From: Nocardioides marmorisolisilvae
GTDB lineage: Bacteria > Actinomycetota > Actinomycetes > Propionibacteriales > Nocardioidaceae
Length of the DNA: 64,000 nt
NCBI RefSeq assembly: GCF_003725775.1
Contig: NZ_RJSG01000002.1
Span: 958,400-1,022,399 of the forward strand
Direction of reading: 5' to 3'
Below are positions 1 to 64,000 of this stretch, in pieces. The first letter of the stretch is position 1; each line of letters begins with the position of its first letter. The translations under genes and the position numbers were made by a program. Below the pieces are notes generated by a model that worked only from the letters and a program-made list of their open reading frames with translations, ran no database searches and had not been told where the DNA came from.

Positions 1-33
1 GCCCTTGGTGATTCTGCGGATGAACTGAAGCAT
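1..33 (-). CDS. flp: Flp prepilin, N-terminal fragment cut by the window edge
   Basis: Only the first eleven codons are in the window. They read MLQFIRRITKG, almost the same as the start of the next copy (MLEFIRRITKG, start at 391). The ribosome-binding sequence (GGGGAAGGAACCACC before ATG) is also the same. This shows a fourth member of the tandem Flp pilin array and that the pilus locus continues beyond the left edge. Flp prepilins are small type IVb pilin precursors, cleaved at a G/xxxxEY site and polymerised by the Tad machinery. The cleavage site itself lies outside the window, so the assignment rests on the paralogous leader. Confidence 0.8.
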   Translation of the reverse strand, partial: MLQFIRRITKG

Positions 34-66
34 GGTGGTTCCTTCCCCTGGGAACTCGAAGGTCTT
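2..66 (-). repeat. Duplicated pilin leader/5' region, copy A
   Basis: This segment is nearly identical to 360-425. It covers the first codons of the pilin, the ribosome-binding site and about 30 bp upstream, with only a few substitutions and a one-base indel. It marks recent tandem duplication of an entire pilin unit. Confidence 0.85.
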
Positions 67-135
67 GAAATAGGCAGCGCCAGTCTGGCACCGAACCACC
101 TGCTGTGAACACTGGACGAAACGGACCGAAAATTG

Positions 136-169
136 CGAATGCCGGCCAGGTACGCCTGGCCGGCATTCG
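136..169 (-). terminator. Intrinsic terminator after the second Flp gene
   Basis: A perfect 15-bp stem (136-150 with 155-169) closes a TACG loop. Read on the minus strand, it lies just after the stop of the pilin at 182-391 and is followed within three bases by a TTTT tract. This is a textbook Rho-independent terminator separating this pilin from the one at the window edge. Confidence 0.85.
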
Positions 170-181
170 ATACGAACTAGT

Positions 182-391
182 TCAGCAGGTAGCGGCGCTG
201 TTGTAGGTGCCGCTCACGCCGGAGCTGACCTTGCCGCAGGTCTTGCTGAAGACGTCCTTGATGACACCGCCGAAGATGAACACGACGGCGACGATCAGCG
301 CGGCGATGCCGGCGACCAGCAGGCCGTACTCAACAGCGGACGCGCCGTCCTCGGTGCGACCCTTGGTGATCCTGCGGATGAACTCAAGCAT
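182..391 (-). CDS. flp: Flp/Fap-type prepilin (type IVb pilin subunit)
   Basis: Structural subunit of a Tad (tight adherence) pilus, 69 residues from ATG at 391. A short charged leader (MLEFIRRITKGRTEDG) precedes ASAVEYGLLVAG. The GASAVEY block fits the G/xxxxEY prepilin-peptidase site, and the hydrophobic helix that packs in the fibre follows (about residues 24-45). The C-terminal tail has two cysteines (TCGK and the final C), which could form a disulfide loop. I chose the internal ATG rather than the longer frame because GGGGAAGGAACCACC lies directly upstream and the paralogs start the same way. It is one of four tandem copies downstream of the tad operon. No prepilin peptidase is visible in the window. 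Confidence 0.93.
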   Translation of the reverse strand: MLEFIRRITKGRTEDGASAVEYGLLVAGIAALIVAVVFIFGGVIKDVFSKTCGKVSSGVSGTYNSAATC

Positions 392-425
392 GGTGGTTCC
401 TTCCCCTTGGGAACTCGAAGGCTTG
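360..425 (-). repeat. Duplicated pilin leader/5' region, copy B
   Basis: Partner of 2-66. Identity runs from codon 11 of the pilin through the Shine-Dalgarno sequence and into the upstream region, then decays, which gives the boundary of the duplicated unit. Confidence 0.85.
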
Positions 426-482
426 CCAGTGCCTTTCACTGGCAACTGAAACTCTCTCACTTCAACATCAGCCGCACATCGG

Positions 483-511
483 ATGTCCGGTTTGTCTGAA
501 GTAGTCCGTTT
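483..511. promoter_or_regulatory. Candidate shared cis element (two GTCCG(G)TTT copies) upstream of an Flp gene
   Basis: ATGTCCGGTTT (483-493) and TAGTCCGTTT (502-511) lie about 95-120 bp before the pilin start at 391. The same GTCCGTTT octamer occurs on the other strand at 119-126 and at 10191-10198 (ahead of cpaB), and ATGTCCGGTTT recurs at 1210-1220 ahead of another pilin. Recurrence next to several promoters of one locus suggests a regulator site, perhaps for the response regulator encoded at 1287-1928. That link is inference. Confidence 0.4.
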
Positions 512-537
512 AGGCTATCTAGCCCGCCCGGAGTGGT

Positions 538-744
538 TCAGCAGGTTGCTGCGCTGTTGTAGGTGCCGCTCACGCCGGAGCTGACCTTGCCGCAGGTCTT
601 GCTGAACGTGTCCTTGATGACGCCGCCGAAGATGAACACGATGGCGACGATCAGCGCCGCGATACCGGCGACCAGCAGGCCGTACTCAACGGCGGAGGCG
701 CCGTCCTCGTCGCGACGGACCAGGTTCTGGATGTGCTGAAGCAT
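538..744 (-). CDS. flp: Flp/Fap-type prepilin (type IVb pilin subunit)
   Basis: Third Flp paralog, 68 residues from ATG at 744. The leader differs from its sisters (MLQHIQNLVRRDEDG), but everything from GASAVEYGLLVAG to the C-terminal cysteine matches the other copies almost residue for residue. The variable positions are the leader and single residues in the helix and tail. A longer in-frame start exists, but the conserved leader and a GGGGG run upstream support 744. The upstream region (745-941) does not match those of the other copies, so this gene may be expressed differently. No clear terminator hairpin follows it before the next pilin's upstream region. Confidence 0.92.
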   Translation of the reverse strand: MLQHIQNLVRRDEDGASAVEYGLLVAGIAALIVAIVFIFGGVIKDTFSKTCGKVSSGVSGTYNSAATC

Positions 745-892
745 GTGGATGTACCCCCAGGATGCGTGGTTGTGGCAGCCGGAAACGGCAGACACGTCAC
801 CCTCGCACGGGCAGCGTGTCGCTACATCGGGTCCTTGGCCGTAGACGAGTGGCCATTTGGGACTAGTCGGGAACCAGAACGGGGGAGAAAGC

Positions 893-927
893 CGGGCGCC
901 GACCGGAAGTTATCCGGTCGGCGCCCG
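893..927. terminator. Strong hairpin terminator between Flp genes
   Basis: A perfect 15-bp stem (893-907 with 913-927) encloses a five-base loop. TTTTG follows on the plus strand and GCTTTCT on the minus strand. It sits just downstream of the pilin at 942-1151 and should end that transcript, insulating the pilin at 538-744. Confidence 0.8.
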
Positions 928-941
928 TTTTGCTTGCTTTG

Positions 942-1151
942 TCAGCAGGTTGCGGTGCTGTCGTACGTACCGGTCACGCCGGAGCTGACCTTGCCGCACG
1001 TCTTGCTGAACGCGTCCTTGATGACGCCGCCGAAGATGAAGACGATCGCCACGATCAGCGCGGCGATGCCGGCGACCAGGAGGCCGTACTCGACGGCAGA
1101 TGCGCCGTCCTGGTCGCGCTTGGCGGTGATGGTGCGGATGAACTCGAGCAT
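942..1151 (-). CDS. flp: Flp/Fap-type prepilin (type IVb pilin subunit)
   Basis: First pilin after the regulator genes, 69 residues (MLEFIRTITAKRDQDG then ASAVEYGLLVAG). It has the same G/xxxxEY cleavage motif, hydrophobic helix and two-cysteine tail as its paralogs, with T and D substitutions near the C-terminus. ATG at 1151 is preceded by the same GGGGAAGGAACC-type ribosome-binding sequence seen at 33 and 391. A separate promoter is likely because 135 bp separate it from the response regulator gene and ATGTCCGGTTT lies at 1210-1220. Product: pilus fibre subunit exported and polymerised by the Tad ATPase and membrane proteins encoded upstream. Confidence 0.93.
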   Translation of the reverse strand: MLEFIRTITAKRDQDGASAVEYGLLVAGIAALIVAIVFIFGGVIKDAFSKTCGKVSSGVTGTYDSTATC

Positions 1152-1209
1152 GAGGGTTCCTTCCCCTGTGGAACTCTGGAGCGGCCCGGCTGGACGCCCA
1201 CTTTGCAGT

Positions 1210-1220
1210 ATGTCCGGTTT
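1210..1220. promoter_or_regulatory. Candidate shared cis element upstream of an Flp gene
   Basis: ATGTCCGGTTT is repeated exactly from 483-493, again in front of a pilin gene. A related CGGACTA lies at 1269-1275. Proposed regulator site; function not shown. Confidence 0.35.
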
Positions 1221-1286
1221 AGTACGAATCGTGCCATCGGCTGGTGTGTCGTTTTGGCCTAGTTCTTTCGGACTAGACCGGGGTGG

Positions 1287-1928
1287 TCAGCGCGGCGGGC
1301 TGGACGTGTCGATCAGCCCGGCACGCATGGCCGCGACCAGGGCCTGGGCCCGGTTCGCCGCGCCCAGCTTCTCGTAGACCTTGGCGATGTGCGTCTTCGC
1401 GGTCGACTCGCTGATGTAGAGCTTCGCGGCGATCGCGGCCACGCCGAGTCCGTCCGCCAGCAGGTCGAGCACCTGACGCTCGCGGTCCGAGAGGCGCGGC
1501 GAGCTGGACGACATCCGCCGCATCATCGCCTCGGGCAGGCCGGCGCAGGTGAAGCTGAGCGGGGCCACGGCGGCGTGGCGGGCGGCGGCGACCACCTCGG
1601 TGCTGGGTGCGTCCTTGCCGACGAAGGCGGAGGCGCCGGCATCCATCGCGGCGAAGATCTGCTCGTCCCCGGCGTACATCGTCAGCACGACCAGGCCGAC
1701 GTCCTTGCGTTCCTTGCGCAGCGCCCGGACCAGGTCCAGCCCGGAGCCGTCGGGCAGCTGGAGGTCGACGACCAGCACGTCCGGCTGGGTCGAGGTGGCC
1801 AGCGCGAGGCCGTCGGCGATCGTGCCTGCCTGCCCGGCCACGGTGAACGACTCGTCGCGGGTGAACGCCCCCGCGAGGCCGTGGCGGATCAGCTCGTGGT
1901 CGTCGACGAGCAGTACCGAGGTGGTCAT
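1287..1928 (-). CDS. LuxR/NarL-family response regulator of the tad locus
   Basis: A 213-residue DNA-binding response regulator. The N-terminal receiver domain has the acidic pair in LLVDDHELIRHG and the phosphoacceptor aspartate at about residue 55 (VLVVDLQLPDGSGL). A LuxR-type helix-turn-helix lies at about 145-205 (LSDRERQVLDLLADGL, then AKLYISESTAKTHI). It follows the histidine kinase gene with a 48-bp gap, at the end of the tad operon and just before the pilin array. The simplest reading is that kinase and regulator control pilus expression. Target sites are unproven; the repeated GTCCGTTT elements are candidates. Confidence 0.93.
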   Translation of the reverse strand: MTTSVLLVDDHELIRHGLAGAFTRDESFTVAGQAGTIADGLALATSTQPDVLVVDLQLPDGSGLDLVRALRKERKDVGLVVLTMYAGDEQIFAAMDAGASAFVGKDAPSTEVVAAARHAAVAPLSFTCAGLPEAMMRRMSSSSPRLSDRERQVLDLLADGLGVAAIAAKLYISESTAKTHIAKVYEKLGAANRAQALVAAMRAGLIDTSSPPR

Positions 1929-1976
1929 GGTCCCTCCTTGGGGATCAGGGTAGTCAACAGGAGGCCTTTCGCGTGG

Positions 1977-3479
1977 TCAGTCCAGGCGCAACGAGATCCG
2001 TGTCCCGCGGCCGGCGTTGGCGGGCGAGACGACCGACAGGCTGGCGCCTGCGCGGTCGGCGCGCTCCTGCATGATCCGGAGCCCGTGCGAGTCGTCGCGA
2101 GGTGAGCCGAGGCCGTCGCCGTCGTCGATGACGTCGATCTCGGCGCGCGGTGGGTGCACGCGGCAGTTCACCCACAAGTTCTCGGCTCCGGAGTGCCGGC
2201 GCGCGTTGTTGATCGCCTCCTGGGTGATCCGGAGCAGTTCGGCCTCGACGCGGGGGCGCAACCGAGTCGCGGACTCGTCCAGGGTGACGTGCACCGTGAG
2301 TGGGCTGTGCGAGCCGATATGGCGGGCGAAGGTGGCGATGCTCTGCCCGAGGCCCTGTCCGGCCGCCGGCTCGTTGCGCAGGTCGAAGACGGAGTTCCGC
2401 AGCTCGGCCACCACGCGGGTGACCTCGCGTCGAAGGACCGCGACGTCGCGTTGCTGGTCGTCGGTGGTCGCGGACGCGGCCAGGTTGTCGACCAGGTACC
2501 CCAACGACGCCACATCCTGGGCAACGCCGTCGTGGACCTCGCGGGCCAAACGGTGCCGCTCCTCGCTGGTAGCGGACTCGCGCACGCTGGAGAACAGCAG
2601 CGCGGCGTTGAGCCGTAGCGTGGCCGGTTCCAGCTTGGCGCTGACCTGGTCCAGCGTCCGGCTGTCGGGCATGCTCGCGCACTCGACGAGGATCACGGCC
2701 ACCCGCTCGGTCTCGGTCGCCATCGGCAGTGCGACCCGGGCTCCGCCGATCACCGGTCTCCGGGTCTGCCAGGCGCGGTGCAGGAGCTGTTCGGCGTCGT
2801 CGATCGGGAACCCCATCGCTCCGTGGGCGAACCGCAGCGGCGTGAACGCACTGCCGTGCCGGACCACCACGACCGCCTGCCGCACCATGACATCCTCGGC
2901 GACGATGTCGACGGCCTGGTCTGCCAGGTCGACCGGGTCAAGACCAGAGGTCAGCTTCCCGGACAGCGCGTGCAGCTGCCGGATCAGATCGAGGGCACTG
3001 CGGTACGACGAGTCGGAGGTGCCGCGGCGCACGTTCTGGCCGGTGAACGAGCCGAGCAGCCCGAGGCCCAACCCGGTGGTCAGCCAGGTGACCGCGCTGC
3101 CCGCCAGGTCGCTGTTGTACATGTCGAGGGTCAGCCACCCGTACGCCGCCATCGCCAGCGCTTCGCCTAGCAGCACCAGACTGACCCAGCGGACGCCTCC
3201 GGCGATGCCCGCGATCAGAGCCGGCGTCGCCAGGTACGGTAGCGCGGCCTCGTGGGCGGGGAACGCGGCGATCGCAGCGACGCCTGTCAGGGCACCCTCG
3301 AGCACGGCCAGCATCCGCTCGGGCAGCAACCGGCTCAGCGAGATCGCCTCGGCGCCGATCGCGATCACGCTGACGTACCAGACGCCCTCCACCGAGAGGT
3401 CGCTCACCAGAGCCGTGGAGACGATGACGGCCAGGGTGAAGACCCTGGCCGCGATCGTCACACGTCGGAGATCGTTCAC
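1977..3479 (-). CDS. Membrane sensor histidine kinase (HisKA_3 family) in the tad operon
   Basis: A 500-residue sensor kinase. Residues 1-150 are strongly hydrophobic with several membrane segments, about 165-300 look like a GAF-type sensory domain, and the dimerisation/phosphoacceptor helix contains LAREVHDGVAQD with the histidine at about 316. The C-terminal ATPase ends with the DGDGLG and HGLRIMQERA boxes typical of NarX/DesK-type kinases. The GTG start at 3479 overlaps the tadC stop (GTGA), so it is translationally coupled to the pilus operon. Partner: the response regulator at 1287-1928. The signal is unknown. Confidence 0.92.
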   Translation of the reverse strand: MNDLRRVTIAARVFTLAVIVSTALVSDLSVEGVWYVSVIAIGAEAISLSRLLPERMLAVLEGALTGVAAIAAFPAHEAALPYLATPALIAGIAGGVRWVSLVLLGEALAMAAYGWLTLDMYNSDLAGSAVTWLTTGLGLGLLGSFTGQNVRRGTSDSSYRSALDLIRQLHALSGKLTSGLDPVDLADQAVDIVAEDVMVRQAVVVVRHGSAFTPLRFAHGAMGFPIDDAEQLLHRAWQTRRPVIGGARVALPMATETERVAVILVECASMPDSRTLDQVSAKLEPATLRLNAALLFSSVRESATSEERHRLAREVHDGVAQDVASLGYLVDNLAASATTDDQQRDVAVLRREVTRVVAELRNSVFDLRNEPAAGQGLGQSIATFARHIGSHSPLTVHVTLDESATRLRPRVEAELLRITQEAINNARRHSGAENLWVNCRVHPPRAEIDVIDDGDGLGSPRDDSHGLRIMQERADRAGASLSVVSPANAGRGTRISLRLD

Positions 3480-4417
3480 TTCACCGTGCCGGTGAAGCTG
3501 TCCATGATCGAGATGCCGGCCGGCCCGAGGACCGCGATGAACAGGCAGGGCAGGATGCAGAAGATCAGCGGCACCAGGATCTTGACCGGCACCTTCTGGG
3601 CCATCTCCTCAGCCCACTGGCGACGCTTGACCCGGATCTCCGAGGACTGCACCCGGAGCACTTGGCCGACGGGGATACCGAAGGCGTCGGCCTGCACCAT
3701 CGCGCTCACGAAGGCGCGCAGGTCGGGCAGGTTCGTGCGGTCTGCCATCGAGCGCAGCGCATCGGTGCGGCCACGACCGATCTGCATCTCCTGGAGCATG
3801 CGGGCGAACTCGTCGGCAAGGGGGCCATCCGTGTTGCGGGCCACCTGCGCGACCGCTGCGTCGAACCCGAGGCCTGACTCGACCGAGATGGTGAGCAGGT
3901 CGATCGCGTCCGGCAGAGCCTTCTGCAGCTGCGCCGAGCGGTCGTACGCCTTCTGGTACAGGTAGAGGTTCGGTGCCATGTAGCCGGCGACCGAGGCCAG
4001 CACCACGAAGCCGAGCGTGGGCAAGAACGACAGCCCCATCGCGAGCGAGAGGACGAGCGAGACCAGCAGAGCGGCGAAGAATCCAACGACCTTGCCGGCA
4101 CTGACCCGGTCAGCGGTCCAGCCCCCCGGGTTTCCGGCCAGCTCGAGCTTGGTGTGGATCCGTTCGTTGGCGTCCGCCGGGGTGAGCCGTCGTCCCAGGC
4201 CCTGGGCACTGGCCAGCAGCGGGAGCAGCACCCGGTCGGCGAACGGGGCGTCGAGCTCCTTCTTCATCTCCTTCGGAGCCGAGGTGAGCGCCTCGAGAAC
4301 CGCCATCGAGCGGTTGACGCCGGTCTGCTCGTTCGGGCCGGTAGCCAGGGCCAGGATGATGATGAGGATCGCGGCGAAGATCAGCACGATCCCCGCAAGC
4401 ATGATTCCGGTGGTCAT
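3476..4417 (-). CDS. tadC: TadC-type inner-membrane platform protein (T2SSF domain)
   Basis: A 313-residue polytopic membrane protein of the type II secretion system F family. TadB and TadC together form the inner-membrane platform on which the TadA ATPase drives pilin extrusion. Hydrophobic segments are visible at the N-terminus, near 115-155 and at the C-terminus. The cytoplasmic F domain carries the family-typical stretch ALPDAIDLLTISVESGLGFD. ATG at 4417 follows the stop of the VWA-TadB gene after a single base, and its own stop overlaps the kinase start, so it sits inside a tightly coupled operon. Confidence 0.93.
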   Translation of the reverse strand: MTTGIMLAGIVLIFAAILIIILALATGPNEQTGVNRSMAVLEALTSAPKEMKKELDAPFADRVLLPLLASAQGLGRRLTPADANERIHTKLELAGNPGGWTADRVSAGKVVGFFAALLVSLVLSLAMGLSFLPTLGFVVLASVAGYMAPNLYLYQKAYDRSAQLQKALPDAIDLLTISVESGLGFDAAVAQVARNTDGPLADEFARMLQEMQIGRGRTDALRSMADRTNLPDLRAFVSAMVQADAFGIPVGQVLRVQSSEIRVKRRQWAEEMAQKVPVKILVPLIFCILPCLFIAVLGPAGISIMDSFTGTVK

Positions 4418-4418
4418 C

Positions 4419-6368
4419 TCACACCTCCACCTTTGCGACCTTGGTCATCCAGAAGATGCCCACGGACAGCAGGATCGCCATGCCGGCGCACATCAGCCAG
4501 CCGATCGGGGTCGTGTACATCGGGTTCACGTAGTCCGGCTTCGTCAGCGACAGGTAGATGAGGAAGCCCGGCGGAAGGCCGCCGAGGATCCAGCAGGAGA
4601 GCCGTCCTTCTGCCGACAGCGCCCGCACGTGGCGGCGGATGTACTCGCGCTCGCGCAGGGTGTTGGCCACGTTGTTGAGCAGCTCGGCCAGGTTTCCGCC
4701 GACCTCGCGCTGGATCCGGATCGCCATCACGACCCACTTGAAGTCCTGGCTCTGCATCCGGATCGCGATGCCCTCCAGGGCGTCCTCGAGCGGCACGCCC
4801 AGGCGGCTCTCGACGATCACCCGACGGAACTCCCCGGTGATCGGCTCGACACCCTCGCGGACGATGGTGTCCATCGACTGCGCCAGCGAGAGACCGGCCG
4901 AGAGACTGCCCGACATCAGCTGCAGCGTGTCCGCCAATCCTGCGTCGAAAGCGGCAAGACGTCGAGACTGTTTGATGGTCAGGTAGACCCAGGGGCCGAT
5001 GGCACCGAGCAGCAGCAACAGCAGCATCGCGAACGGGTTGCCCCCGCTCAGCAGCAGGCCGAGCATCGCGGCGAAGAAGGCGATGCCGATGTGCAGCAGC
5101 AGCCACTCGGACGACTTGAGCGCCATGCCGGCACCCTCGAGCTTGTCGGCGATACGCGCCTCGAAGGTGGTGTTCGAGGCGAGCACGTTCTCCGCGGCAG
5201 CGCGGGCCTGGGCACCGAGGGAGACCTGCTCCACCTGTGCCTGGACCTGCGCCTTGCTCACCCGGCTGGTCTCGGCGGAGGCGCTGTAGACCTGCATCTG
5301 CTCGGAGATGCTTGCCCGCTTCTCCGGCTTGCTGGACCCGATCAGGGCGCCGATCAGTCCGAGCGCGCCCAGGCCGATCGCGCCCAGGGCGCCGTAGACG
5401 ACCGGTTTCGGGATGTTCAGGCTGTTCGAGTCGGCCGGGATGATCTTGGAGTTGTCGACCGGCTTGGTCGTCGGCGCGGTGCTGTCCTTGACGACGAAGA
5501 AGCCCGACGCGCTGTGCGTCGTCCCCCCGGAGTCGAGGCTGACCTCGACGGTGGCGTCCTTGGCCTGCTGGTCAGCCGGCACCGTCGCGGTCACCGCGAT
5601 CTGGCGGGCGAGCGCGTCGGCCTCGCTGGAGAACGCGTCCTCGAGCGAGGCGGAGTCCGCGGCGATCACCTTTCCGCCGCCGGCGTCCGCCATCTGCTGG
5701 AGTGCAGCCGGTGCCTGCGCGCCCTGCTCCAGGGAGACGACATCGAGCTTGACCTTCGACTTCTTGATGGCCGAGATCACCGGCGGCAGCGTTGTCTTGG
5801 TGCTGTCCTCGCCGTCCGAGAGCACCAGCACCTGGTGCAGACCCTCGTCGGTCCCGGTGGCGTCGATCGCCGCGGTGACGCCCTGGTAGAGGGCGGTGTT
5901 GCTGGTCAGGGTCAGACCGTTGATCAGTGCCTTCGACGCGTCCCGGTCGAGGCTCGGGGGCTGGCGGACGTCGACGGTGTTGCTGAACGTGACGATGCCG
6001 ACCTTCACGTTGGCCGGAACGGTGTCGAGGTAGGTGAGGGCCGCCGCCTTGGCCGCTGCGATCCGCTCGCCCTTCATGCTCCCCGAGGTGTCGATCGCGA
6101 GCACGGTGGTGCGCTTGACCTCGCTCTGGGTCGCCGCCAGGGCCGCGGTCGCGTCGGTCGGCTGGCCGTCGATGGTCACCTTGACCGAGCCCAGGTCGAC
6201 GTCGTTGTCACCGGGGACGGTGACCAGCAGCTGGAGGCCGGCCTTGGTGAGCTCGGTGTGGTCGATGGTCGCGTCGTCGGCGCCGTACGCCGCACCAGCG
6301 AGTACGGCGAACGAGGCCGCCAGTGCCGCCGCGAACCCGGCCGCGACACGGGTCAGGCCCCTGGTCAC
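4419..6368 (-). CDS. tadB: Fusion of a secreted VWA domain to a TadB-type platform protein
   Basis: 649 residues with two clear parts. Residues 1-29 look like a signal peptide. A von Willebrand factor A domain follows, with the metal-ion motif DTSGS at 93-97. A glycine/leucine-rich membrane segment lies near 325-345. The rest is a T2SSF/TadB protein with further membrane helices and the LADTLQLMSGSLSAGLSLAQS segment. TadB normally has no VWA domain, so here an adhesin-like or assembly-sensing domain is tethered outside the cell to the pilus platform. The GTG start at 6368 overlaps the tadA stop (GTGA). Order and spacing fix it in the tad operon. No frameshift or sequencing join is apparent. 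Confidence 0.9.
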   Translation of the reverse strand: MTRGLTRVAAGFAAALAASFAVLAGAAYGADDATIDHTELTKAGLQLLVTVPGDNDVDLGSVKVTIDGQPTDATAALAATQSEVKRTTVLAIDTSGSMKGERIAAAKAAALTYLDTVPANVKVGIVTFSNTVDVRQPPSLDRDASKALINGLTLTSNTALYQGVTAAIDATGTDEGLHQVLVLSDGEDSTKTTLPPVISAIKKSKVKLDVVSLEQGAQAPAALQQMADAGGGKVIAADSASLEDAFSSEADALARQIAVTATVPADQQAKDATVEVSLDSGGTTHSASGFFVVKDSTAPTTKPVDNSKIIPADSNSLNIPKPVVYGALGAIGLGALGLIGALIGSSKPEKRASISEQMQVYSASAETSRVSKAQVQAQVEQVSLGAQARAAAENVLASNTTFEARIADKLEGAGMALKSSEWLLLHIGIAFFAAMLGLLLSGGNPFAMLLLLLLGAIGPWVYLTIKQSRRLAAFDAGLADTLQLMSGSLSAGLSLAQSMDTIVREGVEPITGEFRRVIVESRLGVPLEDALEGIAIRMQSQDFKWVVMAIRIQREVGGNLAELLNNVANTLREREYIRRHVRALSAEGRLSCWILGGLPPGFLIYLSLTKPDYVNPMYTTPIGWLMCAGMAILLSVGIFWMTKVAKVEV

Positions 6369-8011
6369 GACGTCTCCGGGACGAAGATCCGCGGGTCGAC
6401 GGTGACGTTCGCGAACGCCATCTTCTCCAGGAACTTGGGCCGGAGTCCGGTCGCCTTGAGCGAACCGAGACTGCGGCCGTCGGCGTCGAACCCGGCGCTG
6501 TTGTCGAAGAGGAACACGTCCTGGAGGGTGATCACGTCGCCCTCCATCCGCTCCACCTCGGTCACGTGGGTGATCCGACGGGTGCCGTCCTTGAGACGGG
6601 CCTGGTGCACGATCAGGTCGATCGCCGAGGCCACCTGCTCGCGGATCGCGCGCATCGGCAGGTCCATGCCGGCCATCATCACCATGGTCTCGATGCGGGC
6701 CAGGGTGTCGCGCGGACCGTTGGAGTGGACCGTGGTGATGGAGCCGTCGTGACCGGTGTTCATCGCCTGGAGCATGTCGAGCGCCGAGGCGTCACGGACC
6801 TCACCGACGACGATGCGGTCCGGCCGCATGCGCAGCGAGTTCTTGACCAGGTCGCGGATGCTGACCTCGCCCTTGCCCTCGATGTTCGAGGGCCGGGACT
6901 CCAGGCGGACCACGTGGTCCTGCTTGAGCTGGAGCTCGGCGGCGTCCTCGATGGTGACGATGCGCTCGTCGGACGGGATGAACGAGGAGAGCACGTTCAG
7001 CGTGGTGGTCTTACCGGCACCGGTACCGCCGGAGACGATCACGTTCAGTCGACCGCGGACGCAGGCGTCGAGGAAGTCCGCAGTCTTGCGCGACAGCGTG
7101 CCGAAGTCGATGAGGTGCTCAGCGGTCAGCGGGTCGCGGGAGAACTTCCGGATGGTCAGGTTGCTGCCGTCGATCGCCAGCGGCGGGACCACGGCGTTGA
7201 CACGGCTGCCGTCGGGCAGGCGCGCGTCCACCATCGGGGAGGCCTCGTCGATCCGGCGCCCGATCCGGGACACGATCTTGTCGATCGTGCGGCGCAGGTG
7301 CGCCTCGTCGTTGAAGGTGCCGTCCACGCGGACCAGGCGACCCTTGCGCTCGAGCCAGATGTCGAACGGTCCGTTGACCATGACCTCGGCGACGCTGTCG
7401 TCACGCAGGTAGGGCTCCAGCGGTCCGTAGCCGAGGATGTCGTCGGCGATCTCTTGGGTGATCCGCTGACGGTCGTTGCTGGTCAGCGGCCGGTCGGTCG
7501 AGGCGATCACGTCGGCGAGCGCCTGGCGGACCATCGACTCCAGCTCGCCGGCGCTCAGGTTCGCGTCGTACAGCTTCGGTCCGAGCTGCACGAGGAGCTC
7601 CTCGTGCACGCTCTCCTTCAGGTCGTCGAACCGACCCTTGACCGGCTTCGTGCGTGGTGCTCCGGTGATGGAACGTGATTGGCCAGGAGTCTGCACGGGC
7701 TGGGACTGTCCCTGCTGGCCCGTACGGGCGCCCGGCGCCTGCGGGGCAGTGGTCCCGACGCTGGGCGGCGGCGGAGCCGCCGGGGGAGTGCTGGGCGGCG
7801 CAGCCGGCGGGTTGCCGCTGGGCGGCGGAGGCGCGGCAGCAGCGGCCGCCGGGGCCTGCACGGTCTCAGCGGGGCGGGCCGGCGCTGCCGGCGTGCCTGC
7901 TCCTTGGCCCGGGGCTGCTCCCTCTGCAGCTCCGACGTTGCCCTCTGCGTCTCCCGGCCCCCCGGCCGTGTTCCGCATCAGCTCTGCGAGTCGATCCGAG
8001 AAATCGCTCAT
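6365..8011 (-). CDS. tadA: TadA/CpaF secretion ATPase
   Basis: A 548-residue AAA+-type ATPase that powers Flp pilus assembly. The Walker A GGTGAGKTT is at about 328-336. The Walker B/Asp and His boxes follow (MRPDRIVVGEVRDASALDML and TGHDGSITTVHSN). The N-terminal 120 residues are unusual: an acidic head followed by an Ala/Pro/Gln-rich, presumably disordered tract (about 50-120). The ATPase core resumes at about 125 and fits the CpaF length. It lies 15 bp after tadZ and overlaps the following tadB fusion by four bases. Confidence 0.95.
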   Translation of the reverse strand: MSDFSDRLAELMRNTAGGPGDAEGNVGAAEGAAPGQGAGTPAAPARPAETVQAPAAAAAAPPPPSGNPPAAPPSTPPAAPPPPSVGTTAPQAPGARTGQQGQSQPVQTPGQSRSITGAPRTKPVKGRFDDLKESVHEELLVQLGPKLYDANLSAGELESMVRQALADVIASTDRPLTSNDRQRITQEIADDILGYGPLEPYLRDDSVAEVMVNGPFDIWLERKGRLVRVDGTFNDEAHLRRTIDKIVSRIGRRIDEASPMVDARLPDGSRVNAVVPPLAIDGSNLTIRKFSRDPLTAEHLIDFGTLSRKTADFLDACVRGRLNVIVSGGTGAGKTTTLNVLSSFIPSDERIVTIEDAAELQLKQDHVVRLESRPSNIEGKGEVSIRDLVKNSLRMRPDRIVVGEVRDASALDMLQAMNTGHDGSITTVHSNGPRDTLARIETMVMMAGMDLPMRAIREQVASAIDLIVHQARLKDGTRRITHVTEVERMEGDVITLQDVFLFDNSAGFDADGRSLGSLKATGLRPKFLEKMAFANVTVDPRIFVPETS

Positions 8012-8026
8012 GCTCCCACCCCCACG

Positions 8027-9223
8027 TTATTTCCTGCGTCGACCGAAGAGTCCGCGCTTGGAGTCGTCCTCGACGGCCGTCGGCGCCACCGCGTTCTTCG
8101 CGGCAACGATGTCCTTCTTGCCCGCGCTCAGGTCCTGGGCCAGCTTGATCAGCGCGCGGCTGACGGGGTGGTCCGGGCGGCTGAGCACGATCGGACGCCC
8201 GTGGTTGGTCGCGTTCGCGACGGCGAAGGCCGACGGAAGCGCGGTCTTCACGGGCATCTTGAGCAGGCTCTCGACGTTGCTGGGCGAGAGGCCCACCTCG
8301 TCGTCGGCCCGGTTGAGCAGCAGGTGCCGGTGTCCGGCGACCAGGTTGAGCGAGTCGAGCGTCTCCAGCGCGACCTTGACGTTCTTCACGGTCGGCACGT
8401 CCAGCGTGGCGACCAGGATGCACTCGTCGGTCTCGTCGAAGGCGTGCAGCACCTGGTCGTCGAACGACGGCGAGGTGTCGACGAGGATGTAGTCGAAGTG
8501 CTGGCGCAGGATCCGCAGCACCCGGCGGATGAGGGCGGGGGAGACCCGGTCCTTGCCCTCGGGGTGCGTCGGAGCGGCCAGGATCGAGCAGTTCTCGTGC
8601 CGGGTCAGCAGCGTCTCGAGCAGGCTGAAGTCCAGGTGCTCCTCGGCGTCGACGGCCTCGGCGATGGTGTGCTCCGGGATCAGCTGCAGCGTGATCGCGA
8701 CGTCACCGAAGGCGAGGTCCAGGTCGACGATGCAGACCCGGGCCGCACCGCTTCCCGAGAGCGCGACCGCGAGGTTCACCGCGACGGTGGTCTTGCCGAC
8801 CCCGCCCTTCGGCGAGAAGACGGTGATGACGGTGCCGTCCCTGTCGCCGCTGGGAGCGGCCGGGCCCCGGATCGCTTCCCAGGTCTGACGGCAGCGGTCC
8901 ACCGCCGCCGCCATGCCCTCGACGTCGTTGGCGGCCACCACGGCCGGGATGCCTGCTCGCATCGCGGTCTGGAACACGTCGGCGGTCAGCTCGTGCCGGA
9001 GGAGCACGATGCCGGTCGTCGGGTGGTCGAACCTCAGCCGCTCAGCCACCGCGACCGCGTCCGCGAGCTGGGTGTTCGGCCCCAGCACCACGGCGTACTC
9101 GCCGTCCTGGTGAGCCAGCCAGTTGTCCAGCTGGGGGACCGTCCCGACGACCTGCGTGCCCGCGGGCAAGCCGGCCGCGAGCGCGTTCGCCCAAGCAGCG
9201 TCGTTCTCGACGAGGACTGGCAT
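8027..9223 (-). CDS. tadZ: TadZ/CpaE-like MinD-family localisation ATPase
   Basis: A 398-residue protein of the CpaE/TadZ type, which positions Tad machinery in the cell. Residues 1-115 resemble a degenerate receiver domain (VLVENDAAWANAL) without a clear phosphoacceptor context. The MinD/ParA-like ATPase starts with the deviant Walker A KGGVGKTT at about 139-146 and continues through CIVDLDLAFGD and YILVDTSPSFDD. The short basic tail (GLFGRRRK) is typical of membrane-proximal MinD relatives. It sits between cpaB (27 bp) and tadA (15 bp) in the operon. Confidence 0.93.
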   Translation of the reverse strand: MPVLVENDAAWANALAAGLPAGTQVVGTVPQLDNWLAHQDGEYAVVLGPNTQLADAVAVAERLRFDHPTTGIVLLRHELTADVFQTAMRAGIPAVVAANDVEGMAAAVDRCRQTWEAIRGPAAPSGDRDGTVITVFSPKGGVGKTTVAVNLAVALSGSGAARVCIVDLDLAFGDVAITLQLIPEHTIAEAVDAEEHLDFSLLETLLTRHENCSILAAPTHPEGKDRVSPALIRRVLRILRQHFDYILVDTSPSFDDQVLHAFDETDECILVATLDVPTVKNVKVALETLDSLNLVAGHRHLLLNRADDEVGLSPSNVESLLKMPVKTALPSAFAVANATNHGRPIVLSRPDHPVSRALIKLAQDLSAGKKDIVAAKNAVAPTAVEDDSKRGLFGRRRK

Positions 9224-9250
9224 GTGGCTCCCTTTCGTGAGTGGCGTTGA

Positions 9251-9985
9251 CTACTGGCCGTCGAACAGGTTGCCCGCGCTGGCGCCGTTGTTCGGCTTCA
9301 CGATCGAGTCGTCGTTGAGGAGACCGAACGCGAGCTCACCGCCACCGGAACCACCGCTGCTCGCGTACAGGATCTTCTGCGCCTGTGCCTGTGTCACGCC
9401 CAGCGTGAACAGCGTACGGGGGAGCTGCTCAGTCGTCTGGGCTCCGGTGCTGTCGGTCGTGGTCGTGGACACCACCGTGGTGGTGCCGACGGCGATCACC
9501 TCGATGTTGTTGAGCAGCAGCTTGGTCGCCGACGGGCTGGTCAGGAAGATCGCCACCTTGTCGCCCGGGTTCACGAACCCGGCGACGCGGGCGGTGTCGG
9601 TCAGGTTGATCGAGACCGCGATGTCGCCCTTGGGAATGGTGAGTGCGTTGGTCGACGCGGCGTTCGTGCCGAACTTGCCCGCGATGATCTGCTCGCCCGG
9701 GTAGATGTTCGTCTGGGCGATCTGGGTCTCGATGCCCTGGAGCGAGGTCAGCGCCCCGGGGAGCAGCGATCCCTTGGAGACGTTGCCGACCTCGATCTTG
9801 CCGGCGGCCTGCGCCTGGGCAACGGTCTCGCCGACGTTGATCTGCTTGACGGCGGTCAGCACCTGCACCGCGTCGTACTTGTCCTCTGCTCGCTTGTCGG
9901 CACCCTGGACGTAGAAGAACACCAACGCCGTGCCCAACGCGGCGACAACCGCCGCGACAACAATAAGAATTCTCCTGCGGTCCAT
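9251..9985 (-). CDS. cpaB: CpaB/RcpC-like Flp pilus assembly protein
   Basis: 244 residues: an N-terminal membrane anchor (about 6-26) then an SAF-type domain (about 40-105, with VLTAVKQINVGETV and GEQII) and a second beta-rich half. CpaB/RcpC proteins lie on the outer side of the membrane and stabilise pilus assembly. This is the first gene of the operon. ATG at 9985 is preceded by GAAGGGAAGG, and the 290-bp upstream region carries the GTCCGTTT element at 10191-10198. Position and architecture make the assignment firm; the exact role in a monoderm envelope is inferred. Confidence 0.9.
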   Translation of the reverse strand: MDRRRILIVVAAVVAALGTALVFFYVQGADKRAEDKYDAVQVLTAVKQINVGETVAQAQAAGKIEVGNVSKGSLLPGALTSLQGIETQIAQTNIYPGEQIIAGKFGTNAASTNALTIPKGDIAVSINLTDTARVAGFVNPGDKVAIFLTSPSATKLLLNNIEVIAVGTTTVVSTTTTDSTGAQTTEQLPRTLFTLGVTQAQAQKILYASSGGSGGGELAFGLLNDDSIVKPNNGASAGNLFDGQ

Positions 9986-10275
9986 GCCGAGGCCTTCCCT
10001 TCAGTGGCGCTCCCCCTGCGGCCCACGGATTCCCGACTGTTACTCGGAACCCCAGGCCCGCCGCGCGAGCACCGAAGTGATCTCCCAGCACACCCTCCGG
10101 TGCTGGTGCACGGGAAACTCTGCCCGATAGTCCACCCGCGCGCAGCACAGACGGCAACACATGACCCAGTTGTCACTCAAGAAGTAGCCCAAACGGACTA
10201 TTTGTCTGGAATGTCTTTTTTGCACACCCAGGTTCCCAGGACTGCTGACTAGCCCACTGGTCTGTACCAGTTGCG
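9986..10275. promoter_or_regulatory. Promoter region of the tad operon
   Basis: 290 bp between cpaB and the end of the acyl-CoA ligase gene. It holds AAACGGACTA (10191-10200, the GTCCGTTT element on the minus strand), which with its flank matches 502-516 at 14 of 15 positions, and an A/T-rich stretch (CTTTTTTGCA) just upstream. No convincing ORF is seen. The long interval to the cpaB start implies an untranslated leader of more than 100 nt. Confidence 0.5.
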
Positions 10276-12078
10276 TCAGCGGGTATAGAGCGCTTCGACC
10301 TCGTCGACGTTCTCCCGCATCACCACGTTGCGCTTGAGCTTGAGGCTCGGGGTGAGCTGTCCGCCCTCCTCGGTCCACTCGCCCGGGAGCACCGCGAACT
10401 TGCGGATCGACTCGGCCTGGGACACCGCCTTGTTGGCGTCGTCGACTGCGCCCTGGATCTCCTCGAGCAGGTCGGGGTCGTCGAGCAGCTTGGCGATGTC
10501 GGTCGGCTTGCCGTGCTGCTCGGCCCAGCTCGGCACGGTCTCGCGGTCGAGGGTGACCAGGGCGCCGATGAACGGCCGGCCGTCCCCGACGACCATGCAC
10601 TGGTCGACCAGCAGGTGCCCGCGCAGCCGGTCCTCGAGGACCGCAGGGGCGACGTTCTTGCCGCCGGCGGTCACCAGGATCTCCTTCTTCCGGCCGGTGA
10701 TCCGGACGAAGCCCTCGTCGTCGATCTCGCCGACGTCGCCGGTGTGGAACCAGCCCTCGGCGTCGCGAGCCTGCGCGGTCGCCTCGTCGTTGTGCCAGTA
10801 CCCGGCGAACACCTGACCTCCGCGGAAGAGCAGCTCGCCGTCGTCGGCGACGCGGACCGCGGTGCCCTGGACCGGGCGGCCGACGGTGCCCACCTTCTGC
10901 GCGTCGGGCAGGTTCACGGTCAGAGCCGCGGTCGTCTCGGTCAGCCCGTAGCCCTCGAGCACGTTGACGCCGATGCCCCGGTAGAAGTGGCCGAGACGGT
11001 CACCCAGCGGCGCACCGCCGGAGACGGCGTACTGGCAGCGACCGCCGAGCGCCTCACGCAGCTTGGCGTAGACGAGCTTGTCGAAGATGGCGTGCTGGGT
11101 ACGGACGACCACGCTGGTCTTCCCGGTCTCCTGGCTGCGCGACCAGGCCATCGCCACCTCGGCCGCGCGATTGAAGATCCGGCCCTTGCCGTCGGCGACC
11201 GCGCGCTGCGAGGCGGTGTTGAACACCTTCTCGAAGACCCGGGGGACCGCCAGGATGAAGGTGGGCTTGAAGGCGGCGAAGTCGTCGAGCAGGTGCCGGA
11301 TGTCGGCCGAGTGCCCCATCCGGACGCGCGCCTTCACGCACCCGACCTGGATGATCCGGGCGAAGACGTGGGCCAACGGCAGGAAGAGCAGCGTCGCCGC
11401 TCCCTCGTCGTCACCGTCGGGCACGAACAGCGTGTCCAGCTCGTCGATGGCCACGCCCAGCTCGAACATGAAGTTGCCGTGGGTGAGCATGCAGCCCTTG
11501 GGGCGTCCGGTCGTCCCGGAGGTGTAGATCAGCGTCGCCAGGGCGCCCGGGCCGGTCGCCGTACGCCGCTCCTCGAGGGTCTCGTCGGTGATCTCCTCGC
11601 CGAGCGTGGTCAGTACCGCGACCGCGTTGTCCTCGATCGACCAGACGTGGTGCACCTCGGGGAGCCGCTCGCGGATCTCCTTGAGCCGACCGGTGTGCTC
11701 CGGGGTCTCGGCGATCACCGCCCGTGCACCGGAGTCGGACAGGATCCACTCGATCTGCTCGGCACTTGAGGTCTCGTAGATCGGCACCGTGGCGGCGCCC
11801 GCGAACCAGATCGCGTAGTCGAACAGGGTCCACTCGTAGCGGGTGCGCGAGAGCAGGGCGACCCGGTCGCCCGGTTCCACGCCGGCCGAGACCAGGCCCT
11901 TCGCCACGGCGCGGACCTCCGCCAGGAACTCGGCGGCGGTCACGTCGCTCCACCCGGTGCCGGACCTGCGTGAGAACACGACCGCAGCGGGGTGCTCGAC
12001 CCCGTTGCTGACCACGTCGTCGGTCAGGTTCCCGGTCTCCGGGATCTGCACCTGCAGGGGGGTGGAGTACTCGCGCAC
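10276..12078 (-). CDS. fadD: Long-chain fatty-acid--CoA ligase (FadD15-like AMP-forming)
   Basis: A 600-residue acyl-adenylate-forming enzyme that activates long-chain fatty acids with ATP and CoA. The AMP-binding P-loop YTSGTTGRPKG is at about 185-195. The adenylation core has YGLTETTAA and TGDVGEIDDEGFVRI, and the C-terminal catalytic lysine region is GRKKEILVTAGGKNVAP. The GTG at 12078 was chosen because a good GAGGAG ribosome-binding site lies 6 bp upstream and the protein then starts at the family's usual point. Much longer in-frame extensions antisense to the next genes are not real. It is divergent from the SRPBCC gene, and lipid context recurs nearby (plsC, WS/DGAT). Confidence 0.93.
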   Translation of the reverse strand: MREYSTPLQVQIPETGNLTDDVVSNGVEHPAAVVFSRRSGTGWSDVTAAEFLAEVRAVAKGLVSAGVEPGDRVALLSRTRYEWTLFDYAIWFAGAATVPIYETSSAEQIEWILSDSGARAVIAETPEHTGRLKEIRERLPEVHHVWSIEDNAVAVLTTLGEEITDETLEERRTATGPGALATLIYTSGTTGRPKGCMLTHGNFMFELGVAIDELDTLFVPDGDDEGAATLLFLPLAHVFARIIQVGCVKARVRMGHSADIRHLLDDFAAFKPTFILAVPRVFEKVFNTASQRAVADGKGRIFNRAAEVAMAWSRSQETGKTSVVVRTQHAIFDKLVYAKLREALGGRCQYAVSGGAPLGDRLGHFYRGIGVNVLEGYGLTETTAALTVNLPDAQKVGTVGRPVQGTAVRVADDGELLFRGGQVFAGYWHNDEATAQARDAEGWFHTGDVGEIDDEGFVRITGRKKEILVTAGGKNVAPAVLEDRLRGHLLVDQCMVVGDGRPFIGALVTLDRETVPSWAEQHGKPTDIAKLLDDPDLLEEIQGAVDDANKAVSQAESIRKFAVLPGEWTEEGGQLTPSLKLKRNVVMRENVDEVEALYTR

Positions 12079-12179
12079 GCTGCTCCTCGTCCTAGGGGGC
12101 GTTCCCGGGCGGTGTGAACGCGGTGTGATCTGCTGCTCACCCGGCACCTGCACGGTACTAGGGGCCCTCTTCCATCGGA

Positions 12180-12185
12180 TAGCCT
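12180..12185 (+). promoter_or_regulatory. -10 box of a leaderless transcript
   Basis: TAGCCT ends 7 nt before the ATG at 12193 and no Shine-Dalgarno sequence is present, so transcription probably starts at the first base of the start codon. Confidence 0.55.
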
Positions 12186-12192
12186 CGCATCC

Positions 12193-12630
12193 ATGCCCGA
12201 ACAGACCACGTCGAGCATCGTCATCGATGCCACTCCGGCCCAGGTGATGGCGGTCATCCTCGACTTCCCGGCCTACCCGGCCTGGGCCCAGGGGATGAAG
12301 TCGGCCGAGGTCACCGCGACCGACGGCGAGGGTCGTGCCGAGCGGGTCCACTTCGAGCTCGAGGCGACTCCGATCAAGGACTCGTACACGCTCGCCTACA
12401 CCTACGTCGGCACCGACACCCTGCGGTGGACGCTGGCCGAGGGCAAGATGCTGCGGGCGATGGAGGGCTCCTACGACCTGGCCGCCGGCCCGTCGGGGAC
12501 GACGGTGACCTACCACCTGTCCGTCGACGTCGCGATCCCGATGATCGGCATGCTGCGCCGCAAGGCCGAGAAGGTCATCATCGACACCGCTCTCAAGGGC
12601 TTGAAGAAGCGCGTCGAGTCGCTGGGCTGA
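12193..12630 (+). CDS. SRPBCC-fold (polyketide cyclase/START-like) protein
   Basis: A 145-residue single-domain protein of the SRPBCC superfamily. It shows the typical start (SSIVIDATPAQVMAVILDFPAYPAWAQGM), central beta strands, and a C-terminal helix (KAEKVIIDTALKGLKKRVESLG). These folds bind hydrophobic ligands; the ligand here is unknown. It is followed after 6 bp by the ArsA-like ATPase, and the pair plus DUF5304 and glucokinase form one transcription unit, an arrangement I recall from Streptomyces glkA neighbourhoods. Confidence 0.88.
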   Translation: MPEQTTSSIVIDATPAQVMAVILDFPAYPAWAQGMKSAEVTATDGEGRAERVHFELEATPIKDSYTLAYTYVGTDTLRWTLAEGKMLRAMEGSYDLAAGPSGTTVTYHLSVDVAIPMIGMLRRKAEKVIIDTALKGLKKRVESLG

Positions 12631-12636
12631 TCGCGT

Positions 12637-13833
12637 ATGAGCGTGCGGATCATCCTGTTCACCGGCAAGGGCGGGGTCGGCAAGACGACCTCCGCGGCCG
12701 GTACGGCGACCCTGGCCGCCCGGCGCGGTGAGCGCACGCTGGTGCTCTCCACCGACGCCGCGCACTCGCTCGGCGACGCGTTCAACCACCCGATCGGTCC
12801 CGAGCCGACCCTGGTCGCGGAGAACCTCTGGGTGCACCAGGTCGACGCCCAGCGGCGTTTCGAGCGTTCGTGGGGTGACATCCAGGGGTACCTGATGTCG
12901 GTGCTGGACGCCGCCGGGGTCGACCCGATCACCGCCGAGGAGCTCACCGTCATCCCCGGTGCGGAGGAGGTGCTCGCGCTTCTCGAGCTCCGCAACCACG
13001 CGCTCTCCGGCGAGTGGGACGTGATCGTCGTCGATTGCGCCCCGACCGCGGAGACCCTGCGCCTGCTCGCACTGCCCGAGGCGCTGAACTGGTACATGTC
13101 CCGGATGTTCGGGGTGCAGCGCAAGGTGATGCGCGCACTGCGCCCGGTGCTCACCCGGGCCGCCGGTGTCCCGATGCCCGAGGACTCGGTCTTCGACGCG
13201 GTCGAGCGGTTGCACGGCGAGCTGGAGGAGATCCAGCAGATCCTCACAGACAAGGACGCCAGCGTCCGGCTGGTGCTGACCCCCGAGGCCGTCGTGGTCG
13301 CCGAGGCGCGGCGCTCCCTGACCACCTTGTCGCTCTACGGCTACCGGGTCGACGGCGTGATCGCGAACCGGGTGTTCCCGGCCGAGGGCGGTGACGCCTG
13401 GCGCGAGGCCTGGGTCAGCGCCCAGGAGCACGTCCTCGCCGAGGTGCGCCAGTCCTTCGTAGACCTCCCGATCTGGATGTCGTCGTACCAGCCCGGCGAG
13501 CCGATGGGCGCCGAGGCGCTGGCTGCCTTCGCCGAGGCGGCGTACGGCGACAGCGACCCGCTCGCCATCCCGACCGGCGAGGGGCCGATGACGATCACCC
13601 GGACCGCGACCGGCGCGGTGCTGCGGATCGCGCTGCCGTTCGCGGCCAAGGAGGACGTCGACCTGGCCCGCCACGGGGACGAGCTGGTCGTCACGGTCGG
13701 GTCCTACCGGCGGTTGCTGGCCCTGCCCGCTGCGCTGACGCGGCACACTGTCACCGGTGCGCGGGTCGAAGCCGGATCACTCCAGGTGAAGTTCCGCAGC
13801 GACCTCGACGAGACGAACCAGGAGCAGGTGTGA
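12637..13833 (+). CDS. ArsA/Get3-family ATPase
   Basis: A 398-residue P-loop ATPase of the ArsA family. It has one deviant Walker A (FTGKGGVGKTTSAAG) near the N-terminus, the switch region LSTDAAHSLGDAF, and DVIVVDCAPTAETLRLL. The C-terminal 90 residues form a beta-rich alpha-crystallin-like tail. Despite the name there are no arsenic genes nearby. Single-P-loop ArsA-like proteins of actinobacteria resemble Get3, so a chaperone or targeting role is possible but unproven. It overlaps the DUF5304 gene by four bases (GTGA). Confidence 0.9.
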   Translation: MSVRIILFTGKGGVGKTTSAAGTATLAARRGERTLVLSTDAAHSLGDAFNHPIGPEPTLVAENLWVHQVDAQRRFERSWGDIQGYLMSVLDAAGVDPITAEELTVIPGAEEVLALLELRNHALSGEWDVIVVDCAPTAETLRLLALPEALNWYMSRMFGVQRKVMRALRPVLTRAAGVPMPEDSVFDAVERLHGELEEIQQILTDKDASVRLVLTPEAVVVAEARRSLTTLSLYGYRVDGVIANRVFPAEGGDAWREAWVSAQEHVLAEVRQSFVDLPIWMSSYQPGEPMGAEALAAFAEAAYGDSDPLAIPTGEGPMTITRTATGAVLRIALPFAAKEDVDLARHGDELVVTVGSYRRLLALPAALTRHTVTGARVEAGSLQVKFRSDLDETNQEQV

Positions 13834-14264
13834 GCGACGACGACCTCGGCACCGGGCCTCGCGGGCCCCTGCCCCCGAACGAGGGTCCGCACGGCGAACC
13901 CATCGGCAGTGTCGGGGAAGAGGCCGCGAAGCTGTTCACCGCCCTGTCCGGGTGGGCGAAGGACCAGGGCGCCCAGGGCGCCGACTCTGCTGCCGGCGCG
14001 GCGTTCGCGTTCGGCGACCTGCTCAAGGACGTCAACGACCACATCGCGACCGGGGGACAGGACTGCAAGTACTGCCCGGTGTGCCAGCTGATCTCGGCGG
14101 TGCGGGCGACCAGTCCCGAGGTGAAGGCGCACCTGACCGTCGCCGCGAGCTCGCTGATGCACGCCGCTGCCGGGGTGCTGGCCACCCAGGTGCCCGACGA
14201 CAAGAAGGCCGGACCGGTCGAGAAGATCAACCTCGACGACGACGAGGGCTGGGACGAGTCGTGA
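13830..14264 (+). CDS. DUF5304-like actinobacterial protein with a Cys pair
   Basis: A 144-residue acidic protein. A disordered N-terminus (DDDLGTGPRGPLPPNEGP) is followed by helices and the segment CKYCPVCQLISAVR, a CxxC-x-x-C cluster that could bind metal. The tail is DDDEGWDES. It matches what I remember of DUF5304, conserved next to ArsA-like and glucokinase genes in actinobacteria. The function is not known. It overlaps its neighbours on both sides with GTGA junctions, so its level is probably tied to both. Confidence 0.75.
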   Translation: MSDDDLGTGPRGPLPPNEGPHGEPIGSVGEEAAKLFTALSGWAKDQGAQGADSAAGAAFAFGDLLKDVNDHIATGGQDCKYCPVCQLISAVRATSPEVKAHLTVAASSLMHAAAGVLATQVPDDKKAGPVEKINLDDDEGWDES

Positions 14265-15208
14265 GTCTCACCGTTGGAATCGACATCGGCGGGACGAAGA
14301 TCGCCGGCGGGATCGTGGACGAGAGCGGCAAGGTCGTCGCGGAGACCCGCCGGGACTCTCCGGCCGACCACGTCGACGCGATCACCGACGCGGTGGTCGA
14401 CATCGTCGAGGAGTTCCGTCGTGAGCACCCGGTCGTGGCCGTCGGCGTCGCTGCGGCCGGCTTCCTGGACCGCGAGCGCGACACCGTGATGTTCGCGCCC
14501 AACCTCGCCTGGCGCGACGCCCCGCTGCGCAGCATGGTGAAGAAGCGCGTTCAGCTGCCCACCGTGCTGGAGAACGACGCGAACGCCGCTGCCTGGGCCG
14601 AGTACCGCTTCGGTGCCGGCCGTGACGCGCGCACCCTGGCCCTGGTCGCCTCCGGAACCGGGATCGGCGGCGGCCTGGTCATCGACGGACGCCTGTTCCT
14701 GGGCGGGTTCGGCGTCGGCGCCGAGTTCGGTCACATGCGGGTCGTCCCGAACGGCCGACGCTGCAACTGCGGGCTGAACGGCTGCTGGGAGGCCTACGGC
14801 TCCGGCACCGGGCTGACCGCCCGTGCCCGTGAGCTCGTCACCGAGGACCCGGCTGGAGCCCCGGTCCTGGTCGAGCTGTCCGGCGGTGACATCGACGCGA
14901 TCGACGGTCGGATGGTGACCGAGGCCGCCGAGCGTGGCGATGCCGCTGCGAAGCAGTGCTTCGTCGAGCTGGCCCGCTGGCTCGGCGAGGGCATGGCCAG
15001 CTTGTCCGCGGTGCTCGACCCCGACGTGTTCGTCGTCGGCGGTGGTGTCGCCGAGTCTCCCGAGCTCGACCTGCAGCTGGTCATCGACGCGTTCGGGCCG
15101 GCCGAGAGCGGGTCCGGGCACCGGCCCGCACCCGCGATCCGGCTGGCCGAGCTCGGCAACAGCGCCGGCTTGATCGGAGCCGCCGACCTGGCCCGGGTCC
15201 AGGCCTAG
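14261..15208 (+). CDS. glkA: ROK-family glucokinase
   Basis: 315 residues from the GTG at 14261, which overlaps the previous stop. ROK sugar kinases phosphorylate glucose with ATP. The phosphate loop VGIDIGGTKIAGGIVD is at the N-terminus, and LENDANAAAWAEYRFG carries the catalytic aspartate. The zinc-binding ROK signature is CNCGLNGCWEAYGSGTGL. Length and motifs match Streptomyces GlkA, which also mediates glucose repression. A repression role here is inference from homology. It ends the operon that starts at 12193. Confidence 0.94.
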   Translation: MSLTVGIDIGGTKIAGGIVDESGKVVAETRRDSPADHVDAITDAVVDIVEEFRREHPVVAVGVAAAGFLDRERDTVMFAPNLAWRDAPLRSMVKKRVQLPTVLENDANAAAWAEYRFGAGRDARTLALVASGTGIGGGLVIDGRLFLGGFGVGAEFGHMRVVPNGRRCNCGLNGCWEAYGSGTGLTARARELVTEDPAGAPVLVELSGGDIDAIDGRMVTEAAERGDAAAKQCFVELARWLGEGMASLSAVLDPDVFVVGGGVAESPELDLQLVIDAFGPAESGSGHRPAPAIRLAELGNSAGLIGAADLARVQA

Positions 15209-15226
15209 CGCCGACATGCACGGCGC
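15208..15226. terminator. Small hairpin after the glucokinase gene
   Basis: GCGCCG and CGGCGC pair around a seven-base loop, starting at the last base of the glkA stop. No U tract follows, so termination is only plausible. In the same 120-bp gap the string ATGCAC-GCGCCTG appears twice (near 15216 and 15301), and a 14-bp palindrome GCTAGCGCGCTAGC lies at 15320-15333. Confidence 0.4.
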
Positions 15227-15328
15227 CTGGCCGCGTTGTCGTCGGTCGACGTCCGCTCCGCGAGCTCCGCAGAAGGACGCCTTCCCTCCTCCGCCTTGCC
15301 ATGCACCGCGCCTGCCGACGCTAGCGCG

Positions 15329-16564
15329 CTAGCGCCTGCGGTACTCCGGCACCAGCTCGCCCGCGAGCTGCTCGAGGAACAGCCCGACGTCGGTGACGAT
15401 GCCGCGCGCCTGCGAGGACCCGCGGTCGGCGAGCTTGGTCACCGTGGCCGGGTTGATGTCGACGCAGACCAGCGGGATCGAGGCGGGCAGGATGTTCCCG
15501 GTCGCGACCGAGTGCAGCATCGTGGCCACCATCAGGCAGAAGCCGACGTCGGTGAGCTCGGCACGCATCGCCCGCTGGCCGTCGATCACGTCGGTGTAGA
15601 CGTCGGGCAGCGGTCCGTCGTCGCGGACCGAGCCGACCAGGACGAACCGCTTCTCCGCCTTCACCAGCGCGTGCATGATGCCGCCGGTCAGCACACCCGT
15701 CTCGACGGCGTCGCGGATCGAGCCCGCCTTGCGGATCGTGTTGATCGCCCGGATGTGGTGCTCGTGCCCGTGCTCGACACCCTGGCCCTGGGCGAGGTCG
15801 ATGCCGAGCGAGGTGCCGTACAGCGCGGATTCGATGTCGTGGGTGGCCAGGGCGTTGCCGGCGAAGAGCACGTCCACGAACCCGGCGTCGACCATCGCGA
15901 CCATCGCCGGCGCTGCGCCGGTGTGCACCACGCCCGGGCCGCCGACCCAGAGGACCTTCTTGCCGGCGGCCTTGGCCTCGCGCATGCCGTCGGCGACCTG
16001 GCGGACGAGCACCGCCTGGGGCTTCTCGCTGGACACGTCGGACTCCATGAAGCCGAACCCGCCGCTCTCGGCGACCACCGGTACGTCGACCCGGATGCCG
16101 GACGCGCCGCAGACGACCTTCATCCCGGCCTTCACGTCGGCCATCGGCAGCGTGTGGATCCGGGGCGAGCCGTCGGCGTCGTCGACGATGAGGCCGCAGT
16201 CCATCTCCGGGTTCTGCACCGGCAACCAGACCTGGTCGAGCCGCACCTGGGTCTCCAGATTGGTGCTGGAGTAGAAGCCGTCCGGGAAGACCCCGTCCTG
16301 AGCGGCGACCGCCACCTCGGCCGTGCCCGGGTCGACCTGGTTCACCCCGCGTGTCTGCAGCCGCATGAGCAGTCGTTGCAGCGCGGCGTCGTCGGCCGCC
16401 GAGACCTTCAGTCGGGCGTGCGAGATGTCGTCCTTGTCGTGCCCGAGGTCGAAGTTCTCCACGACGTAGTCGCCGCCGTACTCGCGGATGTCGTCGAGGA
16501 CCCGGGAGAGGATCCCGGAGTCCATCAGGTGACCGCTGATCTGGACCGTCTCGACTGCCTGCAC
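15329..16564 (-). CDS. TIGR00300-family protein (LOR/SDH-like; candidate ornithine cyclodeaminase)
   Basis: 411 residues with the two-part TIGR00300 architecture. The N-terminal domain starts ETVQISGHLMDSGILSRVLD and has Arg/Asp-rich strands. The C-terminal nucleotide-binding half contains VLWVGGPGVVHTGAAPAM and CVDINPATVTKLADRGSSQA. Relatives include the C-terminal part of cyanobacterial AgrE/ArgZ and an archaeal enzyme reported as an ornithine cyclodeaminase (ornithine to proline plus ammonia). No arginine genes are adjacent, so the reaction here is inferred from family only. The GTG at 16564 has GGAGGAG upstream. It is convergent with glkA. Confidence 0.82.
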   Translation of the reverse strand: MQAVETVQISGHLMDSGILSRVLDDIREYGGDYVVENFDLGHDKDDISHARLKVSAADDAALQRLLMRLQTRGVNQVDPGTAEVAVAAQDGVFPDGFYSSTNLETQVRLDQVWLPVQNPEMDCGLIVDDADGSPRIHTLPMADVKAGMKVVCGASGIRVDVPVVAESGGFGFMESDVSSEKPQAVLVRQVADGMREAKAAGKKVLWVGGPGVVHTGAAPAMVAMVDAGFVDVLFAGNALATHDIESALYGTSLGIDLAQGQGVEHGHEHHIRAINTIRKAGSIRDAVETGVLTGGIMHALVKAEKRFVLVGSVRDDGPLPDVYTDVIDGQRAMRAELTDVGFCLMVATMLHSVATGNILPASIPLVCVDINPATVTKLADRGSSQARGIVTDVGLFLEQLAGELVPEYRRR

Positions 16565-16593
16565 GCTGCTCCTCCGCTGGGGGACCGGGGTGA

Positions 16594-17010
16594 TCAGAGA
16601 ACGGCGCCGTCGTCCCAGCCGGCGTCCGGATCCTTCGGGCCGCTCATCGTCGCCACCAGGTAGCCGAAGCCACCGACGAACCAGGCGAGGAACAGCAGGC
16701 TCAGCATGGACGGTAGCGAGAGGTTCACCATGATGCAGAGCAGGACGATCGCGGGCACGCCGAACAGGCCGAACCAGGCCAGGGCGCGCAGGCCGTGCGG
16801 GCGCTGCAGCGGGGGAGGCGGCGGCGGGACGTAGCCGTCTTCGGCGTCCTCGTACGCGAGCTCGGGAGGCAGCTCGACCACGTGCTCCTCGACCGGTGCG
16901 ACGTAGGCAGCCTCCTCGGGGAACTCAGGTCGCTCGCCGTAGGAGTCGACGAAGGCCTGCCAGTCCGCGTCCTCGCGGGCCCGGCGGGCCTCCTCCTCGC
17001 GCGAGCTCAT
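16594..17010 (-). CDS. Small membrane protein of unknown function
   Basis: 138 residues from the ATG at 17010, which overlaps the stop of the upstream hydrolase gene (ATGA). The N-terminal 65 residues are acidic and low in complexity, ending in a run of prolines (VPPPPPPLQRP). Two membrane helices follow (ALAWFGLFGVPAIVLLCIM and MLSLLFLAWFVGGFGYLVATM) with a short loop between. The C-terminus is polar. I do not recognise the family. Coupling to the hydrolase suggests a shared membrane-related job. Confidence 0.75.
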   Translation of the reverse strand: MSSREEEARRAREDADWQAFVDSYGERPEFPEEAAYVAPVEEHVVELPPELAYEDAEDGYVPPPPPPLQRPHGLRALAWFGLFGVPAIVLLCIMVNLSLPSMLSLLFLAWFVGGFGYLVATMSGPKDPDAGWDDGAVL

Positions 17011-17792
17011 CCGGTCACCTTGCGGATGAACTCCGCGGACTCGGAGAAGATCTGCTCGGCGTCGTTGTCCAGCGTGGCCACGTGGTAGCTCTCGGTGAGC
17101 ACCCGCTCCGAGGCGTCGGTCGAGGAGATCGACGACAGGATGATCCGGGCCGACGACGGGTCGACGACGTGGTCGTCGGCCGAGCGGAACAGCAGTACCG
17201 GTGCCGTCACCTTGGGCAGGTCGGCACGGATCTGCTTCCACGCCTCGAGCATCGAGGCCAGCGGCTTGAGCGGCGTCTTCGGGTAGGCGTGCTCGACCAC
17301 GCCCTCCTTCTTGATGTCGTTGCCGATCGCCGGGAACGCCTTCACCAGGTGCTTCATCACCGGGAGCAGGAGCAGCTGCTTGTTCGTGCTGGCCACTGCC
17401 GGGTTCACCATGATCAGACCGGCGATCTCCTCGGCGCGCCGCTCGGCCAGGGTCAGCGTCAAGCAGCCACCCATCGAGAGGCCGCCGACCACGACGGCGT
17501 CGGTGCGGGCCTTGAGGGTCTCGAACTCGCGCTCGAGGGCGGCGTAGTAGTCGTCGTACCGGGTGGGCACCATGTCCTGCCAGGTGGTGCCGTGACCGGG
17601 CAGGCAGGGCACCGCGACGGCGAAGCCCTGGTCCGCGAGGTAGCGGCCCCACGGCACGATCGAGGCGGGCGAACCGGTGAAGCCGTGGCTGAGCAGGACA
17701 CCGATCCGTCGTCCGTCCGGACCAGGAACTCCGTCGGTGTAGAGGGTCCCGTGAGGCGATGCTGCGTGCGGGGCGTTCGTCACACGAGCCAT
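17007..17792 (-). CDS. Alpha/beta-hydrolase (carboxylesterase/monoacylglycerol lipase type)
   Basis: A 261-residue hydrolase with the nucleophile elbow GLSMGG and the oxyanion-side motif LLSHGFTGSPASI. The catalytic acid is in FRSADDHVVDPSSA, and the late histidine is in ESYHVATLDND. Layout and length fit the carboxylesterase Est30/monoacylglycerol lipase group. The substrate is unknown, but lipid esters are likely given neighbouring plsC and acyl-CoA ligase. It is divergent from plsC with about 80 bp between them, and its stop overlaps the start of the small membrane protein gene. Confidence 0.9.
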   Translation of the reverse strand: MARVTNAPHAASPHGTLYTDGVPGPDGRRIGVLLSHGFTGSPASIVPWGRYLADQGFAVAVPCLPGHGTTWQDMVPTRYDDYYAALEREFETLKARTDAVVVGGLSMGGCLTLTLAERRAEEIAGLIMVNPAVASTNKQLLLLPVMKHLVKAFPAIGNDIKKEGVVEHAYPKTPLKPLASMLEAWKQIRADLPKVTAPVLLFRSADDHVVDPSSARIILSSISSTDASERVLTESYHVATLDNDAEQIFSESAEFIRKVTG

Positions 17793-17873
17793 CGTTTCAC
17801 GCGACCCCAGGACGGGCTAGGGTTCGGGTGTCCCCAGAGGTGGTCCAGCCAAGATCGAGGGAGGTGGCGGGCG

Positions 17874-18650
17874 TTGTTCTACTGGTTCCTGAAGTTCATC
17901 GCGATCGGGCCGTTGCTCAAGATCTTCTTCCGGCCTCAGTCGGAGGGAGTCGAGAACGTCCCGCTGGAGGGCCCGGCGATCCTGGCTAGCAACCACCTCT
18001 CCTACGCCGACTGGCTGTTCATGCCGCTGACGGTTCCGCGCCGGGTCACCTTCGTGGCCAAGGCGGAGTACTTCACCAGCCCCGGCATCAAGGGCTGGCT
18101 GCAGAAGCAGTTCTTCTCCGGGTCCGGCCAGGTGCCGATCGACCGCTCCGGCGCCTCGGCAGCCGAGGGAGCGATCGTGACCGCGAAGCGGCTGCTCGCC
18201 GACGGTGACCTGTTCGGCATCTACCCCGAGGGCACCCGCTCGCACGACGGAAAGCTCTACCGCGGCAAGACCGGCGTCGCCCGGCTCGCCCTGGAGACCG
18301 GCGTCCCGGTGATCCCGGTGGCCGTCGTCGGTACCGACGTGGTGGCGCCTCCGGGCAAGAAGTTCGGCTCGTTCACCCGCCCCGTGGTCCGGTTCGGCAA
18401 GCCGCTCGACTTCGAGCGCTACGAGGGCCTGGAGAACGACCGCTACATCCTGCGCTCGGTCACCGACGAGATCATGTACGAGATCATGCGGCTCTCCGGC
18501 CAGGAGTACGTCGACATGTACGCCACCCGGGCCAAGGACGAGCAGAAGAAGGCTGACGCCGCTGCTCGGGCGGCCGAGCGGGCTGCCGCCGCCGAGGCGG
18601 CCCAGGACACCGACGCAGCGGGCGGTTCTGCCGAGCCGAAGGCTTCCTGA
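17874..18650 (+). CDS. plsC: 1-acyl-glycerol-3-phosphate acyltransferase (PlsC family)
   Basis: 258 residues from a proposed TTG at 17874, with GGGAGG about 9 bp upstream. The protein then begins with a hydrophobic FYWFLKFIAIGPLLKIFF stretch as usual. The acyltransferase box NHLSYADWLFMP and the acceptor motif FGIYPEGTRSHDGKLY are intact, so it should transfer acyl chains to lysophosphatidate in the membrane. The C-terminal 45 residues are an Ala/Glu/Lys helix typical of actinobacterial homologs. A GTG at 17864 is out of frame. Four bases separate its stop from the MacS-like kinase gene. Confidence 0.9.
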   Translation: MFYWFLKFIAIGPLLKIFFRPQSEGVENVPLEGPAILASNHLSYADWLFMPLTVPRRVTFVAKAEYFTSPGIKGWLQKQFFSGSGQVPIDRSGASAAEGAIVTAKRLLADGDLFGIYPEGTRSHDGKLYRGKTGVARLALETGVPVIPVAVVGTDVVAPPGKKFGSFTRPVVRFGKPLDFERYEGLENDRYILRSVTDEIMYEIMRLSGQEYVDMYATRAKDEQKKADAAARAAERAAAAEAAQDTDAAGGSAEPKAS

Positions 18651-18653
18651 GCG

Positions 18654-19778
18654 GTGTCCGAGGCGGCCGGCACGGCCGTGGTCAGCACGCTGCTGCGTGC
18701 GCTGGCCGTGCTCCGGTTCGTGGTCCTCGCCAACACCGTCGTGCTTTATGCACAGCACCACGGCCGCTACCCGCACGCGACGGCCGGTGCCTGGATCCTC
18801 GGGGCGATCGGCATCTGGACCGTGGTCGCGGTCAAGGCGTACGACGTCCCGCGCCTGCGGCGCTGGCCGCTGCTGCTGACCGACCTCGCCGTCGCCGCCG
18901 GGGCGATCGCGGTGACGCCGTACGTCAAGGGTGACCACTTCACCGGGACCCTGCCGGGGTTCTGGGTGATGGGCCCGTTGCTGGCCCTCGCGGTCTGCTG
19001 GAAGCTGCCCGGCGGTCTGGTGGGCGCGCTGGTCGTCAGCGGTTTCGACCTGGGGACCCGGGGTGAGTTCGACCAGTCGCGGTGGCGCGACGTGTTCCTG
19101 CTCCTGCTCGGCGGCGTCGTGGTCGGGTTCGTCTCCGGGCTGCTCGAGCGGATGGCTGTTGAGCGTGATCGCGCCGAGCGGTCCGCAGCGGCGGCGGAGG
19201 AACGCCAGCGGCTCGGACGGGTCGTCCACGACGGGGTGCTCCAGGTGCTCGCCCTCGTTCAGCGCCGTGGAGCCGAGATCGGAGGGGAGACCGCCGAGCT
19301 CGGCCGGCTGGCCGGCGAGCAGGAGGTCGCGCTCCGGGCGTACGTGCAGAGCACCGTCCCCGTCGCCGATGCCCTGGACCCCGCGGTCCGGGTCGACCTC
19401 GGAGCGGCGCTCTCCGCCCTGTCCACGACGTCGGTCAGCGTCGCCGTACCGGGCACCCGGGTGGAGCTCGGCGCTCACGCCGGTGCCGAGGTGACCGCTG
19501 CCGTCGCGGCGTGCCTGTCCAACGTCCGGCACCACGTCGGGGCGGGCGCACCCGCCTGGGTGCTGCTCGAGGACCTCGGCGACCGCGTGGTCGTCTCGGT
19601 GCGCGACCAGGGCCCCGGCATCCCGGCGGGCCGTCTCGAGCAGGCCTCGGCCGAGGGCCGGATGGGCGTCTCCGGTTCGATCCGCGGTCGCATCGAGTCG
19701 CTCGGGGGCTCCGCCGAGCTGGCCTCGCTGCCGTCGGGCACCGAGTGGGAGCTCACCGTCCCGAAGGACCGTCCGTGA
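18654..19778 (+). CDS. macS: MacS-like membrane sensor histidine kinase
   Basis: A 374-residue kinase. Five or six hydrophobic segments fill residues 1-165. The phosphoacceptor region is RLGRVVHDGVLQVLALVQRR, and the ATPase domain ends with SVRDQGPGIPAGRLEQ and GVSGSIRGRIESLGG. Organisation and neighbourhood fit the MacRS system of Streptomyces, linked there to development and membrane stress. The GTG at 18654 follows plsC by three bases. It overlaps the next gene by four bases. Signal and regulon in this organism are unknown. Confidence 0.88.
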   Translation: MSEAAGTAVVSTLLRALAVLRFVVLANTVVLYAQHHGRYPHATAGAWILGAIGIWTVVAVKAYDVPRLRRWPLLLTDLAVAAGAIAVTPYVKGDHFTGTLPGFWVMGPLLALAVCWKLPGGLVGALVVSGFDLGTRGEFDQSRWRDVFLLLLGGVVVGFVSGLLERMAVERDRAERSAAAAEERQRLGRVVHDGVLQVLALVQRRGAEIGGETAELGRLAGEQEVALRAYVQSTVPVADALDPAVRVDLGAALSALSTTSVSVAVPGTRVELGAHAGAEVTAAVAACLSNVRHHVGAGAPAWVLLEDLGDRVVVSVRDQGPGIPAGRLEQASAEGRMGVSGSIRGRIESLGGSAELASLPSGTEWELTVPKDRP

Positions 19779-20290
19779 CGATCCACTCCGAGCACCCGTT
19801 CACCGAGCCGCCCGACCCGGTACGCCGCTTCCGCGGCCGCATCGGGGGTGCCGTGTCGCTCTGGACCTCGGGTGCCGAGTCGGCACGAGCCGGGCTGACG
19901 GTCTCCTCGCTGATGGTCGCCAACGGGGACCCGGCAGCGGTCGTCGGTCTGCTCGACCCGGACTCGGACCTGCACGCCGCGCTCGTCTCGACCGGCCGGG
20001 GCGTCGTCCAGCTGCTGAACGCCGCGGACCGCGAGCTCGCGGACGCTTTCGGCGGAGTCGCGCCCGCACCCGGTGGCGCCTTCCGGATCGGCACCTGGGA
20101 GCAGACCGCAGCCGGACCTGCGCTCCTCGGTCGCACCCGCGCCGAGGTCCGCTACGTCGAGTCGCGGGAGGTCGGCTGGTCGGCGCTCGTGGTCGCCGAG
20201 ATCGAGGCCATCCACCTCGAGGCGGACTCGCGCCCGCTCGAGCACCGACGCGGCCGCTACCTGCACCCCCGGAGCGGTGACGGTCGGTAA
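19775..20290 (+). CDS. Flavin reductase-like domain protein between macS and macR
   Basis: 171 residues from the GTG at 19775, overlapping the kinase stop (GTGA). It has the look of the flavin-reductase/FMN-binding split barrel: RFRGRIGGAVSLWTSG, then GLTVSSLMVANGDPAAVVGLLDPDSDLH, then a strand-rich second half ending RYLHPRSGDGR. Such proteins bind FMN and may act as reductases or redox sensors. Placement between kinase and regulator genes suggests an accessory sensing role, which is inference. Conserved flavin contacts cannot be verified by eye. Confidence 0.72.
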   Translation: MTIHSEHPFTEPPDPVRRFRGRIGGAVSLWTSGAESARAGLTVSSLMVANGDPAAVVGLLDPDSDLHAALVSTGRGVVQLLNAADRELADAFGGVAPAPGGAFRIGTWEQTAAGPALLGRTRAEVRYVESREVGWSALVVAEIEAIHLEADSRPLEHRRGRYLHPRSGDGR

Positions 20291-20293
20291 GGT
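20288..20293 (+). promoter_or_regulatory. -10 box of a leaderless macR transcript
   Basis: TAAGGT lies 6 nt before the ATG at 20300. It overlaps the stop codon of the upstream gene and gives the regulator its own promoter. Confidence 0.5.
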
Positions 20294-20299
20294 CGCCGC

Positions 20300-20998
20300 A
20301 TGAGCGCAGCGGACGCCGGAGAACGCCCGGAAGAACGCTCCGAGATCCGGGTGATGGTCGTCGACGACCACCCGATGTGGCGCGAGGGCGTCGAGCGCGA
20401 CCTTGCCGAGGCCGGCTTCACCGTGGTGGCCAGCGCCGGAACCGGAGCGGACGCGCTGGCCCGGTTCCCCGCGAGCCGGCCGAACGTGGTGGTGCTCGAC
20501 CTGCAGATCCCCGAGCCGAACGGGGTCGCGGTCACCGCGCAGATGGTGCAGCAGGACCCGGCCGTGAAGGTGCTGATCCTCTCCGCCAGCGGCGAGCAGG
20601 CGGACGTGCTCGAGGCGGTCAAGGCCGGCGCGATCGGGTACCTGGTGAAGTCGGCGTCGAAGGCCGAGCTGATCGACGCGGTGGCGCGGACCGCGGTCGG
20701 GGACGCGGTCTTCACCCCGGGCCTGGCGGCCCTGGTGCTGGGGGAGTACCGCCGGCTGAACGACGAGCCCGAGCCGGCCCGCGAGGAGTCCCAGCTGACC
20801 GAGCGCGAGACCGAGGTGCTGCGGCTGGTCGCCAAGGGCTTGTCGTACAAGGACATCGCCGAGCGGCTGTTCATCTCCCACCGGACCGTGCAGAACCACG
20901 TGCAGAACACCCTGCGCAAGCTCCAGCTGCACAATCGGGTACACCTGGTCCGTTATGCGATGGAGCAGGGGCTCGACGACGGGACGCCAGAAAGTTGA
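20300..20998 (+). CDS. macR: MacR-like LuxR-family response regulator
   Basis: A 232-residue regulator. The receiver domain starts at IRVMVVDDHPMWREGVE, with the phosphoacceptor in VVVLDLQIPEPNGVAV. The LuxR helix-turn-helix is LTERETEVLRLVAKGLSYKDIAERLFISHRTVQNHVQN. It is the cognate partner of the kinase at 18654 by operon position. The MacR palindrome I remember from Streptomyces (TGAGTAC-N2-GTACTCA) is not present in this window, so autoregulation through that site is not supported. Confidence 0.92.
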   Translation: MSAADAGERPEERSEIRVMVVDDHPMWREGVERDLAEAGFTVVASAGTGADALARFPASRPNVVVLDLQIPEPNGVAVTAQMVQQDPAVKVLILSASGEQADVLEAVKAGAIGYLVKSASKAELIDAVARTAVGDAVFTPGLAALVLGEYRRLNDEPEPAREESQLTERETEVLRLVAKGLSYKDIAERLFISHRTVQNHVQNTLRKLQLHNRVHLVRYAMEQGLDDGTPES

Positions 20999-21014
20999 GC
21001 CCGTTCGGTTGAGA

Positions 21015-21029
21015 TCTTCCCCGGGAAGA
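21015..21029. promoter_or_regulatory. Perfect 7-bp inverted repeat upstream of clgR
   Basis: TCTTCCC-C-GGGAAGA lies 51-65 bp before the clgR start. It is well placed to be an operator for ClgR itself or another regulator. It does not match the ClgR sites I know from Streptomyces or Corynebacterium, so the binder is unknown. Confidence 0.4.
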
Positions 21030-21079
21030 ACCGGGGTACCGGTAGCGTTGGGACCAGCAAGACAGAGAGGGGACCGCAG

Positions 21080-21385
21080 ATGGTGCTGTTTCGCCGGCAA
21101 CTCGGTGACGTGCTGCGCAGCGAGCGCATGCGTCGCGGCATGACCCTGCGCGAGCTCTCCTCCGAGGCACGGGTCAGCCTGGGCTACATCTCCGAGATCG
21201 AGCGCGGGCAGAAGGAGGCCTCCTCCGAGCTGCTCGCCTCGCTGTGCGACGCCCTCGAGGTTCCGCTCTCCGAGGTTCTGCGTGAGGTGAGCGACACCGT
21301 CGCCGCCGAGGAGCGGGTGCTCAGCGGGATCCCGGTCGACATCGCGCCCACGCGCGGCGGCGACGTCGTCGCCTCTGCCGCCTGA
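21080..21385 (+). CDS. clgR: ClgR-like XRE-family regulator
   Basis: A 101-residue helix-turn-helix protein closely resembling actinobacterial ClgR: GDVLRSERMRRGMTLRELSSEARVS, then LGYISEIERGQKEASSELL and LCDALEVPLSEVL. ClgR activates Clp protease and other stress genes and is itself degraded by Clp. The C-terminus (GGDVVASAA) ends in two alanines, a typical recognition tag for ClpXP-type turnover. ATG at 21080 has GAGGGG upstream. It is 81 bp after macR and convergent with the metalloprotease gene. Confidence 0.88.
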   Translation: MVLFRRQLGDVLRSERMRRGMTLRELSSEARVSLGYISEIERGQKEASSELLASLCDALEVPLSEVLREVSDTVAAEERVLSGIPVDIAPTRGGDVVASAA

Positions 21386-21389
21386 CGGC

Positions 21390-22259
21390 TCAGACGCAGG
21401 GTCCCTGGCCTGCCAGTCGCAGGCCTTCGCGGTCTCCCGGCCCCAGGGTCGTCCGACCGATGTTGTGCACGTACATCAGCTCCCCGGGGGAGTTCACGTG
21501 CGCGAGCCCGAAGACGTGCCCGAACTCGTGCAGCAGGATCGCCACCTCCTCACCGTGGTCGCCGGCCCGGTCCAGCCGGTCGTACTCGTCGCGGGAGAGC
21601 GCGATCGTTCCCGAGGCCAGGTGCTCGTTGCCGTTGGCACCCTCGATGACGAAGCTGCCGCCCAGCCCCGCGACGTCGTCGGTGAGTGCGGCGATCGCGT
21701 TCCCGTCCTGCCAGGAGACGGCCACCGGGTCGTCGGGCCGGATCGGCGCGGCCTTGAAGTTCCAGTTCGGCGCGTGCCCGCCGAAGGGCCCGACCACGAC
21801 GATGTCCAGACCGGTCGCGCCGCGCATCACCTCGGCGGCCTCCTTCACGAGCTCGACCGCGTTCGACGGACCGTTCGCCGGGTAGACCGCCACCTGCACG
21901 GGTTTGCACGAGCTGTACGTGACGGGGTGGCCGTTGGCCGACTCCAGGAACGCATAGGCGGGGGCCGGGTCGCCGATGCTGAGCAGGGATCGCCCGCCGA
22001 CGATCGCCAGCACGGCTGCCATCGAGACGATCAGTGGTCCCCAAGCCCTGAGCCGGCCCCGGGCAGGATCGGGTGCCGCCTGACGCGGTGCGAGGAGCGC
22101 GGTCCGCGGGTCGTCGGGCACCACGACCTGGGTCATCTCGGCCGCGAACGCGACCGGCTCCCCGCCGAGCCCTCGCTGCCTCAGGTCGCGCAGGATCTTG
22201 GCGTACTCCTCCTGGCTGACGCCGAGCTCGTCGGCGGTCGGGAGGGTGTGCTCGTCCAT
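21390..22259 (-). CDS. Membrane-anchored matrixin-like zinc metalloprotease
   Basis: 289 residues from the ATG at 22259. The N-terminal 75 residues are cytoplasmic and polar. One membrane helix follows (GPLIVSMAAVLAIVGG). The extracytoplasmic domain holds HEFGHVFGLAHV, the HExxHxxGxxH zinc site of metzincins, with a downstream methionine turn in GELMYVHNIG. This predicts a type II membrane protease with its catalytic domain outside. The substrate is unknown. It is convergent with clgR, and a TACTGT box nine bases before the ATG suggests a nearly leaderless transcript. Confidence 0.85.
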   Translation of the reverse strand: MDEHTLPTADELGVSQEEYAKILRDLRQRGLGGEPVAFAAEMTQVVVPDDPRTALLAPRQAAPDPARGRLRAWGPLIVSMAAVLAIVGGRSLLSIGDPAPAYAFLESANGHPVTYSSCKPVQVAVYPANGPSNAVELVKEAAEVMRGATGLDIVVVGPFGGHAPNWNFKAAPIRPDDPVAVSWQDGNAIAALTDDVAGLGGSFVIEGANGNEHLASGTIALSRDEYDRLDRAGDHGEEVAILLHEFGHVFGLAHVNSPGELMYVHNIGRTTLGPGDREGLRLAGQGPCV

Positions 22260-22302
22260 GGCCCGAGAACAGTAAGCGGGCCGGGAGGCCTGGCGCAGGC
22301 GA

Positions 22303-23703
22303 TCAGGCGACGCCGGTGGCGTTCTCCAGCGCGGCCAGCTCGGCATCGAGGTAGGTCAGCAACCGCTGCAGGTGCGGCACCGTACGTCGGCACCCGGTGA
22401 GCCCGAAGCACATGTCGTCGGCGTAGCTGTTGCAGGTGATGTTCAGCGCCATGCCCTGCATCGGCACCGAGACCGGGTAGGTGCCGGTCAGCCGGGCTCC
22501 GTTGAGGTACTGGACCGAGCGTGGGCCGGGGACGTTGGAGATGATCAGGTTGAACGGCGGGCGGATGATGCCGTTGAGCCGGAGCATCGGGATCGCCAGG
22601 GACGGCGCCATCCCGAGGGCGCTCATCGCGACGATCTGGTTCGGCGTCATCGACTCCAGCGCTTCCTTGCCGGCCTTCATCGACGCGTTGATCGCCGCCA
22701 GCCGCTCGGCCGGGTCGGCGAGGTCGGTCGCGAGCTTGACCATCACCGACCCGACGGCGTTGCCACCACCGCCGGACTCCGACTCGGCGCTGCGGGACTT
22801 CAGCCCGACCGGCACCATCGAGACGAGCGAGGCATCGGGAAGGCGGTTCAGCTCGAGCAGGTAGTTGCGCACCGCTCCGCCGCACATCGCCAGCACCACG
22901 TCGTTCAGGGTGGTCCGGCTGGCCTTCGAGACGGCCCGGATCCTCTCCAGCGGCCAGTCGTCGGCGGCGAACCGGCGCGAGCCGGTGATGTTGACGTTGA
23001 ACATCGACTTCGGCGCGTAGAACGACAGTGCCGAGGCCTCGTTGCGCACGCCCTTGGTGAGTGTCTTGATCAGCGCGGCCGGCATCCCGGCTGCGTCGGC
23101 GGTCAGGCCCATCGCGGTGCGGAAGGCATCCATCGGCACCTCGGTCAGGGGGGCCTCGGCCTCGCGGACCTTCTTCTTGCGCAGCGCGCGAGCATCGAAC
23201 GGCAACGGCATGTTGCGCCGGTCCTCGTCGGTGGTCAGCACGTTCTGCAGCAGCTTCATCGCCGAGATGCCGTCGACCAGGGCGTGGTGCATCTTCGTGT
23301 AGAGGGCGACCCGGCCGTCGGCGAGGCCCTCGATGATGTGTGCCTCCCACAGCGGCCGCTCGCGGGCCAGCATCTGTCCGTGCAAGCGCGAGACCAGCTC
23401 CAGGAGCTCGCGGATCCGGCCCGGCTCGGGCAGCGCGCTGTGCCGCACGTGGTGCTCCACGTCGAAGTCGGTGTCCTCGGTCCACGACCACCGGCCGAGA
23501 GCCCCGAGGGTGCGCACCGGGCGCTTGAGGAACAGCGGGGCGAACTCCGCGGTGTCCAGGGCTGACTCGTACATCTCCCGCGCGAAGCTCGGCCCCGCGT
23601 CGGCCGGCTTCTCGAACAGCTGGAGGCCGGCGACGTGCATCGGCTGGTTGCGGTTCTCGGCGAGGAGGAACCCGAGCGAGGTCGGGTCGATGGGAGTGGC
23701 CAC
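22303..23703 (-). CDS. Wax ester synthase/diacylglycerol acyltransferase (WS/DGAT)
   Basis: 466 residues from the GTG at 23703 (GAGGA about 8 bp upstream). The enzyme joins acyl-CoA to diacylglycerol or fatty alcohol, making storage triacylglycerol or wax esters. The catalytic motif HHxxxDG is present (KMHHALVDGISAMKLL). The N-terminus begins TSLGFLLAENRNQPMHVAGLQ and a late conserved block reads NLIISNVPGPRSVQYLNG, both typical of the actinobacterial family. It is divergent from an aldehyde dehydrogenase across 153 bp, consistent with linked fatty aldehyde and lipid-storage chemistry. Confidence 0.93.
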   Translation of the reverse strand: MATPIDPTSLGFLLAENRNQPMHVAGLQLFEKPADAGPSFAREMYESALDTAEFAPLFLKRPVRTLGALGRWSWTEDTDFDVEHHVRHSALPEPGRIRELLELVSRLHGQMLARERPLWEAHIIEGLADGRVALYTKMHHALVDGISAMKLLQNVLTTDEDRRNMPLPFDARALRKKKVREAEAPLTEVPMDAFRTAMGLTADAAGMPAALIKTLTKGVRNEASALSFYAPKSMFNVNITGSRRFAADDWPLERIRAVSKASRTTLNDVVLAMCGGAVRNYLLELNRLPDASLVSMVPVGLKSRSAESESGGGGNAVGSVMVKLATDLADPAERLAAINASMKAGKEALESMTPNQIVAMSALGMAPSLAIPMLRLNGIIRPPFNLIISNVPGPRSVQYLNGARLTGTYPVSVPMQGMALNITCNSYADDMCFGLTGCRRTVPHLQRLLTYLDAELAALENATGVA

Positions 23704-23816
23704 GGGCCGATCCTCGCGGTCGGGGCCCTGTTTGTGAAGGACGCACAGCCCGAGCCGACGAATTGGTTCCACGGAACGATGGGACCGGGCGCTCCGCGGA
23801 GTAGGTTGGCCTTCTC

Positions 23817-23837
23817 GGGGCACGTTCGGTGTGCCCC
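23817..23837 (+). other. Hairpin in the leader of the aldehyde dehydrogenase gene
   Basis: GGGGCAC and GTGCCCC pair around a seven-base loop, 20 bp before the ATG at 23857 and just after a TAGGTT box at about 23801. It would sit in the 5' leader. A small GTTCC-AC-GGAAC repeat (23766-23777) lies further upstream. Either may regulate this divergent promoter region. Confidence 0.35.
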
Positions 23838-23856
23838 AAGGAAGTCAGGACGCACC

Positions 23857-25359
23857 ATGACGATCACCGAGCCCAACCCGACAGCTGCCGCCTCGACGTT
23901 CGACTCGTTGAACCCGCGCACCGGTGAGGTCGTGGCGACCCACCCGATCGCGGGCGAGGCCGACGTCCGCGCGGCCGTCGCGCGAGCGCGCGAGGCCTCC
24001 GCCTGGTGGGGCGCACTGAGCTACTCCGAGCGCGCCGACCGGCTCGGCTCCTGGAAGGCGCTGATCACCCAGCGCCTCGACGAGCTCGCCGGCGTGATGA
24101 GCGCCGAGACCGGCAAGCCGCACGGCGACGCCCTGCTCGAGGCCGCGCTCGCGATCGACCACCTCGCCTGGGCCTCGAAGCACGCCGGCAAGGTCCTCAA
24201 GCGCCACAAGGTGCCGAGCGGACTGGTGATGGCCAACCAGAAGGCCACCGTCGAGTTCCGCCCCCTCGGCGTGATCGGCGTGATCGGACCGTGGAACTAC
24301 CCGGTGTTCACCCCGATGGGCTCCATCGCCTACGCACTGGCCGCCGGCAACGCGGTGGTGTTCAAGCCCAGCGAGTACACCCCGGGCATCGGGCAGTGGC
24401 TGGCCGCCACCTTTGCCGAGGTCATCGACCAGCCGGTCTTCCAGGTCGTCACGGGCCTGGGGGAGACGGGCGCGGCCCTGTGCCGCTCGGGTGTCGACAA
24501 GCTCGCCTTCACCGGCTCGACCGCCACCGGCAAGAAGGTGATGGCGGCCTGTGCCGAGTCGCTCACCCCGGTGCTCATCGAGGCCGGCGGGAAGGACGCC
24601 CTGATCGTGGACGAGGACGCCGACCTGGACGCCGCCGCTGACGGCGCCGTGTGGGGCGCCTGCGGGAACGCCGGACAGACCTGCGCCGGTGTCGAGCGCG
24701 TCTACGTGCACGAGCGCGTGTACGACGAGTTCCTCGAGAAGATCACCGCGAAGGCGAAGGCGCTGGAGGCCAGCGACACCGCCGGTTCCCCGATCGGGCC
24801 GATCACGATGCCCTCGCAGATCGACATCATCCGCCGGCACATCGATGACGCTCTGGCCAAGGGTGGCCGCGCCGTGGTCGGTGGCTCCGGCGCGGTCGGC
24901 GAGCGCTTCGTGCAGCCCACGATCCTGGTCGACGTCCCGAAGGAGTCCTCGGCCTGGACCGAGGAGACCTTCGGGCCGACGATGACCGTGGCCAAGGTCA
25001 ACAGCATGGACGAGGCGGTCGCGCTGACCAACGACTCCCGCTACGCGCTCGGTTCCGCGGTCTTCTCCAAGTCGCGCGGCATGAAGATCGCCGAGCGGCT
25101 CCGCGTCGGCATGACCTCGATCAACGGCGTGATCACCTTCGCGGGGGTCCCGTCGCTGCCGTTCGGCGGCATCGGTGACTCGGGCTTCGGCCGGATCCAC
25201 GGCCCGGAGGGTCTGAAGGAGTTCACCTACGCGCACGCGATCACCAAGCAGCGGATGAAGCCGTTGCTGGCGCTGACCACGTTCGAGCGCACCGAGAAGT
25301 CGGAGCAGACCCTGGGGAAGATGATGAAGATGCTCCACGGTCGTGGCGGAAAGAAGTAG
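23857..25359 (+). CDS. NAD(P)-dependent aldehyde dehydrogenase
   Basis: 500 residues from the ATG at 23857. The family hallmarks are in order: cofactor-binding VIGPWNYPVFTPMG and FKPSEYTP, the loop FTGSTATGKKVM, general base in LIEAGGKDALIV, and nucleophile cysteine in GNAGQTCAGVERVY. The C-terminal FGGIGDSGFGRIHG follows. The glutamate box reads EAGGKD where ELGGKD is usual. It resembles succinic-semialdehyde or fatty-aldehyde dehydrogenases, so the substrate is open. Position opposite WS/DGAT hints at long-chain aldehydes. It overlaps the next gene by 17 bp. Confidence 0.92.
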   Translation: MTITEPNPTAAASTFDSLNPRTGEVVATHPIAGEADVRAAVARAREASAWWGALSYSERADRLGSWKALITQRLDELAGVMSAETGKPHGDALLEAALAIDHLAWASKHAGKVLKRHKVPSGLVMANQKATVEFRPLGVIGVIGPWNYPVFTPMGSIAYALAAGNAVVFKPSEYTPGIGQWLAATFAEVIDQPVFQVVTGLGETGAALCRSGVDKLAFTGSTATGKKVMAACAESLTPVLIEAGGKDALIVDEDADLDAAADGAVWGACGNAGQTCAGVERVYVHERVYDEFLEKITAKAKALEASDTAGSPIGPITMPSQIDIIRRHIDDALAKGGRAVVGGSGAVGERFVQPTILVDVPKESSAWTEETFGPTMTVAKVNSMDEAVALTNDSRYALGSAVFSKSRGMKIAERLRVGMTSINGVITFAGVPSLPFGGIGDSGFGRIHGPEGLKEFTYAHAITKQRMKPLLALTTFERTEKSEQTLGKMMKMLHGRGGKK

Positions 25360-26458
25360 CGCCAGCTACTTCGACCTGGCGCTGAGGCGCAGCAGCACCT
25401 CGCTGCGGGCCCGTGTTGCCCGGCTTCGGTCGAAGTCGTGGCAGGTCGGGCAGTGCGCGGTGGCCGCGGGCCTGGCCTGGTACGTCGCCGCCGACCTGAT
25501 CGGGCACGACCGACCGTTCTTCGCACCGATCGCGGCGGTGGTCGCGCTCGGCACCAGCTACGGGCAGCGGCTGCGGCGCGTCGCCGAGGTGACCCTCGGC
25601 GTCGCGATCGGGGTCTTCCTCGGCGACGTGATCACCCACTTGCTCGGGTCGGGCGGGTGGCAGATCGCGCTCATCGTGAGCCTGGCGATGGTCTCGGCGC
25701 TGCTGCTGGACGCAGGCGCCATCTTCGTGACCCAGGCAGCCGTCCAGGCGATCGTGGTCAGCACCCTGCTCCCGGACCCGGGCAAGGCCTTCACCCGGTG
25801 GACCGATGCCCTCATCGGCGGAGTGGTGGCGCTGCTGGCGGCCACGGTCGTGCCGCGGGCGCCGTTGCGGCGACCACGCGAGCAGGCGGCCGTGGTGATG
25901 AGCCGGATCTCGGCGCTGCTGCGGTCCTCGGCCACGAGCATCGAGGACGGCGACGTGGAGCGGGCGATGGCCACGCTCGCGGACGCGCGGCGCAGCGACG
26001 CCCTGATCGCCGAGCTGCGGGCCGCTGCGGACGAGGGCCTCTCGGTGATCGCGTCCTCGCCCTTCCGGCGCCGGCATCGCGGCGGCGTGCGCCGCATGGT
26101 CGAGCTCGTCGAGCCGCTCGACTTCGCGCTGCGCAACACCCGGGTGATCGCGCGTCGGGTCGCCGTGGCGGCCTACCGGCACGAGCCGATCCCGCCCGGG
26201 TACGCGACCTTCCTGCGCGACCTGGCCGAGGTGACCGACCAGATGACCGCCGAGCTGCGGGCCGACCGGATGGCGGAGCCTGCACGCGACCCGCTGATCG
26301 CCCTCGGCCGGGCTTCTGCCCACCTGGAACGCACGACCGTGCTCTCGGCCGAGGTGGTGCTCGCCGGCGTCCGATCACTGATCGCCGACCTGCTCGCGGT
26401 CAGCGGGATGGACCCCCTCGAGGCGACCGACCAGATCCCGCTGGTCGACGAGGTCTAG
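25343..26458 (+). CDS. FUSC-family (aromatic acid exporter-like) membrane protein
   Basis: 371 residues. The first half has about six hydrophobic segments (AVAAGLAWYVAADLIG, FAPIAAVVALGTSYGQRL, VAEVTLGVAIGVFLGDVITHL, IALIVSLAMVSALLLDAG and more). The GxxYGxR-like element ALGTSYGQRLRR is typical of FUSC/AaeB-type proteins. The second half is a long helical cytoplasmic region. Transported substrate unknown. The GTG at 25343 lies inside the end of the dehydrogenase gene, so translation is probably coupled. It overlaps the convergent isochorismatase-like gene by four bases. Confidence 0.85.
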   Translation: MAERSSASYFDLALRRSSTSLRARVARLRSKSWQVGQCAVAAGLAWYVAADLIGHDRPFFAPIAAVVALGTSYGQRLRRVAEVTLGVAIGVFLGDVITHLLGSGGWQIALIVSLAMVSALLLDAGAIFVTQAAVQAIVVSTLLPDPGKAFTRWTDALIGGVVALLAATVVPRAPLRRPREQAAVVMSRISALLRSSATSIEDGDVERAMATLADARRSDALIAELRAAADEGLSVIASSPFRRRHRGGVRRMVELVEPLDFALRNTRVIARRVAVAAYRHEPIPPGYATFLRDLAEVTDQMTAELRADRMAEPARDPLIALGRASAHLERTTVLSAEVVLAGVRSLIADLLAVSGMDPLEATDQIPLVDEV

Positions 26459-27009
26459 CCGGCGAAGTCGATCTCGGCCGTCGTGACCGTGCCGGCAGTC
26501 CGTCCGGGGGCGCGGTGGTTGGACCAGTACAGGTTCGTGTGCGCGATCACCAGGTCCGGCGTCGGGGCGCCCCACGGGCTCTGGTCCTCGGTGGTGTGCG
26601 CGTCGCTGACCAGGGTTGCGTCGTAGCCGCGCGCCAGTGCGCCGTGCAGGGTCGAGCGGATGCACTCGTCGCTCTGCGCGCCGGAGACGACCAGGCTGCC
26701 GACACCGAGGCCGGCCAGGACGTCCTCCAACGACGTGTCCTCGAACGAGTCCGGGTACTGCTTCTCCACCAGCGCCTCGTCGTCCGCGCGGGTGAGCTCG
26801 GGCACGAGCTGCCAGGACTCGCTCTCACGCTCGAGGTACGGGCTGTTGTGCTGGACCCAGACCACCGGGACCTGTGCCTCACGAGCCTTGCCGACCAGGG
26901 TCGCGACGTTCGCGACGACGCCGTCACGGTCGTGGTTGCCCTCGACGACGCCGTTCTGGACATCGACCACCAGCAGCGCCTTGTTCGGCCGGTTCTCGAG
27001 TGTGCTCAT
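26455..27009 (-). CDS. Isochorismatase-like cysteine hydrolase
   Basis: 184 residues from the ATG at 27009, with GGAGGAG upstream. The catalytic triad of the family is visible: aspartate in ALLVVDVQNGV, lysine in VEKQYPDSFEDTSL, and cysteine in GAQSDECIRSTLHGA. A cis-peptide region precedes the cysteine (LVVSGAQ). Enzymes of this fold hydrolyse nicotinamide, N-carbamoyl compounds, isochorismate or others, and the substrate cannot be told from sequence. No siderophore genes are near. A stand-alone gene, convergent with FUSC. Confidence 0.88.
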   Translation of the reverse strand: MSTLENRPNKALLVVDVQNGVVEGNHDRDGVVANVATLVGKAREAQVPVVWVQHNSPYLERESESWQLVPELTRADDEALVEKQYPDSFEDTSLEDVLAGLGVGSLVVSGAQSDECIRSTLHGALARGYDATLVSDAHTTEDQSPWGAPTPDLVIAHTNLYWSNHRAPGRTAGTVTTAEIDFAG

Positions 27010-27046
27010 CGTTGCTCCTCCTGCTCGGTGACCCCTCACCCCGACG

Positions 27047-28186
27047 TTAACCGGCGTCGCCGACATCCTCGACGGCCAGCTCGCGGACCACCGCGTCGAC
27101 GACCGCGGTAAAGTCTCCGTAGGTCCGTTCGGCGACCCGGCGCTGCCGCTGGTAGGAGGCGCCGCGCTTCGGGATCGTCCGGACCAGGGCGAGGTCCTCG
27201 ACGCAGTCGAGCCGACGCGCCACCGGGAGCAGGTCGTCCAGGAGGTCCTCGAGGTCCTCGAGCAGCAGCCGCTCGTTCGACTCCGCGTCCAGAATGATCC
27301 AGGCGTCCAGGCCGTACCGGGCGGCCCGCCACTTGTTCTCCTGCACGTGCCACGGCGGCAGCGTCGGCAGCGTCTCCCCGGCCTCGAGCCGGTCGACGAG
27401 GTGCACCACCAGGCAGTGCGTCAGCGCGACCAGCGCCCGCATCTCCTCGACCGTGGACACGCCGTCGCAGATGCGCACCTCCACGGTCCCGGTCCTCGGG
27501 GCGGGCCGGACGTCCCAGCGGATCTCGTCGATCTGGTCGATCACGCCGGTGGTCAGCAGGTCCTGGGCGTAGTGCTCGAACTCCGCCCAGGTCTCGAACT
27601 GGAACGGCAGCCCGGCGGTCGGCAGCTGCTGGAACATCAGGGCGCGGTTCGAGGCGTAGCCGGTGTCGGTGCCCGACCAGATCGGGGAGGACGCGGAGAG
27701 CGCCAGCAGGTGCGGGTACCACTTCATCAGCGCTGAGACGATCGGTACGACGTGCTCGCGGCGCACGCCGACGTGCACGTGCACGCCCCAGATCAGCATC
27801 TGGCGACCCCACCACTGGGTGCGGGCGATCAGCTCCTCGTAGCGGTGGCCGGCGGTGAGCTGCTGGCCGGACCAGTCGGCGAACGGGTGGGTCCCGGCGC
27901 AGTACAGGTCGACGCCGAGCTCGTCGGCGACCGGGCGCACCTTGGCGATCATCTCCGTCAGCTCGCCGAGGGCCTCGTCGGTGTTGCGGCAGATGCCGGT
28001 GGTCAGCTCGATCGTGTTGCGCAGCAGCTCGCGGTGCAGCCGCGGCTCGTGGCCGTGGACCTCGGTGAACCGCTCGAGCAGGTCGCGAGCGGCGTTGACC
28101 AGGTCGCGGGAGCGCTTGTCGACCAGGGCGAATTCCCACTCGACCCCGAGGGACGGGCCAGGGGAGTCCGCGAATTCGATGGCCAC
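27047..28186 (-). CDS. GCS2-type glutamate--cysteine/carboxylate-amine ligase
   Basis: 379 residues from the GTG at 28186, with GGAAGG about 9 bp upstream. The ATP-dependent carboxylate-amine ligase fold of the YbdK/GCS2 group is indicated by SLGVEWEFALVD, LRNTIELTTGICRN, GTHPFADWSGQQLT, IWGVHVHVGVRREHV and TVEVRICDGVSTVEEM. It probably makes gamma-glutamylcysteine or a related dipeptide. Whether it serves ergothioneine or another thiol is not shown by neighbours. Longer in-frame upstream sequence lies antisense to the VOC gene and is not used. Divergent from VOC with a 28-bp gap. Confidence 0.87.
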   Translation of the reverse strand: MAIEFADSPGPSLGVEWEFALVDKRSRDLVNAARDLLERFTEVHGHEPRLHRELLRNTIELTTGICRNTDEALGELTEMIAKVRPVADELGVDLYCAGTHPFADWSGQQLTAGHRYEELIARTQWWGRQMLIWGVHVHVGVRREHVVPIVSALMKWYPHLLALSASSPIWSGTDTGYASNRALMFQQLPTAGLPFQFETWAEFEHYAQDLLTTGVIDQIDEIRWDVRPAPRTGTVEVRICDGVSTVEEMRALVALTHCLVVHLVDRLEAGETLPTLPPWHVQENKWRAARYGLDAWIILDAESNERLLLEDLEDLLDDLLPVARRLDCVEDLALVRTIPKRGASYQRQRRVAERTYGDFTAVVDAVVRELAVEDVGDAG

Positions 28187-28214
28187 GGGGCAAGCCTTCC
28201 ACAAGCATGGGCTG

Positions 28215-28901
28215 GTGCCGCCGACCTGGATCACCGCGTTCCTCGACTTCCCCACCGGTTCCTGGGAGAACGGGGTTCGCTTCTGGCGGGACGTCACTGC
28301 GAGCGGGTTGTCCCCGGTTCGCGGTGCGGACGGCGAGTTCGCGACCTTGCTCCCGGCCACGGGGGAGCCCTTCCTGCGGGTGCAGCGGACGGGCGCGGAC
28401 CGCCCGGGCATCCACCTGGACCTGCACGGAGCGGAGGACCACTGGGAGGTGCGCACCTCGCCGGGTGGCTTCGTGTTCTGCGTGAACGTCCCTGCGGGCG
28501 GGGAGCGTCCACCACCGCAGGCGTGGCCCGGTCGGCACACCTCGCTGGTCGACCAGGTCTGCCTGGACATCCCTCCGGACGCGTACGACGCCGAGTGCGC
28601 GTACTGGGCAGACCTGACGGGCTGGGAGCTCGCGCCGACGAGTGCGCCGTACATGCGGCAGCTGGTGCGCCCTGCCGGAATGCCGCTGCGGATCCTGCTG
28701 CAGCGTCGGGACGAGGGCAGCGGACCGGTCACGGCGCACCTCGACATCGCGACCACGGACCGGGAGGCCGAGGTGGCCCGCCACGTCGCGCTCGGAGCCG
28801 TCGTCGACGGAGGCGGCGCGCGCTGGACCCGGATGCTCGATCCGGTCGGGATGGTCTACTGCCTCACCGACCGGGACCCGGTTACCGGCCTGCTGCCCTG
28901 A
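28215..28901 (+). CDS. VOC-superfamily (glyoxalase-like) protein, two modules
   Basis: 228 residues from the GTG at 28215. Two vicinal-oxygen-chelate modules are recognisable: residues 1-105 (WITAFLDFPTGSWENGVRFW, then FCVNVP) and 110-228 (LVDQVCLDIPPDAYDAECAYWADLTGWE, then MLDPVGMVYCLTDRDPVTG). Such proteins are metal-dependent lyases, dioxygenases or resistance proteins; substrate unknown. No Shine-Dalgarno sequence precedes the GTG, and the divergent ligase gene begins only 28 bp away, so the mRNA may be leaderless. The start is therefore moderately certain. Confidence 0.8.
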   Translation: MPPTWITAFLDFPTGSWENGVRFWRDVTASGLSPVRGADGEFATLLPATGEPFLRVQRTGADRPGIHLDLHGAEDHWEVRTSPGGFVFCVNVPAGGERPPPQAWPGRHTSLVDQVCLDIPPDAYDAECAYWADLTGWELAPTSAPYMRQLVRPAGMPLRILLQRRDEGSGPVTAHLDIATTDREAEVARHVALGAVVDGGGARWTRMLDPVGMVYCLTDRDPVTGLLP

Positions 28902-29400
28902 GCTTCTCGATCCAGCGCAGCGCGCTGCCGTCGAAGGGCGGCTCGCCGTTCGCCATGGCCTCGAAGACCTCCTGGCAGGAGACCCGGGCGGCCTGGATGA
29001 CGCCCTCGGGGTAGCCGAGCTGGACCTGGTGCAGCTCGAACTCGTCCTCGTCGTCGACCCAGATCCGGCCGTCCGTCTCGCGGATCACGTCCAGGTCGAG
29101 GTCGACGCAGCGGACCTCGGACTCGTCATCGGTCCAGGCCACCGGGGTGGTGACGTCGACGTAGATGTCCACCGGCCGGTCCGGGTCGGTGCCGTAGATC
29201 GTGGCGACCCACCAGGCGTCGTGGGGGAGCAGCACCACGTGGTCGGCCCACGCGGTGAACCCCTTGTCCGGCTTCGAGAGCCAGGTCCCGGTGGGCACGC
29301 CGACCCAGTGCCCGAGCGCGTCCACCCCGAGGCGGACGGCGTCGAACTCCCAGTGCGGCTGGTCAGGCCACTTGCGGGTGAGGACTCGGGTGCTGCGCAC
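28882..29400 (-). CDS. DUF402-domain protein
   Basis: 172 residues from a GTG at 29400. The DUF402 core is visible: GTWLSKPDKGFTAW, then VDIYVDVTTPVAWTDDE and VRCVDLDLDVIRETDG, with IWVDDEDEFELHQVQLGYP. Proteins of this fold include nucleoside di-/triphosphatases and ribonuclease-associated FAU-1 relatives; activity here is unproven. A TAGGCT box six bases before the GTG (29407-29412) and no ribosome-binding site point to a leaderless mRNA. It overlaps the convergent VOC gene by 20 bp. Confidence 0.85.
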   Translation of the reverse strand: MRSTRVLTRKWPDQPHWEFDAVRLGVDALGHWVGVPTGTWLSKPDKGFTAWADHVVLLPHDAWWVATIYGTDPDRPVDIYVDVTTPVAWTDDESEVRCVDLDLDVIRETDGRIWVDDEDEFELHQVQLGYPEGVIQAARVSCQEVFEAMANGEPPFDGSALRWIEKLRAAGR

Positions 29401-29421
29401 GTGCGCAGCCTAGAGCCAGCC

Positions 29422-30261
29422 TCAGTGCTTCTTCGGCTTGGGCATCGTCATCGGCGCGAGCCGGGCAATGACGTCCTGGTAGCCCGACCCGGTGAACTTG
29501 GCGAAGTTGTGCAGCAGGTGGGCGTCGATGCCGACCAGGACCCGCGCCTTGCCCTTGACCGCGCCGTCGAGGATGATCCCGGCGGCCTTCTCGGCGGTCA
29601 TCCGGGCCAGCTTCTTGTCGAACAGCTCGTCGATCTTGGCAGCGTCCTGGCTCGAGGTCTTGCGGCCGTTGCGGGCGATCCCGGTCTTGATGCCACCGGG
29701 GTGGATGCAGGTGACCGTGACCGGGTGCTTGTTGATCAGCATCTCCTCGCGCAGCGCCTCGGTGAAGCCGCGCACGGCGTACTTGGTGGCGTTGTACGCG
29801 GTCTGGCCGGGCATGGAGATCAGGCCGAAGAGGCTGGAGATGTTCACCACCGCGCCGTCGCCGGAGGCGATCAGGTGCGGCAGGAACTCCTTGGTGCCGT
29901 TGACCACGCCGAGGAAGTTGACGCCGACGATCCAGTCGAAGTCCTCGTACGCCATCTCCTCGAAGTCGCCGGTCACGGTGACGCCGGCGTTGTTCACGAC
30001 CATGTTGACCCGGCCGAACTGCTCGGCGACGGCGGTCGCCCAGGTGGCCATCGCGGCGCGGTCGGAGACGTCGATGACGTCGCTGCGCAGCTCCTTGGCA
30101 CCGGCCGCCTTGCACAGGTCGACGGTCTCGGCGAGACCCTCGGCGTTCCAGTCCGAGATCGCCAGCAGCGCACCCTCGCGGGCGGCCTTGAGCGCCATCT
30201 CGCGGCCCATCCCGGAGCCTGCTCCGGTGATCACCACGACCTTGTCGTTGAGGGACTTCAT
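29422..30261 (-). CDS. Short-chain dehydrogenase/reductase
   Basis: A 279-residue SDR. The cofactor motif TGAGSGMG is at residues 12-19, NNAGV at about 90, and catalytic Ser and YNATK follow (NISSLFGLISMPGQTAYNATKYAV). The C-terminal extension (about 40 residues after the core) is typical of SDRs paired with monooxygenases in actinobacteria. ATG at 30261 overlaps the monooxygenase stop by four bases, so the two are co-translated. It may oxidise an alcohol to the ketone substrate of the monooxygenase, or reduce a product; the direction is inference. Confidence 0.92.
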   Translation of the reverse strand: MKSLNDKVVVITGAGSGMGREMALKAAREGALLAISDWNAEGLAETVDLCKAAGAKELRSDVIDVSDRAAMATWATAVAEQFGRVNMVVNNAGVTVTGDFEEMAYEDFDWIVGVNFLGVVNGTKEFLPHLIASGDGAVVNISSLFGLISMPGQTAYNATKYAVRGFTEALREEMLINKHPVTVTCIHPGGIKTGIARNGRKTSSQDAAKIDELFDKKLARMTAEKAAGIILDGAVKGKARVLVGIDAHLLHNFAKFTGSGYQDVIARLAPMTMPKPKKH

Positions 30262-31775
30262 GCCACGAGCTCCTTGTCGTCGGTGGTGCCGGTCGTGCGC
30301 GTGGTGACCTCGTACTTGTCGAGGTCGAAATTACGCAGCAGGCCCCGGAACGCGAAAGTGGTGCGCGGCCACAGGGTGGTGTTGCGTCCGTGCTCGTCGA
30401 GGTACCAGCTGGCGCAGCCACCGGTGCTCCACACGGTGCGCTTCATCCGGCGCTGCATGTCCTCGGTCCACGCTTCCTGCGCCGCGAGCGTCGGCTCGAC
30501 GGCGGTGATGCCACCGGCCTCCATCTGCTCCAGGGCGGAGAGGATGTAGGCGATCTGGCTCTCGATGATGAACACCATGCTGGAGTGCCCCAGGCCGGTG
30601 TTGGCGCCGACGATCTGGAAGAGGTTCGGGAAGCCGCTGGTGGTGGTGCCCTTGTACGACGCCATCCCGTGCTCGGCCCAGACGTCGCCCAGGGTGCGGC
30701 CCTCGCGGCCCTTGATGTGGTGCGCGATGGGCTGGTCGGTGGTGTAGAAGCCGGTGGCCACGATCAGCACGTCGATGTCGCGGGCCACGCCGTCGCGGGT
30801 GACGATCCCGGTCGGGGTGATCTCGGCGATGCCGTCGGTGATCACCTCGACGTTGTCCTGCGCGAGGGCGGGGTAGTAGGTGTTCGAGATCAGGATGCGC
30901 TTGCAGCCCATCTGGAAGTCCGGGGTGACCTTGGCGCGCAGCTCCGGGTCGCTGATGCCCTTCTTGATGTTGCCCTCGGCGATCGCCTGGACCGGCGCCA
31001 GGATCTTCGGCTGCCAGGTGAACGCGGGCACGTAGGTCTCGCGGCCCCAGTAGATCGCCGTGCGGTAGAGCTTCTGGAGGCCGGGGACGAGCTTGAAGCC
31101 CAGACGCTCGATCGCGGTGTAGCTGCGGTCGTGGCGCGGCATCACCCAGGGGGCGGTGCGCTGGTAGACGTCGAGGTGCGCGACCTGCTTGGCGATCTCG
31201 GGGATCACCTGGATCGCGGAGGCGCCGGTGCCGATGACCGCCACCCGCTTGCCGGTCAGGTCGACCTCGTGGTTCCAGCGGGCGGTGTGGAAGATCTCGC
31301 CGGTGAAGCCCTCGATGCCCTTGATCTCGGGGTTCTTCGGCTCGGAGAGTCCACCGGAACCGCTGATCACGACGTCGGCCACGACGGTGCCCGCGGTGGT
31401 GGTCACGGTCCAGGTCTGGTCGGTCTCGTCCCAGACGGCGTCCTCGACGCTCGTGCCGAAGAAGAAGCGGTCCAGGACACCGGCGCGCTGGGCGACGTCC
31501 TGCAGGTAGGCGTGGATCTCCGGCTGCGGGGAGAACGAGCGCGACCAGTTCGGGTTCGGGGCGAACGAGAACGAGTACAGCTGGCTCGGGACGTCGCAGG
31601 CGGCTCCGGGGTAGGTGTTGTCGCGCCAGGTGCCCCCGACCGTGTCGCCCTTGTCGACGACGACGAAGTCGGTGCGGCCGGCCTCGTCGAGCTTGATGGC
31701 GGTGCCGAGACCGGCGAAGCCCGCGCCGACCACCAGGATCCGGGTGCGCTCGGGGAGCGTCTGCGTCGTACTCAT
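30258..31775 (-). CDS. Flavin-containing (Baeyer-Villiger-type) monooxygenase
   Basis: 505 residues from the ATG at 31775. An N-terminal FAD site (VVGAGFAGLGTAIKL) and a second Rossmann site (VAVIGTGASAIQVIPEIA) bracket FTGEIFHTARWNHEV, the FxGxxxHxxxW fingerprint of Baeyer-Villiger monooxygenases. It uses NADPH and O2 to insert oxygen next to a carbonyl; substrate unknown. The promoter is visible: TTGACG (31806-31811) and TAGAGT (31784-31789) with a 16-bp spacer, ending 8 nt before the ATG. The mRNA should be leaderless or nearly so. It is first of a two-gene operon, divergent from a TetR regulator. Confidence 0.93.
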   Translation of the reverse strand: MSTTQTLPERTRILVVGAGFAGLGTAIKLDEAGRTDFVVVDKGDTVGGTWRDNTYPGAACDVPSQLYSFSFAPNPNWSRSFSPQPEIHAYLQDVAQRAGVLDRFFFGTSVEDAVWDETDQTWTVTTTAGTVVADVVISGSGGLSEPKNPEIKGIEGFTGEIFHTARWNHEVDLTGKRVAVIGTGASAIQVIPEIAKQVAHLDVYQRTAPWVMPRHDRSYTAIERLGFKLVPGLQKLYRTAIYWGRETYVPAFTWQPKILAPVQAIAEGNIKKGISDPELRAKVTPDFQMGCKRILISNTYYPALAQDNVEVITDGIAEITPTGIVTRDGVARDIDVLIVATGFYTTDQPIAHHIKGREGRTLGDVWAEHGMASYKGTTTSGFPNLFQIVGANTGLGHSSMVFIIESQIAYILSALEQMEAGGITAVEPTLAAQEAWTEDMQRRMKRTVWSTGGCASWYLDEHGRNTTLWPRTTFAFRGLLRNFDLDKYEVTTRTTGTTDDKELVA

Positions 31776-31783
31776 GGACAGAA

Positions 31784-31811
31784 ACTCTATCTCTTGTTGA
31801 ACGACCGTCAA
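31784..31811 (-). promoter_or_regulatory. Promoter of the monooxygenase/SDR operon
   Basis: The -35 TTGACG (31806-31811) and -10 TAGAGT (31784-31789) are separated by 16 bp. The -10 lies 8 nt before the ATG at 31775. The -35 hexamer is part of operator-like site A (31797-31811). Confidence 0.65.
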
Positions 31812-31834
31812 TAGCGTTGTTGACGAATGTTCAG
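31797..31834. promoter_or_regulatory. Paired operator-like sites between the monooxygenase operon and its TetR regulator
   Basis: Site A on the minus strand (31811-31797) reads TTGACGGTCGTTCAA. Site B on the plus strand (31820-31834) reads TTGACGAATGTTCAG. They share TTGACG-N3-GTTCA (11 of 15 positions) and face away from each other across 8 bp. Site A covers the monooxygenase -35, and site B abuts the TetR gene's -10. This is the expected layout for a TetR repressor controlling both itself and the operon. Confidence 0.65.
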
Positions 31835-31847
31835 TAATCTGGACCAC

Positions 31848-32450
31848 ATGACCAGCACCAGTGGGCGCACCAGGATGTCGCCGGAGGGGCGCCGCGAGCA
31901 GCTCCTCGAGCTCGGCACGCAGCTGTTGTCCACGCGCACGCTGGACGAGATCTCCATCGAGGTCCTCGCCGAGGAGGCCGGGATCTCTCGCGGCCTGCTC
32001 TACCACTACTTCGGCAACAAGCAGGATTTCCACGTCGCGGTCGTCCGCCGCGCGGTCGAGCAGCTGGTCGCGATCACCGCACCCCGCGACATCGAGGACC
32101 CGCTGGAGCAGCTCGCGGTCTCGCTCGGCGCGTACGTCGACTACGTGGTCGAGAACTACACCGGATACGTCTCGCTCGTGCGGGCGGCCTCCGGTGGCAA
32201 CGACGAGCTCCGCACGATCTACGAAGCGGGACGCCGTGCCCTGGTCGACCGGATCTTCGAGGTCACCGGATCCGACGGGATGGATGCCCTCGGTGTGCCG
32301 GACAGCCCTGCGGTGCGGTTGCTCGCCGACGGCTGGTCGGCGATGACCGAGGCCGTCGTGGTGGCGTGGGTCGCCGACGACCACGGGCTCTCGCGCGAGG
32401 ACCTGCTGCAGCGGCTCGCAGGAGCGCTGCCGGCGATCGCCCTGGCCTAG
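31848..32450 (+). CDS. TetR-family transcriptional regulator
   Basis: 200 residues from the ATG at 31848; an in-frame ATG at 31827 would add seven. I prefer 31848 because TAATCT (31835-31840) lies 7 nt upstream, neither ATG has a ribosome-binding site, and the earlier ATG falls inside operator-like site B. The N-terminal helix-turn-helix reads EQLLELGTQLLSTRTLDEISIEVLAEEAGISRGLLYHYFGNKQDF, classic TetR. The C-terminal ligand domain is helical and unassigned. It most likely represses the divergent monooxygenase/SDR operon and itself. Confidence 0.92.
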   Translation: MTSTSGRTRMSPEGRREQLLELGTQLLSTRTLDEISIEVLAEEAGISRGLLYHYFGNKQDFHVAVVRRAVEQLVAITAPRDIEDPLEQLAVSLGAYVDYVVENYTGYVSLVRAASGGNDELRTIYEAGRRALVDRIFEVTGSDGMDALGVPDSPAVRLLADGWSAMTEAVVVAWVADDHGLSREDLLQRLAGALPAIALA

Positions 32451-32467
32451 TCGGGGCCTACTGGGGC

Positions 32468-33637
32468 CTAGTCGTCGTTCCCGTAGATGTCGCGGGAGTA
32501 GACCTTGTCCAGGACGTCGTCGAGGTTGTCCGAGCGCCGGTTGGCGATGATCACGTCGGAGCGCTTCTTGAACTCGTCGAGATCGGTGATCACCTCGGAG
32601 TTGAAGAAGACCTCTTCGGTGAAGTTCGGCTCGTAGATCACGACCTCGACACCCTTGGCCTTGATCCGCTTCATCACGCCCTGGATCGAGGAGTCCCGGA
32701 AGTTGTCCGAGCCGGCCTTCATGATCAGCCGGTAGACCCCCACGGTCTGCGGGCTGCGGCGCAGGATGTCGTCGGCGATGAAGTCCTTGCGGGTGGTGTT
32801 GGCGTCCACGATCGCGCTGATCAGGTTCTGCGGCACGTCCCGGTAGTTCGCCTGGAGCTGCTTGGTGTCCTTGGGCAGGCAGTACCCGCCGTACCCGAAG
32901 GACGGGTTGTTGTAGTGCTTGCCGACCCGCGGGTCCAGCCCGACGCCCTCGATGATCTGGCGGGTGTCGAGGCCGTGGCTCGCGGCGTAGGTGTCCAGCT
33001 CGTTGAAGTACGCCACCCGCAGGGCGAGGAACGTGTTCGCGAACAGCTTGATGGCCTCGGCCTCGGTGGAGCCGGTGAACAGCACGTCGATGTCGGTCTT
33101 GATCGCACCCTCGACCAGCAGGTTCGCGAAGGTGTGCGCCTGCTCGGTGTCGGAGCCGACGATGATCCGCGAGGGGTGCAGGTTGTCGTACAGCGCACGG
33201 CCCTCGCGCAGGAACTCGGGGGAGAAGATGATCGAGGCGCCCGGGTGCTCCTCGCGCATGCGGGCGGTGAAGCCGACCGGCACCGTGGACTTGACCACGA
33301 TCGAGGCGGTCGGCTCGATCGCGACGACGTCGGCGATGACCGCCTCCACCGAGCCGGTGTCGAAGTAGTTGGTGCGCTCGTCGTAGTTCGTCGGCGTCGC
33401 CACGATCACGAACGCCGCCCCCCGGAAAGCCTCGTTCTTGTCGAGCGTCGCGGTCAGGTTCAGCGGACGGTTCGCGAGGTAGTCCTCGAGCTCGACGTCC
33501 TCGATCGGGGACCGCTTGGCGTTGATCAGCTCGACCTTCTCCGGGATCAGGTCGAGCGCCCAGACGTCGTGGTGCTGCGCCAGGATCACGGCGTTCGAGA
33601 GGCCGACGTAACCGGTTCCGGCGATCGCAATCTTCAT
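32468..33637 (-). CDS. ugd: UDP-glucose 6-dehydrogenase (short type)
   Basis: 389 residues. It oxidises UDP-glucose to UDP-glucuronate with two NAD+. The NAD site is [18 protein letters not shown] at the N-terminus. The middle has [12 protein letters not shown] and [17 protein letters not shown], and the nucleophilic cysteine is in [15 protein letters not shown]. Length matches the E. coli Ugd subtype rather than the longer one. A TACCAT box (33645-33650) ends 7 nt before the ATG, suggesting a leaderless mRNA. Divergent from uxs, which would use its product. Confidence 0.95.
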
Positions 33638-33654
33638 GGCGCCGATGGTATCGG

Positions 33655-33674
33655 TCCGGAATGAGTGTTCCGGA
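33655..33674. promoter_or_regulatory. Perfect 7-bp inverted repeat in the ugd/uxs divergent promoter
   Basis: TCCGGAA and TTCCGGA are separated by TGAGTG. The repeat lies just upstream of the ugd -10 box and between the two starts. It covers an alternative ATG at 33661, which argues against that ATG as the uxs start. Candidate operator for joint control of UDP-sugar synthesis; the binding protein is unknown. Confidence 0.5.
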
Positions 33675-33720
33675 CGGGTTCCGTGAACGGCGGGTGTCCG
33701 AGTCCGTTAAGTTTCGCACC

Positions 33721-34695
33721 ATGATCCCCAACCCCGTTCCCGACGTTCCGGGCCCGCCCAAGAGGGTGCTCGTCACCGGTGGAGCCGGCTTCATCGGCTC
33801 GCACCTGACCCGGCGGCTGCTGGACCAGGGACACGACGTGCTGGTGGTCGACAACTTCTACTCCAGCACCCGGGCGAACCTGTACGACCTGCACGACGAG
33901 CCGCGCTTCGAGCTGATGCGCCACGACGTCACGTTCCCGCTCTACGTCGAGGTCGACGAGATCTACCACCTGGCCTGCCCGGCGTCGCCGGTGTTCTACC
34001 AGCGCGACCCGGTGATGACGACCAAGACCTGCGTGCACGGCTCGATCAACATGCTCGGCCTGGCCAAGCGCACCGGCGCCAAGATCCTGCTCGCCTCCAC
34101 CTCCGAGGTGTACGGCGACCCGGCGGTGCACCCGCAGGAGGAGTCCTACTGGGGCAACGTCAACCCGATCGGCCTGCGCTCCTGCTACGACGAGGGCAAG
34201 CGCTGCGCCGAGACGCTGTTCTTCGACTACCACCGCCAGCACGGGCTCGGGATCAAGGTTGCCCGGATCTTCAACACCTACGGTCCGAACATGCTGCCCA
34301 ACGACGGCCGGGTGGTCTCGAACTTCATCATGCAGGCGCTGGCCGGCAAGGACATCACCGTCTTCGGCGACGGTGAGCAGACCCGGTCGTTCTGCTACGT
34401 GGACGACCTGGTCACCGGCCTCATCAGCCTGATGGAGAGCCCGCCGGAGGTCACCGGCCCGATCAACATCGGCAACCCCGGTGAGTTCACCATGCTCGAG
34501 CTCGCGGAGAAGGTCATCGCGATGACCGGCAGCTCCAGCAAGCTCGTGCACGAGCCGCTGCCGACCGACGACCCGAACCGCCGCAAGCCGAACATCGACA
34601 AGGCCATCGAGCTCCTCGGGTGGCAGCCGACGGTGGCCCTCGACGACGGCCTGAAGCCGACCGTGGAGTACTTCCGCGGAATGGTGGACGCGTGA
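33721..34695 (+). CDS. uxs: UDP-glucuronate decarboxylase (UDP-xylose synthase)
   Basis: 324 residues from the ATG at 33721. An extended SDR epimerase with [11 protein letters not shown] at the N-terminus and [31 protein letters not shown] and [20 protein letters not shown], blocks typical of UXS. It converts UDP-glucuronate to UDP-xylose, so with Ugd it makes UDP-xylose from UDP-glucose. TAAGTT (33708-33713) lies 7 nt before the ATG, again a leaderless pattern. An earlier in-frame ATG at 33661 has no ribosome-binding site. First gene of the glycan cassette on this strand. Confidence 0.92.
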
Positions 34696-34774
34696 GTCCA
34701 GCGGCGGCGTTTCTTGTAACGTCCTGCCCGTCTTCCCCGCTCTGATCGACCCGATCGACAAGGTTTCCCAAGCG

Positions 34775-35860
34775 ATGCGCATCTACCTGGCCTGGCAGTA
34801 CATCACCGGGTACTCGACCTCCGGCATGCACGAGCTGGTGGCCCAGGGCCACGACGTGAAGCTGATGTTCCAGGAGGCGCTGGTCAAGCCGCCGTTCCTG
34901 GCTCCCTTCGACGACGCCGAGCTCACCAAAGGTCTGGACGCCGTCGGCTGGACCGGTCAGCCGGACGAGGACCTGCTGATCCAGCAGGTCGAGGAGTTCC
35001 AGCCCGACGTGCTGGTCGTGAACTCGTGGCACATCCCGGCGTACATGCGGCTGGCGAAGAAGTGGAAGGGCAAGGCGCTGCGCGTGGTCGTCATGGACCA
35101 CCAGTGGGACGGCACCCTGAAGCAGTGGGGGGCCCGGCTCACCCGCAACTTCTACATCCAGAAGTACTTCGACGCGGCCTGGATGCCGAGCGACCCGCAG
35201 GCCGAGTTCGCCCGGCACCTGGGCTTCAAGCAGCACCAGATCATCACCGGCCTCTACACCTGCGAGGACTCGTTCTTCACCGGTCCGCAGGAGAACCCGG
35301 CGGACGCGTTCCTGCTGGTGGGTCGGCTGGTCGACACCAAGGGCGTCGACGTCCTCGCCCCGGCGTACCGGAAGTACCGCGAGCAGTCCGAGGCCGCCGG
35401 CAAGACGCCGTGGGGCCTGACCGTGGCCGGCATCGGGCCGATGGAGGACGAGCTCAAGGCGATCCCGGGCGTGGAGATGCTCGGCTTCGTGATGCCGAAG
35501 GACCTGCCCTCCGTGATGGCGCGGACCGGCTGCATGATCCTGCCGAGCCGCTGGGAGCCCTGGGGCGTCGTGGTCCACGAGGCGATCGCGTCCGGACAGG
35601 CCGTCATCCTCACCCAGGTGTGCGGGGCGGCGTCCAAGCTCGTCAACGACGGCTACAACGGCCGGATCATCGCGGTCGGCGCTGTCGACGAGATGGTCGA
35701 GGCGATGCACTGGATCGCCAACGCGGACCCGGAGCAGCGCAAGCTGATCAGCCGGCGCAGCGCCGAGCTGGCCAAGCAGTTCACGCCGCAGTTCATGGCC
35801 GGCAACCTGGTCAGCAAGGCCGTCGAGCTGCTGCCCGAGGCGTTGGGCCAGGGGACCTGA
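34775..35860 (+). CDS. Family 4-type glycosyltransferase
   Basis: A 361-residue GT-B glycosyltransferase. The N-terminal acceptor half has SWHIPAYMRLAKKW. The C-terminal donor half starts LLVGRLVDTKGVDVLAPAY and continues LTVAGIGPMEDELKAI, then LPSRWEPWGVVVHEAIASGQAVI, the retaining GT4 E-x7-E-type region. The donor is probably a UDP-sugar, with UDP-xylose or UDP-glucuronate the obvious candidates given ugd/uxs; that is inference. It begins 79 bp after uxs, and a possible TAACGT box lies in that gap. Followed after 2 bp by a second transferase. Confidence 0.88.
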   Translation: MRIYLAWQYITGYSTSGMHELVAQGHDVKLMFQEALVKPPFLAPFDDAELTKGLDAVGWTGQPDEDLLIQQVEEFQPDVLVVNSWHIPAYMRLAKKWKGKALRVVVMDHQWDGTLKQWGARLTRNFYIQKYFDAAWMPSDPQAEFARHLGFKQHQIITGLYTCEDSFFTGPQENPADAFLLVGRLVDTKGVDVLAPAYRKYREQSEAAGKTPWGLTVAGIGPMEDELKAIPGVEMLGFVMPKDLPSVMARTGCMILPSRWEPWGVVVHEAIASGQAVILTQVCGAASKLVNDGYNGRIIAVGAVDEMVEAMHWIANADPEQRKLISRRSAELAKQFTPQFMAGNLVSKAVELLPEALGQGT

Positions 35861-35862
35861 GC

Positions 35863-36999
35863 GTGGCCGTCACCCTGATCGTCGAGCCGGACCCGAGCGG
35901 TCACCGGTTCCAGGCCGTCGCCAACGTCGCCGCCGTCGCCGGCGAGACGACCGAGGTCGTCCTGCTCACCACCGCCGAGGCGGCCGCGGGCGAGGCCTTC
36001 GACGTCTACCTCGCCGACACGAAGTTCCTCGCGGTGGAGCCGGTCTTCGACCAGCTGTACCCGCCGACCGAGGAGATCGCCCGCGCGATCGCCGACCAGG
36101 CGCGGGAGCGCGACGTCGAGACCGCCGTGCTGATGGATGCCGACAACGCCCTCAAGCGCTGGTGGCTGGTGGCCCGGCGGGAGTTCAAGGGCCTGGCCCG
36201 CAAGCCACGCATCGTGATGATGCTGACCCGCTACCCGGCGCGCATCAAGTACACCGACAAGCGGGTCATGCAGCTGCGCATCTCCAAGGGTCTGCTGGCG
36301 ATGGTCTCCCGTGCGAACGGGACCGTGCAGCACCTGTCCGGCTTCGCTGGCCGCGACGACATGTCGCACGGCTGGGTCGTACGCCGCGCGCGCGACCCCG
36401 AGATCTGCTCGGCGCACTCCCGGGACCGTGCCGCGTTGCGCGCCGAGCTCGACCTGCCCGCGGACCGGGTGCTGGTCGGCATCTTCGGCATGATCGGCCC
36501 GGACAAGCGCCCGGACCTGGTGCTCGAGGCCATCAAGGTCTCCGGGATCGACGGTGACCTCGTGCTCGCCGGCGGCGTGAAGCCCGAGGTCGTCGCCTGG
36601 CTCGACGGCCTGGACGAGGCCGACCGGGCCCGGGTGATCGTGCGCAACGGCTTCCTGAGCAACGAGGTCCTGGACAAGCACGTGGCGGCGGTCAACGCGG
36701 TGCCGATCGCCCAGGTCCACGGCGGCCCGAGCGGGATCATGGGCAAGGCCAGCGCGGCCGGCGTCCCGGTGGTCTCGGCCGGATCCGAGGTGCGCGCCCG
36801 CGAGATGGTGGCCACCGACAGCGGCGAGAACGCGGAGATGACCGCCGAAAGCATCGGCGCGGCGATCAAGCGGGTCGTGGAGCGCGACCCGGACGCTCCG
36901 CGGCGAAACACCGTGCCGCCCGCGACGGCGGAGGAGTTCTCGCGTAACCTGCTCGGTGTCGACGGGGAGGGACGTTTCGTCGGCATGTCGCGGCGTTAG
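35863..36999 (+). CDS. Second GT-B-type glycosyltransferase of the glycan cassette
   Basis: 378 residues from the GTG at 35863, with GGGGA 7-8 bp upstream. It is more divergent than its neighbour, but the C-terminal half is GT-B-like: VLVGIFGMIGPDKRPDLVLEAI, VLAGGVKPEVVAWLDGL, RVIVRNGFLSNEVLDKHVAAVN and GGPSGIMGKASAAGVPVV. The N-terminal half lacks a clear acceptor signature, has no signal peptide, and is presumably cytosolic. The specificity cannot be told. Two bases separate it from the preceding transferase, so they are co-expressed. Confidence 0.8.
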   Translation: MAVTLIVEPDPSGHRFQAVANVAAVAGETTEVVLLTTAEAAAGEAFDVYLADTKFLAVEPVFDQLYPPTEEIARAIADQARERDVETAVLMDADNALKRWWLVARREFKGLARKPRIVMMLTRYPARIKYTDKRVMQLRISKGLLAMVSRANGTVQHLSGFAGRDDMSHGWVVRRARDPEICSAHSRDRAALRAELDLPADRVLVGIFGMIGPDKRPDLVLEAIKVSGIDGDLVLAGGVKPEVVAWLDGLDEADRARVIVRNGFLSNEVLDKHVAAVNAVPIAQVHGGPSGIMGKASAAGVPVVSAGSEVRAREMVATDSGENAEMTAESIGAAIKRVVERDPDAPRRNTVPPATAEEFSRNLLGVDGEGRFVGMSRR

Positions 37000-37009
37000 C
37001 CGTGCAGGT

Positions 37010-37025
37010 GACCGTGCAAACGGTC
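37010..37025. terminator. Small hairpin after the glycosyltransferase gene
   Basis: GACCGT and ACGGTC pair around a GCAA loop, 11 bp after the stop at 36999. There is no U tract. It may be a weak terminator or attenuator ahead of the methyltransferase gene. Confidence 0.35.
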
Positions 37026-37060
37026 ATACTCGTTCCAGGAAATCGGGGGAGTTCCTTTCA

Positions 37061-37087
37061 ATGAGCATCGGAAAAGGTGTGTCGTGA
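37061..37087 (+). CDS. Possible 8-codon leader peptide ahead of the methyltransferase
   Basis: ATG AGC ATC GGA AAA GGT GTG TCG TGA encodes MSIGKGVS and its stop overlaps the GTG start of the next gene (GTGA). GGGGGAG lies about 10 bp upstream of the ATG, a better ribosome-binding site than the GTG itself has. It could serve translational coupling. It may also be chance. Confidence 0.3.
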   Translation: MSIGKGVS

Positions 37088-37767
37088 CCTCCCTGAACCC
37101 GCAGTTCCTCCTTCGGACGCCCCGCCTGCGCTCGGCCATCAAGTCGACCGTGAGCGCAGTCAACACGCCGCTGGCCAAGATGCGTGCCCGTCGTGCGTTC
37201 GCGGCTGCCCCGCGCCCGATGAAGCTCGAGATCGGCGGCCTGCTGCCGCGTGACGGCTGGGTCATCACCAACGTGAACGCGACCACCCGCAACTACCTGG
37301 ACTGCACGTCGACGTGGCCGGTCGAGGACGCGGCCGCGTCCTACATCTTCTCCGACAACGTGATCGAGCACATCCCTCTCGCCGCCGGCCGCGCGATGCT
37401 GGCCGAGGCTCACCGGGTGCTGCAGCCGGGCGGTGTCATCCGCCTGGTGACCCCGGACATCAAGAAGCACGTCGAGCTGTACCTGGCCGGGTCCGCGTCC
37501 ACGCAGACCGACGTGGCCAAGGAGTACCGGGACATGGGCCTGGTCGTGGAGCACTCCATCGACCTGATCCGGATCCCGATCGGCAGCTTCGGCCACCACG
37601 AGGGCTACGTCTACGACTTCGACGTCCTCGAGCAGGAGCTCAAGCGCGCCGGCTTCCACTCGGTCGTCCAGTGCGAGATGGGCGAGAGCGAGCACGAGGC
37701 GCTCAAGGGGATCGACTTCCGCCTGGCCCAGGAGGGCGCGCAGATCGTCGTCGAGGCGACGCGCTGA
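37084..37767 (+). CDS. SAM-dependent methyltransferase (type 11-like) of the glycan cassette
   Basis: 227 residues from the GTG at 37084. A class I methyltransferase of the kind found in polysaccharide loci: a reduced motif I (KLEIGGLLPRDGWVI), then YIFSDNVIEHIPLAAGRAMLAEAHRVLQPGGVIRLVTPDIKKHVEL. The SAM motif is not the canonical GxGxG, which is common in this subgroup. It probably methylates a sugar or lipid-linked glycan made by the preceding genes. About 40 N-terminal residues form a basic helix of unknown use. Confidence 0.82.
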   Translation: MTSLNPQFLLRTPRLRSAIKSTVSAVNTPLAKMRARRAFAAAPRPMKLEIGGLLPRDGWVITNVNATTRNYLDCTSTWPVEDAAASYIFSDNVIEHIPLAAGRAMLAEAHRVLQPGGVIRLVTPDIKKHVELYLAGSASTQTDVAKEYRDMGLVVEHSIDLIRIPIGSFGHHEGYVYDFDVLEQELKRAGFHSVVQCEMGESEHEALKGIDFRLAQEGAQIVVEATR

Positions 37768-37797
37768 GCGAAGCGACGTCCTGAGGCTCTCGAAGGG

Positions 37798-39213
37798 CTA
37801 GGGAAGTTCGACCGTGAACGTCGTGTCGCCCGGACGGGACACGACACCGGCGGTTCCACCGTGGGCTGCGGCGATCGCGCTCACCAGCGAGAGCCCGAGG
37901 CCGGCCCCACCGGACGCTCGGGTCCGGCTGGAGTCGCCACGGGTGAACCGCTCGAACGCCGCTGCGGCGATGTCCTCGGGAAGGCCCGGGCCGTCGTCGT
38001 GGACGTCGATACGGACGCCACCTGCCGGCGTCGCCTGAACGCGGACCGTCACGGTCGTCCCGGCCGGTGTGTGGTTGCGGGCGTTGTTCAGCAGGTTGGT
38101 GACGACCTGGTGCAGGCGGTCCGCGTCTCCGGTCGCCGTCACCGGCTCGTCGGGCAGGTCGAAACGCCAGTGGTGGTCCGGGGCCAGCACCCGCGCGTCC
38201 GCGACCGCTTCGAGCAGCAGCCGGGTCAGGTCGACGTCCTCGCGGACCAGCGGACGGCCGGAGTCCAGGCGCGCCAGCAGGAGCAGGTCCTCGACGAGCG
38301 CGGACATCCGGCCGGCCTCGGTCTCGACCTTGTTCAGCGCCGTGGCCAGGGCGCCCGGGTCGTCCGGCGTGCGGCGGGAGAGCTCGGCGTAGCCGTGGAT
38401 CGTGGACAGCGGCGTACGCAGCTCGTGCGAGGCGTCCGCGACGAACTGGCGCACCTGCTGCTCACTGCGGTGCCGGGCCGCGAGCGCCGAGTCGACGTGC
38501 TCGAGAAGCGTGTTGAGAGCCGCGCCCACCTGGCCGACCTCGGTGTCGGTGTCGGTGAGCCCTTCGGCGACCCGGGTGTGGATGGTGGTTTCGCCCGTGG
38601 AGAGGTTCTGGGCCGAGACCTCGCGGGCCGTCTCCGCGACGTCGTGCAGGGGCTTGAGCTGCCGGCGTACCAGCCAGGTCCCGGCCCCTCCAGCGGCGAA
38701 GACGCCGAGAAGGGTCAGCAGGGCGAACCAGGCGATCATGTTGCCGAGCGTGTGGTCGATGTCGTCGGTCGGCAGACCGAGGACGAAGACGTTCCCGTTC
38801 GGGTCGGTGGTCGACTCGATCCGGAACGTCTTGCCGGAGACCTCCGCGGACTGCGCCTTGGCGTCCGATGCCTTGTTCAGGAGTCGGCGCACCGTCGCGG
38901 CGGGCAGCTGGGTCGCGGTGTTGACCTCCTCGCCGAGGATCCCTCCGGCCGCGCTGAGGCTGTTCGCCGGCTTGATCACGATCAGGGTGCCGGGCGGCTG
39001 GCGGATGGAGACGCTGCCCGGTCCACCACCGGCCTGGAACTGGGGGCCGTTACCCCGGTGCAGCGCATCGGAGACCTTGCCGTCCAGCTGTCCGGTCAGG
39101 TAGCTGCGCATCGCGACGGTGGCGCTCGTCCCGACGAGGATGCCGACCACCGCCACCAGCGCCACCGCGGTGACGACCAGGCGGCTGGTCAGGGTGCGGG
39201 GGAAGAACCTCAC
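37798..39213 (-). CDS. phoR: PhoR-like sensor histidine kinase
   Basis: 471 residues. An N-terminal membrane helix (LVVTAVALVAVVGILVG), an extracytoplasmic domain of about 130 residues, a second helix (MIAWFALLTLLGVFAAGGAG), a HAMP region, then FVADASHELRTPLSTIHGYAELSRR with the phosphoacceptor histidine. The ATPase domain has NLLNNARNHTPAGT, DVHDDGPGLPE, FERFTRGDSSR and GGAGLGLSLVSAIAAAHGG. Overlaps the regulator gene by four bases. The regulator matches mycobacterial PhoP, so this is its PhoR-like partner; the stimulus is unknown. Confidence 0.92.
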   Translation of the reverse strand: MRFFPRTLTSRLVVTAVALVAVVGILVGTSATVAMRSYLTGQLDGKVSDALHRGNGPQFQAGGGPGSVSIRQPPGTLIVIKPANSLSAAGGILGEEVNTATQLPAATVRRLLNKASDAKAQSAEVSGKTFRIESTTDPNGNVFVLGLPTDDIDHTLGNMIAWFALLTLLGVFAAGGAGTWLVRRQLKPLHDVAETAREVSAQNLSTGETTIHTRVAEGLTDTDTEVGQVGAALNTLLEHVDSALAARHRSEQQVRQFVADASHELRTPLSTIHGYAELSRRTPDDPGALATALNKVETEAGRMSALVEDLLLLARLDSGRPLVREDVDLTRLLLEAVADARVLAPDHHWRFDLPDEPVTATGDADRLHQVVTNLLNNARNHTPAGTTVTVRVQATPAGGVRIDVHDDGPGLPEDIAAAAFERFTRGDSSRTRASGGAGLGLSLVSAIAAAHGGTAGVVSRPGDTTFTVELP

Positions 39214-39941
39214 GCCTCGACCGGCTTCAGCACGTAGCCGGCACCGCGCATCGTGTGGATCATCGGCTCCCGGCCGGCGTCCACCTTCTTGCGCAGGTAG
39301 GAGATGTACAGCTCGACCACGTTCGCCTGGCCGCCGAAGTCGTAGTTCCAGACCCGGTCGAGGATCTGGGCCTTGGACAGCACCCGCTTCGGGTTGCGCA
39401 TCAGGTACCGCAGCAGCTCGAACTCGGTGGCCGTCAGGTTGATCGCCGTACCGGCGCGGCTGACGTCGTGGCTGTCCTCGTCGAGCAGCAGGTCGCCGAC
39501 CGAGAGCACCGAGTGCTCGGCGGTCTGCTGGGCGCCCGCGCGGCGCATCAGCGCCCGGAGCCGGGCGACGACCTCCTCGAGCGAGAACGGCTTGGTCACG
39601 TAGTCGTCGCCGCCGGCGGTCAGCCCGGCGACCCGGTCCTCGATGGCGTCGCGCGCGGTCAGGAACAGCACCGGCACGTCGGCGGAGTCAGCCCGCAGGC
39701 GCCGCAGCACCTCCATGCCGTCGAAGTCGGGCAGCATCATGTCCAGCACGACCGCGTCGGGGGAGAACTTCCGGGCCGCTGCCACGGCCTTGGACCCGTT
39801 CAGCGCGACCTCGACGTCCCAGCCCTCGTAGCGCAGCGCCATCCGCAGCAGCTCGGCGATGTTCGGCTCGTCGTCGACCACCAGCACCCGCAGCGGGGTG
39901 CCGTCGATCCGGGTGAGCTCGGGTCCACGTGCAGCAGTCAT
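39210..39941 (-). CDS. phoP: PhoP-like OmpR-family response regulator
   Basis: 243 residues from the ATG at 39941. The receiver has VLVVDDEPNIAELL, phosphoacceptor in DAVVLDMMLPDFDGMEV, and LTARDAIEDRVAGLTAGGDDYVTKPFSLEEVVARLR. The winged helix includes LTATEFELLRYLMRNPKRVLSKAQILDRVWNYDFGG and VVELYISYLRKKVD. Its resemblance to M. tuberculosis PhoP is strong. Upstream on its own strand, TCACAGG-N4-TCACAGC (40002-39985) matches the published PhoP box and overlaps the likely -35, so it probably activates itself. The longer in-frame upstream sequence runs through this promoter and is not coding. Confidence 0.93.
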   Translation of the reverse strand: MTAARGPELTRIDGTPLRVLVVDDEPNIAELLRMALRYEGWDVEVALNGSKAVAAARKFSPDAVVLDMMLPDFDGMEVLRRLRADSADVPVLFLTARDAIEDRVAGLTAGGDDYVTKPFSLEEVVARLRALMRRAGAQQTAEHSVLSVGDLLLDEDSHDVSRAGTAINLTATEFELLRYLMRNPKRVLSKAQILDRVWNYDFGGQANVVELYISYLRKKVDAGREPMIHTMRGAGYVLKPVEA

Positions 39942-39984
39942 GAAGGAAGCGTGACGCACCTGTGCAGCCTTTATCCATGGGTTC

Positions 39985-40002
39985 GCTGTGAGAAACCTGT
40001 GA
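39985..40002 (-). promoter_or_regulatory. PhoP box in the phoPR promoter
   Basis: Read on the minus strand: TCACAGG-TTTC-TCACAGC, two seven-base direct repeats with a four-base spacer. This fits the known mycobacterial consensus TCACAGC-N4-TCACAGC with one mismatch. It lies about 12 bp upstream of a possible -10 (TAAAGG, 39973-39968), the position expected of an activator site. Confidence 0.75.
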
Positions 40003-40051
40003 ACGCGGGGCACGCTGCGATGTCCGGTTCCGGCCACTTTCCTGGGCCGAA

Positions 40052-40069
40052 TCACAGGTCTCTGACAGG
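40052..40069 (+). promoter_or_regulatory. Second PhoP box, facing the divergent gene at 40091
   Basis: TCACAGG-TCTC-TGACAGG on the plus strand has the same 7-4-7 spacing, and TGGC after a further four bases could be a third half-site. It ends 21 bp before the start at 40091, making that gene a probable PhoP target. Confidence 0.65.
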
Positions 40070-40090
40070 TTTGTGGCGCACCCTGGACCC

Positions 40091-40546
40091 ATGGCAGACA
40101 ACGACGACCCGACGACCGGGCCGACCGAGGGGGACGCTGCCGCCGCTCCCGCCGAGGCGACCGCCGAGCAGACCGCGGTCGCGAGCGAGGCCGCTCCTGC
40201 GGCTCCGGCTGCGGCTCCAGCAGGACCCAAGTTCACCGACCGTGTCTGGAACTTCCGCGCGATGGTCGCGGTCGCCCTGGCCGCGCTGCTCCTGGGTGGC
40301 GGCGTGGGTGCGGCGATCACGGCGGTCAGCCACGACGACGGCCCGGACCGTCGTCCCGGCTTCGCGCGCTTCGGCGACGGCCCTCCCGGGTTCCCCGGTG
40401 GACCCGGTCGTGGTTTCGACCAGCAGCAGCGCCAGCAGTTCCGCCAGGACCTCAAGGACATGCGAAAGCGCATGAAGCAGCGCATGCAGGAGAACGGTCC
40501 CCAGACCCCGGCGCCGCCGACGCCGTCCCCGACCAAGAGCAGCTGA
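40091..40546 (+). CDS. Small single-pass membrane protein, likely PhoP-controlled
   Basis: 151 residues from the ATG at 40091. The first 60 residues are an Ala/Glu/Asp/Pro-rich cytoplasmic tail. One membrane helix follows (AMVAVALAALLLGGGVGAAITAV), then an outside domain rich in Gly, Pro, Phe and Arg, a Gln/Lys/Met-rich helix (QQQRQQFRQDLKDMRKRMKQ) and a Pro/Thr tail. No known domain is recognised. The divergent position relative to phoPR and a PhoP box suggest an envelope-stress or regulatory accessory protein. That role is inference. Confidence 0.75.
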   Translation: MADNDDPTTGPTEGDAAAAPAEATAEQTAVASEAAPAAPAAAPAGPKFTDRVWNFRAMVAVALAALLLGGGVGAAITAVSHDDGPDRRPGFARFGDGPPGFPGGPGRGFDQQQRQQFRQDLKDMRKRMKQRMQENGPQTPAPPTPSPTKSS

Positions 40547-40562
40547 GCGCTGCGCCTCGCCC

Positions 40563-40644
40563 GGACCAGCTCATCCCCCCAGGGCTGGTCCCGGTCGACG
40601 GGCCCGCACCCGCCCTCACGTCGGCGATTGGTGCGGGCCCGTCG
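40563..40644 (+). terminator. Two successive hairpins before hrpA
   Basis: An 8-bp stem GGACCAGC/GCTGGTCC (40563-40570 with 40584-40591) is followed by a perfect 15-bp stem CGACGGGCCCGCACC/GGTGCGGGCCCGTCG (40596-40610 with 40630-40644, 19-nt loop). They fill the 120 bp between the stop at 40546 and hrpA at 40668. No strong U tract follows. They probably terminate the upstream transcript, or structure the hrpA leader if read through. Confidence 0.6.
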
Positions 40645-40667
40645 CTGTTGGAGAGACTGGGTCCGTT

Positions 40668-43600
40668 GTGCGTATCCAGTTCCCTGCCGAGCTCCCGGTC
40701 TCGGCCCGCCGCGAGGACATCGCCGAGGCGATCCGTGACCACCAGGTCGTGATCGTCGCCGGCGAGACCGGCTCGGGAAAGACCACCCAGCTCCCGAAGA
40801 TCTGCCTGGAGCTCGGACGGGGCACGGACGGGAAGCTCGTCGGCCACACGCAGCCACGTCGGATCGCGGCTCGCAGCGTCGCGGAGCGGATCGCGGAGGA
40901 GCTGGGCACCGAGCTCGGCGACGTCATCGGCTACCAGGTGCGGTTCACCGACAAGACCTCCGCCGCGGGCCGGGTCAAGGTGATGACCGACGGCATCCTG
41001 CTCGCCGAGCTCCAGCACGACAAGGAGCTGCGCCGCTACGACACCCTGATCATCGACGAGGCCCACGAGCGCAGCCTGAACATCGACTTCATCCTGGGTT
41101 ACCTCAAGAGGCTGCTGCCGCGCCGCCCGGACCTCAAGGTCGTGATCACCTCGGCGACCATCGACGTCGAGCGGTTCGCCGAGCACTTCGCCGTCGGCGG
41201 GAAGCCCGCGCCGATCATCGAGGTCTCCGGGCGGACCTACCCGGTCGAGGTGCGCTACCGACCGCTGGTCGCCCTTCGAGACGGCTCGTCCCTCGCCTCC
41301 TCGGGAACCGAGGAGAGGGACGACGAGGGGGAGGTCCTGGTCCGAGACCAGACCGAGGCGATCGTGGCGGCGGTCGAGGAGCTGTACGCCGAGATCGACG
41401 GCGACATCCTGGTCTTCCTGCCGGGCGAGCGGGAGATCCGGGACACCGCTGACGCGCTCAAGCGCAGGGCCGAGGGTCCACGCGGCTTCGACATCGTGCC
41501 GCTGTTCTCCCGCCTGTCGGCGGCCGAGCAGCACCGCGTCTTCGAGCAGCACTCCCGCAGGCGCGTGGTGCTGGCCACCAACGTCGCCGAGACGTCGTTG
41601 ACGGTGCCGGGCATCGTCGCGGTCATCGACACCGGCGTGGCCCGGATCAGCCGGTACTCGGTGCGGACCAAGGTCCAGCGGCTGCCGATCGAGCCGATCA
41701 GCCAGGCCTCGGCCAACCAGCGCTCCGGTCGCTGCGGCCGGGTCGAGGCCGGCATCGCCGTCCGGCTCTACAGCGAGGACGACTTCGCCGCGCGGCCGGA
41801 GTTCACCGAGCCGGAGATCCTGCGCACGACCCTGGCCAGCGTGATCCTCCAGATGACCGCCCTCGGACTCGGCGAGGTCGGACGCTTCCCGTTCGTCGAG
41901 CCGCCCGACCAGCGGGCGGTGCGGTCGGGAACCGACCAGCTTCTCGAGCTGGGCGCGATCTCGACAGGCTCGATCGGCAAGGGCAGGAAGCTCACGGGCA
42001 TCGGTCGTCGGCTGGCCCGGCTGCCGATTGACCCGCAGCTGGGTCGGATGCTGCTCGAGGCGGACCGGCTCGGCTGCCTGCGCGAGGTGGTCGTGATCGC
42101 CGCCGCGCTCTCCATCCAGGACCCCCGCGAGCGCCCCGCCGAGCAGCAGACCCGTGCCGACGAGATGCACGCGCGGTTCGCCGACCCGTCCTCGGACTTC
42201 CTCGCGTGGCTGAACCTCTGGGACCACCTGCGCAGCAACCAGAAGGAGCTCGGCTCGAGCGCCTTCCGGCGGATGTGCCGCAACGAGCACCTGAACTATC
42301 TGCGGGTCCGGGAGTGGCAGGACTTCGAGTCGCAGCTGCGCCAGGTCGCCCGGCAGGTGGGGCTCAAGGGCGCCCGCGAGAGGACCGGAGCCCGGGCCGA
42401 CGCCGACCTGGTGCACCAGGCGCTGCTGTCCGGGCTGCTGTCCCACATCGGTCAGCGCGACCAGAGCCGGCGCGACTACCTGGGCGCTCGCGGCACCCGG
42501 TTCTCGATCTTCCCGGGCTCGGGCCTGTTCAAGAAGCAGCCAGACTTCGTGGTCGCCGCTGAGCTGGTGGAGACCTCCAAGCTGTGGGGGCGCCAGTGCG
42601 CCGCGGTCGACCCGCTCTGGGTCGAGCGCGCCGCCCAGCACCTGGTGAAGCGCACCTGGTCCGAGCCGCACTGGTCGCGCAAGCGCGCCGCCGTGCTCGC
42701 CTACGAGCGCGTGACCCTGTACGGCGTACCGCTCGTGGCAGACCGGCTCGCGAACTTCGGCGCCCAGGACCCCCCGGTGGCACGCGAGCTGTTCATCCGG
42801 CACGCGCTGGTCCAGGGGGAGTGGCACACCCGGCACCGGTTCTTCGCCACCAACCGGGAGCTGCTCGAGCAGGCCGAGGAGCTCGAGCACCGGGCCCGTC
42901 GTCGCGACCTGGTGGTCGACGAGCACACCCTGTTCGACTTCTACGACCGGGTCGTCCCCGAGGGCATCGTCTCCGGCGCGCACTTCGACGCGTGGTGGAA
43001 GCAGGAGCGCCGGCAGCGGCCGGACCTGCTCGACTTGGACCCCGCGATGCTGGTGCACGACGCGGCCTCCCAGATCGCACCGGGCGACTTCCCGGACTCC
43101 TGGCGCGAGGGATCTCAGGAGTTCGCGCTCGACTACCACTTCGAGCCCGGCGCTGAGGCCGACGGCGTGCGGGTCGACGTGCCGCTGGCGACCCTTAACC
43201 ACCTAGGTCCGCAGGCGTTCAGCTGGCACGTTCCGGGGCTGCGCGAGGAGCTGGTCGTCGCGCTGCTGCGCTCGCTGCCCAAGCAGCTGCGGGTGAACTT
43301 CGTGCCGGCCCCGAACGTGGCCCGGGCGTTCCTGGCCGCCGTACCGCCCGGGGAGGAGTCGCTGCTCGAGGCACTGACGCGCTACCTGCGGGCCTCGACC
43401 GGCGTCGCGGTGCCGCCCGAGGCCTGGGACCAGGGCAAGGTCCCCGAGCACCTCAAACCGACGTTCCGGATCCTTGACGAGTCCGGTGCCGTCCTCGGTG
43501 AGGGAAAGGACCTGGAGGCGCTGAAGAAGCCGTTGCGTCCCTCCTACGAGGCGGCGGTCGCCGGTGCCGCCGAGGAGTCCGGGTTGGCGGCCACGGGTCA

Positions 43601-44429
43601 GCGGACCTGGACCTTCGGAGCCGTCGAGCAGTCCTTCGTCCAGGTCCGGGCCGGTCACGAGGTCCGCGGGTTCCCGGGACTGGTCGACGAGGGGACCAGC
43701 GTCGGCCTGCGCGTCTTCGCGAGCTCGGACGAGCAGCTCGCGCAGCACCGACTGGCGATCCGCCGCCTGCTGGCGCTGAACACCGGTGAGCCCGATCTCG
43801 GCGAGGGCCTGGACAACGCCACCAAGCTGGTCCTGGCCGGGTCGTCGTACCCGAACGTGAAGGCGCTGCTGGCCGACTGCGTGCTCGCGGCGCTCGGTGA
43901 CCTGGCCGAGCCCGTGTGGGACGAGGCCGCGTTCGACGCGCTCCTGGTCCGTGTCCGGGCGGAGCTGCCGGCGCGGGCGGTCGCGATCCGCGACCAGGTC
44001 GTGCGGGTGCTCCGCGACGCGATGACGGTGGACCGGCTGCTGGCCGGACGGGTCGAGCTCGCGGTCCTGCCGTCGATGAACGACATGCGGGCCCACCTGG
44101 GACGGCTGACGGCTCCGGGCTTCGTCGCGCGGGCCGGCGGTGCCCGGCTCAACGACTACCCGCGCTACCTCGCGGCGCTGACCGAGCGGCACCGGCGGCT
44201 GGCGGAGTCCTCGAACCGCGACCTGGAGCTGATGGGACGGATCGCCGACTTCCAGGCCGGCTACGAGCAGCGGCTGGCCGCGCTCCCGGCGGAGAGACCG
44301 CCCGGTGAGAACCTGGCCCGCCTGGGTTGGCTGGTCGAGGAGTACCGGGTCTCGCTGTGGGCCCAGCACCTCGGCACCAGCGAACCGGTCTCCGACCAGC
44401 GCCTGCGCGCCCTCATGAATCAGGCCTGA
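40668..44429 (+). CDS. hrpA: ATP-dependent RNA helicase HrpA (DEAH box)
   Basis: A 1253-residue DEAH-box helicase. Motif I is GETGSGKTTQLPK, motif II DEAH in LIIDEAHERSLNIDFILGYL, motif III ITSATIDVERFA, and motif VI NQRSGRCGRVEAGIAVRLY. The helicase core is followed by the HA2/OB-fold region and the long C-terminal domain typical of HrpA (DUF3418). It unwinds RNA and acts in mRNA processing and ribosome rescue-type functions in other bacteria. A complete, standard-length gene. The GTG start has GGAGAG about 11 bp upstream. Its 3' end overlaps the convergent PemK-like gene by 10 bp. Confidence 0.95.
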   Translation: MRIQFPAELPVSARREDIAEAIRDHQVVIVAGETGSGKTTQLPKICLELGRGTDGKLVGHTQPRRIAARSVAERIAEELGTELGDVIGYQVRFTDKTSAAGRVKVMTDGILLAELQHDKELRRYDTLIIDEAHERSLNIDFILGYLKRLLPRRPDLKVVITSATIDVERFAEHFAVGGKPAPIIEVSGRTYPVEVRYRPLVALRDGSSLASSGTEERDDEGEVLVRDQTEAIVAAVEELYAEIDGDILVFLPGEREIRDTADALKRRAEGPRGFDIVPLFSRLSAAEQHRVFEQHSRRRVVLATNVAETSLTVPGIVAVIDTGVARISRYSVRTKVQRLPIEPISQASANQRSGRCGRVEAGIAVRLYSEDDFAARPEFTEPEILRTTLASVILQMTALGLGEVGRFPFVEPPDQRAVRSGTDQLLELGAISTGSIGKGRKLTGIGRRLARLPIDPQLGRMLLEADRLGCLREVVVIAAALSIQDPRERPAEQQTRADEMHARFADPSSDFLAWLNLWDHLRSNQKELGSSAFRRMCRNEHLNYLRVREWQDFESQLRQVARQVGLKGARERTGARADADLVHQALLSGLLSHIGQRDQSRRDYLGARGTRFSIFPGSGLFKKQPDFVVAAELVETSKLWGRQCAAVDPLWVERAAQHLVKRTWSEPHWSRKRAAVLAYERVTLYGVPLVADRLANFGAQDPPVARELFIRHALVQGEWHTRHRFFATNRELLEQAEELEHRARRRDLVVDEHTLFDFYDRVVPEGIVSGAHFDAWWKQERRQRPDLLDLDPAMLVHDAASQIAPGDFPDSWREGSQEFALDYHFEPGAEADGVRVDVPLATLNHLGPQAFSWHVPGLREELVVALLRSLPKQLRVNFVPAPNVARAFLAAVPPGEESLLEALTRYLRASTGVAVPPEAWDQGKVPEHLKPTFRILDESGAVLGEGKDLEALKKPLRPSYEAAVAGAAEESGLAATGQRTWTFGAVEQSFVQVRAGHEVRGFPGLVDEGTSVGLRVFASSDEQLAQHRLAIRRLLALNTGEPDLGEGLDNATKLVLAGSSYPNVKALLADCVLAALGDLAEPVWDEAAFDALLVRVRAELPARAVAIRDQVVRVLRDAMTVDRLLAGRVELAVLPSMNDMRAHLGRLTAPGFVARAGGARLNDYPRYLAALTERHRRLAESSNRDLELMGRIADFQAGYEQRLAALPAERPPGENLARLGWLVEEYRVSLWAQHLGTSEPVSDQRLRALMNQA

Positions 44430-44788
44430 AACCGCCGACGGGCCCGCACCACCTCGTCGAAGCGACGTTGGTCGAGCTCGGCGCCGACGCGTCGGACGTC
44501 GTAGATGCTCACCGTCAGCGTCCGGTCGACCCGGACCTCGCTCTCGCGCTCATTGCGGTCCCAGTCGCCGACGCCGAGCTCCAGCCAGACCTGACGGGCG
44601 CGCTGGGGACGATGCTCGCGACGGCTGCGCAGCTCGAGGGCAGTCACCCGGGCACCCTCGACGGCGAGCACCAGCACCGGGCGGTCCTTGCCCTCGCGGG
44701 AGTCCTGGTCATACGCGACCCAGGTCCAGACGACCTCGCCCGGGAACGGGCGACCGTCGACCGCCGGGTTGTAGTCGGGTTTGGCCAT
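44420..44788 (-). CDS. PemK/MazF-like protein, downstream paralog
   Basis: 122 residues. The PemK/MazF-like core is seen in PGEVVWTWVAYDQDSREGKDRPVLVLAVEG, the pattern of the toxin fold's first strands, with SEVRVDRTLTVSIYDVRRVGAEL later. Typical MazF toxins are mRNA endonucleases neutralised by a small antitoxin. No antitoxin gene lies beside this pair. ATG at 44788 follows the stop of its paralog after one base (TGA-G-ATG). Activity and partner unknown; it may be a non-toxic relative. Confidence 0.78.
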   Translation of the reverse strand: MAKPDYNPAVDGRPFPGEVVWTWVAYDQDSREGKDRPVLVLAVEGARVTALELRSRREHRPQRARQVWLELGVGDWDRNERESEVRVDRTLTVSIYDVRRVGAELDQRRFDEVVRARRRFQA

Positions 44789-44789
44789 C

Positions 44790-45227
44790 TCAGGCCGTGC
44801 GCTCGGGCAGGTACGGCGTCACGGCCTCGATCACGCGGTCGAAGACCGGCTTGGGGAGCGCGCCGCCCTCGCGCCGCACCGTCCGAGGGTCCAGGACGAG
44901 CACCCGGTTCAGCCGGACCTCGCTCGGCCGCCGCTCGCGGTCCCAGGGCCCGGAGCCGATGTCCATCCAGAAGCGCCCGGCGCGGGCCTCCTGGGCGGCG
45001 TCGACGTCGTGGTCCTTGCTGGTCAGCGGCAGCGCCACGACCCGGGTCCGGTCGCACGCGATCACCAGGACCGGGCGGTCCTTGCCCTGGTTCGGGTCCT
45101 CCTCGTACGGGACCCAGGCCCAGACGACCTCGCCCGGGTCGGGGCGGCCGTTGCGCCGCGGTGCGTAGCGGATGCGGAGACCGTCGGGGCGGCGCGAGCG
45201 CAGGAATCGCGGAAGTCGGATCGCCAT
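44790..45227 (-). CDS. PemK/MazF-like protein, upstream paralog
   Basis: 145 residues from the ATG at 45227. Same core as the downstream gene (PGEVVWAWVPYEEDPNQGKDRPVLVIACD, then SEVRLNRVLVLDPRTVRREGGAL), with a basic N-terminal extension (RLPRFLRSRRPDGLRIRY). The pair are clearly tandem duplicates that have diverged. A TAGCGT box (45234-45239) ends 6 nt before the ATG, so the mRNA is probably leaderless. No antitoxin-like ORF is present in the 160 bp upstream. Confidence 0.8.
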   Translation of the reverse strand: MAIRLPRFLRSRRPDGLRIRYAPRRNGRPDPGEVVWAWVPYEEDPNQGKDRPVLVIACDRTRVVALPLTSKDHDVDAAQEARAGRFWMDIGSGPWDRERRPSEVRLNRVLVLDPRTVRREGGALPKPVFDRVIEAVTPYLPERTA

Positions 45228-45288
45228 GGCAGAACGCTAACCGCCCGAGAGGTGTGCGCGCCGGACCGGGAGCGCCTCACGGCGCGTG

Positions 45289-45303
45289 GCCGCTCGAAGC
45301 GGC
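45289..45303. other. Short hairpin in the PemK-like upstream gap
   Basis: GCCGCT-CGA-AGCGGC pairs within the 160-bp gap between 45228 and 45388, between two minus-strand genes. It may act as a terminator for the upstream gene at 45389. Otherwise the gap shows only the leaderless promoter of the PemK-like gene. Confidence 0.3.
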
Positions 45304-45388
45304 TATAGGTGGAGCCCGGGGCTTCCGCGGCCCGGCGCGTGCTCCAATTCTAGCGGGCGGACGGTCGCGGTGCCGGGTTCTGGGCCTC

Positions 45389-46024
45389 TCAACGCAACGA
45401 GCCGTCGAGCTCCAGGTGGGCGGCGCGCTCGAGCTGCTCGGCGAAGGTCAGCAGCTTGGCGGCGGCCAGATCGCTCGCGTACGACGACCCGGTGATCGGC
45501 TCGTCCTGGGCTCGTCCCGCGGCGGCCACCCGGGCGAAGGCCGAGGCCCGGAACAGGGTGTCGGCGTAGTCGCCGACCACGACACCGCTGAGCACCGCGT
45601 CGACCAGGCTGCGCACCTCGTCGGGGCCGGGTGGTTCCTGGACCCCGGAGATCGCCTCGGCGACCGGGGCCAGTGCGCGGCCGCGGTCGAACTCGCGGGC
45701 GGCGGTCTGCGGGTCGGCGTACACCCAGCTGCGCAGCACGTAGAGCCGCCACAGCGAGCCCGCCAGGCTCTCGGGCGCAGCCCCGGACCAGAGCTCGGCC
45801 AGCGTCTCGAGCCCCTCGGTGTCAGCCAGGTGCACCACGCGCGAGACCAGCTCGGTGTCGGCCTGGTCCCGAGCGCCGCGGACCAGAGCCGTCGCGGCCC
45901 GCTCGGCAGCCTCGGCGAGGACGGCCGGATCGGCGCCGTGGGCGGTGGTCTCGATCGCCTCGAAGTGACCGGCCCCGGGCATGGCGGGCCGGTGGTGGCG
46001 TCGCCCGGAAGAAGGTTCGGTCAT
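45389..46024 (-). CDS. Conserved-looking protein of unknown function
   Basis: 211 residues, predicted mostly helical, with no membrane segment or signal peptide. It begins with a His/Arg-rich stretch (SSGRRHHRPAMPGAGHFEAIETT). Helical repeats follow (ERAATALVRGARDQADTELVSRVVHLADTEGLETLAELW) and a final helix ends LERAAHLELDGSLR. I do not recognise a domain. Codon use fits the genome, so it is a real gene. TAGGTT (46031-46036) ends 6 nt before the ATG, a leaderless pattern. Confidence 0.75.
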   Translation of the reverse strand: MTEPSSGRRHHRPAMPGAGHFEAIETTAHGADPAVLAEAAERAATALVRGARDQADTELVSRVVHLADTEGLETLAELWSGAAPESLAGSLWRLYVLRSWVYADPQTAAREFDRGRALAPVAEAISGVQEPPGPDEVRSLVDAVLSGVVVGDYADTLFRASAFARVAAAGRAQDEPITGSSYASDLAAAKLLTFAEQLERAAHLELDGSLR

Positions 46025-46083
46025 GTCGCCAACCTACGCCCGAGAACCAGGACGAAGGTGGCGAACCACGCGCAGCAGGGTCC

Positions 46084-46830
46084 TCAGCCCTGGGTCTTGC
46101 CGAAGCCGGCGAAGAGCCTCAGCCCGGCCAGCTGGACCATCTTGGTCATCGGTTCCTCGCCGCGCGGGTAGTTGTAATCCTGACCGCTGTTGGTGATGCG
46201 CAGAACGCTGATCAACGAACCTTGGCGGACCATGCCGAACGCCTCGAACCGACCCGTCTCCTCTCCCGCGGGGTTCCAGGAGACCAGGTACCAGCGGCCG
46301 ACTGCCTTGTCCGGGAGCTTCACGGCCGTCTCCGAGCCGACCTTCGGGCCCAGAGCCGCTCCGATCGTGGCCGCGCACCTGCTGCGCCACGACTCGAGCA
46401 CCGACCACGCCTGGGCGGCGCTCTTCGCGTCCGGGAACCGGGCGACCAGCTGCGCGGCGCTGTCGTCGCTGTCGTCGGGTGGGAAGTAGGTGCGCTCGCC
46501 GACCTTGTCGGCGCCGATGCTCGCCAGGTCCGCCTTCGCGCAGACTCCGAAGGGCTTGCCGTCGCCGTGGCTGGAGGTGCCGTCCTGCCACTGCCAGCTG
46601 GCGTTGAGCCCGGGGACCAGGCCGGCAGGGAGGAACGCGTCCGGGATGTCGGGCAGGGTGGGGGTGCTCGTCGGGCTCGCGGAGCCGGTGGCCGACGGCG
46701 ACCCGGTGCCGATCGTGACCCCGGGCGAGGTGCCCGCTGCGGGCTTCTTGGGTGCGTCGTTCTTCGACGTGCACCCGGACAGCGCGATCGTGGCGACGGC
46801 GAGCAGGGCGGCTGCGCGGGTGAATCGCAT
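46084..46830 (-). CDS. Secreted lipoprotein of unknown function
   Basis: 248 residues. The signal peptide and lipobox are clear (AALLAVATIALSGC), so it should be lipidated at the cysteine near residue 20 and anchored outside. A Thr/Ser/Pro linker (about 25-60) leads to a compact domain with WQWQDGTSSHGDGKPFGVC and WSVLESWRSRCAAT, where two cysteines may pair, and a late VLRITNSGQDYNYPRGEEP. The fold recalls PknH-like or PASTA-adjacent sensor lipoproteins, but I cannot assign it. TAGGCT lies 7 nt before the ATG. Confidence 0.78.
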   Translation of the reverse strand: MRFTRAAALLAVATIALSGCTSKNDAPKKPAAGTSPGVTIGTGSPSATGSASPTSTPTLPDIPDAFLPAGLVPGLNASWQWQDGTSSHGDGKPFGVCAKADLASIGADKVGERTYFPPDDSDDSAAQLVARFPDAKSAAQAWSVLESWRSRCAATIGAALGPKVGSETAVKLPDKAVGRWYLVSWNPAGEETGRFEAFGMVRQGSLISVLRITNSGQDYNYPRGEEPMTKMVQLAGLRLFAGFGKTQG

Positions 46831-46946
46831 GGCGTTCAGCCTAGGGGGAGCGACATCACACTCGGCCCGAGCCCGGTCGTGCGGCGTGTCCCGCTATCGT
46901 GAAGATGCTCGTGGGGCAGGCCCTCGTGCAGGAGGGAGCTCGCAGC

Positions 46947-48326
46947 GTGTTCGGCGGACGTCGGGGGCCGAGGTTCAGCGCGCTCGCGCTCGTGGTCGCA
47001 GCGGTTCTCGCGGTCACGGCGGGTTGCTCGGGCGACAAGCCGAAGGCCGAGCCCACCCACAAGCCGACCCCGACCGGGCCGACGCTGCTGTCCTTCGCCG
47101 TCTACGGGCCCCCGCAGGTGATCACGGCGTACGCCAAGATCGCCGCCAGCTTCACGGCCGAGCATCCGGACACCGTGGTCAACGTGAAGCCGTACGACTC
47201 CGCGGAGGCCGCCCATGCGGCGATCGCCAAGCAGCTCGCGGACGGGGACCCGCCGGACGTCTTCCTCGCTCCGCTCACGGACCTGCCCGACCTGGTGGCG
47301 AACCACTCGGTGCGTCGGCTCGACGAGCTGCTCGGCGAGCGCAACGTCGACTTCGGCGACGGCTACCAGCGCTACTCCCTGGAAGCGTTCAGCGCCGAGA
47401 ACGCCCTGCAGTGCATGCCCGTCGACGTCTCGCCGATGGTCGTCTACTACAACACCGACCTGATCCACCTGCCGCTCCTGACCACGCCGGGCAGCAAGAC
47501 CATCACCTCGGAGACCGGCTGGAGCCTCGACCAGTTCGCGGCTGCCGCGCACCAGGTGAAGAAGTCCGGCTCGCGCGGCGTCTACATCGCGCCGACGCTG
47601 CAGCAGATCGCCCCGTTCATCTGGTCCGGCGGCGGCTCGTTGGTCGACCACCTGGACGAGCCGACCACGCTGACGCTCGCCGGCGGTTCGACCGAGAAGG
47701 CACTGGAGAAGCTGCTCGAGATCGTCCGCGACCCGACGATCACCTTCAGCAAGAAGCAGCTCGCCAGCCGTTCGGCGTTGCAGCGCTTCAAGTCCGGCCA
47801 GCTCGGGATGATGCTCGGCTACCGCAGCCTGACGCCGGTGCTGCGCGCGCAGCAGGGCCTGAACTTCGACGTGATGCCGATGCCCAAGGTCGGCTCGAAG
47901 GCCACCGCGGGGGAGAGCTCCGGTCTGTGCATCAGCGCGAAGTCGGCGCACCCCAACAAGACCGCCGACTTCATCGCGTACGCCGTCTCCGACGACTCCA
48001 GCGCGCTGCTCGCCGACACCGGGTACGTCGTCCCGGTGAACCTCGACGTCGCGAACTCCGACGCGTTCCTCCAGCCCGGCGACGAGCCGGCCAGCGCGGA
48101 GATCTTCAACAACACCGTGCGCAACATCCGCCGGTTCAGCAGCGCGGACACCTGGCCGTCGGTGGAGAAGAGCACCGCCACGCTGCTCAGCGACCTGTTC
48201 TACGACGCGGTGATCGACCCGCTCGACGGACGATTGAAGGCGATCGACGCCGCGTCGGCACCGTTGTTCACGCCGATCCCGACGCCCAGCGGCACGACCT
48301 CACCCTCGGCGACGCCGACCAGCTGA
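46947..48326 (+). CDS. Extracellular solute-binding lipoprotein (ABC family 1 type)
   Basis: 459 residues from the GTG at 46947, chosen because AGGAGGGAG lies 8 bp upstream and the protein then starts with a standard signal peptide ending in the lipobox (AVLAVTAGC). The body is a sugar-type periplasmic-binding fold: FAVYGPPQVITAYAKIAASFTAEHPDTVVNVKPYD, AAIAKQLADGDPPDVFLAPLTDLPDLV, and MPVDVSPMVVYYNTDLI. No permease or ATPase genes are adjacent, so it is an orphan that must share a distant transporter. A longer form from 46899 is possible. Its stop abuts the convergent rnd stop. Confidence 0.88.
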   Translation: MFGGRRGPRFSALALVVAAVLAVTAGCSGDKPKAEPTHKPTPTGPTLLSFAVYGPPQVITAYAKIAASFTAEHPDTVVNVKPYDSAEAAHAAIAKQLADGDPPDVFLAPLTDLPDLVANHSVRRLDELLGERNVDFGDGYQRYSLEAFSAENALQCMPVDVSPMVVYYNTDLIHLPLLTTPGSKTITSETGWSLDQFAAAAHQVKKSGSRGVYIAPTLQQIAPFIWSGGGSLVDHLDEPTTLTLAGGSTEKALEKLLEIVRDPTITFSKKQLASRSALQRFKSGQLGMMLGYRSLTPVLRAQQGLNFDVMPMPKVGSKATAGESSGLCISAKSAHPNKTADFIAYAVSDDSSALLADTGYVVPVNLDVANSDAFLQPGDEPASAEIFNNTVRNIRRFSSADTWPSVEKSTATLLSDLFYDAVIDPLDGRLKAIDAASAPLFTPIPTPSGTTSPSATPTS

Positions 48327-49622
48327 TCAGTCCTCGTCGGGTTCGGGCTCGGCGGGTGCTGCCGCAGGTTCGGGGGTCCCGGGATTCCGGATCGCCTCGC
48401 AGATCAACGGGGTCATCAGGTCGATCTGCCACTGCCGCGCACTCAGGTCGGCGAGCTCCGCGGCGACCGCAGCGTCCAGGTCGGCGTCCGCGACCTTCGG
48501 CGGGCTCCACAGCACCCGGCGCATGTAGTCGGGGGTGAGCAGGTTCTCGACCGGGATGTTGCGGCTCTCGGCCAGCTCGGTGACCGCGGCACGGGCGGTG
48601 TTCAGGCGGGCGGCGGCGACCGGGTCGCGGTCGGCCCAGGAGCGGACCTGCGGCGGTCCGTCGGAGCGGTTCGCCACCGGCGGCAGCTCGTTCTCCGGCA
48701 GCGCGCGAGCACGCTTGAGGGCGTCGACCCAGGAGTCCAGGTAGCGCCGGGCACCGCGGCCGTGGAAGCCGGGGGTGTCCATCAGCAGCTTGCCGCTGGT
48801 CGGGAGAGCGTTGGCGGCGGCGATCACGGCTGAGTCCGGGATCAGCCGGCCGGGCGTGGTGTCCAGGTCGGCGGCGAGCTGGTCCCGCACGGTCCAGAGC
48901 TCGCGCACCGCCCCGAGCGCACGGCGGCCCTTGGCCTTGTGGATGCCCGACGTACGCCGCCACGGGTCCTGGCGCGGCGGAGGCTCGTGAGCGATCAGGT
49001 GCTCGAACTCCTGGCGGGCCCACTCGGTCTTGCCCGACTCCTCGAGCTCGGCGACCAGGACCTCGCGCAGCTCCAGCAGCACCTCGACGTCGAGGGCGGC
49101 GTACTCCAGCCACGGCTCGGGCAGCGGGCGCTTGGACCAGTCGGCCGCCGAGTGCTCCTTGCGCATCGACTTGCCGACGATCACCTCGACCAGGGTGGCC
49201 AGGCCGACCCGGGGGTAGCCGAGCAGCCGCGCGGCGAGCTCGGTGTCGAACAGCGCCGTCGGGACGAGCCCGACCTCGCGCAGGCAGGGGATGTCCTGGC
49301 TCGCGGCGTGCAGGATCCACTCCGCGTCGCCGATCGCCTCGTTCAGGTCGGCGAGGTCGTCGAAGGCGATCGGGTCGATGAGCGCGCTGCCGGCGCCCTC
49401 GCGCCGCAGCTGGATCAGGTAGGCCCGCGCGGAGTACCGGTAGCCCGATGCACGCTCGGCGTCGAGGCCGACCGGTCCGGTACCGGCGGCGACGGCGGCG
49501 ACGACCGCGTCCAGGGCCTCACGGGTGTCCACGATCGGCGGCAGACCGTCGCGCAGCGTCAGCAGGGGCGCGGGTGGCGCCTCCTCGACGACCTCGGGAT
49601 CAGCGGGTTCCTGCACCATCAC
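48327..49622 (-). CDS. rnd: Ribonuclease D (DEDD exonuclease with HRDC)
   Basis: 431 residues (GTG at 49622 or ATG at 49619). A 3'-5' exonuclease for tRNA and other small RNA ends. The DEDD residues are visible in VGLDAERASGYRYS, ILHAASQDIPCLREVGL and PWLEYAALDVEVLLELREV. An HRDC domain follows (about 205-290), and the C-terminal part resembles the actinobacterial extension. Seven bases separate it from the DUF3000 gene upstream, so they form one operon. Confidence 0.93.
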   Translation of the reverse strand: MMVQEPADPEVVEEAPPAPLLTLRDGLPPIVDTREALDAVVAAVAAGTGPVGLDAERASGYRYSARAYLIQLRREGAGSALIDPIAFDDLADLNEAIGDAEWILHAASQDIPCLREVGLVPTALFDTELAARLLGYPRVGLATLVEVIVGKSMRKEHSAADWSKRPLPEPWLEYAALDVEVLLELREVLVAELEESGKTEWARQEFEHLIAHEPPPRQDPWRRTSGIHKAKGRRALGAVRELWTVRDQLAADLDTTPGRLIPDSAVIAAANALPTSGKLLMDTPGFHGRGARRYLDSWVDALKRARALPENELPPVANRSDGPPQVRSWADRDPVAAARLNTARAAVTELAESRNIPVENLLTPDYMRRVLWSPPKVADADLDAAVAAELADLSARQWQIDLMTPLICEAIRNPGTPEPAAAPAEPEPDED

Positions 49623-49629
49623 GCGGCCA

Positions 49630-50229
49630 CTACTCCGGGCCGCGCTGGCCGCGCCGGCTCGGCATCGTGGCGACGCCCTCGGGGACGGGGGGCAGACCAG
49701 CGGCGGTGCAGAGCAGCTCGCCCCAGGCCTCGATGTGGGCGGTCAGCTCGCCGGCCGGCGTCCAGGAAGCGCGGATCTCGATCTGCGCGGTGCCCGGCTC
49801 GGCAGCCATTCCGCCGAAGCTCTCGGAGGAGACGCTGGTGACGGTGCCCGACGGTGCGCCGTACTCGGCCCCGTGGGCCTCCAACGCCTCGGTCAGCCAG
49901 CTCCAGCCGACCTCGGCGAGCAGGGGATCGGTGACCAGCTCGGGGTCGATGTCCGCGCGGGCGTAGGCCACGCAGCGGAAGGTGCCGTCCCAGGTGTCGT
50001 TGCCGGCGGGGTCGTGCAGGATCACGATCCGCCCGGTGCCGACGTCCTCGCCCTCGACGGTGACGTCCGCCGAGATCGCCGAGGCGAACGGGGCGATCCG
50101 CTGCGGCGCCGGCATCTCCTCGGTGTAGACCTCGGGCCGGAACTTGGCCGCCCGCAGCTGCTTCACGGCGCGCTCGAACTCGGCCGGAACAGGCGTCGGC
50201 TCGATGTGCCGTTCGCGGGGGGCGGACAT
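49630..50229 (-). CDS. DUF3000-family actinobacterial protein
   Basis: 199 residues matching DUF3000: PAEFERAVKQLRAAKFRPEVYTEEMPAPQRIAPFA, then GRIVILHDPAGNDTWDGTFRCVAYARADIDPELVTDP, and GWSWLTEALEAHGAEYGAPSGTVT. It occurs throughout actinobacteria between hemE and rnd, exactly as here, and its role is unknown. TAACCT (50236-50241) ends 6 nt before the ATG, so the mRNA is likely leaderless. Divergent from hemE across 70 bp. Confidence 0.9.
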   Translation of the reverse strand: MSAPRERHIEPTPVPAEFERAVKQLRAAKFRPEVYTEEMPAPQRIAPFASAISADVTVEGEDVGTGRIVILHDPAGNDTWDGTFRCVAYARADIDPELVTDPLLAEVGWSWLTEALEAHGAEYGAPSGTVTSVSSESFGGMAAEPGTAQIEIRASWTPAGELTAHIEAWGELLCTAAGLPPVPEGVATMPSRRGQRGPE

Positions 50230-50235
50230 GGCTTC

Positions 50236-50293
50236 AGGTTAGGACGGTTCTGAGGATCCCGCGTCTCCGACTCGCCGCCTGACCTGCGAAGAT
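50236..50293. promoter_or_regulatory. Back-to-back leaderless promoters of DUF3000 and hemE
   Basis: On the minus strand TAACCT (50236-50241) is 6 nt before the DUF3000 ATG. On the plus strand GAAGAT (50288-50293) is 6 nt before the hemE ATG. Neither gene has a ribosome-binding site. Confidence 0.5.
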
Positions 50294-50299
50294 CGGCTC

Positions 50300-51337
50300 A
50301 TGAGTCACTCCGACCTCGCCGATTCCGCGTTCCTCCGCGCCGCCCGCGGAGAGCCGGTCCAGCACACCCCGGTGTGGTTCATGCGGCAGGCCGGACGCTC
50401 GCTCCCGGAGTACCTGAAGGTCCGCGAGGGCGTGACCATGCTCGACTCCTGCATGCAGCCCGACCTGGTCACCGAGATCACCCTCCAGCCGGTCCGGCGC
50501 TACGGCGTGGACGCGGCGATCTTCTTCTCCGACATCGTGCTGCCGCTCAAGGCGATCGGGGTCGACCTCGACATCGTGGCCGGAGTCGGCCCGGTCGTGG
50601 CGAACCCGGTGCGCACCCTGGCGGACGTCGAGGCGATCCCGGACCTCACCCCTGAGCACGTCCCGTACATCACCCAGGCCGTCCAGCAGCTCGTCGGTGA
50701 GCTCGGTGGCACCCCGCTGATCGGTTTCGCCGGCGCCCCGTTCACCGTGGCCTCCTACCTCGTCGAGGGCGGTCCCTCGAAGGAGCACGCCAAGACCAAG
50801 GCACTGATGTTCGGCGCCCCGGAGGTCTGGGACGCCCTGATGCGCAAGATCGCGGGCATCTCGGCCGCCTACCTGCACGTCCAGGTCGCGGCGGGAGCCA
50901 GCGCGGTCCAGCTCTTCGACTCCTGGGCCGGTGCAGTGACCCGTGCCGACTACGAGCGCAGCGTGCTGCCGTACTCGACGTCCGTGCTCGGTGCGATCGG
51001 CGAGACCGGGGTCCCGCGGATCCACTTCGGCGTCGGCACCGGAGAGATCCTCGACCTGATGGGTCAGGCCGGTGCCGAGGTCGTCGGTGTCGACTGGCGG
51101 GTGCCGCTGGCCGAGGGCGTACGCCGGGTCGGCGGTCGCTGCGTCCAGGGCAACCTGGACCCGACGCTGGTCTTCGCTCCCACCGAGGTGATGCTCGAGC
51201 GCGCTGACCAGGTGCTCGAGGCCGGCAAGGCTGCTCCGGGTCACATCTTCAATCTCGGCCACGGGGTCATCCCCTCGACCGACCCCGACCAGCTCGCGCG
51301 CCTGACCGACCACGTGCACCAGGTCAGCGCCCGCTGA
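50300..51337 (+). CDS. hemE: Uroporphyrinogen III decarboxylase
   Basis: 345 residues. It decarboxylates the four acetate side chains of uroporphyrinogen III to give coproporphyrinogen III. The signatures PVWFMRQAGRSLPEYLKVR and GFAGAPFTVASYLVEGG are intact, as is the late GNLDPTLVFAP region. It starts the heme segment: hemY/cgoX and hemQ follow on the same strand after the inverted DUF4349 gene. Its stop codon abuts that of DUF4349 (TGATCA). Confidence 0.96.
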   Translation: MSHSDLADSAFLRAARGEPVQHTPVWFMRQAGRSLPEYLKVREGVTMLDSCMQPDLVTEITLQPVRRYGVDAAIFFSDIVLPLKAIGVDLDIVAGVGPVVANPVRTLADVEAIPDLTPEHVPYITQAVQQLVGELGGTPLIGFAGAPFTVASYLVEGGPSKEHAKTKALMFGAPEVWDALMRKIAGISAAYLHVQVAAGASAVQLFDSWAGAVTRADYERSVLPYSTSVLGAIGETGVPRIHFGVGTGEILDLMGQAGAEVVGVDWRVPLAEGVRRVGGRCVQGNLDPTLVFAPTEVMLERADQVLEAGKAAPGHIFNLGHGVIPSTDPDQLARLTDHVHQVSAR

Positions 51338-52393
51338 TCAGGCTGCCGGCGCCGCCTCGGCGACCGGCTTCGGCGTACGGCGCCGCCACACACCCCACGC
51401 CGGGAACCCGACCAGCGCCGCCAGGACGCCGAACGGCAGGACCGCTCCGATCCCCGTGAGCACGGCGTTCGTGCTGCTCCCCAGGTGGTCCCACCCGGAC
51501 CTCAAGCCGGAGAAGAAGTCGTGGTCCTTCTTGTGCGAGGCGGCGTGCTTCGTGGACGGCACGGTCAGGTAGACGTTGATCGTCGACATCGAGGTCTGGT
51601 CGGCCAGGTACTTCTGCTGGGCCTCCAGGGAGTCGAGCTGCGCCTGACGGCGGCTGAGCTGGGACTCGATCGAGATGACCTGGTTCAGGTTGCTCGCCTG
51701 GGCCAGCAGTGCCTGGATCCGGGCGATGCTGGCGCGCTGGGTACGGATCCGGGTCCGGTTGTCGATGACCTGGGTGGTGACGTCCTCGGAGCTGCGGGAA
51801 CGGCTGACCAGCTTCACGCCGTCGAGCTTCGAGATGCCGTCCATCGCCTTGCTGAAGTACTTGCTCGGGACCCGGAGCACCAGCCGCTGCCGGATGGTCT
51901 TGCCGGCCTTGTTCGCGTTCGACTGCTCGTCGTCGATGGTGCCGTTGAGCGTGTCGAGGAGCTTCTGCAGGTCGAAGCGGGCGGCGTCGATGTCCTTGCT
52001 GTGCAGCGAGATCTGGCCCTTGGAGATCACCGAGGCGGACTCCACTTCGGGCGAGGTCTTGTCGGGGGCGTTGTCGGCGGCGTCGGTGCCGGCGGCGTCG
52101 GCGCTCGCTGCCTCGGGTGCCAGCGCGTTGCTGCGGCTCAGAGATTGAGCGCTGGTGCTGAAGTCCTTGGTGACGCCTGAGTCGCCGGACGCCTCGGTGA
52201 TCCCGTCGACCGGGGGTTCTGCGGGGACGGGTGCCTGGGCACTGGATCCGCCGCTCGAGCCGGTGTCGCTCTTGGCGGAGGAGGCCGGAGACGCGGACTT
52301 GTCGTTGTTGCTGCCGCTGGTGCAGGCCGCAGTCAGGGCGATCGCGGGGACCACCAGGGAAGCGATCAGGGTCTTCTTCAGCGAGGTCGTCAT
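51338..52393 (-). CDS. DUF4349-domain lipoprotein
   Basis: 351 residues. Signal peptide and lipobox at the N-terminus (LVVPAIALTAACTSG). A long Ser/Ala/Asp-rich stretch follows (about 25-125). The DUF4349 region comes next (VISKGQISLHSKDIDAARFDLQKLLDTLNG, then QRLVLRVPSKYFSKAMDGI) with a coiled coil (IRTQRASIARIQALLAQASNLNQVISIESQLSRRQAQLDSLEAQQKYL), and a C-terminal membrane helix (VLTGIGAVLPFGVLAALVGFP) with a basic tail. It thus seems attached to the membrane at both ends. Function unknown. It interrupts the heme genes on the other strand. Confidence 0.88.
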   Translation of the reverse strand: MTTSLKKTLIASLVVPAIALTAACTSGSNNDKSASPASSAKSDTGSSGGSSAQAPVPAEPPVDGITEASGDSGVTKDFSTSAQSLSRSNALAPEAASADAAGTDAADNAPDKTSPEVESASVISKGQISLHSKDIDAARFDLQKLLDTLNGTIDDEQSNANKAGKTIRQRLVLRVPSKYFSKAMDGISKLDGVKLVSRSRSSEDVTTQVIDNRTRIRTQRASIARIQALLAQASNLNQVISIESQLSRRQAQLDSLEAQQKYLADQTSMSTINVYLTVPSTKHAASHKKDHDFFSGLRSGWDHLGSSTNAVLTGIGAVLPFGVLAALVGFPAWGVWRRRTPKPVAEAAPAA

Positions 52394-52438
52394 GGGGGTG
52401 TGACGCAGCCTGGGCGAGATCGGATCCCTCCCGATCCG

Positions 52439-52444
52439 TAGGCT
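52439..52444 (+). promoter_or_regulatory. -10 box of a leaderless hemY/cgoX transcript
   Basis: TAGGCT ends 6 nt before the GTG at 52451 and no ribosome-binding site is seen. This supports the GTG start. Confidence 0.55.
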
Positions 52445-52450
52445 GGTGTC

Positions 52451-53878
52451 GTGCCTTCCTCAGCCCCGGTGGTCGCACCGCCCCACGTCGTGGTGATCGG
52501 TGGCGGGATCGCGGGCCTCGCGGCGGCGGCGCGGCTGCACGAGGAGCGGTCCGACGTACGGATCACGGTGCTGGAGGGTTCGCCCGAGATCGGCGGGAAG
52601 CTGAAGCTCGCGGAGGTCGGCGGCGTCACGCTCGACGTCGGTGCCGAGGCGATGCTGAACCGGCGCCCGGAGGCGGTCTCGCTGGCCCGGACCTCGGGCC
52701 TCGCTGACGCCGTCGTGCACCCCGCGACGATCACCGCCCACCTCTGGACCCGTGACGAGCTGGTCGCGATGCCGCGCACCATGATGGGCATCCCCACCGA
52801 CCTGCGTGCGCTGGCCGACTCCGGCGTCATCTCCAAGCCGGGCATGGCCCGCGCGGCGATGGACGCGGTGCTCCCAGGTACCTCGTTGGAGGGCCGGGAC
52901 ACCAGCATCGGCGGTCTGGTCGAGGAGCGTTTCGGCAAGGAGGTCGTCGACCGGCTCGTCGAGCCGCTGCTCGGCGGTGTCTACGCCGGGCACGCCCGCG
53001 AGATCTCGGCCCGCGCCGCCGTGCCGCAGGTGGTGGCGCTGCTCGACCGTGATCGCTCGCTCGGCAAGGCCGCGGCGCGGGCGACGTCCGGGCCGGTCAG
53101 TGACGTCCCCGTGTTCGCCGGGATCGTCGGCGGGGTCGGACGACTGCCCGGTGCTGTCGCGAAGGTCAGCGGGGCGACGATCACGACCGACGCCCCGGTC
53201 CGCGACCTGGCCCGGCGTCCCGACGGGGGCTGGAACCTCGTCGTGGGTTCGGCCGACGACCCGCAGCTGCTCCAGGCCGACGCCGTCATCGTGGCCACGC
53301 CCGCGCGGACGACCGCACGACTGCTCAGCGACGTCGCGCCGGGTGCCGCCCTGGAGCTGGCGCGGATCGAGTACGCCTCGGTGGCCCTGGTGACGATGGC
53401 GTTCGCGGCCCGCGACTTCCCGTCCGTGGACGGTTCGGGCTTCCTGGTGCCGCCGGTGGAGAAGCGCGCGATCAAGGCCGCGACGTTCTCCTTCGCCAAG
53501 TGGGACTGGGTCCGCGAGGCCGGCGCAGGGGAGCACGGCGTCGTGGTGATGCGCTGCTCGCTCGGCCGGCACCGCGAGGAGCACCAGCTTCAGGCCAGCG
53601 ACGAGGAGCTGGTCGAGATCGCGTTGACCGACCTGGCGGACGCCATCGGCCTCTCGGTGCGGCCGATCGACACCCACGTGCAGCGCTGGGGCGGCGGGCT
53701 GCCGCAGTACGCGGTCGGACACCTGGACCGGGTCGCGTCGATCCGTCAGGAGATCAGCCGGCTGCCGGGCCTGGAGGTCTGCGGTGCGGCGTACGACGGG
53801 CTCGGGATCCCCGCGTGCATCGCCTCGGCGCACCTCGCCGTCGCGTCCCTGCTGGCGGACCTGCCTGCGCGCGTCTGA
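52451..53878 (+). CDS. hemY: Coproporphyrinogen III oxidase/protoporphyrinogen oxidase (HemY/CgoX type)
   Basis: A 475-residue FAD enzyme. The dinucleotide motif VVIGGGIAGLAAAARL is near residue 16-30, then EGSPEIGGKLKLAEVGGVTLDVGAEAML. A PPO-like C-terminal FAD region ends GVEVCGAAYDGLGIPACIASAHLA-type sequence. In actinobacteria with HemQ, this enzyme oxidises coproporphyrinogen to coproporphyrin III, so CgoX is the functional name. 23 bp separate it from hemQ. The ferrochelatase gene of the pathway is not in the window. Confidence 0.93.
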   Translation: MPSSAPVVAPPHVVVIGGGIAGLAAAARLHEERSDVRITVLEGSPEIGGKLKLAEVGGVTLDVGAEAMLNRRPEAVSLARTSGLADAVVHPATITAHLWTRDELVAMPRTMMGIPTDLRALADSGVISKPGMARAAMDAVLPGTSLEGRDTSIGGLVEERFGKEVVDRLVEPLLGGVYAGHAREISARAAVPQVVALLDRDRSLGKAAARATSGPVSDVPVFAGIVGGVGRLPGAVAKVSGATITTDAPVRDLARRPDGGWNLVVGSADDPQLLQADAVIVATPARTTARLLSDVAPGAALELARIEYASVALVTMAFAARDFPSVDGSGFLVPPVEKRAIKAATFSFAKWDWVREAGAGEHGVVVMRCSLGRHREEHQLQASDEELVEIALTDLADAIGLSVRPIDTHVQRWGGGLPQYAVGHLDRVASIRQEISRLPGLEVCGAAYDGLGIPACIASAHLAVASLLADLPARV

Positions 53879-53901
53879 GCGTCTCTTGGGAGGATGGACC
53901 C

Positions 53902-54597
53902 ATGTCGAAGGTGAAGAAGGCCCGCGAGATCAACGACATGGTGCGCTACACCATGTGGTCGGTCTTCCGGCTGCGTGAGACGTACGGCATCGCCGACCGG
54001 GCGACCGAGATCGCCGAGGTCGAGGCTTTGTTCGCCAAGCTCGACGACGCCGACGTGACGATCCGCGGTACCTACGACGTCGCCGGTCTCCGGGCTGATG
54101 CCGACGTGATGATCTGGTGGCACGCCGAGACCTCCGACGAGCTCCAGGACGCGTACCACGGGTTCCGTCGTACGGCGTTCGGCCGGCGGCTCGACCCGGT
54201 CTGGTCGCAGATGGCCCTGCACCGGCCGGCCGAGTTCAACAAGAGCCACGTCCCCGCGTTCCTCGCCGACGAGGAGGTCAAGCCCTACGTCTGCGTCTAC
54301 CCGTTCGTGCGCTCCTACGAGTGGTACCTGCTCGAGGACGCCGAGCGCCGCCGCCTCCTGGCCGAGCACGGCCAGATGGCGCGCGACTACCCGGACGTCC
54401 GGGCCAACACCGTGTCGTCGTTCGCGCTCGGTGACTACGAGTGGATGCTGGCCTTCGAGGCTGACGAGCTCTACCGGATCGTGGACCTGATGCGGCACCT
54501 GCGTGGGTCGGAGACCCGCCGCCACGTGCGCGAGGAGATCCCGTTCTACACCGGCCGCCGGCTGGAGCCGGCCGACCTCATCGACCGCCTGCCGTAA
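53902..54597 (+). CDS. hemQ: Coproheme decarboxylase HemQ (ChdC; chlorite dismutase fold)
   Basis: 231 residues from the ATG at 53902, with GGGAGG upstream. HemQ uses H2O2 to decarboxylate coproheme to heme b, the last step of the coproporphyrin pathway. Conserved stretches are INDMVRYTMWSVFRLR, RPAEFNKSHVPAFLADEE, YVCVYPFVRSYEWYLLEDAERRRLLAEHGQMARDYPDVRANTVSSFALGDYEW and LMRHLRGSETRRHVREEIPFYTGRR, all typical of actinobacterial HemQ. The iron-ligand histidine is presumably in LAEHG. Last of the hem cluster. Confidence 0.94.
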   Translation: MSKVKKAREINDMVRYTMWSVFRLRETYGIADRATEIAEVEALFAKLDDADVTIRGTYDVAGLRADADVMIWWHAETSDELQDAYHGFRRTAFGRRLDPVWSQMALHRPAEFNKSHVPAFLADEEVKPYVCVYPFVRSYEWYLLEDAERRRLLAEHGQMARDYPDVRANTVSSFALGDYEWMLAFEADELYRIVDLMRHLRGSETRRHVREEIPFYTGRRLEPADLIDRLP

Positions 54598-54617
54598 CGC
54601 GAGATTCTGAGCGATCT

Positions 54618-54639
54618 GGCTGCGTTTCGAGCCGCAGCC
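54618..54639. terminator. Hairpin between convergent hemQ and msrB
   Basis: GGCTGCG and CGCAGCC pair around an eight-base loop in the 70-bp gap between the two stop codons. No U tract. It may serve as a two-way terminator. Confidence 0.45.
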
Positions 54640-54667
54640 CGACCATTTCGCGCAGAACCGCGCAGGC

Positions 54668-55075
54668 TCATTCCTCCGCGGGCTCCAGCGTCAGGCTGAT
54701 CGAGTTGATGCAGTAGCGCTGGTCGGTCGGGGTGTCGTACCCCTCGCCCTCGAACACGTGGCCCAGGTGCGAGCCGCAGTTGCCGCACCGCACTTCGGTG
54801 CGGGTCATGCCCAGGGTCTTGTCGACGATGTACTCGACCCGGTCCTCGGCCAGCGGGGTGTAGAACGAGGGCCAGCCGCAGTGCGAGTCGAACTTGTTGT
54901 CGGAGCGGAAGAGCTCGCTGCCGCAGGCGCGACACTTGTAGACGCCGACGGTCTTGGTGTCGGTGTACTCACCGGTGAACGGACGCTCCGTACCCGCCTG
55001 GCGCAGCACGTTGTACTCGGCGGGGGAGAGCTGCTCGCGCCACTCCTCCTCGGACTTCTCGACCTGGTATCCCAT
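54668..55075 (-). CDS. msrB: Peptide-methionine (R)-S-oxide reductase
   Basis: 135 residues from the ATG at 55075. MsrB repairs oxidised methionine in proteins. The zinc-binding CxxC pairs are CRACG and CGNCG, and the catalytic cysteine is in QRYCINSISL. GWPSFYTPL and GSHLGHVFEGEG are diagnostic. TACGCT (55082-55087) ends 6 nt before the ATG, giving a leaderless start. A longer in-frame version would run through the neighbouring promoter and is not favoured. Stand-alone, convergent with hemQ. Confidence 0.95.
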   Translation of the reverse strand: MGYQVEKSEEEWREQLSPAEYNVLRQAGTERPFTGEYTDTKTVGVYKCRACGSELFRSDNKFDSHCGWPSFYTPLAEDRVEYIVDKTLGMTRTEVRCGNCGSHLGHVFEGEGYDTPTDQRYCINSISLTLEPAEE

Positions 55076-55146
55076 GTGACCAGCGTACGGAGTCAGACCA
55101 GGCCCACGAGGGGTCAGGAGGTTACGGAACCAGGACGTCAGACCCA

Positions 55147-55641
55147 TCAGGCTTCGAAGTCTGCCTTCAGGTTCTTCAAGGTCCGACCGATGTTGCCGAC
55201 CTGGAACTTGTAGAACCGACTGCCGGTCGCGACCTTGTCGAATCCGGCGGCGAACCAGTCCGGCCACCAGGAGCGGTGGTCGGTCCACGTCTCGGTGACC
55301 CTGGTCCCGCTTCCGACGGGCTCGAAGGTGTAGGTCCAGTTGGCGATCTTGCCGCGCAGCCACGGTGCCCGTACGCCGATCGCCTGGACGTCGAACGAGA
55401 AGACCTGACCTGGCTCGGACGCGGTCACCGTGCAGCGGGTGATCCATCGGGCAGGTCCCCGCTTGTTGCGCCCGGTGAAGACGTCGCCGGTGGCGAGGAT
55501 GCGGCCGGCGCCGTCAGGGGCACCGGTGTTCTCCGGGCTCCAGCGCGGCATGTTCGCGGGGTCGGCCACCTGGGTCCAGATGGCTTCCGGCGAGGCGGAG
55601 ACGTCGACCGAGTCGGTCACGGTCATAGGTCGTCGTGGCAT
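55147..55641 (-). CDS. SRPBCC-fold protein
   Basis: 164 residues from the ATG at 55641. Typical SRPBCC strands and helices: TVTDSVDVSASPEAIWTQVADPANMPRWSPEN, then FDVQAIGVRAPWLRGKIANWTYTFEPVGSGTRVTETWTDH and a final helix. The ligand is unknown. The start is fixed by a TACACT box (55649-55654) 7 nt upstream, and a second in-frame ATG lies five codons in. It is divergent from the polymerase gene with only 28 bp between start codons, so the two promoters interleave. Confidence 0.85.
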   Translation of the reverse strand: MPRRPMTVTDSVDVSASPEAIWTQVADPANMPRWSPENTGAPDGAGRILATGDVFTGRNKRGPARWITRCTVTASEPGQVFSFDVQAIGVRAPWLRGKIANWTYTFEPVGSGTRVTETWTDHRSWWPDWFAAGFDKVATGSRFYKFQVGNIGRTLKNLKADFEA

Positions 55642-55648
55642 GTCGGCG

Positions 55649-55662
55649 AGTGTAGTTAAGGT
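55649..55662. promoter_or_regulatory. Interleaved -10 boxes of two divergent leaderless genes
   Basis: Minus strand: TACACT (55649-55654), 7 nt before the ATG at 55641. Plus strand: TAAGGT (55657-55662), 7 nt before the ATG at 55670. The two boxes are two bases apart, so polymerases cannot occupy both at once. Confidence 0.6.
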
Positions 55663-55669
55663 CGGTGCC

Positions 55670-56749
55670 ATGGCCACTCCTGCCGCCGAGGTGATCGCCG
55701 GGGATCGTGCTGTCCGGGTCTCCAGTCCCGACCGCGTCATCTACCCGGCGACCGAGTCCACGCCCGAGGTGACCAAGCTGATGGTCGCGGAGTTCTTCGC
55801 GGGTGTCGGGGACGGCCTGATGCGGGCGCTGCGCAACCGCCCGACCGCGCTGGAGCGCTGGCCCAAGGGCGTCCAGCCGGGCATCAAGCTCGGCACCGGC
55901 CGGCCGGGGGAGAAGGCTGACGCGTTCTACCAGAAGCGGGTGCCCATGGGCGCGCCCGACTACCTCGAGGACTGCCAGGTCACCTTCCCCTCGGGACGGA
56001 CCGCCAAGGAGGTGTGCCCGACCGAGATCGCCGTACCGGTCTGGTGCGCGCAGATGGGCACGCTGACCTTCCACCCGTGGCCGGTACGCCGCGACGACGT
56101 GGACCGACCCGACGAGCTGCGCATCGACCTCGACCCGCAGCCAGGCACCGGCTTCAGCGACGCGGTGCGCGTGGCGGGGGTCGCCAAGGAGCTGCTCGAC
56201 GACCTCGGACTGGTGGGGTTCCCGAAGAGCTCGGGCAACCGGGGTGTGCACATCTACGTGCGGATCGAGCCGCGCTGGGACTTCACCGACGTCCGCCACG
56301 CGGCGATCGCGTTCGGCCGCGAGCTGGAGAAGCGCGACGACCAGGTCACGACCGCCTGGTGGAAGGAGGAGCGCGGCGAGCGCATCTTCGTGGACTTCAA
56401 CCAGAACTCGCGCGACCGGACGATCGCCTCGGCGTACTCGCTGCGGCCGCTGCCCGGTGCGCCGGTCTCCACCCCGATGACCTGGGAGGAGCTCGCCGGT
56501 GTGAAGGACCCGAAGGTCTGGAACCTGTTCACCGTCCCGGAGCGGATGACCGATGGCGACCCGTGGGCCGGGATCGACGACGTGGCGAACTCGCTGCAGC
56601 CGCTGCTGGACTGCTGGGAGGCCCAGGGCGCGGTCGAGCTGAACTACCCGCCGGACTACCCCAAGATGCCCGGCGAGCCGCCCCGGGTGCAGCCGTCCAA
56701 GAAGGTCGCCGCGCACTGGGACGAGGACGGCAACCGCATCGAGGAGTAG
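55670..56749 (+). CDS. polD: Stand-alone LigD-type primase-polymerase (PolD-like)
   Basis: 359 residues. The polymerase domain of NHEJ LigD occurs here as a separate protein: VIYPATESTPEVTKLMVAEFF, LERWPKGVQPGIKLGTGRPGEKADAFYQKRVP, then ELRIDLDPQPGTGFSDAVRVA with the catalytic DLD, and GFPKSSGNRGVHIYVRIEP. It adds (ribo)nucleotides in end joining and gap repair; mycobacterial PolD1 and PolD2 are similar. LigC lies at 58428-59510. No Ku gene is in the window. A leaderless promoter precedes it. Confidence 0.9.
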   Translation: MATPAAEVIAGDRAVRVSSPDRVIYPATESTPEVTKLMVAEFFAGVGDGLMRALRNRPTALERWPKGVQPGIKLGTGRPGEKADAFYQKRVPMGAPDYLEDCQVTFPSGRTAKEVCPTEIAVPVWCAQMGTLTFHPWPVRRDDVDRPDELRIDLDPQPGTGFSDAVRVAGVAKELLDDLGLVGFPKSSGNRGVHIYVRIEPRWDFTDVRHAAIAFGRELEKRDDQVTTAWWKEERGERIFVDFNQNSRDRTIASAYSLRPLPGAPVSTPMTWEELAGVKDPKVWNLFTVPERMTDGDPWAGIDDVANSLQPLLDCWEAQGAVELNYPPDYPKMPGEPPRVQPSKKVAAHWDEDGNRIEE

Positions 56750-56755
56750 AGCCGC

Positions 56756-56761
56756 TATCTT
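56756..56761 (+). promoter_or_regulatory. -10 box of the thioesterase-like gene
   Basis: TATCTT ends 6 nt before the ATG at 56768 and lies just after the polD stop. A leaderless start separate from polD. Confidence 0.55.
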
Positions 56762-56767
56762 CGGCGC

Positions 56768-57211
56768 ATGACTGACGTGCTGACCGAGCAGACCGAGATG
56801 GTGCACGCCGTGGTGCCGATCCTGGGGCAGATGGGCCTGGAGGTCCTGGTGGCAGAGCCAGGGCGGGCAGCAGCCCGGATCCCGACCGGGCCGAACGTGA
56901 ACCACTTCGGCGTCGCGTACGCCGGCTCGCTGTTCTCCGTCGCCGAGATGCTCGGCGGGATCATCGGCGGCTTCTTCCAGGTCCCGGGAGCGATCCCGAT
57001 CGTGAAGCGCCTGGAGATCGACTTCACCCGGCCGGCGATGACGGCTGCGACCGCCAGCACGACGCTGTCGGAGGAGGAGCAGGCTCGGGTCCAGTCGGAG
57101 GCGACGGAAACCGGCAAGGCCAACTTCGAGCTGCTCACCGAGGTCGTGGGGGAGGACGGGACCGTCGTCGCCAGGACGCACGGGTTCTACCAGCTGCGCG
57201 TGATGGGCTGA
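56768..57211 (+). CDS. Hotdog-fold thioesterase-like protein (DUF4442/YiiD_C type)
   Basis: 147 residues with the hotdog pattern: IPTGPNVNHFGVAYAGSLFSVAEMLGGIIGGFF carries the helix entered through NHFG, followed by strands PIVKRLEIDFTRPAMTAATAS and FELLTEVVGEDGTVVARTHGFYQLRV. Relatives are acyl-CoA thioesterases, and the substrate is unknown. It is not obviously a repair gene, although it sits between the polymerase and the LexA-box gene. Its stop codon directly abuts the LexA box. Confidence 0.8.
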   Translation: MTDVLTEQTEMVHAVVPILGQMGLEVLVAEPGRAAARIPTGPNVNHFGVAYAGSLFSVAEMLGGIIGGFFQVPGAIPIVKRLEIDFTRPAMTAATASTTLSEEEQARVQSEATETGKANFELLTEVVGEDGTVVARTHGFYQLRVMG

Positions 57212-57229
57212 TTCGAACAAGCGTTCGAA
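57212..57229. promoter_or_regulatory. LexA (SOS) box
   Basis: TTCGAAC-AAGC-GTTCGAA, perfect 7-bp arms around four bases. This contains the actinobacterial/Bacillus LexA core GAAC-N4-GTTC and matches the mycobacterial form TCGAAC-N4-GTTCGA in full. It ends 9 bp before the -10 box TACGAT (57239-57244), where LexA would block polymerase. Confidence 0.8.
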
Positions 57230-57238
57230 CAACTGTCC

Positions 57239-57244
57239 TACGAT
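57239..57244 (+). promoter_or_regulatory. -10 box of the LexA-box small gene
   Basis: TACGAT ends 8 nt before the ATG at 57253. No ribosome-binding site, so the transcript is leaderless or nearly so. Confidence 0.55.
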
Positions 57245-57252
57245 GGGCTCCC

Positions 57253-57486
57253 ATGGAGCCCGCCCAGCCCGCCCGCGTGCGACACGTGTGGGTGCTCGGT
57301 GCGTTCAACGCCGCTCCGCGCCCGGGCTTGGTCATCGCCTGGCGCCAGGTCGCGCAGCTGGCGGGTCCGAGCCTGTGGCAGGCGATGGTCGTGCACGTCG
57401 ACGACCGGTACGGCACCACCCAGGCTGAGTGGGTCTTCGCGAACTACCTGGTGCCGGTGAAGTCCAAGCCGCCGGCGATTCCCTGA
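57253..57486 (+). CDS. 77-residue SOS-box-controlled protein of unknown function
   Basis: A small basic protein. It starts EPAQPARVRHVWVLGAFNA and continues LVIAWRQVAQLAGPSLWQAMVVHVDDRYGTTQAEWVFANYLVPVKS. The centre alternates hydrophobic and polar residues as in a small alpha/beta fold with four tryptophans; there is no membrane segment or signal peptide. I do not recognise the family, and it is not one of the known mycobacterial SOS genes I can recall. The promoter has a full LexA box, and the gene stands between polD and ligC. Likely a DNA-damage-induced protein; its mode of action is open. Confidence 0.75.
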   Translation: MEPAQPARVRHVWVLGAFNAAPRPGLVIAWRQVAQLAGPSLWQAMVVHVDDRYGTTQAEWVFANYLVPVKSKPPAIP

Positions 57487-57487
57487 G

Positions 57488-57895
57488 TCAGGGGATCCGC
57501 TTGCCCAGGAACGGGTCCTCGCCGCGCTGGTAGGCCGCCGCGATGTCGCGGATGCGCTCCTCGGAGTCCCGCCAGCCCCGGACCTTCTCGACCCCGAGCA
57601 GCTCGTTGCCGTGGGTGGCCTCGACGATCCAGGGCAGCACCCAGAAGACGCGCAGCAGCGCGAGGATCGGGATCAGCAGCACCAGGACCACGACCAGCTC
57701 GAAGCCGAAGAAGATGATGCTGCCGAACAGGACGACCAGGATCGCGAAGATCAGCCCGAAGACGATGCCCTCGATGCCGTCGGTGAGGTCCATCGCCTCG
57801 AGCGCGTTCCCCGAGACGTCACGCTTCTTCACCTTCCAGGGGAACCACCGCCGCTGAACGTTGATGCCGCGACCGTCCATCGCCGAGATCAGCAT
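57488..57895 (-). CDS. Small membrane protein of unknown function
   Basis: 135 residues. A polar N-terminus (MDGRGINVQRRWFPWKVKKRDVSG) leads to two hydrophobic segments (IEGIVFGLIFAILVVLFGSIIFFGFELVVVLVLLIPILALLRVF, probably two helices). A cytoplasmic tail with a charged helix follows (VEKVRGWRDSEERIRDIAAAYQRGEDPFLGKRIP). No known domain. Its start overlaps the stop of the upstream gene by one base (TGATG), so it is the third gene of the ligC operon. It is convergent with the SOS-box gene, one base apart. Confidence 0.75.
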   Translation of the reverse strand: MLISAMDGRGINVQRRWFPWKVKKRDVSGNALEAMDLTDGIEGIVFGLIFAILVVLFGSIIFFGFELVVVLVLLIPILALLRVFWVLPWIVEATHGNELLGVEKVRGWRDSEERIRDIAAAYQRGEDPFLGKRIP

Positions 57896-58431
57896 CAGAG
57901 CCCGCTGATCCCTTCGCCCTCACCGGCCTGCTCGTCGAAGGTCTCGTGCTCGAGCAGGTGCAGCACCGGGACGCCGAGCTTGCGGCGCGCACGCGAGGTC
58001 CAGTCGAGGTGGAAGAACTCCGAGACCACGTGCGGGCGGGTGAGGATGATCGCCTCGCGGGCGTCGACCTCGGTGACCTTGCCGGCCAGTCCCTGGATCG
58101 GGTCGACCGAGATCAGGTCGCCGACAGCCTTGCCTCCGGCCGCCTCGATCGCCGCGACCGACGACTTCACCGCCTCGCGGGCCACGTCGAGCAGGTCGTT
58201 CTGCAGGCTCTGCAACGACTCCGGGTCGCTGAGCAGGGTCGGCGCGGACAGCACCTCGCCGGTCGCGAGGGTCCCCATGCCTGCTTCGATGCGCGCCGCG
58301 CTGTCCTCGACCGGGACGAGCACGTGGTACAGAACCGGGTCCTCGATGTCCTCGTGCAGGCTGCGGACCTGCTGCGCGTCCTGGGCGGTCAGCGCCTGCT
58401 CCACCAGGAGCACCACGTCGTAGTCGCTCAT
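57895..58431 (-). CDS. Universal-stress-like protein of unknown function
   Basis: 178 residues with an alpha/beta pattern: VVLLVEQALTAQDAQQVRSLHEDIEDPVLYHVLVPVED, then a helical insertion, then AIEAAGGKAVGDLISVDPIQGLAGKVTEVDAREAIILTRPHVVSEFFHLDWTSRARRKLGVPVLHLLEHE. The order of strands and the final helix resemble UspA-type folds, but the ATP-binding GxxG pattern is not seen. Start overlaps the ligase stop by four bases (ATGA), so it is co-translated with ligC. The role in repair is unknown. Confidence 0.65.
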   Translation of the reverse strand: MSDYDVVLLVEQALTAQDAQQVRSLHEDIEDPVLYHVLVPVEDSAARIEAGMGTLATGEVLSAPTLLSDPESLQSLQNDLLDVAREAVKSSVAAIEAAGGKAVGDLISVDPIQGLAGKVTEVDAREAIILTRPHVVSEFFHLDWTSRARRKLGVPVLHLLEHETFDEQAGEGEGISGL

Positions 58432-59510
58432 CCCAACACCTTAGTCAGGTCGTAGCTCACCGGCTCCTCCAGCTGTTCATAGGTGCACGACTCCGGGTCA
58501 CGGTCCAGCCGCCAGTGCTTGAACTGCGCGGTGTGCCGGAACCGGCGGCCCTCCATGTGCTCGTAGCCGACCTCGAGCACCCGCTCGGGTCGCAGCGGCG
58601 TGAAGGACAGGTCCTTGCCCTGGCTCCAGCGCGACTGGGTACCAGGCACCCGGTCGGGGTTGGCGGTCAGGAACTCCTGCCACTTGCCCCACGGGTGGTC
58701 CGACAGCGGCACCACCAGCGGCTGGAGCTCCTCGATCAGCTCGGCGCGGCGGGCCTCGGTGAAGGAGGCCGCGACCCCGACGTGCTGGAGCTCGCCGTCG
58801 GCGTACAGGCCGAGCAGCAGGCTGCCCAGCAGCGGCCGCTCCGGCGTGGAGTTCTTGTGCTCGCGGTAACCGGCGACGACGACGTCGGCGGTCCGGGCGT
58901 GCTTGATCTTGAGCATCGTGCGCGCGTTCTGCTGGTACGGCGCCGACATCGGCTTGGCGACCACGCCGTCCAGGCCGGCGCCCTCGAACTGCTCGAACCA
59001 GCCCTCCGCCTCGGTCGGGTCCAGGGTCGTCCGGGTCAGGTGCACGGGACCGGACAGGCCGGTCAGCGCCTTCTCCATCCGGGAGCGCCGCTCGCTGAAG
59101 GGGAGGGGCGTCAGGTCCTCGTCGCCGAGGGCGAGCATGTCGAAGGCGACGAAGCTGGCGGGGGCCTCGACCGAGAGCAGCTTGATCCGCGACGCCGCGG
59201 GGTGGATTCGTTCCTGCAGCACCTCGAACTCGAGGCGAGGACCGATCGCGACGAAGAGCTCACCGTCCAGGACGCAGCGCTCCGGCAGCTGCGCGGCCAG
59301 GGCCTCGACCACCTCCGGGAAGTACCGGGTCAACGGCTTGGTGTTGCGCGAGGTCAGCTCGACCTCGTCGCCGTCCTTGAACACGATGCACCGGAAGCCG
59401 TCCCACTTCGGTTCGAAGGAGAGCCCGCCGTCGAACTTGGCCGGGTCCGGGATGCCCTTCACCGACTTGGCGAGCATCGGCTGGACGGGCGGCATCACCG
59501 GGAGATCCAT
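58428..59510 (-). CDS. ligC: ATP-dependent DNA ligase (LigC type)
   Basis: 360 residues from the ATG at 59510. The nucleotidyl motif I lysine is in FEPKWDGFRCIVF, motif III in SRNTKPLTRYFPEVVEAL, motif IV in ASFVAFDMLALGDEDL, motif V in GVVAKPMSAPYQ with MLKIKH. An OB-fold follows (FTEARRAELIEEL onward). The size and motifs match mycobacterial LigC, a backup ligase for non-homologous repair. TAGGCT (59518-59523) ends 7 nt before the ATG. It is divergent from the PPK2 gene across 54 bp and heads a three-gene operon. Confidence 0.93.
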   Translation of the reverse strand: MDLPVMPPVQPMLAKSVKGIPDPAKFDGGLSFEPKWDGFRCIVFKDGDEVELTSRNTKPLTRYFPEVVEALAAQLPERCVLDGELFVAIGPRLEFEVLQERIHPAASRIKLLSVEAPASFVAFDMLALGDEDLTPLPFSERRSRMEKALTGLSGPVHLTRTTLDPTEAEGWFEQFEGAGLDGVVAKPMSAPYQQNARTMLKIKHARTADVVVAGYREHKNSTPERPLLGSLLLGLYADGELQHVGVAASFTEARRAELIEELQPLVVPLSDHPWGKWQEFLTANPDRVPGTQSRWSQGKDLSFTPLRPERVLEVGYEHMEGRRFRHTAQFKHWRLDRDPESCTYEQLEEPVSYDLTKVLG

Positions 59511-59517
59511 GCCGGTG

Positions 59518-59558
59518 AGCCTAGCCGTGCGCCCCGACATCGCGAGGATGGATAACCT
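59518..59558. promoter_or_regulatory. Back-to-back leaderless promoters of ligC and ppk2
   Basis: Minus strand TAGGCT (59518-59523) is 7 nt before the ligC ATG. Plus strand TAACCT (59553-59558) is 6 nt before the ppk2 ATG at 59565. Neither has a ribosome-binding site. Confidence 0.55.
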
Positions 59559-59564
59559 CGGCCC

Positions 59565-60392
59565 ATGGCGCTGCGCGACGAGCTCAGATTCCGGGGAAGC
59601 CTGGCCGACCATCCGACCGACGGCACGCCGGGGTTCGACGGCGGCAAGAAGGATGCCGAGAAGGAGCTGCCCGAGCTCGGCCCGGAGATGGCCGACCTTC
59701 AGGAGAAGCTCTTCGCCCACGGCTACACCGAAGGCAAGCAACGCCTCCTGCTGGTGCTCCAGGGCATGGACACCTCCGGCAAGGGCGGGATCCTCTCGCA
59801 TGCGGTCGGCCTGCTCGACCCGGGCGGGATGCACCTGAAGTCGTTCAAGAAGCCGACCAGGGAGGAGCTCTCGCACGACTTCCTCTGGCGGATCGAGCGC
59901 GAGGTGCCGGCCGCGGGCGAGATCGGCATCTTCGACCGTTCGCACTACGAGGACGTGCTCGTGGTCAAGGTCCACCAGCTCACCGACGCACCTGAGATCG
60001 AGCGCCGCTACGACGCCATCAACGCCTTCGAGAAGAACCTCGTCGACTCCGGCACCGTGATCGTGAAGTGCATGCTGCACATCTCCAAGGAGACCCAGAA
60101 GGAGCGCCTGCTCGCGCGGCTCGACGACCCGACGAAGCAGTGGAAGTTCAAGCCCGAGGACGTCGACGAGCGCGGCTACTGGGACGACTACCAGAAGGCG
60201 TACGAGATCGCGCTCGAGCGCTGCAACACCGACCACGCCCCGTGGTTCGTCATCCCGAGCGATCGCAAGTGGTACCGCAACTGGGCGATCGGTCGGCTGC
60301 TGCGCGACCACCTGGCGGCGATGAACCTCGACTGGCCGGCGCCCGACTACGACATCGCGGAGCAGCGCGCCCGGCTGGAGGACGAGAAGTGA
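59565..60392 (+). CDS. ppk2: Polyphosphate:nucleotide phosphotransferase (PPK2 family)
   Basis: 275 residues. PPK2 uses polyphosphate to phosphorylate nucleoside mono- or diphosphates. Walker A VLQGMDTSGKGGILSHAVG and Walker B IGIFDRSHYEDVLVVKVHQL are intact, with the lid region FKPEDVDERGYWDDYQKAYE and the PSDRKWYRNWAIGRLL end. The subclass (AMP, ADP or GDP acceptor) cannot be set by eye. Leaderless promoter. Its stop overlaps the GTG of the next gene (GTGA), making a three-gene unit with HipA-like and DUF3037. Confidence 0.94.
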   Translation: MALRDELRFRGSLADHPTDGTPGFDGGKKDAEKELPELGPEMADLQEKLFAHGYTEGKQRLLLVLQGMDTSGKGGILSHAVGLLDPGGMHLKSFKKPTREELSHDFLWRIEREVPAAGEIGIFDRSHYEDVLVVKVHQLTDAPEIERRYDAINAFEKNLVDSGTVIVKCMLHISKETQKERLLARLDDPTKQWKFKPEDVDERGYWDDYQKAYEIALERCNTDHAPWFVIPSDRKWYRNWAIGRLLRDHLAAMNLDWPAPDYDIAEQRARLEDEK

Positions 60393-61156
60393 GCGGCCTG
60401 CCCCGGGTGACCGCCACCAGGTTCGTCACCCCGCTGCGGGAGGGCGGGTCGCTGCCCGGCATCGTCGAGGCGGACGACCTGGGCACCTATGTCTGCAAGT
60501 TCCGCGGCGCCGGCCAAGGTCTCCCGGTGCTGGTCGCCGAGGTGATCGTGAGCGGTCTGGCCGAGGCGCTCGGCCTGAAGACCCCGAGCCTGGTCGAGGT
60601 GGACCTGACCGAGCCGATCGCACGCTACGAGGCCGACGAGGAGGTCCAGGACCTGCTGAACGCCAGCCTCGGGCTCAACCTCGGGGTGGACTTCCTGCCG
60701 GGCTCCTTCGGGTTCGACTCGGGCGTCGAGGTCGACTCCACCTACGCCGCCACGGTGATGTGGCTGGACGCGTACGTCGCCAACGTCGACCGAAGCTGGC
60801 GCAACCCGAACCTGCTGGTGTGGCACGGCGACGTCTGGGTGATCGACCACGGGGCCTCCCTGTACTTCCACCACGGCTGGGCGGGCGGGCTCACGGATCC
60901 TCAGCGGTTCGCCGAGCAGCCGTGGTCGGCCGACGACCACGTCCTCGGCGCGCACCTGGATGCGGTGGCGCGCCTGGATGTCGAGCTCGGAGCCCGGATC
61001 ACCGACGCTGTTCTGGATGAGATCCTCGGCCGGGTCCCCGACGAGTGGCTGGTCGGACCGGTGAGCCCGGCCGAGATGCGGGCGGCGTACCGGGCGTTCC
61101 TGGTGGCTCGTCGCGACGGCAACCGCAGCTGGCTCCCCAAGCGGGGTGCGGCATGA
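60389..61156 (+). CDS. HipA-like kinase
   Basis: 255 residues from the GTG at 60389. The HipA/PI-kinase core is seen in YVCKFRGAGQGLPVLVAEVIVSGLAEALGL and TYAATVMWLDAYVANVDRSWRNPNLLVWHGDVWVIDHGASLYFHH, where the catalytic D and N (NVDRSWRNPN) and metal-binding D (IDHG) stand. It lacks the HipA N-terminal subdomain 1, so it is a reduced version, and there is no HipB antitoxin gene. Genes of this type commonly pair with DUF3037, as here. Target unknown. Confidence 0.85.
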   Translation: MSGLPRVTATRFVTPLREGGSLPGIVEADDLGTYVCKFRGAGQGLPVLVAEVIVSGLAEALGLKTPSLVEVDLTEPIARYEADEEVQDLLNASLGLNLGVDFLPGSFGFDSGVEVDSTYAATVMWLDAYVANVDRSWRNPNLLVWHGDVWVIDHGASLYFHHGWAGGLTDPQRFAEQPWSADDHVLGAHLDAVARLDVELGARITDAVLDEILGRVPDEWLVGPVSPAEMRAAYRAFLVARRDGNRSWLPKRGAA

Positions 61157-61527
61157 GCCCGTACCAATACGTCGTGCTGCGCTGCGTCCCGCGGATCGAC
61201 CGTGAGGAGTTCGTGAACGTCGGGGTGGTGCTCTACTGCCAGGCTGGCGACTTCCTGGACGCGCGCTGGCACGTCGACCGCGACCGGATCCAGGCGCTCG
61301 ACTCGGCGGTCGACCTCGATGCTCTCTGCGAACGGCTCACCTTCATCGACGGCGTGTGCCGGGGCGACGCCTCGCTGGGCGACGTGGCCAGCGGTGACCT
61401 CGGGACTCGGTTCGGCTTCCTCAAGGCGCCGCGGTCGACGGTCGTGCAGCCCGGCCCGGTGCACGGCGGCATCACTGCGGACCCTGCGGCTGAGCTGGAG
61501 CGACTCCTCGGCCAGCTCGTCCGGTAG
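61153..61527 (+). CDS. DUF3037-domain protein
   Basis: 124 residues. It starts PYQYVVLRCVPRIDREEFVNVGVVLYC and continues with FLDARWHVDRDRIQALDSAVDLDAL, matching DUF3037. The protein is soluble and predicted mixed alpha/beta. It overlaps the HipA-like stop by four bases (ATGA), so the two are co-translated. DUF3037 with a HipA-like kinase is a recurrent pair across bacteria; whether DUF3037 regulates or is phosphorylated by the kinase is unknown. Confidence 0.85.
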   Translation: MSPYQYVVLRCVPRIDREEFVNVGVVLYCQAGDFLDARWHVDRDRIQALDSAVDLDALCERLTFIDGVCRGDASLGDVASGDLGTRFGFLKAPRSTVVQPGPVHGGITADPAAELERLLGQLVR

Positions 61528-61541
61528 AGGCGCGTTGATTC

Positions 61542-63395
61542 GTGCGTACCTACCTTCTCGCCGTGTCTAAGAGCGGATCGCCCCTGCCGTCGCTCGACCA
61601 GGTCGACCGGGTGGCCCGGGCGAGCCTGCCGTTCCGTACGACGGGATGCGATGCGTCGTGGTCCGCTGAAGACGGTCTCGCCGGGCTGTGGGTGTGGCAC
61701 AACGAGCAGTCAGACGCCGCGAAGCCACTGAACCTTCATCCGGACGGTGCTGAGGGCTGGTCGGGCTACTTCGTCGGGTCACCGGATCGTCGCGAGCCCA
61801 GTGCCACGGGTGGAGTCTGGGCGCACTTCCACGTCACGGCGCAGGGTGCGGTGGCAACCTCGTGCGCTTCCGGAACAGAACAAGTCTTCTACGCCGAGAG
61901 CGCACAGCACGTGGTCGTCGGCACCCGCGCACAGCTGGTGGCTCTCGCCGCCTTCGGTGAACAGCTCGTTCTCGACACCGCTGGGCTGGCCGCGATCGTG
62001 AATGCTGGTTTCAGCACGACCGACCGCACCATCTTCGACGGTGTACGTGTGCTCCGCCCGGGCTGGAGAATCGTCGCGACTCAGGGAGCAGGCGTCGTCC
62101 TTGAGCCGGCGGTCTCGGCTGACTTCGACGGATCGGCCGGACAGGCACTGATCGCTTCGGTGTCCGGGCTTCCCGCGACAGCGAGCACGATCCGGCTGGG
62201 CCTGACTGGTGGTCGCGACTCACGCCTCCTCGCGGGGCTGCTGGTCAAGGCAGGTGTTCCGGTCCGCGCTTACACCGCGGGCGACGAAGCCGACCCGGAC
62301 GTGGTGATCGCCCGTCGCGTCGCGGAGGTGCTTGGCATCGAGCACTCGGTGACCGGCCCGCGCGGATCCAATGCGCGCGGCGACAATCTCGAGGTCGACC
62401 CGCGGGCGCGGGTGCGCGAGGCCGTCGCCCTGGGAGAGGGCATGCTCGGGGCCTACGACCGGGTCGGGCGCATCGACGAGTCCTTCAAGCCGGCTCTCAT
62501 CCCGTTCTCGGGCAGCGGCGGCGAGATCCTCCGTGGCTACTACGCGAACGCACTGCACGGCGCGGAACTGCCCGACGTCGCGCGACGGGTGCTGCGCAGA
62601 CGCGCCCTGGCGCAGGAGAAGCTGCTGACCGCGGACGCCAAGCAGCAGTACCTGGCAGACCTCCAGGACTGGATGGACGCTGTCGTGCGCGCTCCCGGGC
62701 TGGCGCTGTCCGACTTCTACCTGCGGCAGCGAACGGCTCGCTGGTCCGGCGCCGCCCGCGGATCGTCCTCGATGGGCTCCCTCGCCTGGCGCCCGTTCTT
62801 CGATCATCACGTCGTGCAGGCGGTGCAGGCCGTGCCACTCGCCGAGCGCACCAGCGAACGGTTCTTCGCCTCCCTGATCGACGAGCTGGTGCCGGAACTC
62901 GCCGATGTGCCCTTCGTCGGCAAGCGCTGGGCGTTTGAGGAGCTGCCGCCCTCCGATCCAGGTGAGCGTGCACGCTGGGTGCAGCGAGCACCGCTGAAGG
63001 GTGCGCACGGCGAAGGACCCAGCTTCAACTGGCGAACCGATCTCGCGGAGGTTCGTGCGGAACTCGGCTCCATCGTCGAGTCCGCTCCCGACGCGTTCTG
63101 GGCCGTGGTCGACCACCAAGCCGTCGACCGGTACTTGCAGCGAGTGCCCACGGCGGACCGAACGCAGACGGTGCCACTCTGGAACCTCGCTACCGTCGCT
63201 CACGCCGTGGCGAGCTCCGTAGAACTGGGTGAGGAGAAGTTCTCTCCGGCACCCACAGCGATCCACGTTCGCCGATCGTCGGGTGAAGCGCCGACGGCAC
63301 CCCGGATCACGCTTTCCGCGTACTCACGTGCTGCCGCGAAGCGCGTCTATCTGCGACTGGCGTCGGCCAGAGCGGCCTTCAGCCGACGACGCTGA
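61542..63395 (+). CDS. Asparagine-synthase-like protein lacking the glutaminase cysteine
   Basis: 617 residues from the GTG at 61542; a GTG at 61563 is a rival because TACCTT (61551-61556) lies 6 nt before it. I keep 61542 because RTYLLAV supplies the first strand of the glutaminase-like domain. The N-terminal domain (1-190) has no Cys-2, so it cannot use glutamine as in AsnB. The synthetase half has the PP-loop RLGLTGGRDSRLLAGLL, then AYTAGDEADPDV. Many such proteins activate carboxylates in peptide or polysaccharide maturation. Codon choice is looser than its neighbours (more GAA, CAA, ACA). No maturation partners are adjacent. Confidence 0.82.
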   Translation: MRTYLLAVSKSGSPLPSLDQVDRVARASLPFRTTGCDASWSAEDGLAGLWVWHNEQSDAAKPLNLHPDGAEGWSGYFVGSPDRREPSATGGVWAHFHVTAQGAVATSCASGTEQVFYAESAQHVVVGTRAQLVALAAFGEQLVLDTAGLAAIVNAGFSTTDRTIFDGVRVLRPGWRIVATQGAGVVLEPAVSADFDGSAGQALIASVSGLPATASTIRLGLTGGRDSRLLAGLLVKAGVPVRAYTAGDEADPDVVIARRVAEVLGIEHSVTGPRGSNARGDNLEVDPRARVREAVALGEGMLGAYDRVGRIDESFKPALIPFSGSGGEILRGYYANALHGAELPDVARRVLRRRALAQEKLLTADAKQQYLADLQDWMDAVVRAPGLALSDFYLRQRTARWSGAARGSSSMGSLAWRPFFDHHVVQAVQAVPLAERTSERFFASLIDELVPELADVPFVGKRWAFEELPPSDPGERARWVQRAPLKGAHGEGPSFNWRTDLAEVRAELGSIVESAPDAFWAVVDHQAVDRYLQRVPTADRTQTVPLWNLATVAHAVASSVELGEEKFSPAPTAIHVRRSSGEAPTAPRITLSAYSRAAAKRVYLRLASARAAFSRRR

Positions 63396-63401
63396 TCAGT
63401 G

Positions 63402-64000
63402 TCAGACCGGCACGAGCTCGACCGCTCCCACGGCGTACCGGGCCAGGATGGTCCGGGCGACCTCGGGGTCGGCGCCCAGCGGCTCGGAGACGGCGACCGC
63501 GCCGGCTTCGATGGCCAGCTCGGCTGCCCGGTCCGGCAGGAAGCCGGGGGCCAGGAACATCGAGGCGACGGCGACGTGGCGGCGACCCTCGGCCCGGAAG
63601 GCGCGGACCGCCTCACCGGTGGCCGGGGGAGTCGTCGAGGCGAAGGCCGCGGTGACGGGGAGCTTGTGGTGAGCACCCCAGACGCGGGCGAGCCGCGCGA
63701 CGGCCTGGTTGGCCAGCGGGTCGGAGGAACCGGCAGCAGCCAGCACCAGGGCGTCGAGCTCGCGCACGCGGGCGGCGCTCAGCGCCTCACGCAGGCGCTT
63801 GTCGAGCACCTCGAGGAACGCGTGCTCCAGGCCGAGGACCTTGGTGGCGCGGATGCGCAGGCCCGGGTGAGAGGCCGTCGCGGCAGCGATCACCTCGGGC
63901 ACGTCCACCTTCGCGTGGAACGCCTCGGAGAGGAGGAGCGGGACCACCACGATCTCCTCGAACTTCGCACGGACCAGTTTGTTCACGGTCGTCTCGAACG
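63402..64000 (-). CDS. sirB: Sirohydrochlorin chelatase (CbiX/SirB type), 5' end beyond the window
   Basis: The reading frame stays open to the right edge, so at least 199 residues are seen and the N-terminus is missing. The visible part has FEEIVVVPLLLSEAFHAKVDVPEVI, with the metal-handling histidine of the family, then LDALVLAAAGSSDPLANQAVARL, VTAAFASTTPPATGEAVRAF, and RRHVAVASMFLAPGFLPDRAAE. The duplicated half-domain layout suggests the two-domain CbiX form. It inserts iron or cobalt into sirohydrochlorin on the siroheme or cobalamin route. Six bases separate its stop from that of the convergent asparagine-synthase-like gene. Confidence 0.85.
   Translation of the reverse strand, partial: FETTVNKLVRAKFEEIVVVPLLLSEAFHAKVDVPEVIAAATASHPGLRIRATKVLGLEHAFLEVLDKRLREALSAARVRELDALVLAAAGSSDPLANQAVARLARVWGAHHKLPVTAAFASTTPPATGEAVRAFRAEGRRHVAVASMFLAPGFLPDRAAELAIEAGAVAVSEPLGADPEVARTILARYAVGAVELVPV

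Follow-up and report, generated by a model that had tools for sequence, protein, structure and literature searches.

In the genome of Nocardioides marmorisolisilvae, a 77-codon open reading frame (ORF) starts 23 nt downstream of the end of a perfect LexA operator, between the genes for a LigD-type primase-polymerase (LigD-Pol) and a LigC-type ligase. Is this gene controlled by LexA, and what might its product do? Both questions were raised by a sequence-only reading of the window, by which we mean the whole 64,000-nt stretch of DNA that was analysed. The features of the locus, in order of position, are these.

55670..56749, + strand: LigD-type primase-polymerase (Pfam LigD_Prim-Pol), a local neighbour only
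56768..57211, + strand: DUF4442/YiiD_C thioesterase-like upstream neighbour (Pfam), between the small gene and LigD-Pol, not part of the system
57212..57229, + strand: perfect palindromic LexA operator TTCGAAC-AAGC-GTTCGAA (core 16-mer 57213-57228; half-sites 57212-57218 and 57223-57229, spacer 57219-57222)
57225..57240, + strand: second LexA box TCGAACAACTGTCCTA, two mismatches, overlapping the perfect operator (pattern scan and alignment of relatives)
57239..57244, + strand: probable -10 element TACGAT, 9 bp after the perfect operator and 8 nt before the ATG
57253..57486, + strand: 77-aa ORF (ATG 57253, TGA 57484-57486), a short form without the N-terminal tail, predicted Tudor/SH3-like barrel
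58428..59510, - strand: LigC-type ATP-dependent DNA ligase (NCBIfam NF006078), a local neighbour only

LexA operators at the locus and across the genome

When the sequence was re-read, the coordinates and spacings given earlier (box 57212-57229, 9 bp, TACGAT, 8 nt, ATG) proved right. The box, earlier called near-ideal, is a perfect operator and the only perfect match in the 64-kb window to TCGAAC-N4-GTTCGA, which we take to be the mycobacterial LexA consensus. At two or fewer mismatches the window holds seven matches against 2.86 expected; 4 of 100 shuffled sequences have as many as seven. LexA sites of Streptomyces venezuelae include TCGAACATCCATTC and TCGAACGTGTGTTT, as given in excerpts of PMC9380542.

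The perfect operator and the second box have GTTCGAAC in common. In an alignment with eight close relatives it is the second box, and not the perfect one upstream, that lines up with the one operator they have, TCGAACAnnTGTTCTA; relative to that operator, the perfect box would be an extra upstream copy. TAnnnT comes right after the operator in seven of the eight, the exception being L020, and an ATG follows a few bases on. The second box overlaps the probable -10 element, and LexA bound at either site would cover the promoter. The spacing suggests that the mRNA is likely leaderless or nearly so, starting at or near the ATG. A sigma-70 promoter scan found none at the locus, which is not decisive because the scan demands a -35 hexamer, and an Rfam scan of 54000-62500 matched no RNA element. 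The upstream ORF ends (TGA 57209-57211) directly against the palindrome; LexA would accordingly control only the small gene in the + direction. Control of the small gene alone had been proposed earlier, and the comparisons reported below support it.

The whole genome contains seven perfect 16-mer sites and 32 sites at one mismatch or fewer, where the reversed control pattern has eight. For 16 of the 32, the surrounding sequence was read. Perfect sites precede an AlkB-like oxygenase gene, imuA'-imuB, a tRNA-editing-domain gene, DUF222 genes and the 77-aa ORF. Sites with one mismatch precede lexA (LexA_DNA_bind plus Peptidase_S24), recA, uvrA, a radA-like gene, a LysM gene (two sites) and a further DUF222 gene. 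Two of the 16 sites lack such a gene, one lying within an ORF (L252, 5397) and one in L254. ImuA' and AlkB were named by eye on top of Pfam matches, and the radA-like gene by eye. Going by their sequences, the boxed genes form a self-consistent SOS regulon, in which the 77-aa ORF holds one of the seven perfect sites.

Three other features of these sites were observed. The tRNA_edit gene (aminoacyl-tRNA editing, Pfam), with an ATG some 73 bp downstream of a perfect LexA box (L006/L227, contig C4 near 1707501), is a possible and unexpected member of the regulon. Two adjacent boxes (L252 2880-2911, contig C4 near 269379-269410) lie between a divergently oriented LysM gene and 90-codon ORF, about 1 kb from lexA, an arrangement that we presume to resemble the lexA/LysM pair of other Actinobacteria. 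Four boxes adjoin DUF222 genes, which we take to be of the 13E12 type (L003, L005 and L255 assigned by Pfam, L007 by eye; perfect sites at L003, L005 and L007).

Spread of the protein family and of its operator

With the window protein as query, 46 of 197 genomes of the Nocardioidaceae match, and with a more central member of the family 132 of 293 genomes of the order. Genomes of another family of that order (f77; 7.5-9.6 Mb) contain up to three matches each, and five are found in one assembly with 10% contamination. A scan of the class with the core from Geodermatophilaceae matched 39 of 393 genomes in 14 of 122 genera, an undercount, since it missed the window genome. A scan of the phylum with a 30-row alignment matched 4 of 396 genomes, a figure that does not speak for absence because only 14 of more than 100 candidates per listed genome were scored. 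A pattern scan of named genomes yielded 164 pattern matches and 129 relatives. The best 80 of these 129, which make up our 80-locus set, come mostly from Blastococcus, Geodermatophilus and Modestobacter, then from Nocardioides, a Pimelobacter metagenome-assembled genome and others. The family is common in Nocardioidaceae and Geodermatophilaceae and is also present in other actinobacterial families; its spread is patchy and its divergence fast. The Geodermatophilaceae are dwellers of dry soil and rock.

The conserved core reads R-x-RH-(V/C)-W-V ... PGL-(V/L)-x-x-W-R ... W-x-A/G-x-V ... W-(V/L)-x-A-x-x-L-x-P, with W30, R31 and W60 invariant in the 30-row alignment. Judged by a median core dN/dS of 0.28 (2252 pairs with a synonymous difference of 0.15-0.6, from 68 cores of equal length; the 12 of 80 cores of other length were excluded), the core is under purifying selection. 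Most relatives in the best-80 set add a conserved N-terminal tail, (V/M)AGGM..RG..G.SL..RA..SG (e.g. L113 4878-4946), connected to the barrel through a variable linker rich in Pro and Ala; the tail resembles a short linear binding motif and is absent from the window protein.

Pfam, NCBIfam and PADLOC gave no match to the window protein above chance, in agreement with the earlier statement that it belongs to no recognised family. Nor was there a real match among further members (30 against Pfam, 30 against PADLOC, 44 against NCBIfam), the lone NCBIfam match having an E of 0.094. Two members matched PHROGs without function (E 0.006 and 0.035), and a profile search of PDB sequences returned matches to polymerase theta only, at E of at least 0.25. 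Assignment as a defence gene was rejected, there being no PADLOC match in 30 members.

The sequence-only reading had proposed checking whether LexA boxes precede the orthologues, and they do so in most loci of every set. A box at one mismatch or fewer stands within 250 bp in 28 of 30 Nocardioidaceae loci (L026 has a box at two mismatches, L040 none), within 260 bp upstream in 75 of the 80 best relatives, and within 350 bp in 73 of 87 loci; the sets overlap, all 30 being among the 87 and L082 and L026 being one and the same locus. Extending the search in the 80-locus set to 350 bp and two mismatches raises the number to 77 (61 perfect, 15 with one mismatch, one with two), and in the remaining three (L101, L103, L142) the available sequence begins only 78, 55 and 188 bp upstream of the core. 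The 14 misses among the 87 include L049 (a partial match), L026, L067 and L186 (a site at two mismatches) and L055 (194 bp upstream, no box). As background, sites at one mismatch or fewer occur four times in 725,173 bp elsewhere in the 80 loci and twice in 243,752 bp elsewhere in the 87, and three reversed or scrambled control patterns were not found upstream of the 80 loci. The half-sites are near-invariant (1.4-2.0 bits), compared with 0.5-1.2 bits in the spacer and 0.1-0.9 in the flanks, the choice of best-match rows inflating the box columns. From this comparison, the gene is almost certainly controlled by LexA.

Copies on mobile elements were also sought. A search of plasmids with the L024 protein gave one match, on a Yimella plasmid (L251 near 3001-3192), with no annotated feature under the match; the same query gave no match in annotated phages. 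Searching IMG/VR with alignment A2 gave six stretches, one of them a relative (L081 4956-5183) just after an ORF that by eye is integrase-like. Both the plasmid and the viral-contig copy are boxless, and with one plasmid match, no annotated-phage match and one viral-contig relative, the view of the family as a mobile-element gene was not adopted. The box is likewise missing from an f6 sequence similar to the plasmid copy, from two other f6 copies and from both f76 copies read. Because these plasmid, viral-contig, f6 and f76 copies have no box, the link to LexA, as read from the sequences, is a property of the main chromosomal lineages and not of every homologue.

LexA control of small proteins is already known. 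The family, its fold in an SOS role and the conservation of the operator across families were not found described in the literature, a result only as good as the searches made.

Predicted fold and possible functions

AlphaFold predicts, with confidence, a single SH3/Tudor-like β-barrel of five strands with a short turn before the last strand, and we consider this fold very probable. The predicted model is Tudor/KOW-like, and its structural neighbours include NusG; structures of YolD, UmuD', PcrA/UvrD and ImuB-C are absent among the neighbours listed, which carries no evidential weight. The eukaryotic Agenet/Tudor ('Royal family') domains have the same strand order with the short turn, and the Agenet HMM weakly matches 4 of 30 members (best E 0.025), matches that singly are at chance level, as unrelated families also match single members. 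The small family differs from those domains in being bacterial and SOS-controlled, with no methyl-lysine context known. Its core net charge has a median of 0 (range -4 to 4, 47 rows), the tail a median of +2, and the window protein +3. A Trp/Arg-rich barrel of neutral median charge with no recognised catalytic motif suggests a protein-binding module; the charges of the window protein and of the tail leave nucleic-acid binding open.

These features can be combined into a model. In the undamaged cell, LexA dimers would sit on the two overlapping operators and cover the promoter. Cleavage of LexA stimulated by RecA upon damage is the established SOS pathway; it would free the promoter and give a burst of the soluble 77-aa protein. 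The barrel, with its invariant Trp and Arg residues, would be an adaptor between proteins: it would bind to a single component of the damage machinery, be it RNA polymerase, a translesion polymerase or mutasome, or some other repair protein, and redirect that component during SOS. In the long-form relatives, the tail on its Pro/Ala-rich linker would provide a second binding site. The best overall explanation, a stand-alone gene of the LexA regulon encoding an SOS-induced Tudor-like adaptor, is one we favour with some reserve: comparison argues strongly for the regulation, and the function is what we infer from sequence and the predicted model. An uncharacterised, dedicated damage-response protein had been suggested earlier, and the comparative evidence supports this. 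We lean towards an adaptor of the damage response over something unrelated to repair; any one named partner is at best tentative, a translesion polymerase standing slightly ahead of RNA polymerase.

Parallels to such an adaptor exist in YolD/YqjX and UmuD', small SH3-type partners of Y-family polymerases, in stand-alone ImuB-C and in the Tudor domain of PcrA/UvrD (excerpts of PMC6511836 and PMC3765255). An accessory factor like YolD/YqjX or UmuD' would be a LexA-induced SH3-barrel and would activate or target a Y-family polymerase, or ImuB, by binding its C-terminal tail, a possible role that we hold to be doubtful. The protein resembles the YolD precedent in being small, in its SOS operator and in its SH3-like fold, and the genome itself has a LexA-boxed imuA'-imuB. 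Like the small LexA-regulated barrels YolD/YqjX of Firmicutes, for which Y-family polymerase partners are expected, the protein could be encoded apart from its partner: in Staphylococcus aureus, yolD and uvrX are likewise separate, yet both have LexA sites (excerpts of PMC6511836). However, the barrel is predicted to be of Tudor type, has no detected sequence relation to YolD/YqjX and was found in Actinobacteria only, in searches centred there. YolD has a Pfam model, yet neither it nor that of UmuD was matched at E ≤0.1 by 30 members searched against Pfam-A, and there was no profile match to ImuB-C. No polymerase was recognised alongside the gene when flanks of 1.5 kb (29 loci) or as much as 5 kb (nine loci) were read by eye. 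Across the genus (24 genomes), presence of the gene likewise shows no association with ImuB-C (both in eight, the gene only in two, ImuB-C only in nine, neither in five; Fisher p 0.65). Stand-alone ImuB-C (about 80 aa, beta-rich, in SOS operons) is similar in size, β-structure, conserved Trp and SOS context. An identity with this domain was rejected: profile-profile comparison by hhalign with ImuB-C of the same genome and of relatives gave probabilities of 0.2 and 0.1 percent with one column aligned, and the genome already has ImuB-C fused to ImuB.

A somewhat less probable role is that of an SOS-induced factor that binds RNA polymerase, as do the Tudor-like domains of PcrA/UvrD or CarD, and couples transcription to repair or redirects it. 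The predicted Tudor/KOW-like fold with NusG among its neighbours is consistent with this, and there is precedent in the C-terminal Tudor domain of PcrA/UvrD, which binds RNA polymerase, and in that of DinX (DUF3553), suggested to do so (excerpts of PMC6511836). The C-terminal Tudor-like domains of PcrA/UvrD and DinX, CarD and the KOW domain of NusG are each a single small barrel of this type linked to damage or transcription. Theirs, however, are domains of larger proteins without a sequence match to the family, 30 members gave no Pfam match to such Tudor families, and the barrel is too common for the fold to decide.

Many lineage-specific small SOS proteins hold growth or division, and the patchy spread and fast divergence of the family would fit a cell-cycle or division regulator similar to SulA or YneA that holds growth during repair. 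We regard this as unlikely: the window protein has no transmembrane-like stretch, and what we presume to be the ChiZ/YneA-like place could be filled by a different gene of this genome, the LysM gene with two adjoining LexA boxes near lexA.

The sequence-only reading had connected the gene with NHEJ and placed it in a DNA-repair island. The gene does stand between LigD-Pol and LigC, but the island was overstated, as the thioesterase-like gene intervenes on one side and two minus-strand ORFs with no Pfam family above cut-off on the other, between the small gene and LigC. An NHEJ accessory factor acting with these two neighbours could point to this position, to genus g19, where in G074 and G083 the small gene lies between the two, at distances of 1.3-2.4 kb (LigD-Pol) and 3.6-4.4 kb (LigC), and to G097, in which a weaker match is about 1 kb away from LigD-Pol. 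LigD-Pol was found in all 60 genomes searched, so co-occurrence is uninformative. Of the 58 genomes in which both genes have a listed place, only four have a LigD-Pol at 5 kb or less from the small gene (the window genome, G074, G083 and G097; G028 and G060 were left out because the place of the small gene is not listed there). The other 54 do not; in many of them the two genes are on different contigs, and they include the closest relatives G075 (186 kb) and G081 (another contig). LigD-Pol and LigC are both present in 2 of 20 neighbourhoods of 13-19 kb, and gene neighbours, read by eye, differ between genera. The proposed link to NHEJ did not survive this comparison, and the role is highly improbable; the NHEJ setting is a local fact of the window genome and some members of g19. 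In the g19 loci L168 and L169 the small gene is between LigD-Pol and LigC, further from both than in the window, and the shared setting is possibly an old neighbourhood or a coincidence.

High-GC genomes do contain many spurious ORFs, and TCGA-rich palindromes arise by chance (the 2.86 expected in the window). Even so, the probability that the ORF or its box is accidental is negligible, given that the protein is under purifying selection and that the operator recurs with the gene in several families.

An SOS-induced Tudor-like adaptor thus remains the reading we prefer. We give an even chance to a wider one, in which these genes make up a hitherto undescribed SOS effector family. Its members would be bacterial Tudor/Agenet-like barrels that stand alone and are kept under LexA in several actinobacterial families, most of those in Geodermatophilaceae carrying the tail AGGM..RG..G.SL..RA..SG. 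Outside model species, it is mostly the known repair genes that define SOS regulons. In this genome a gene left unnamed by Pfam, NCBIfam and PADLOC holds a perfect operator, whereas the operators of the organism's own lexA, recA and uvrA are one mismatch off. Because that operator is perfect and relatives across families have kept theirs, the gene probably does real work in helping the cell to survive DNA damage or to exploit it. Knowing its partner would show whether mutagenesis or transcription in damaged Actinobacteria is governed by a small-barrel regulator of their own. If the wider reading is true, Actinobacteria would possess dedicated damage-response adaptors that are new to current annotation and counterparts of YolD or UmuD' elsewhere.
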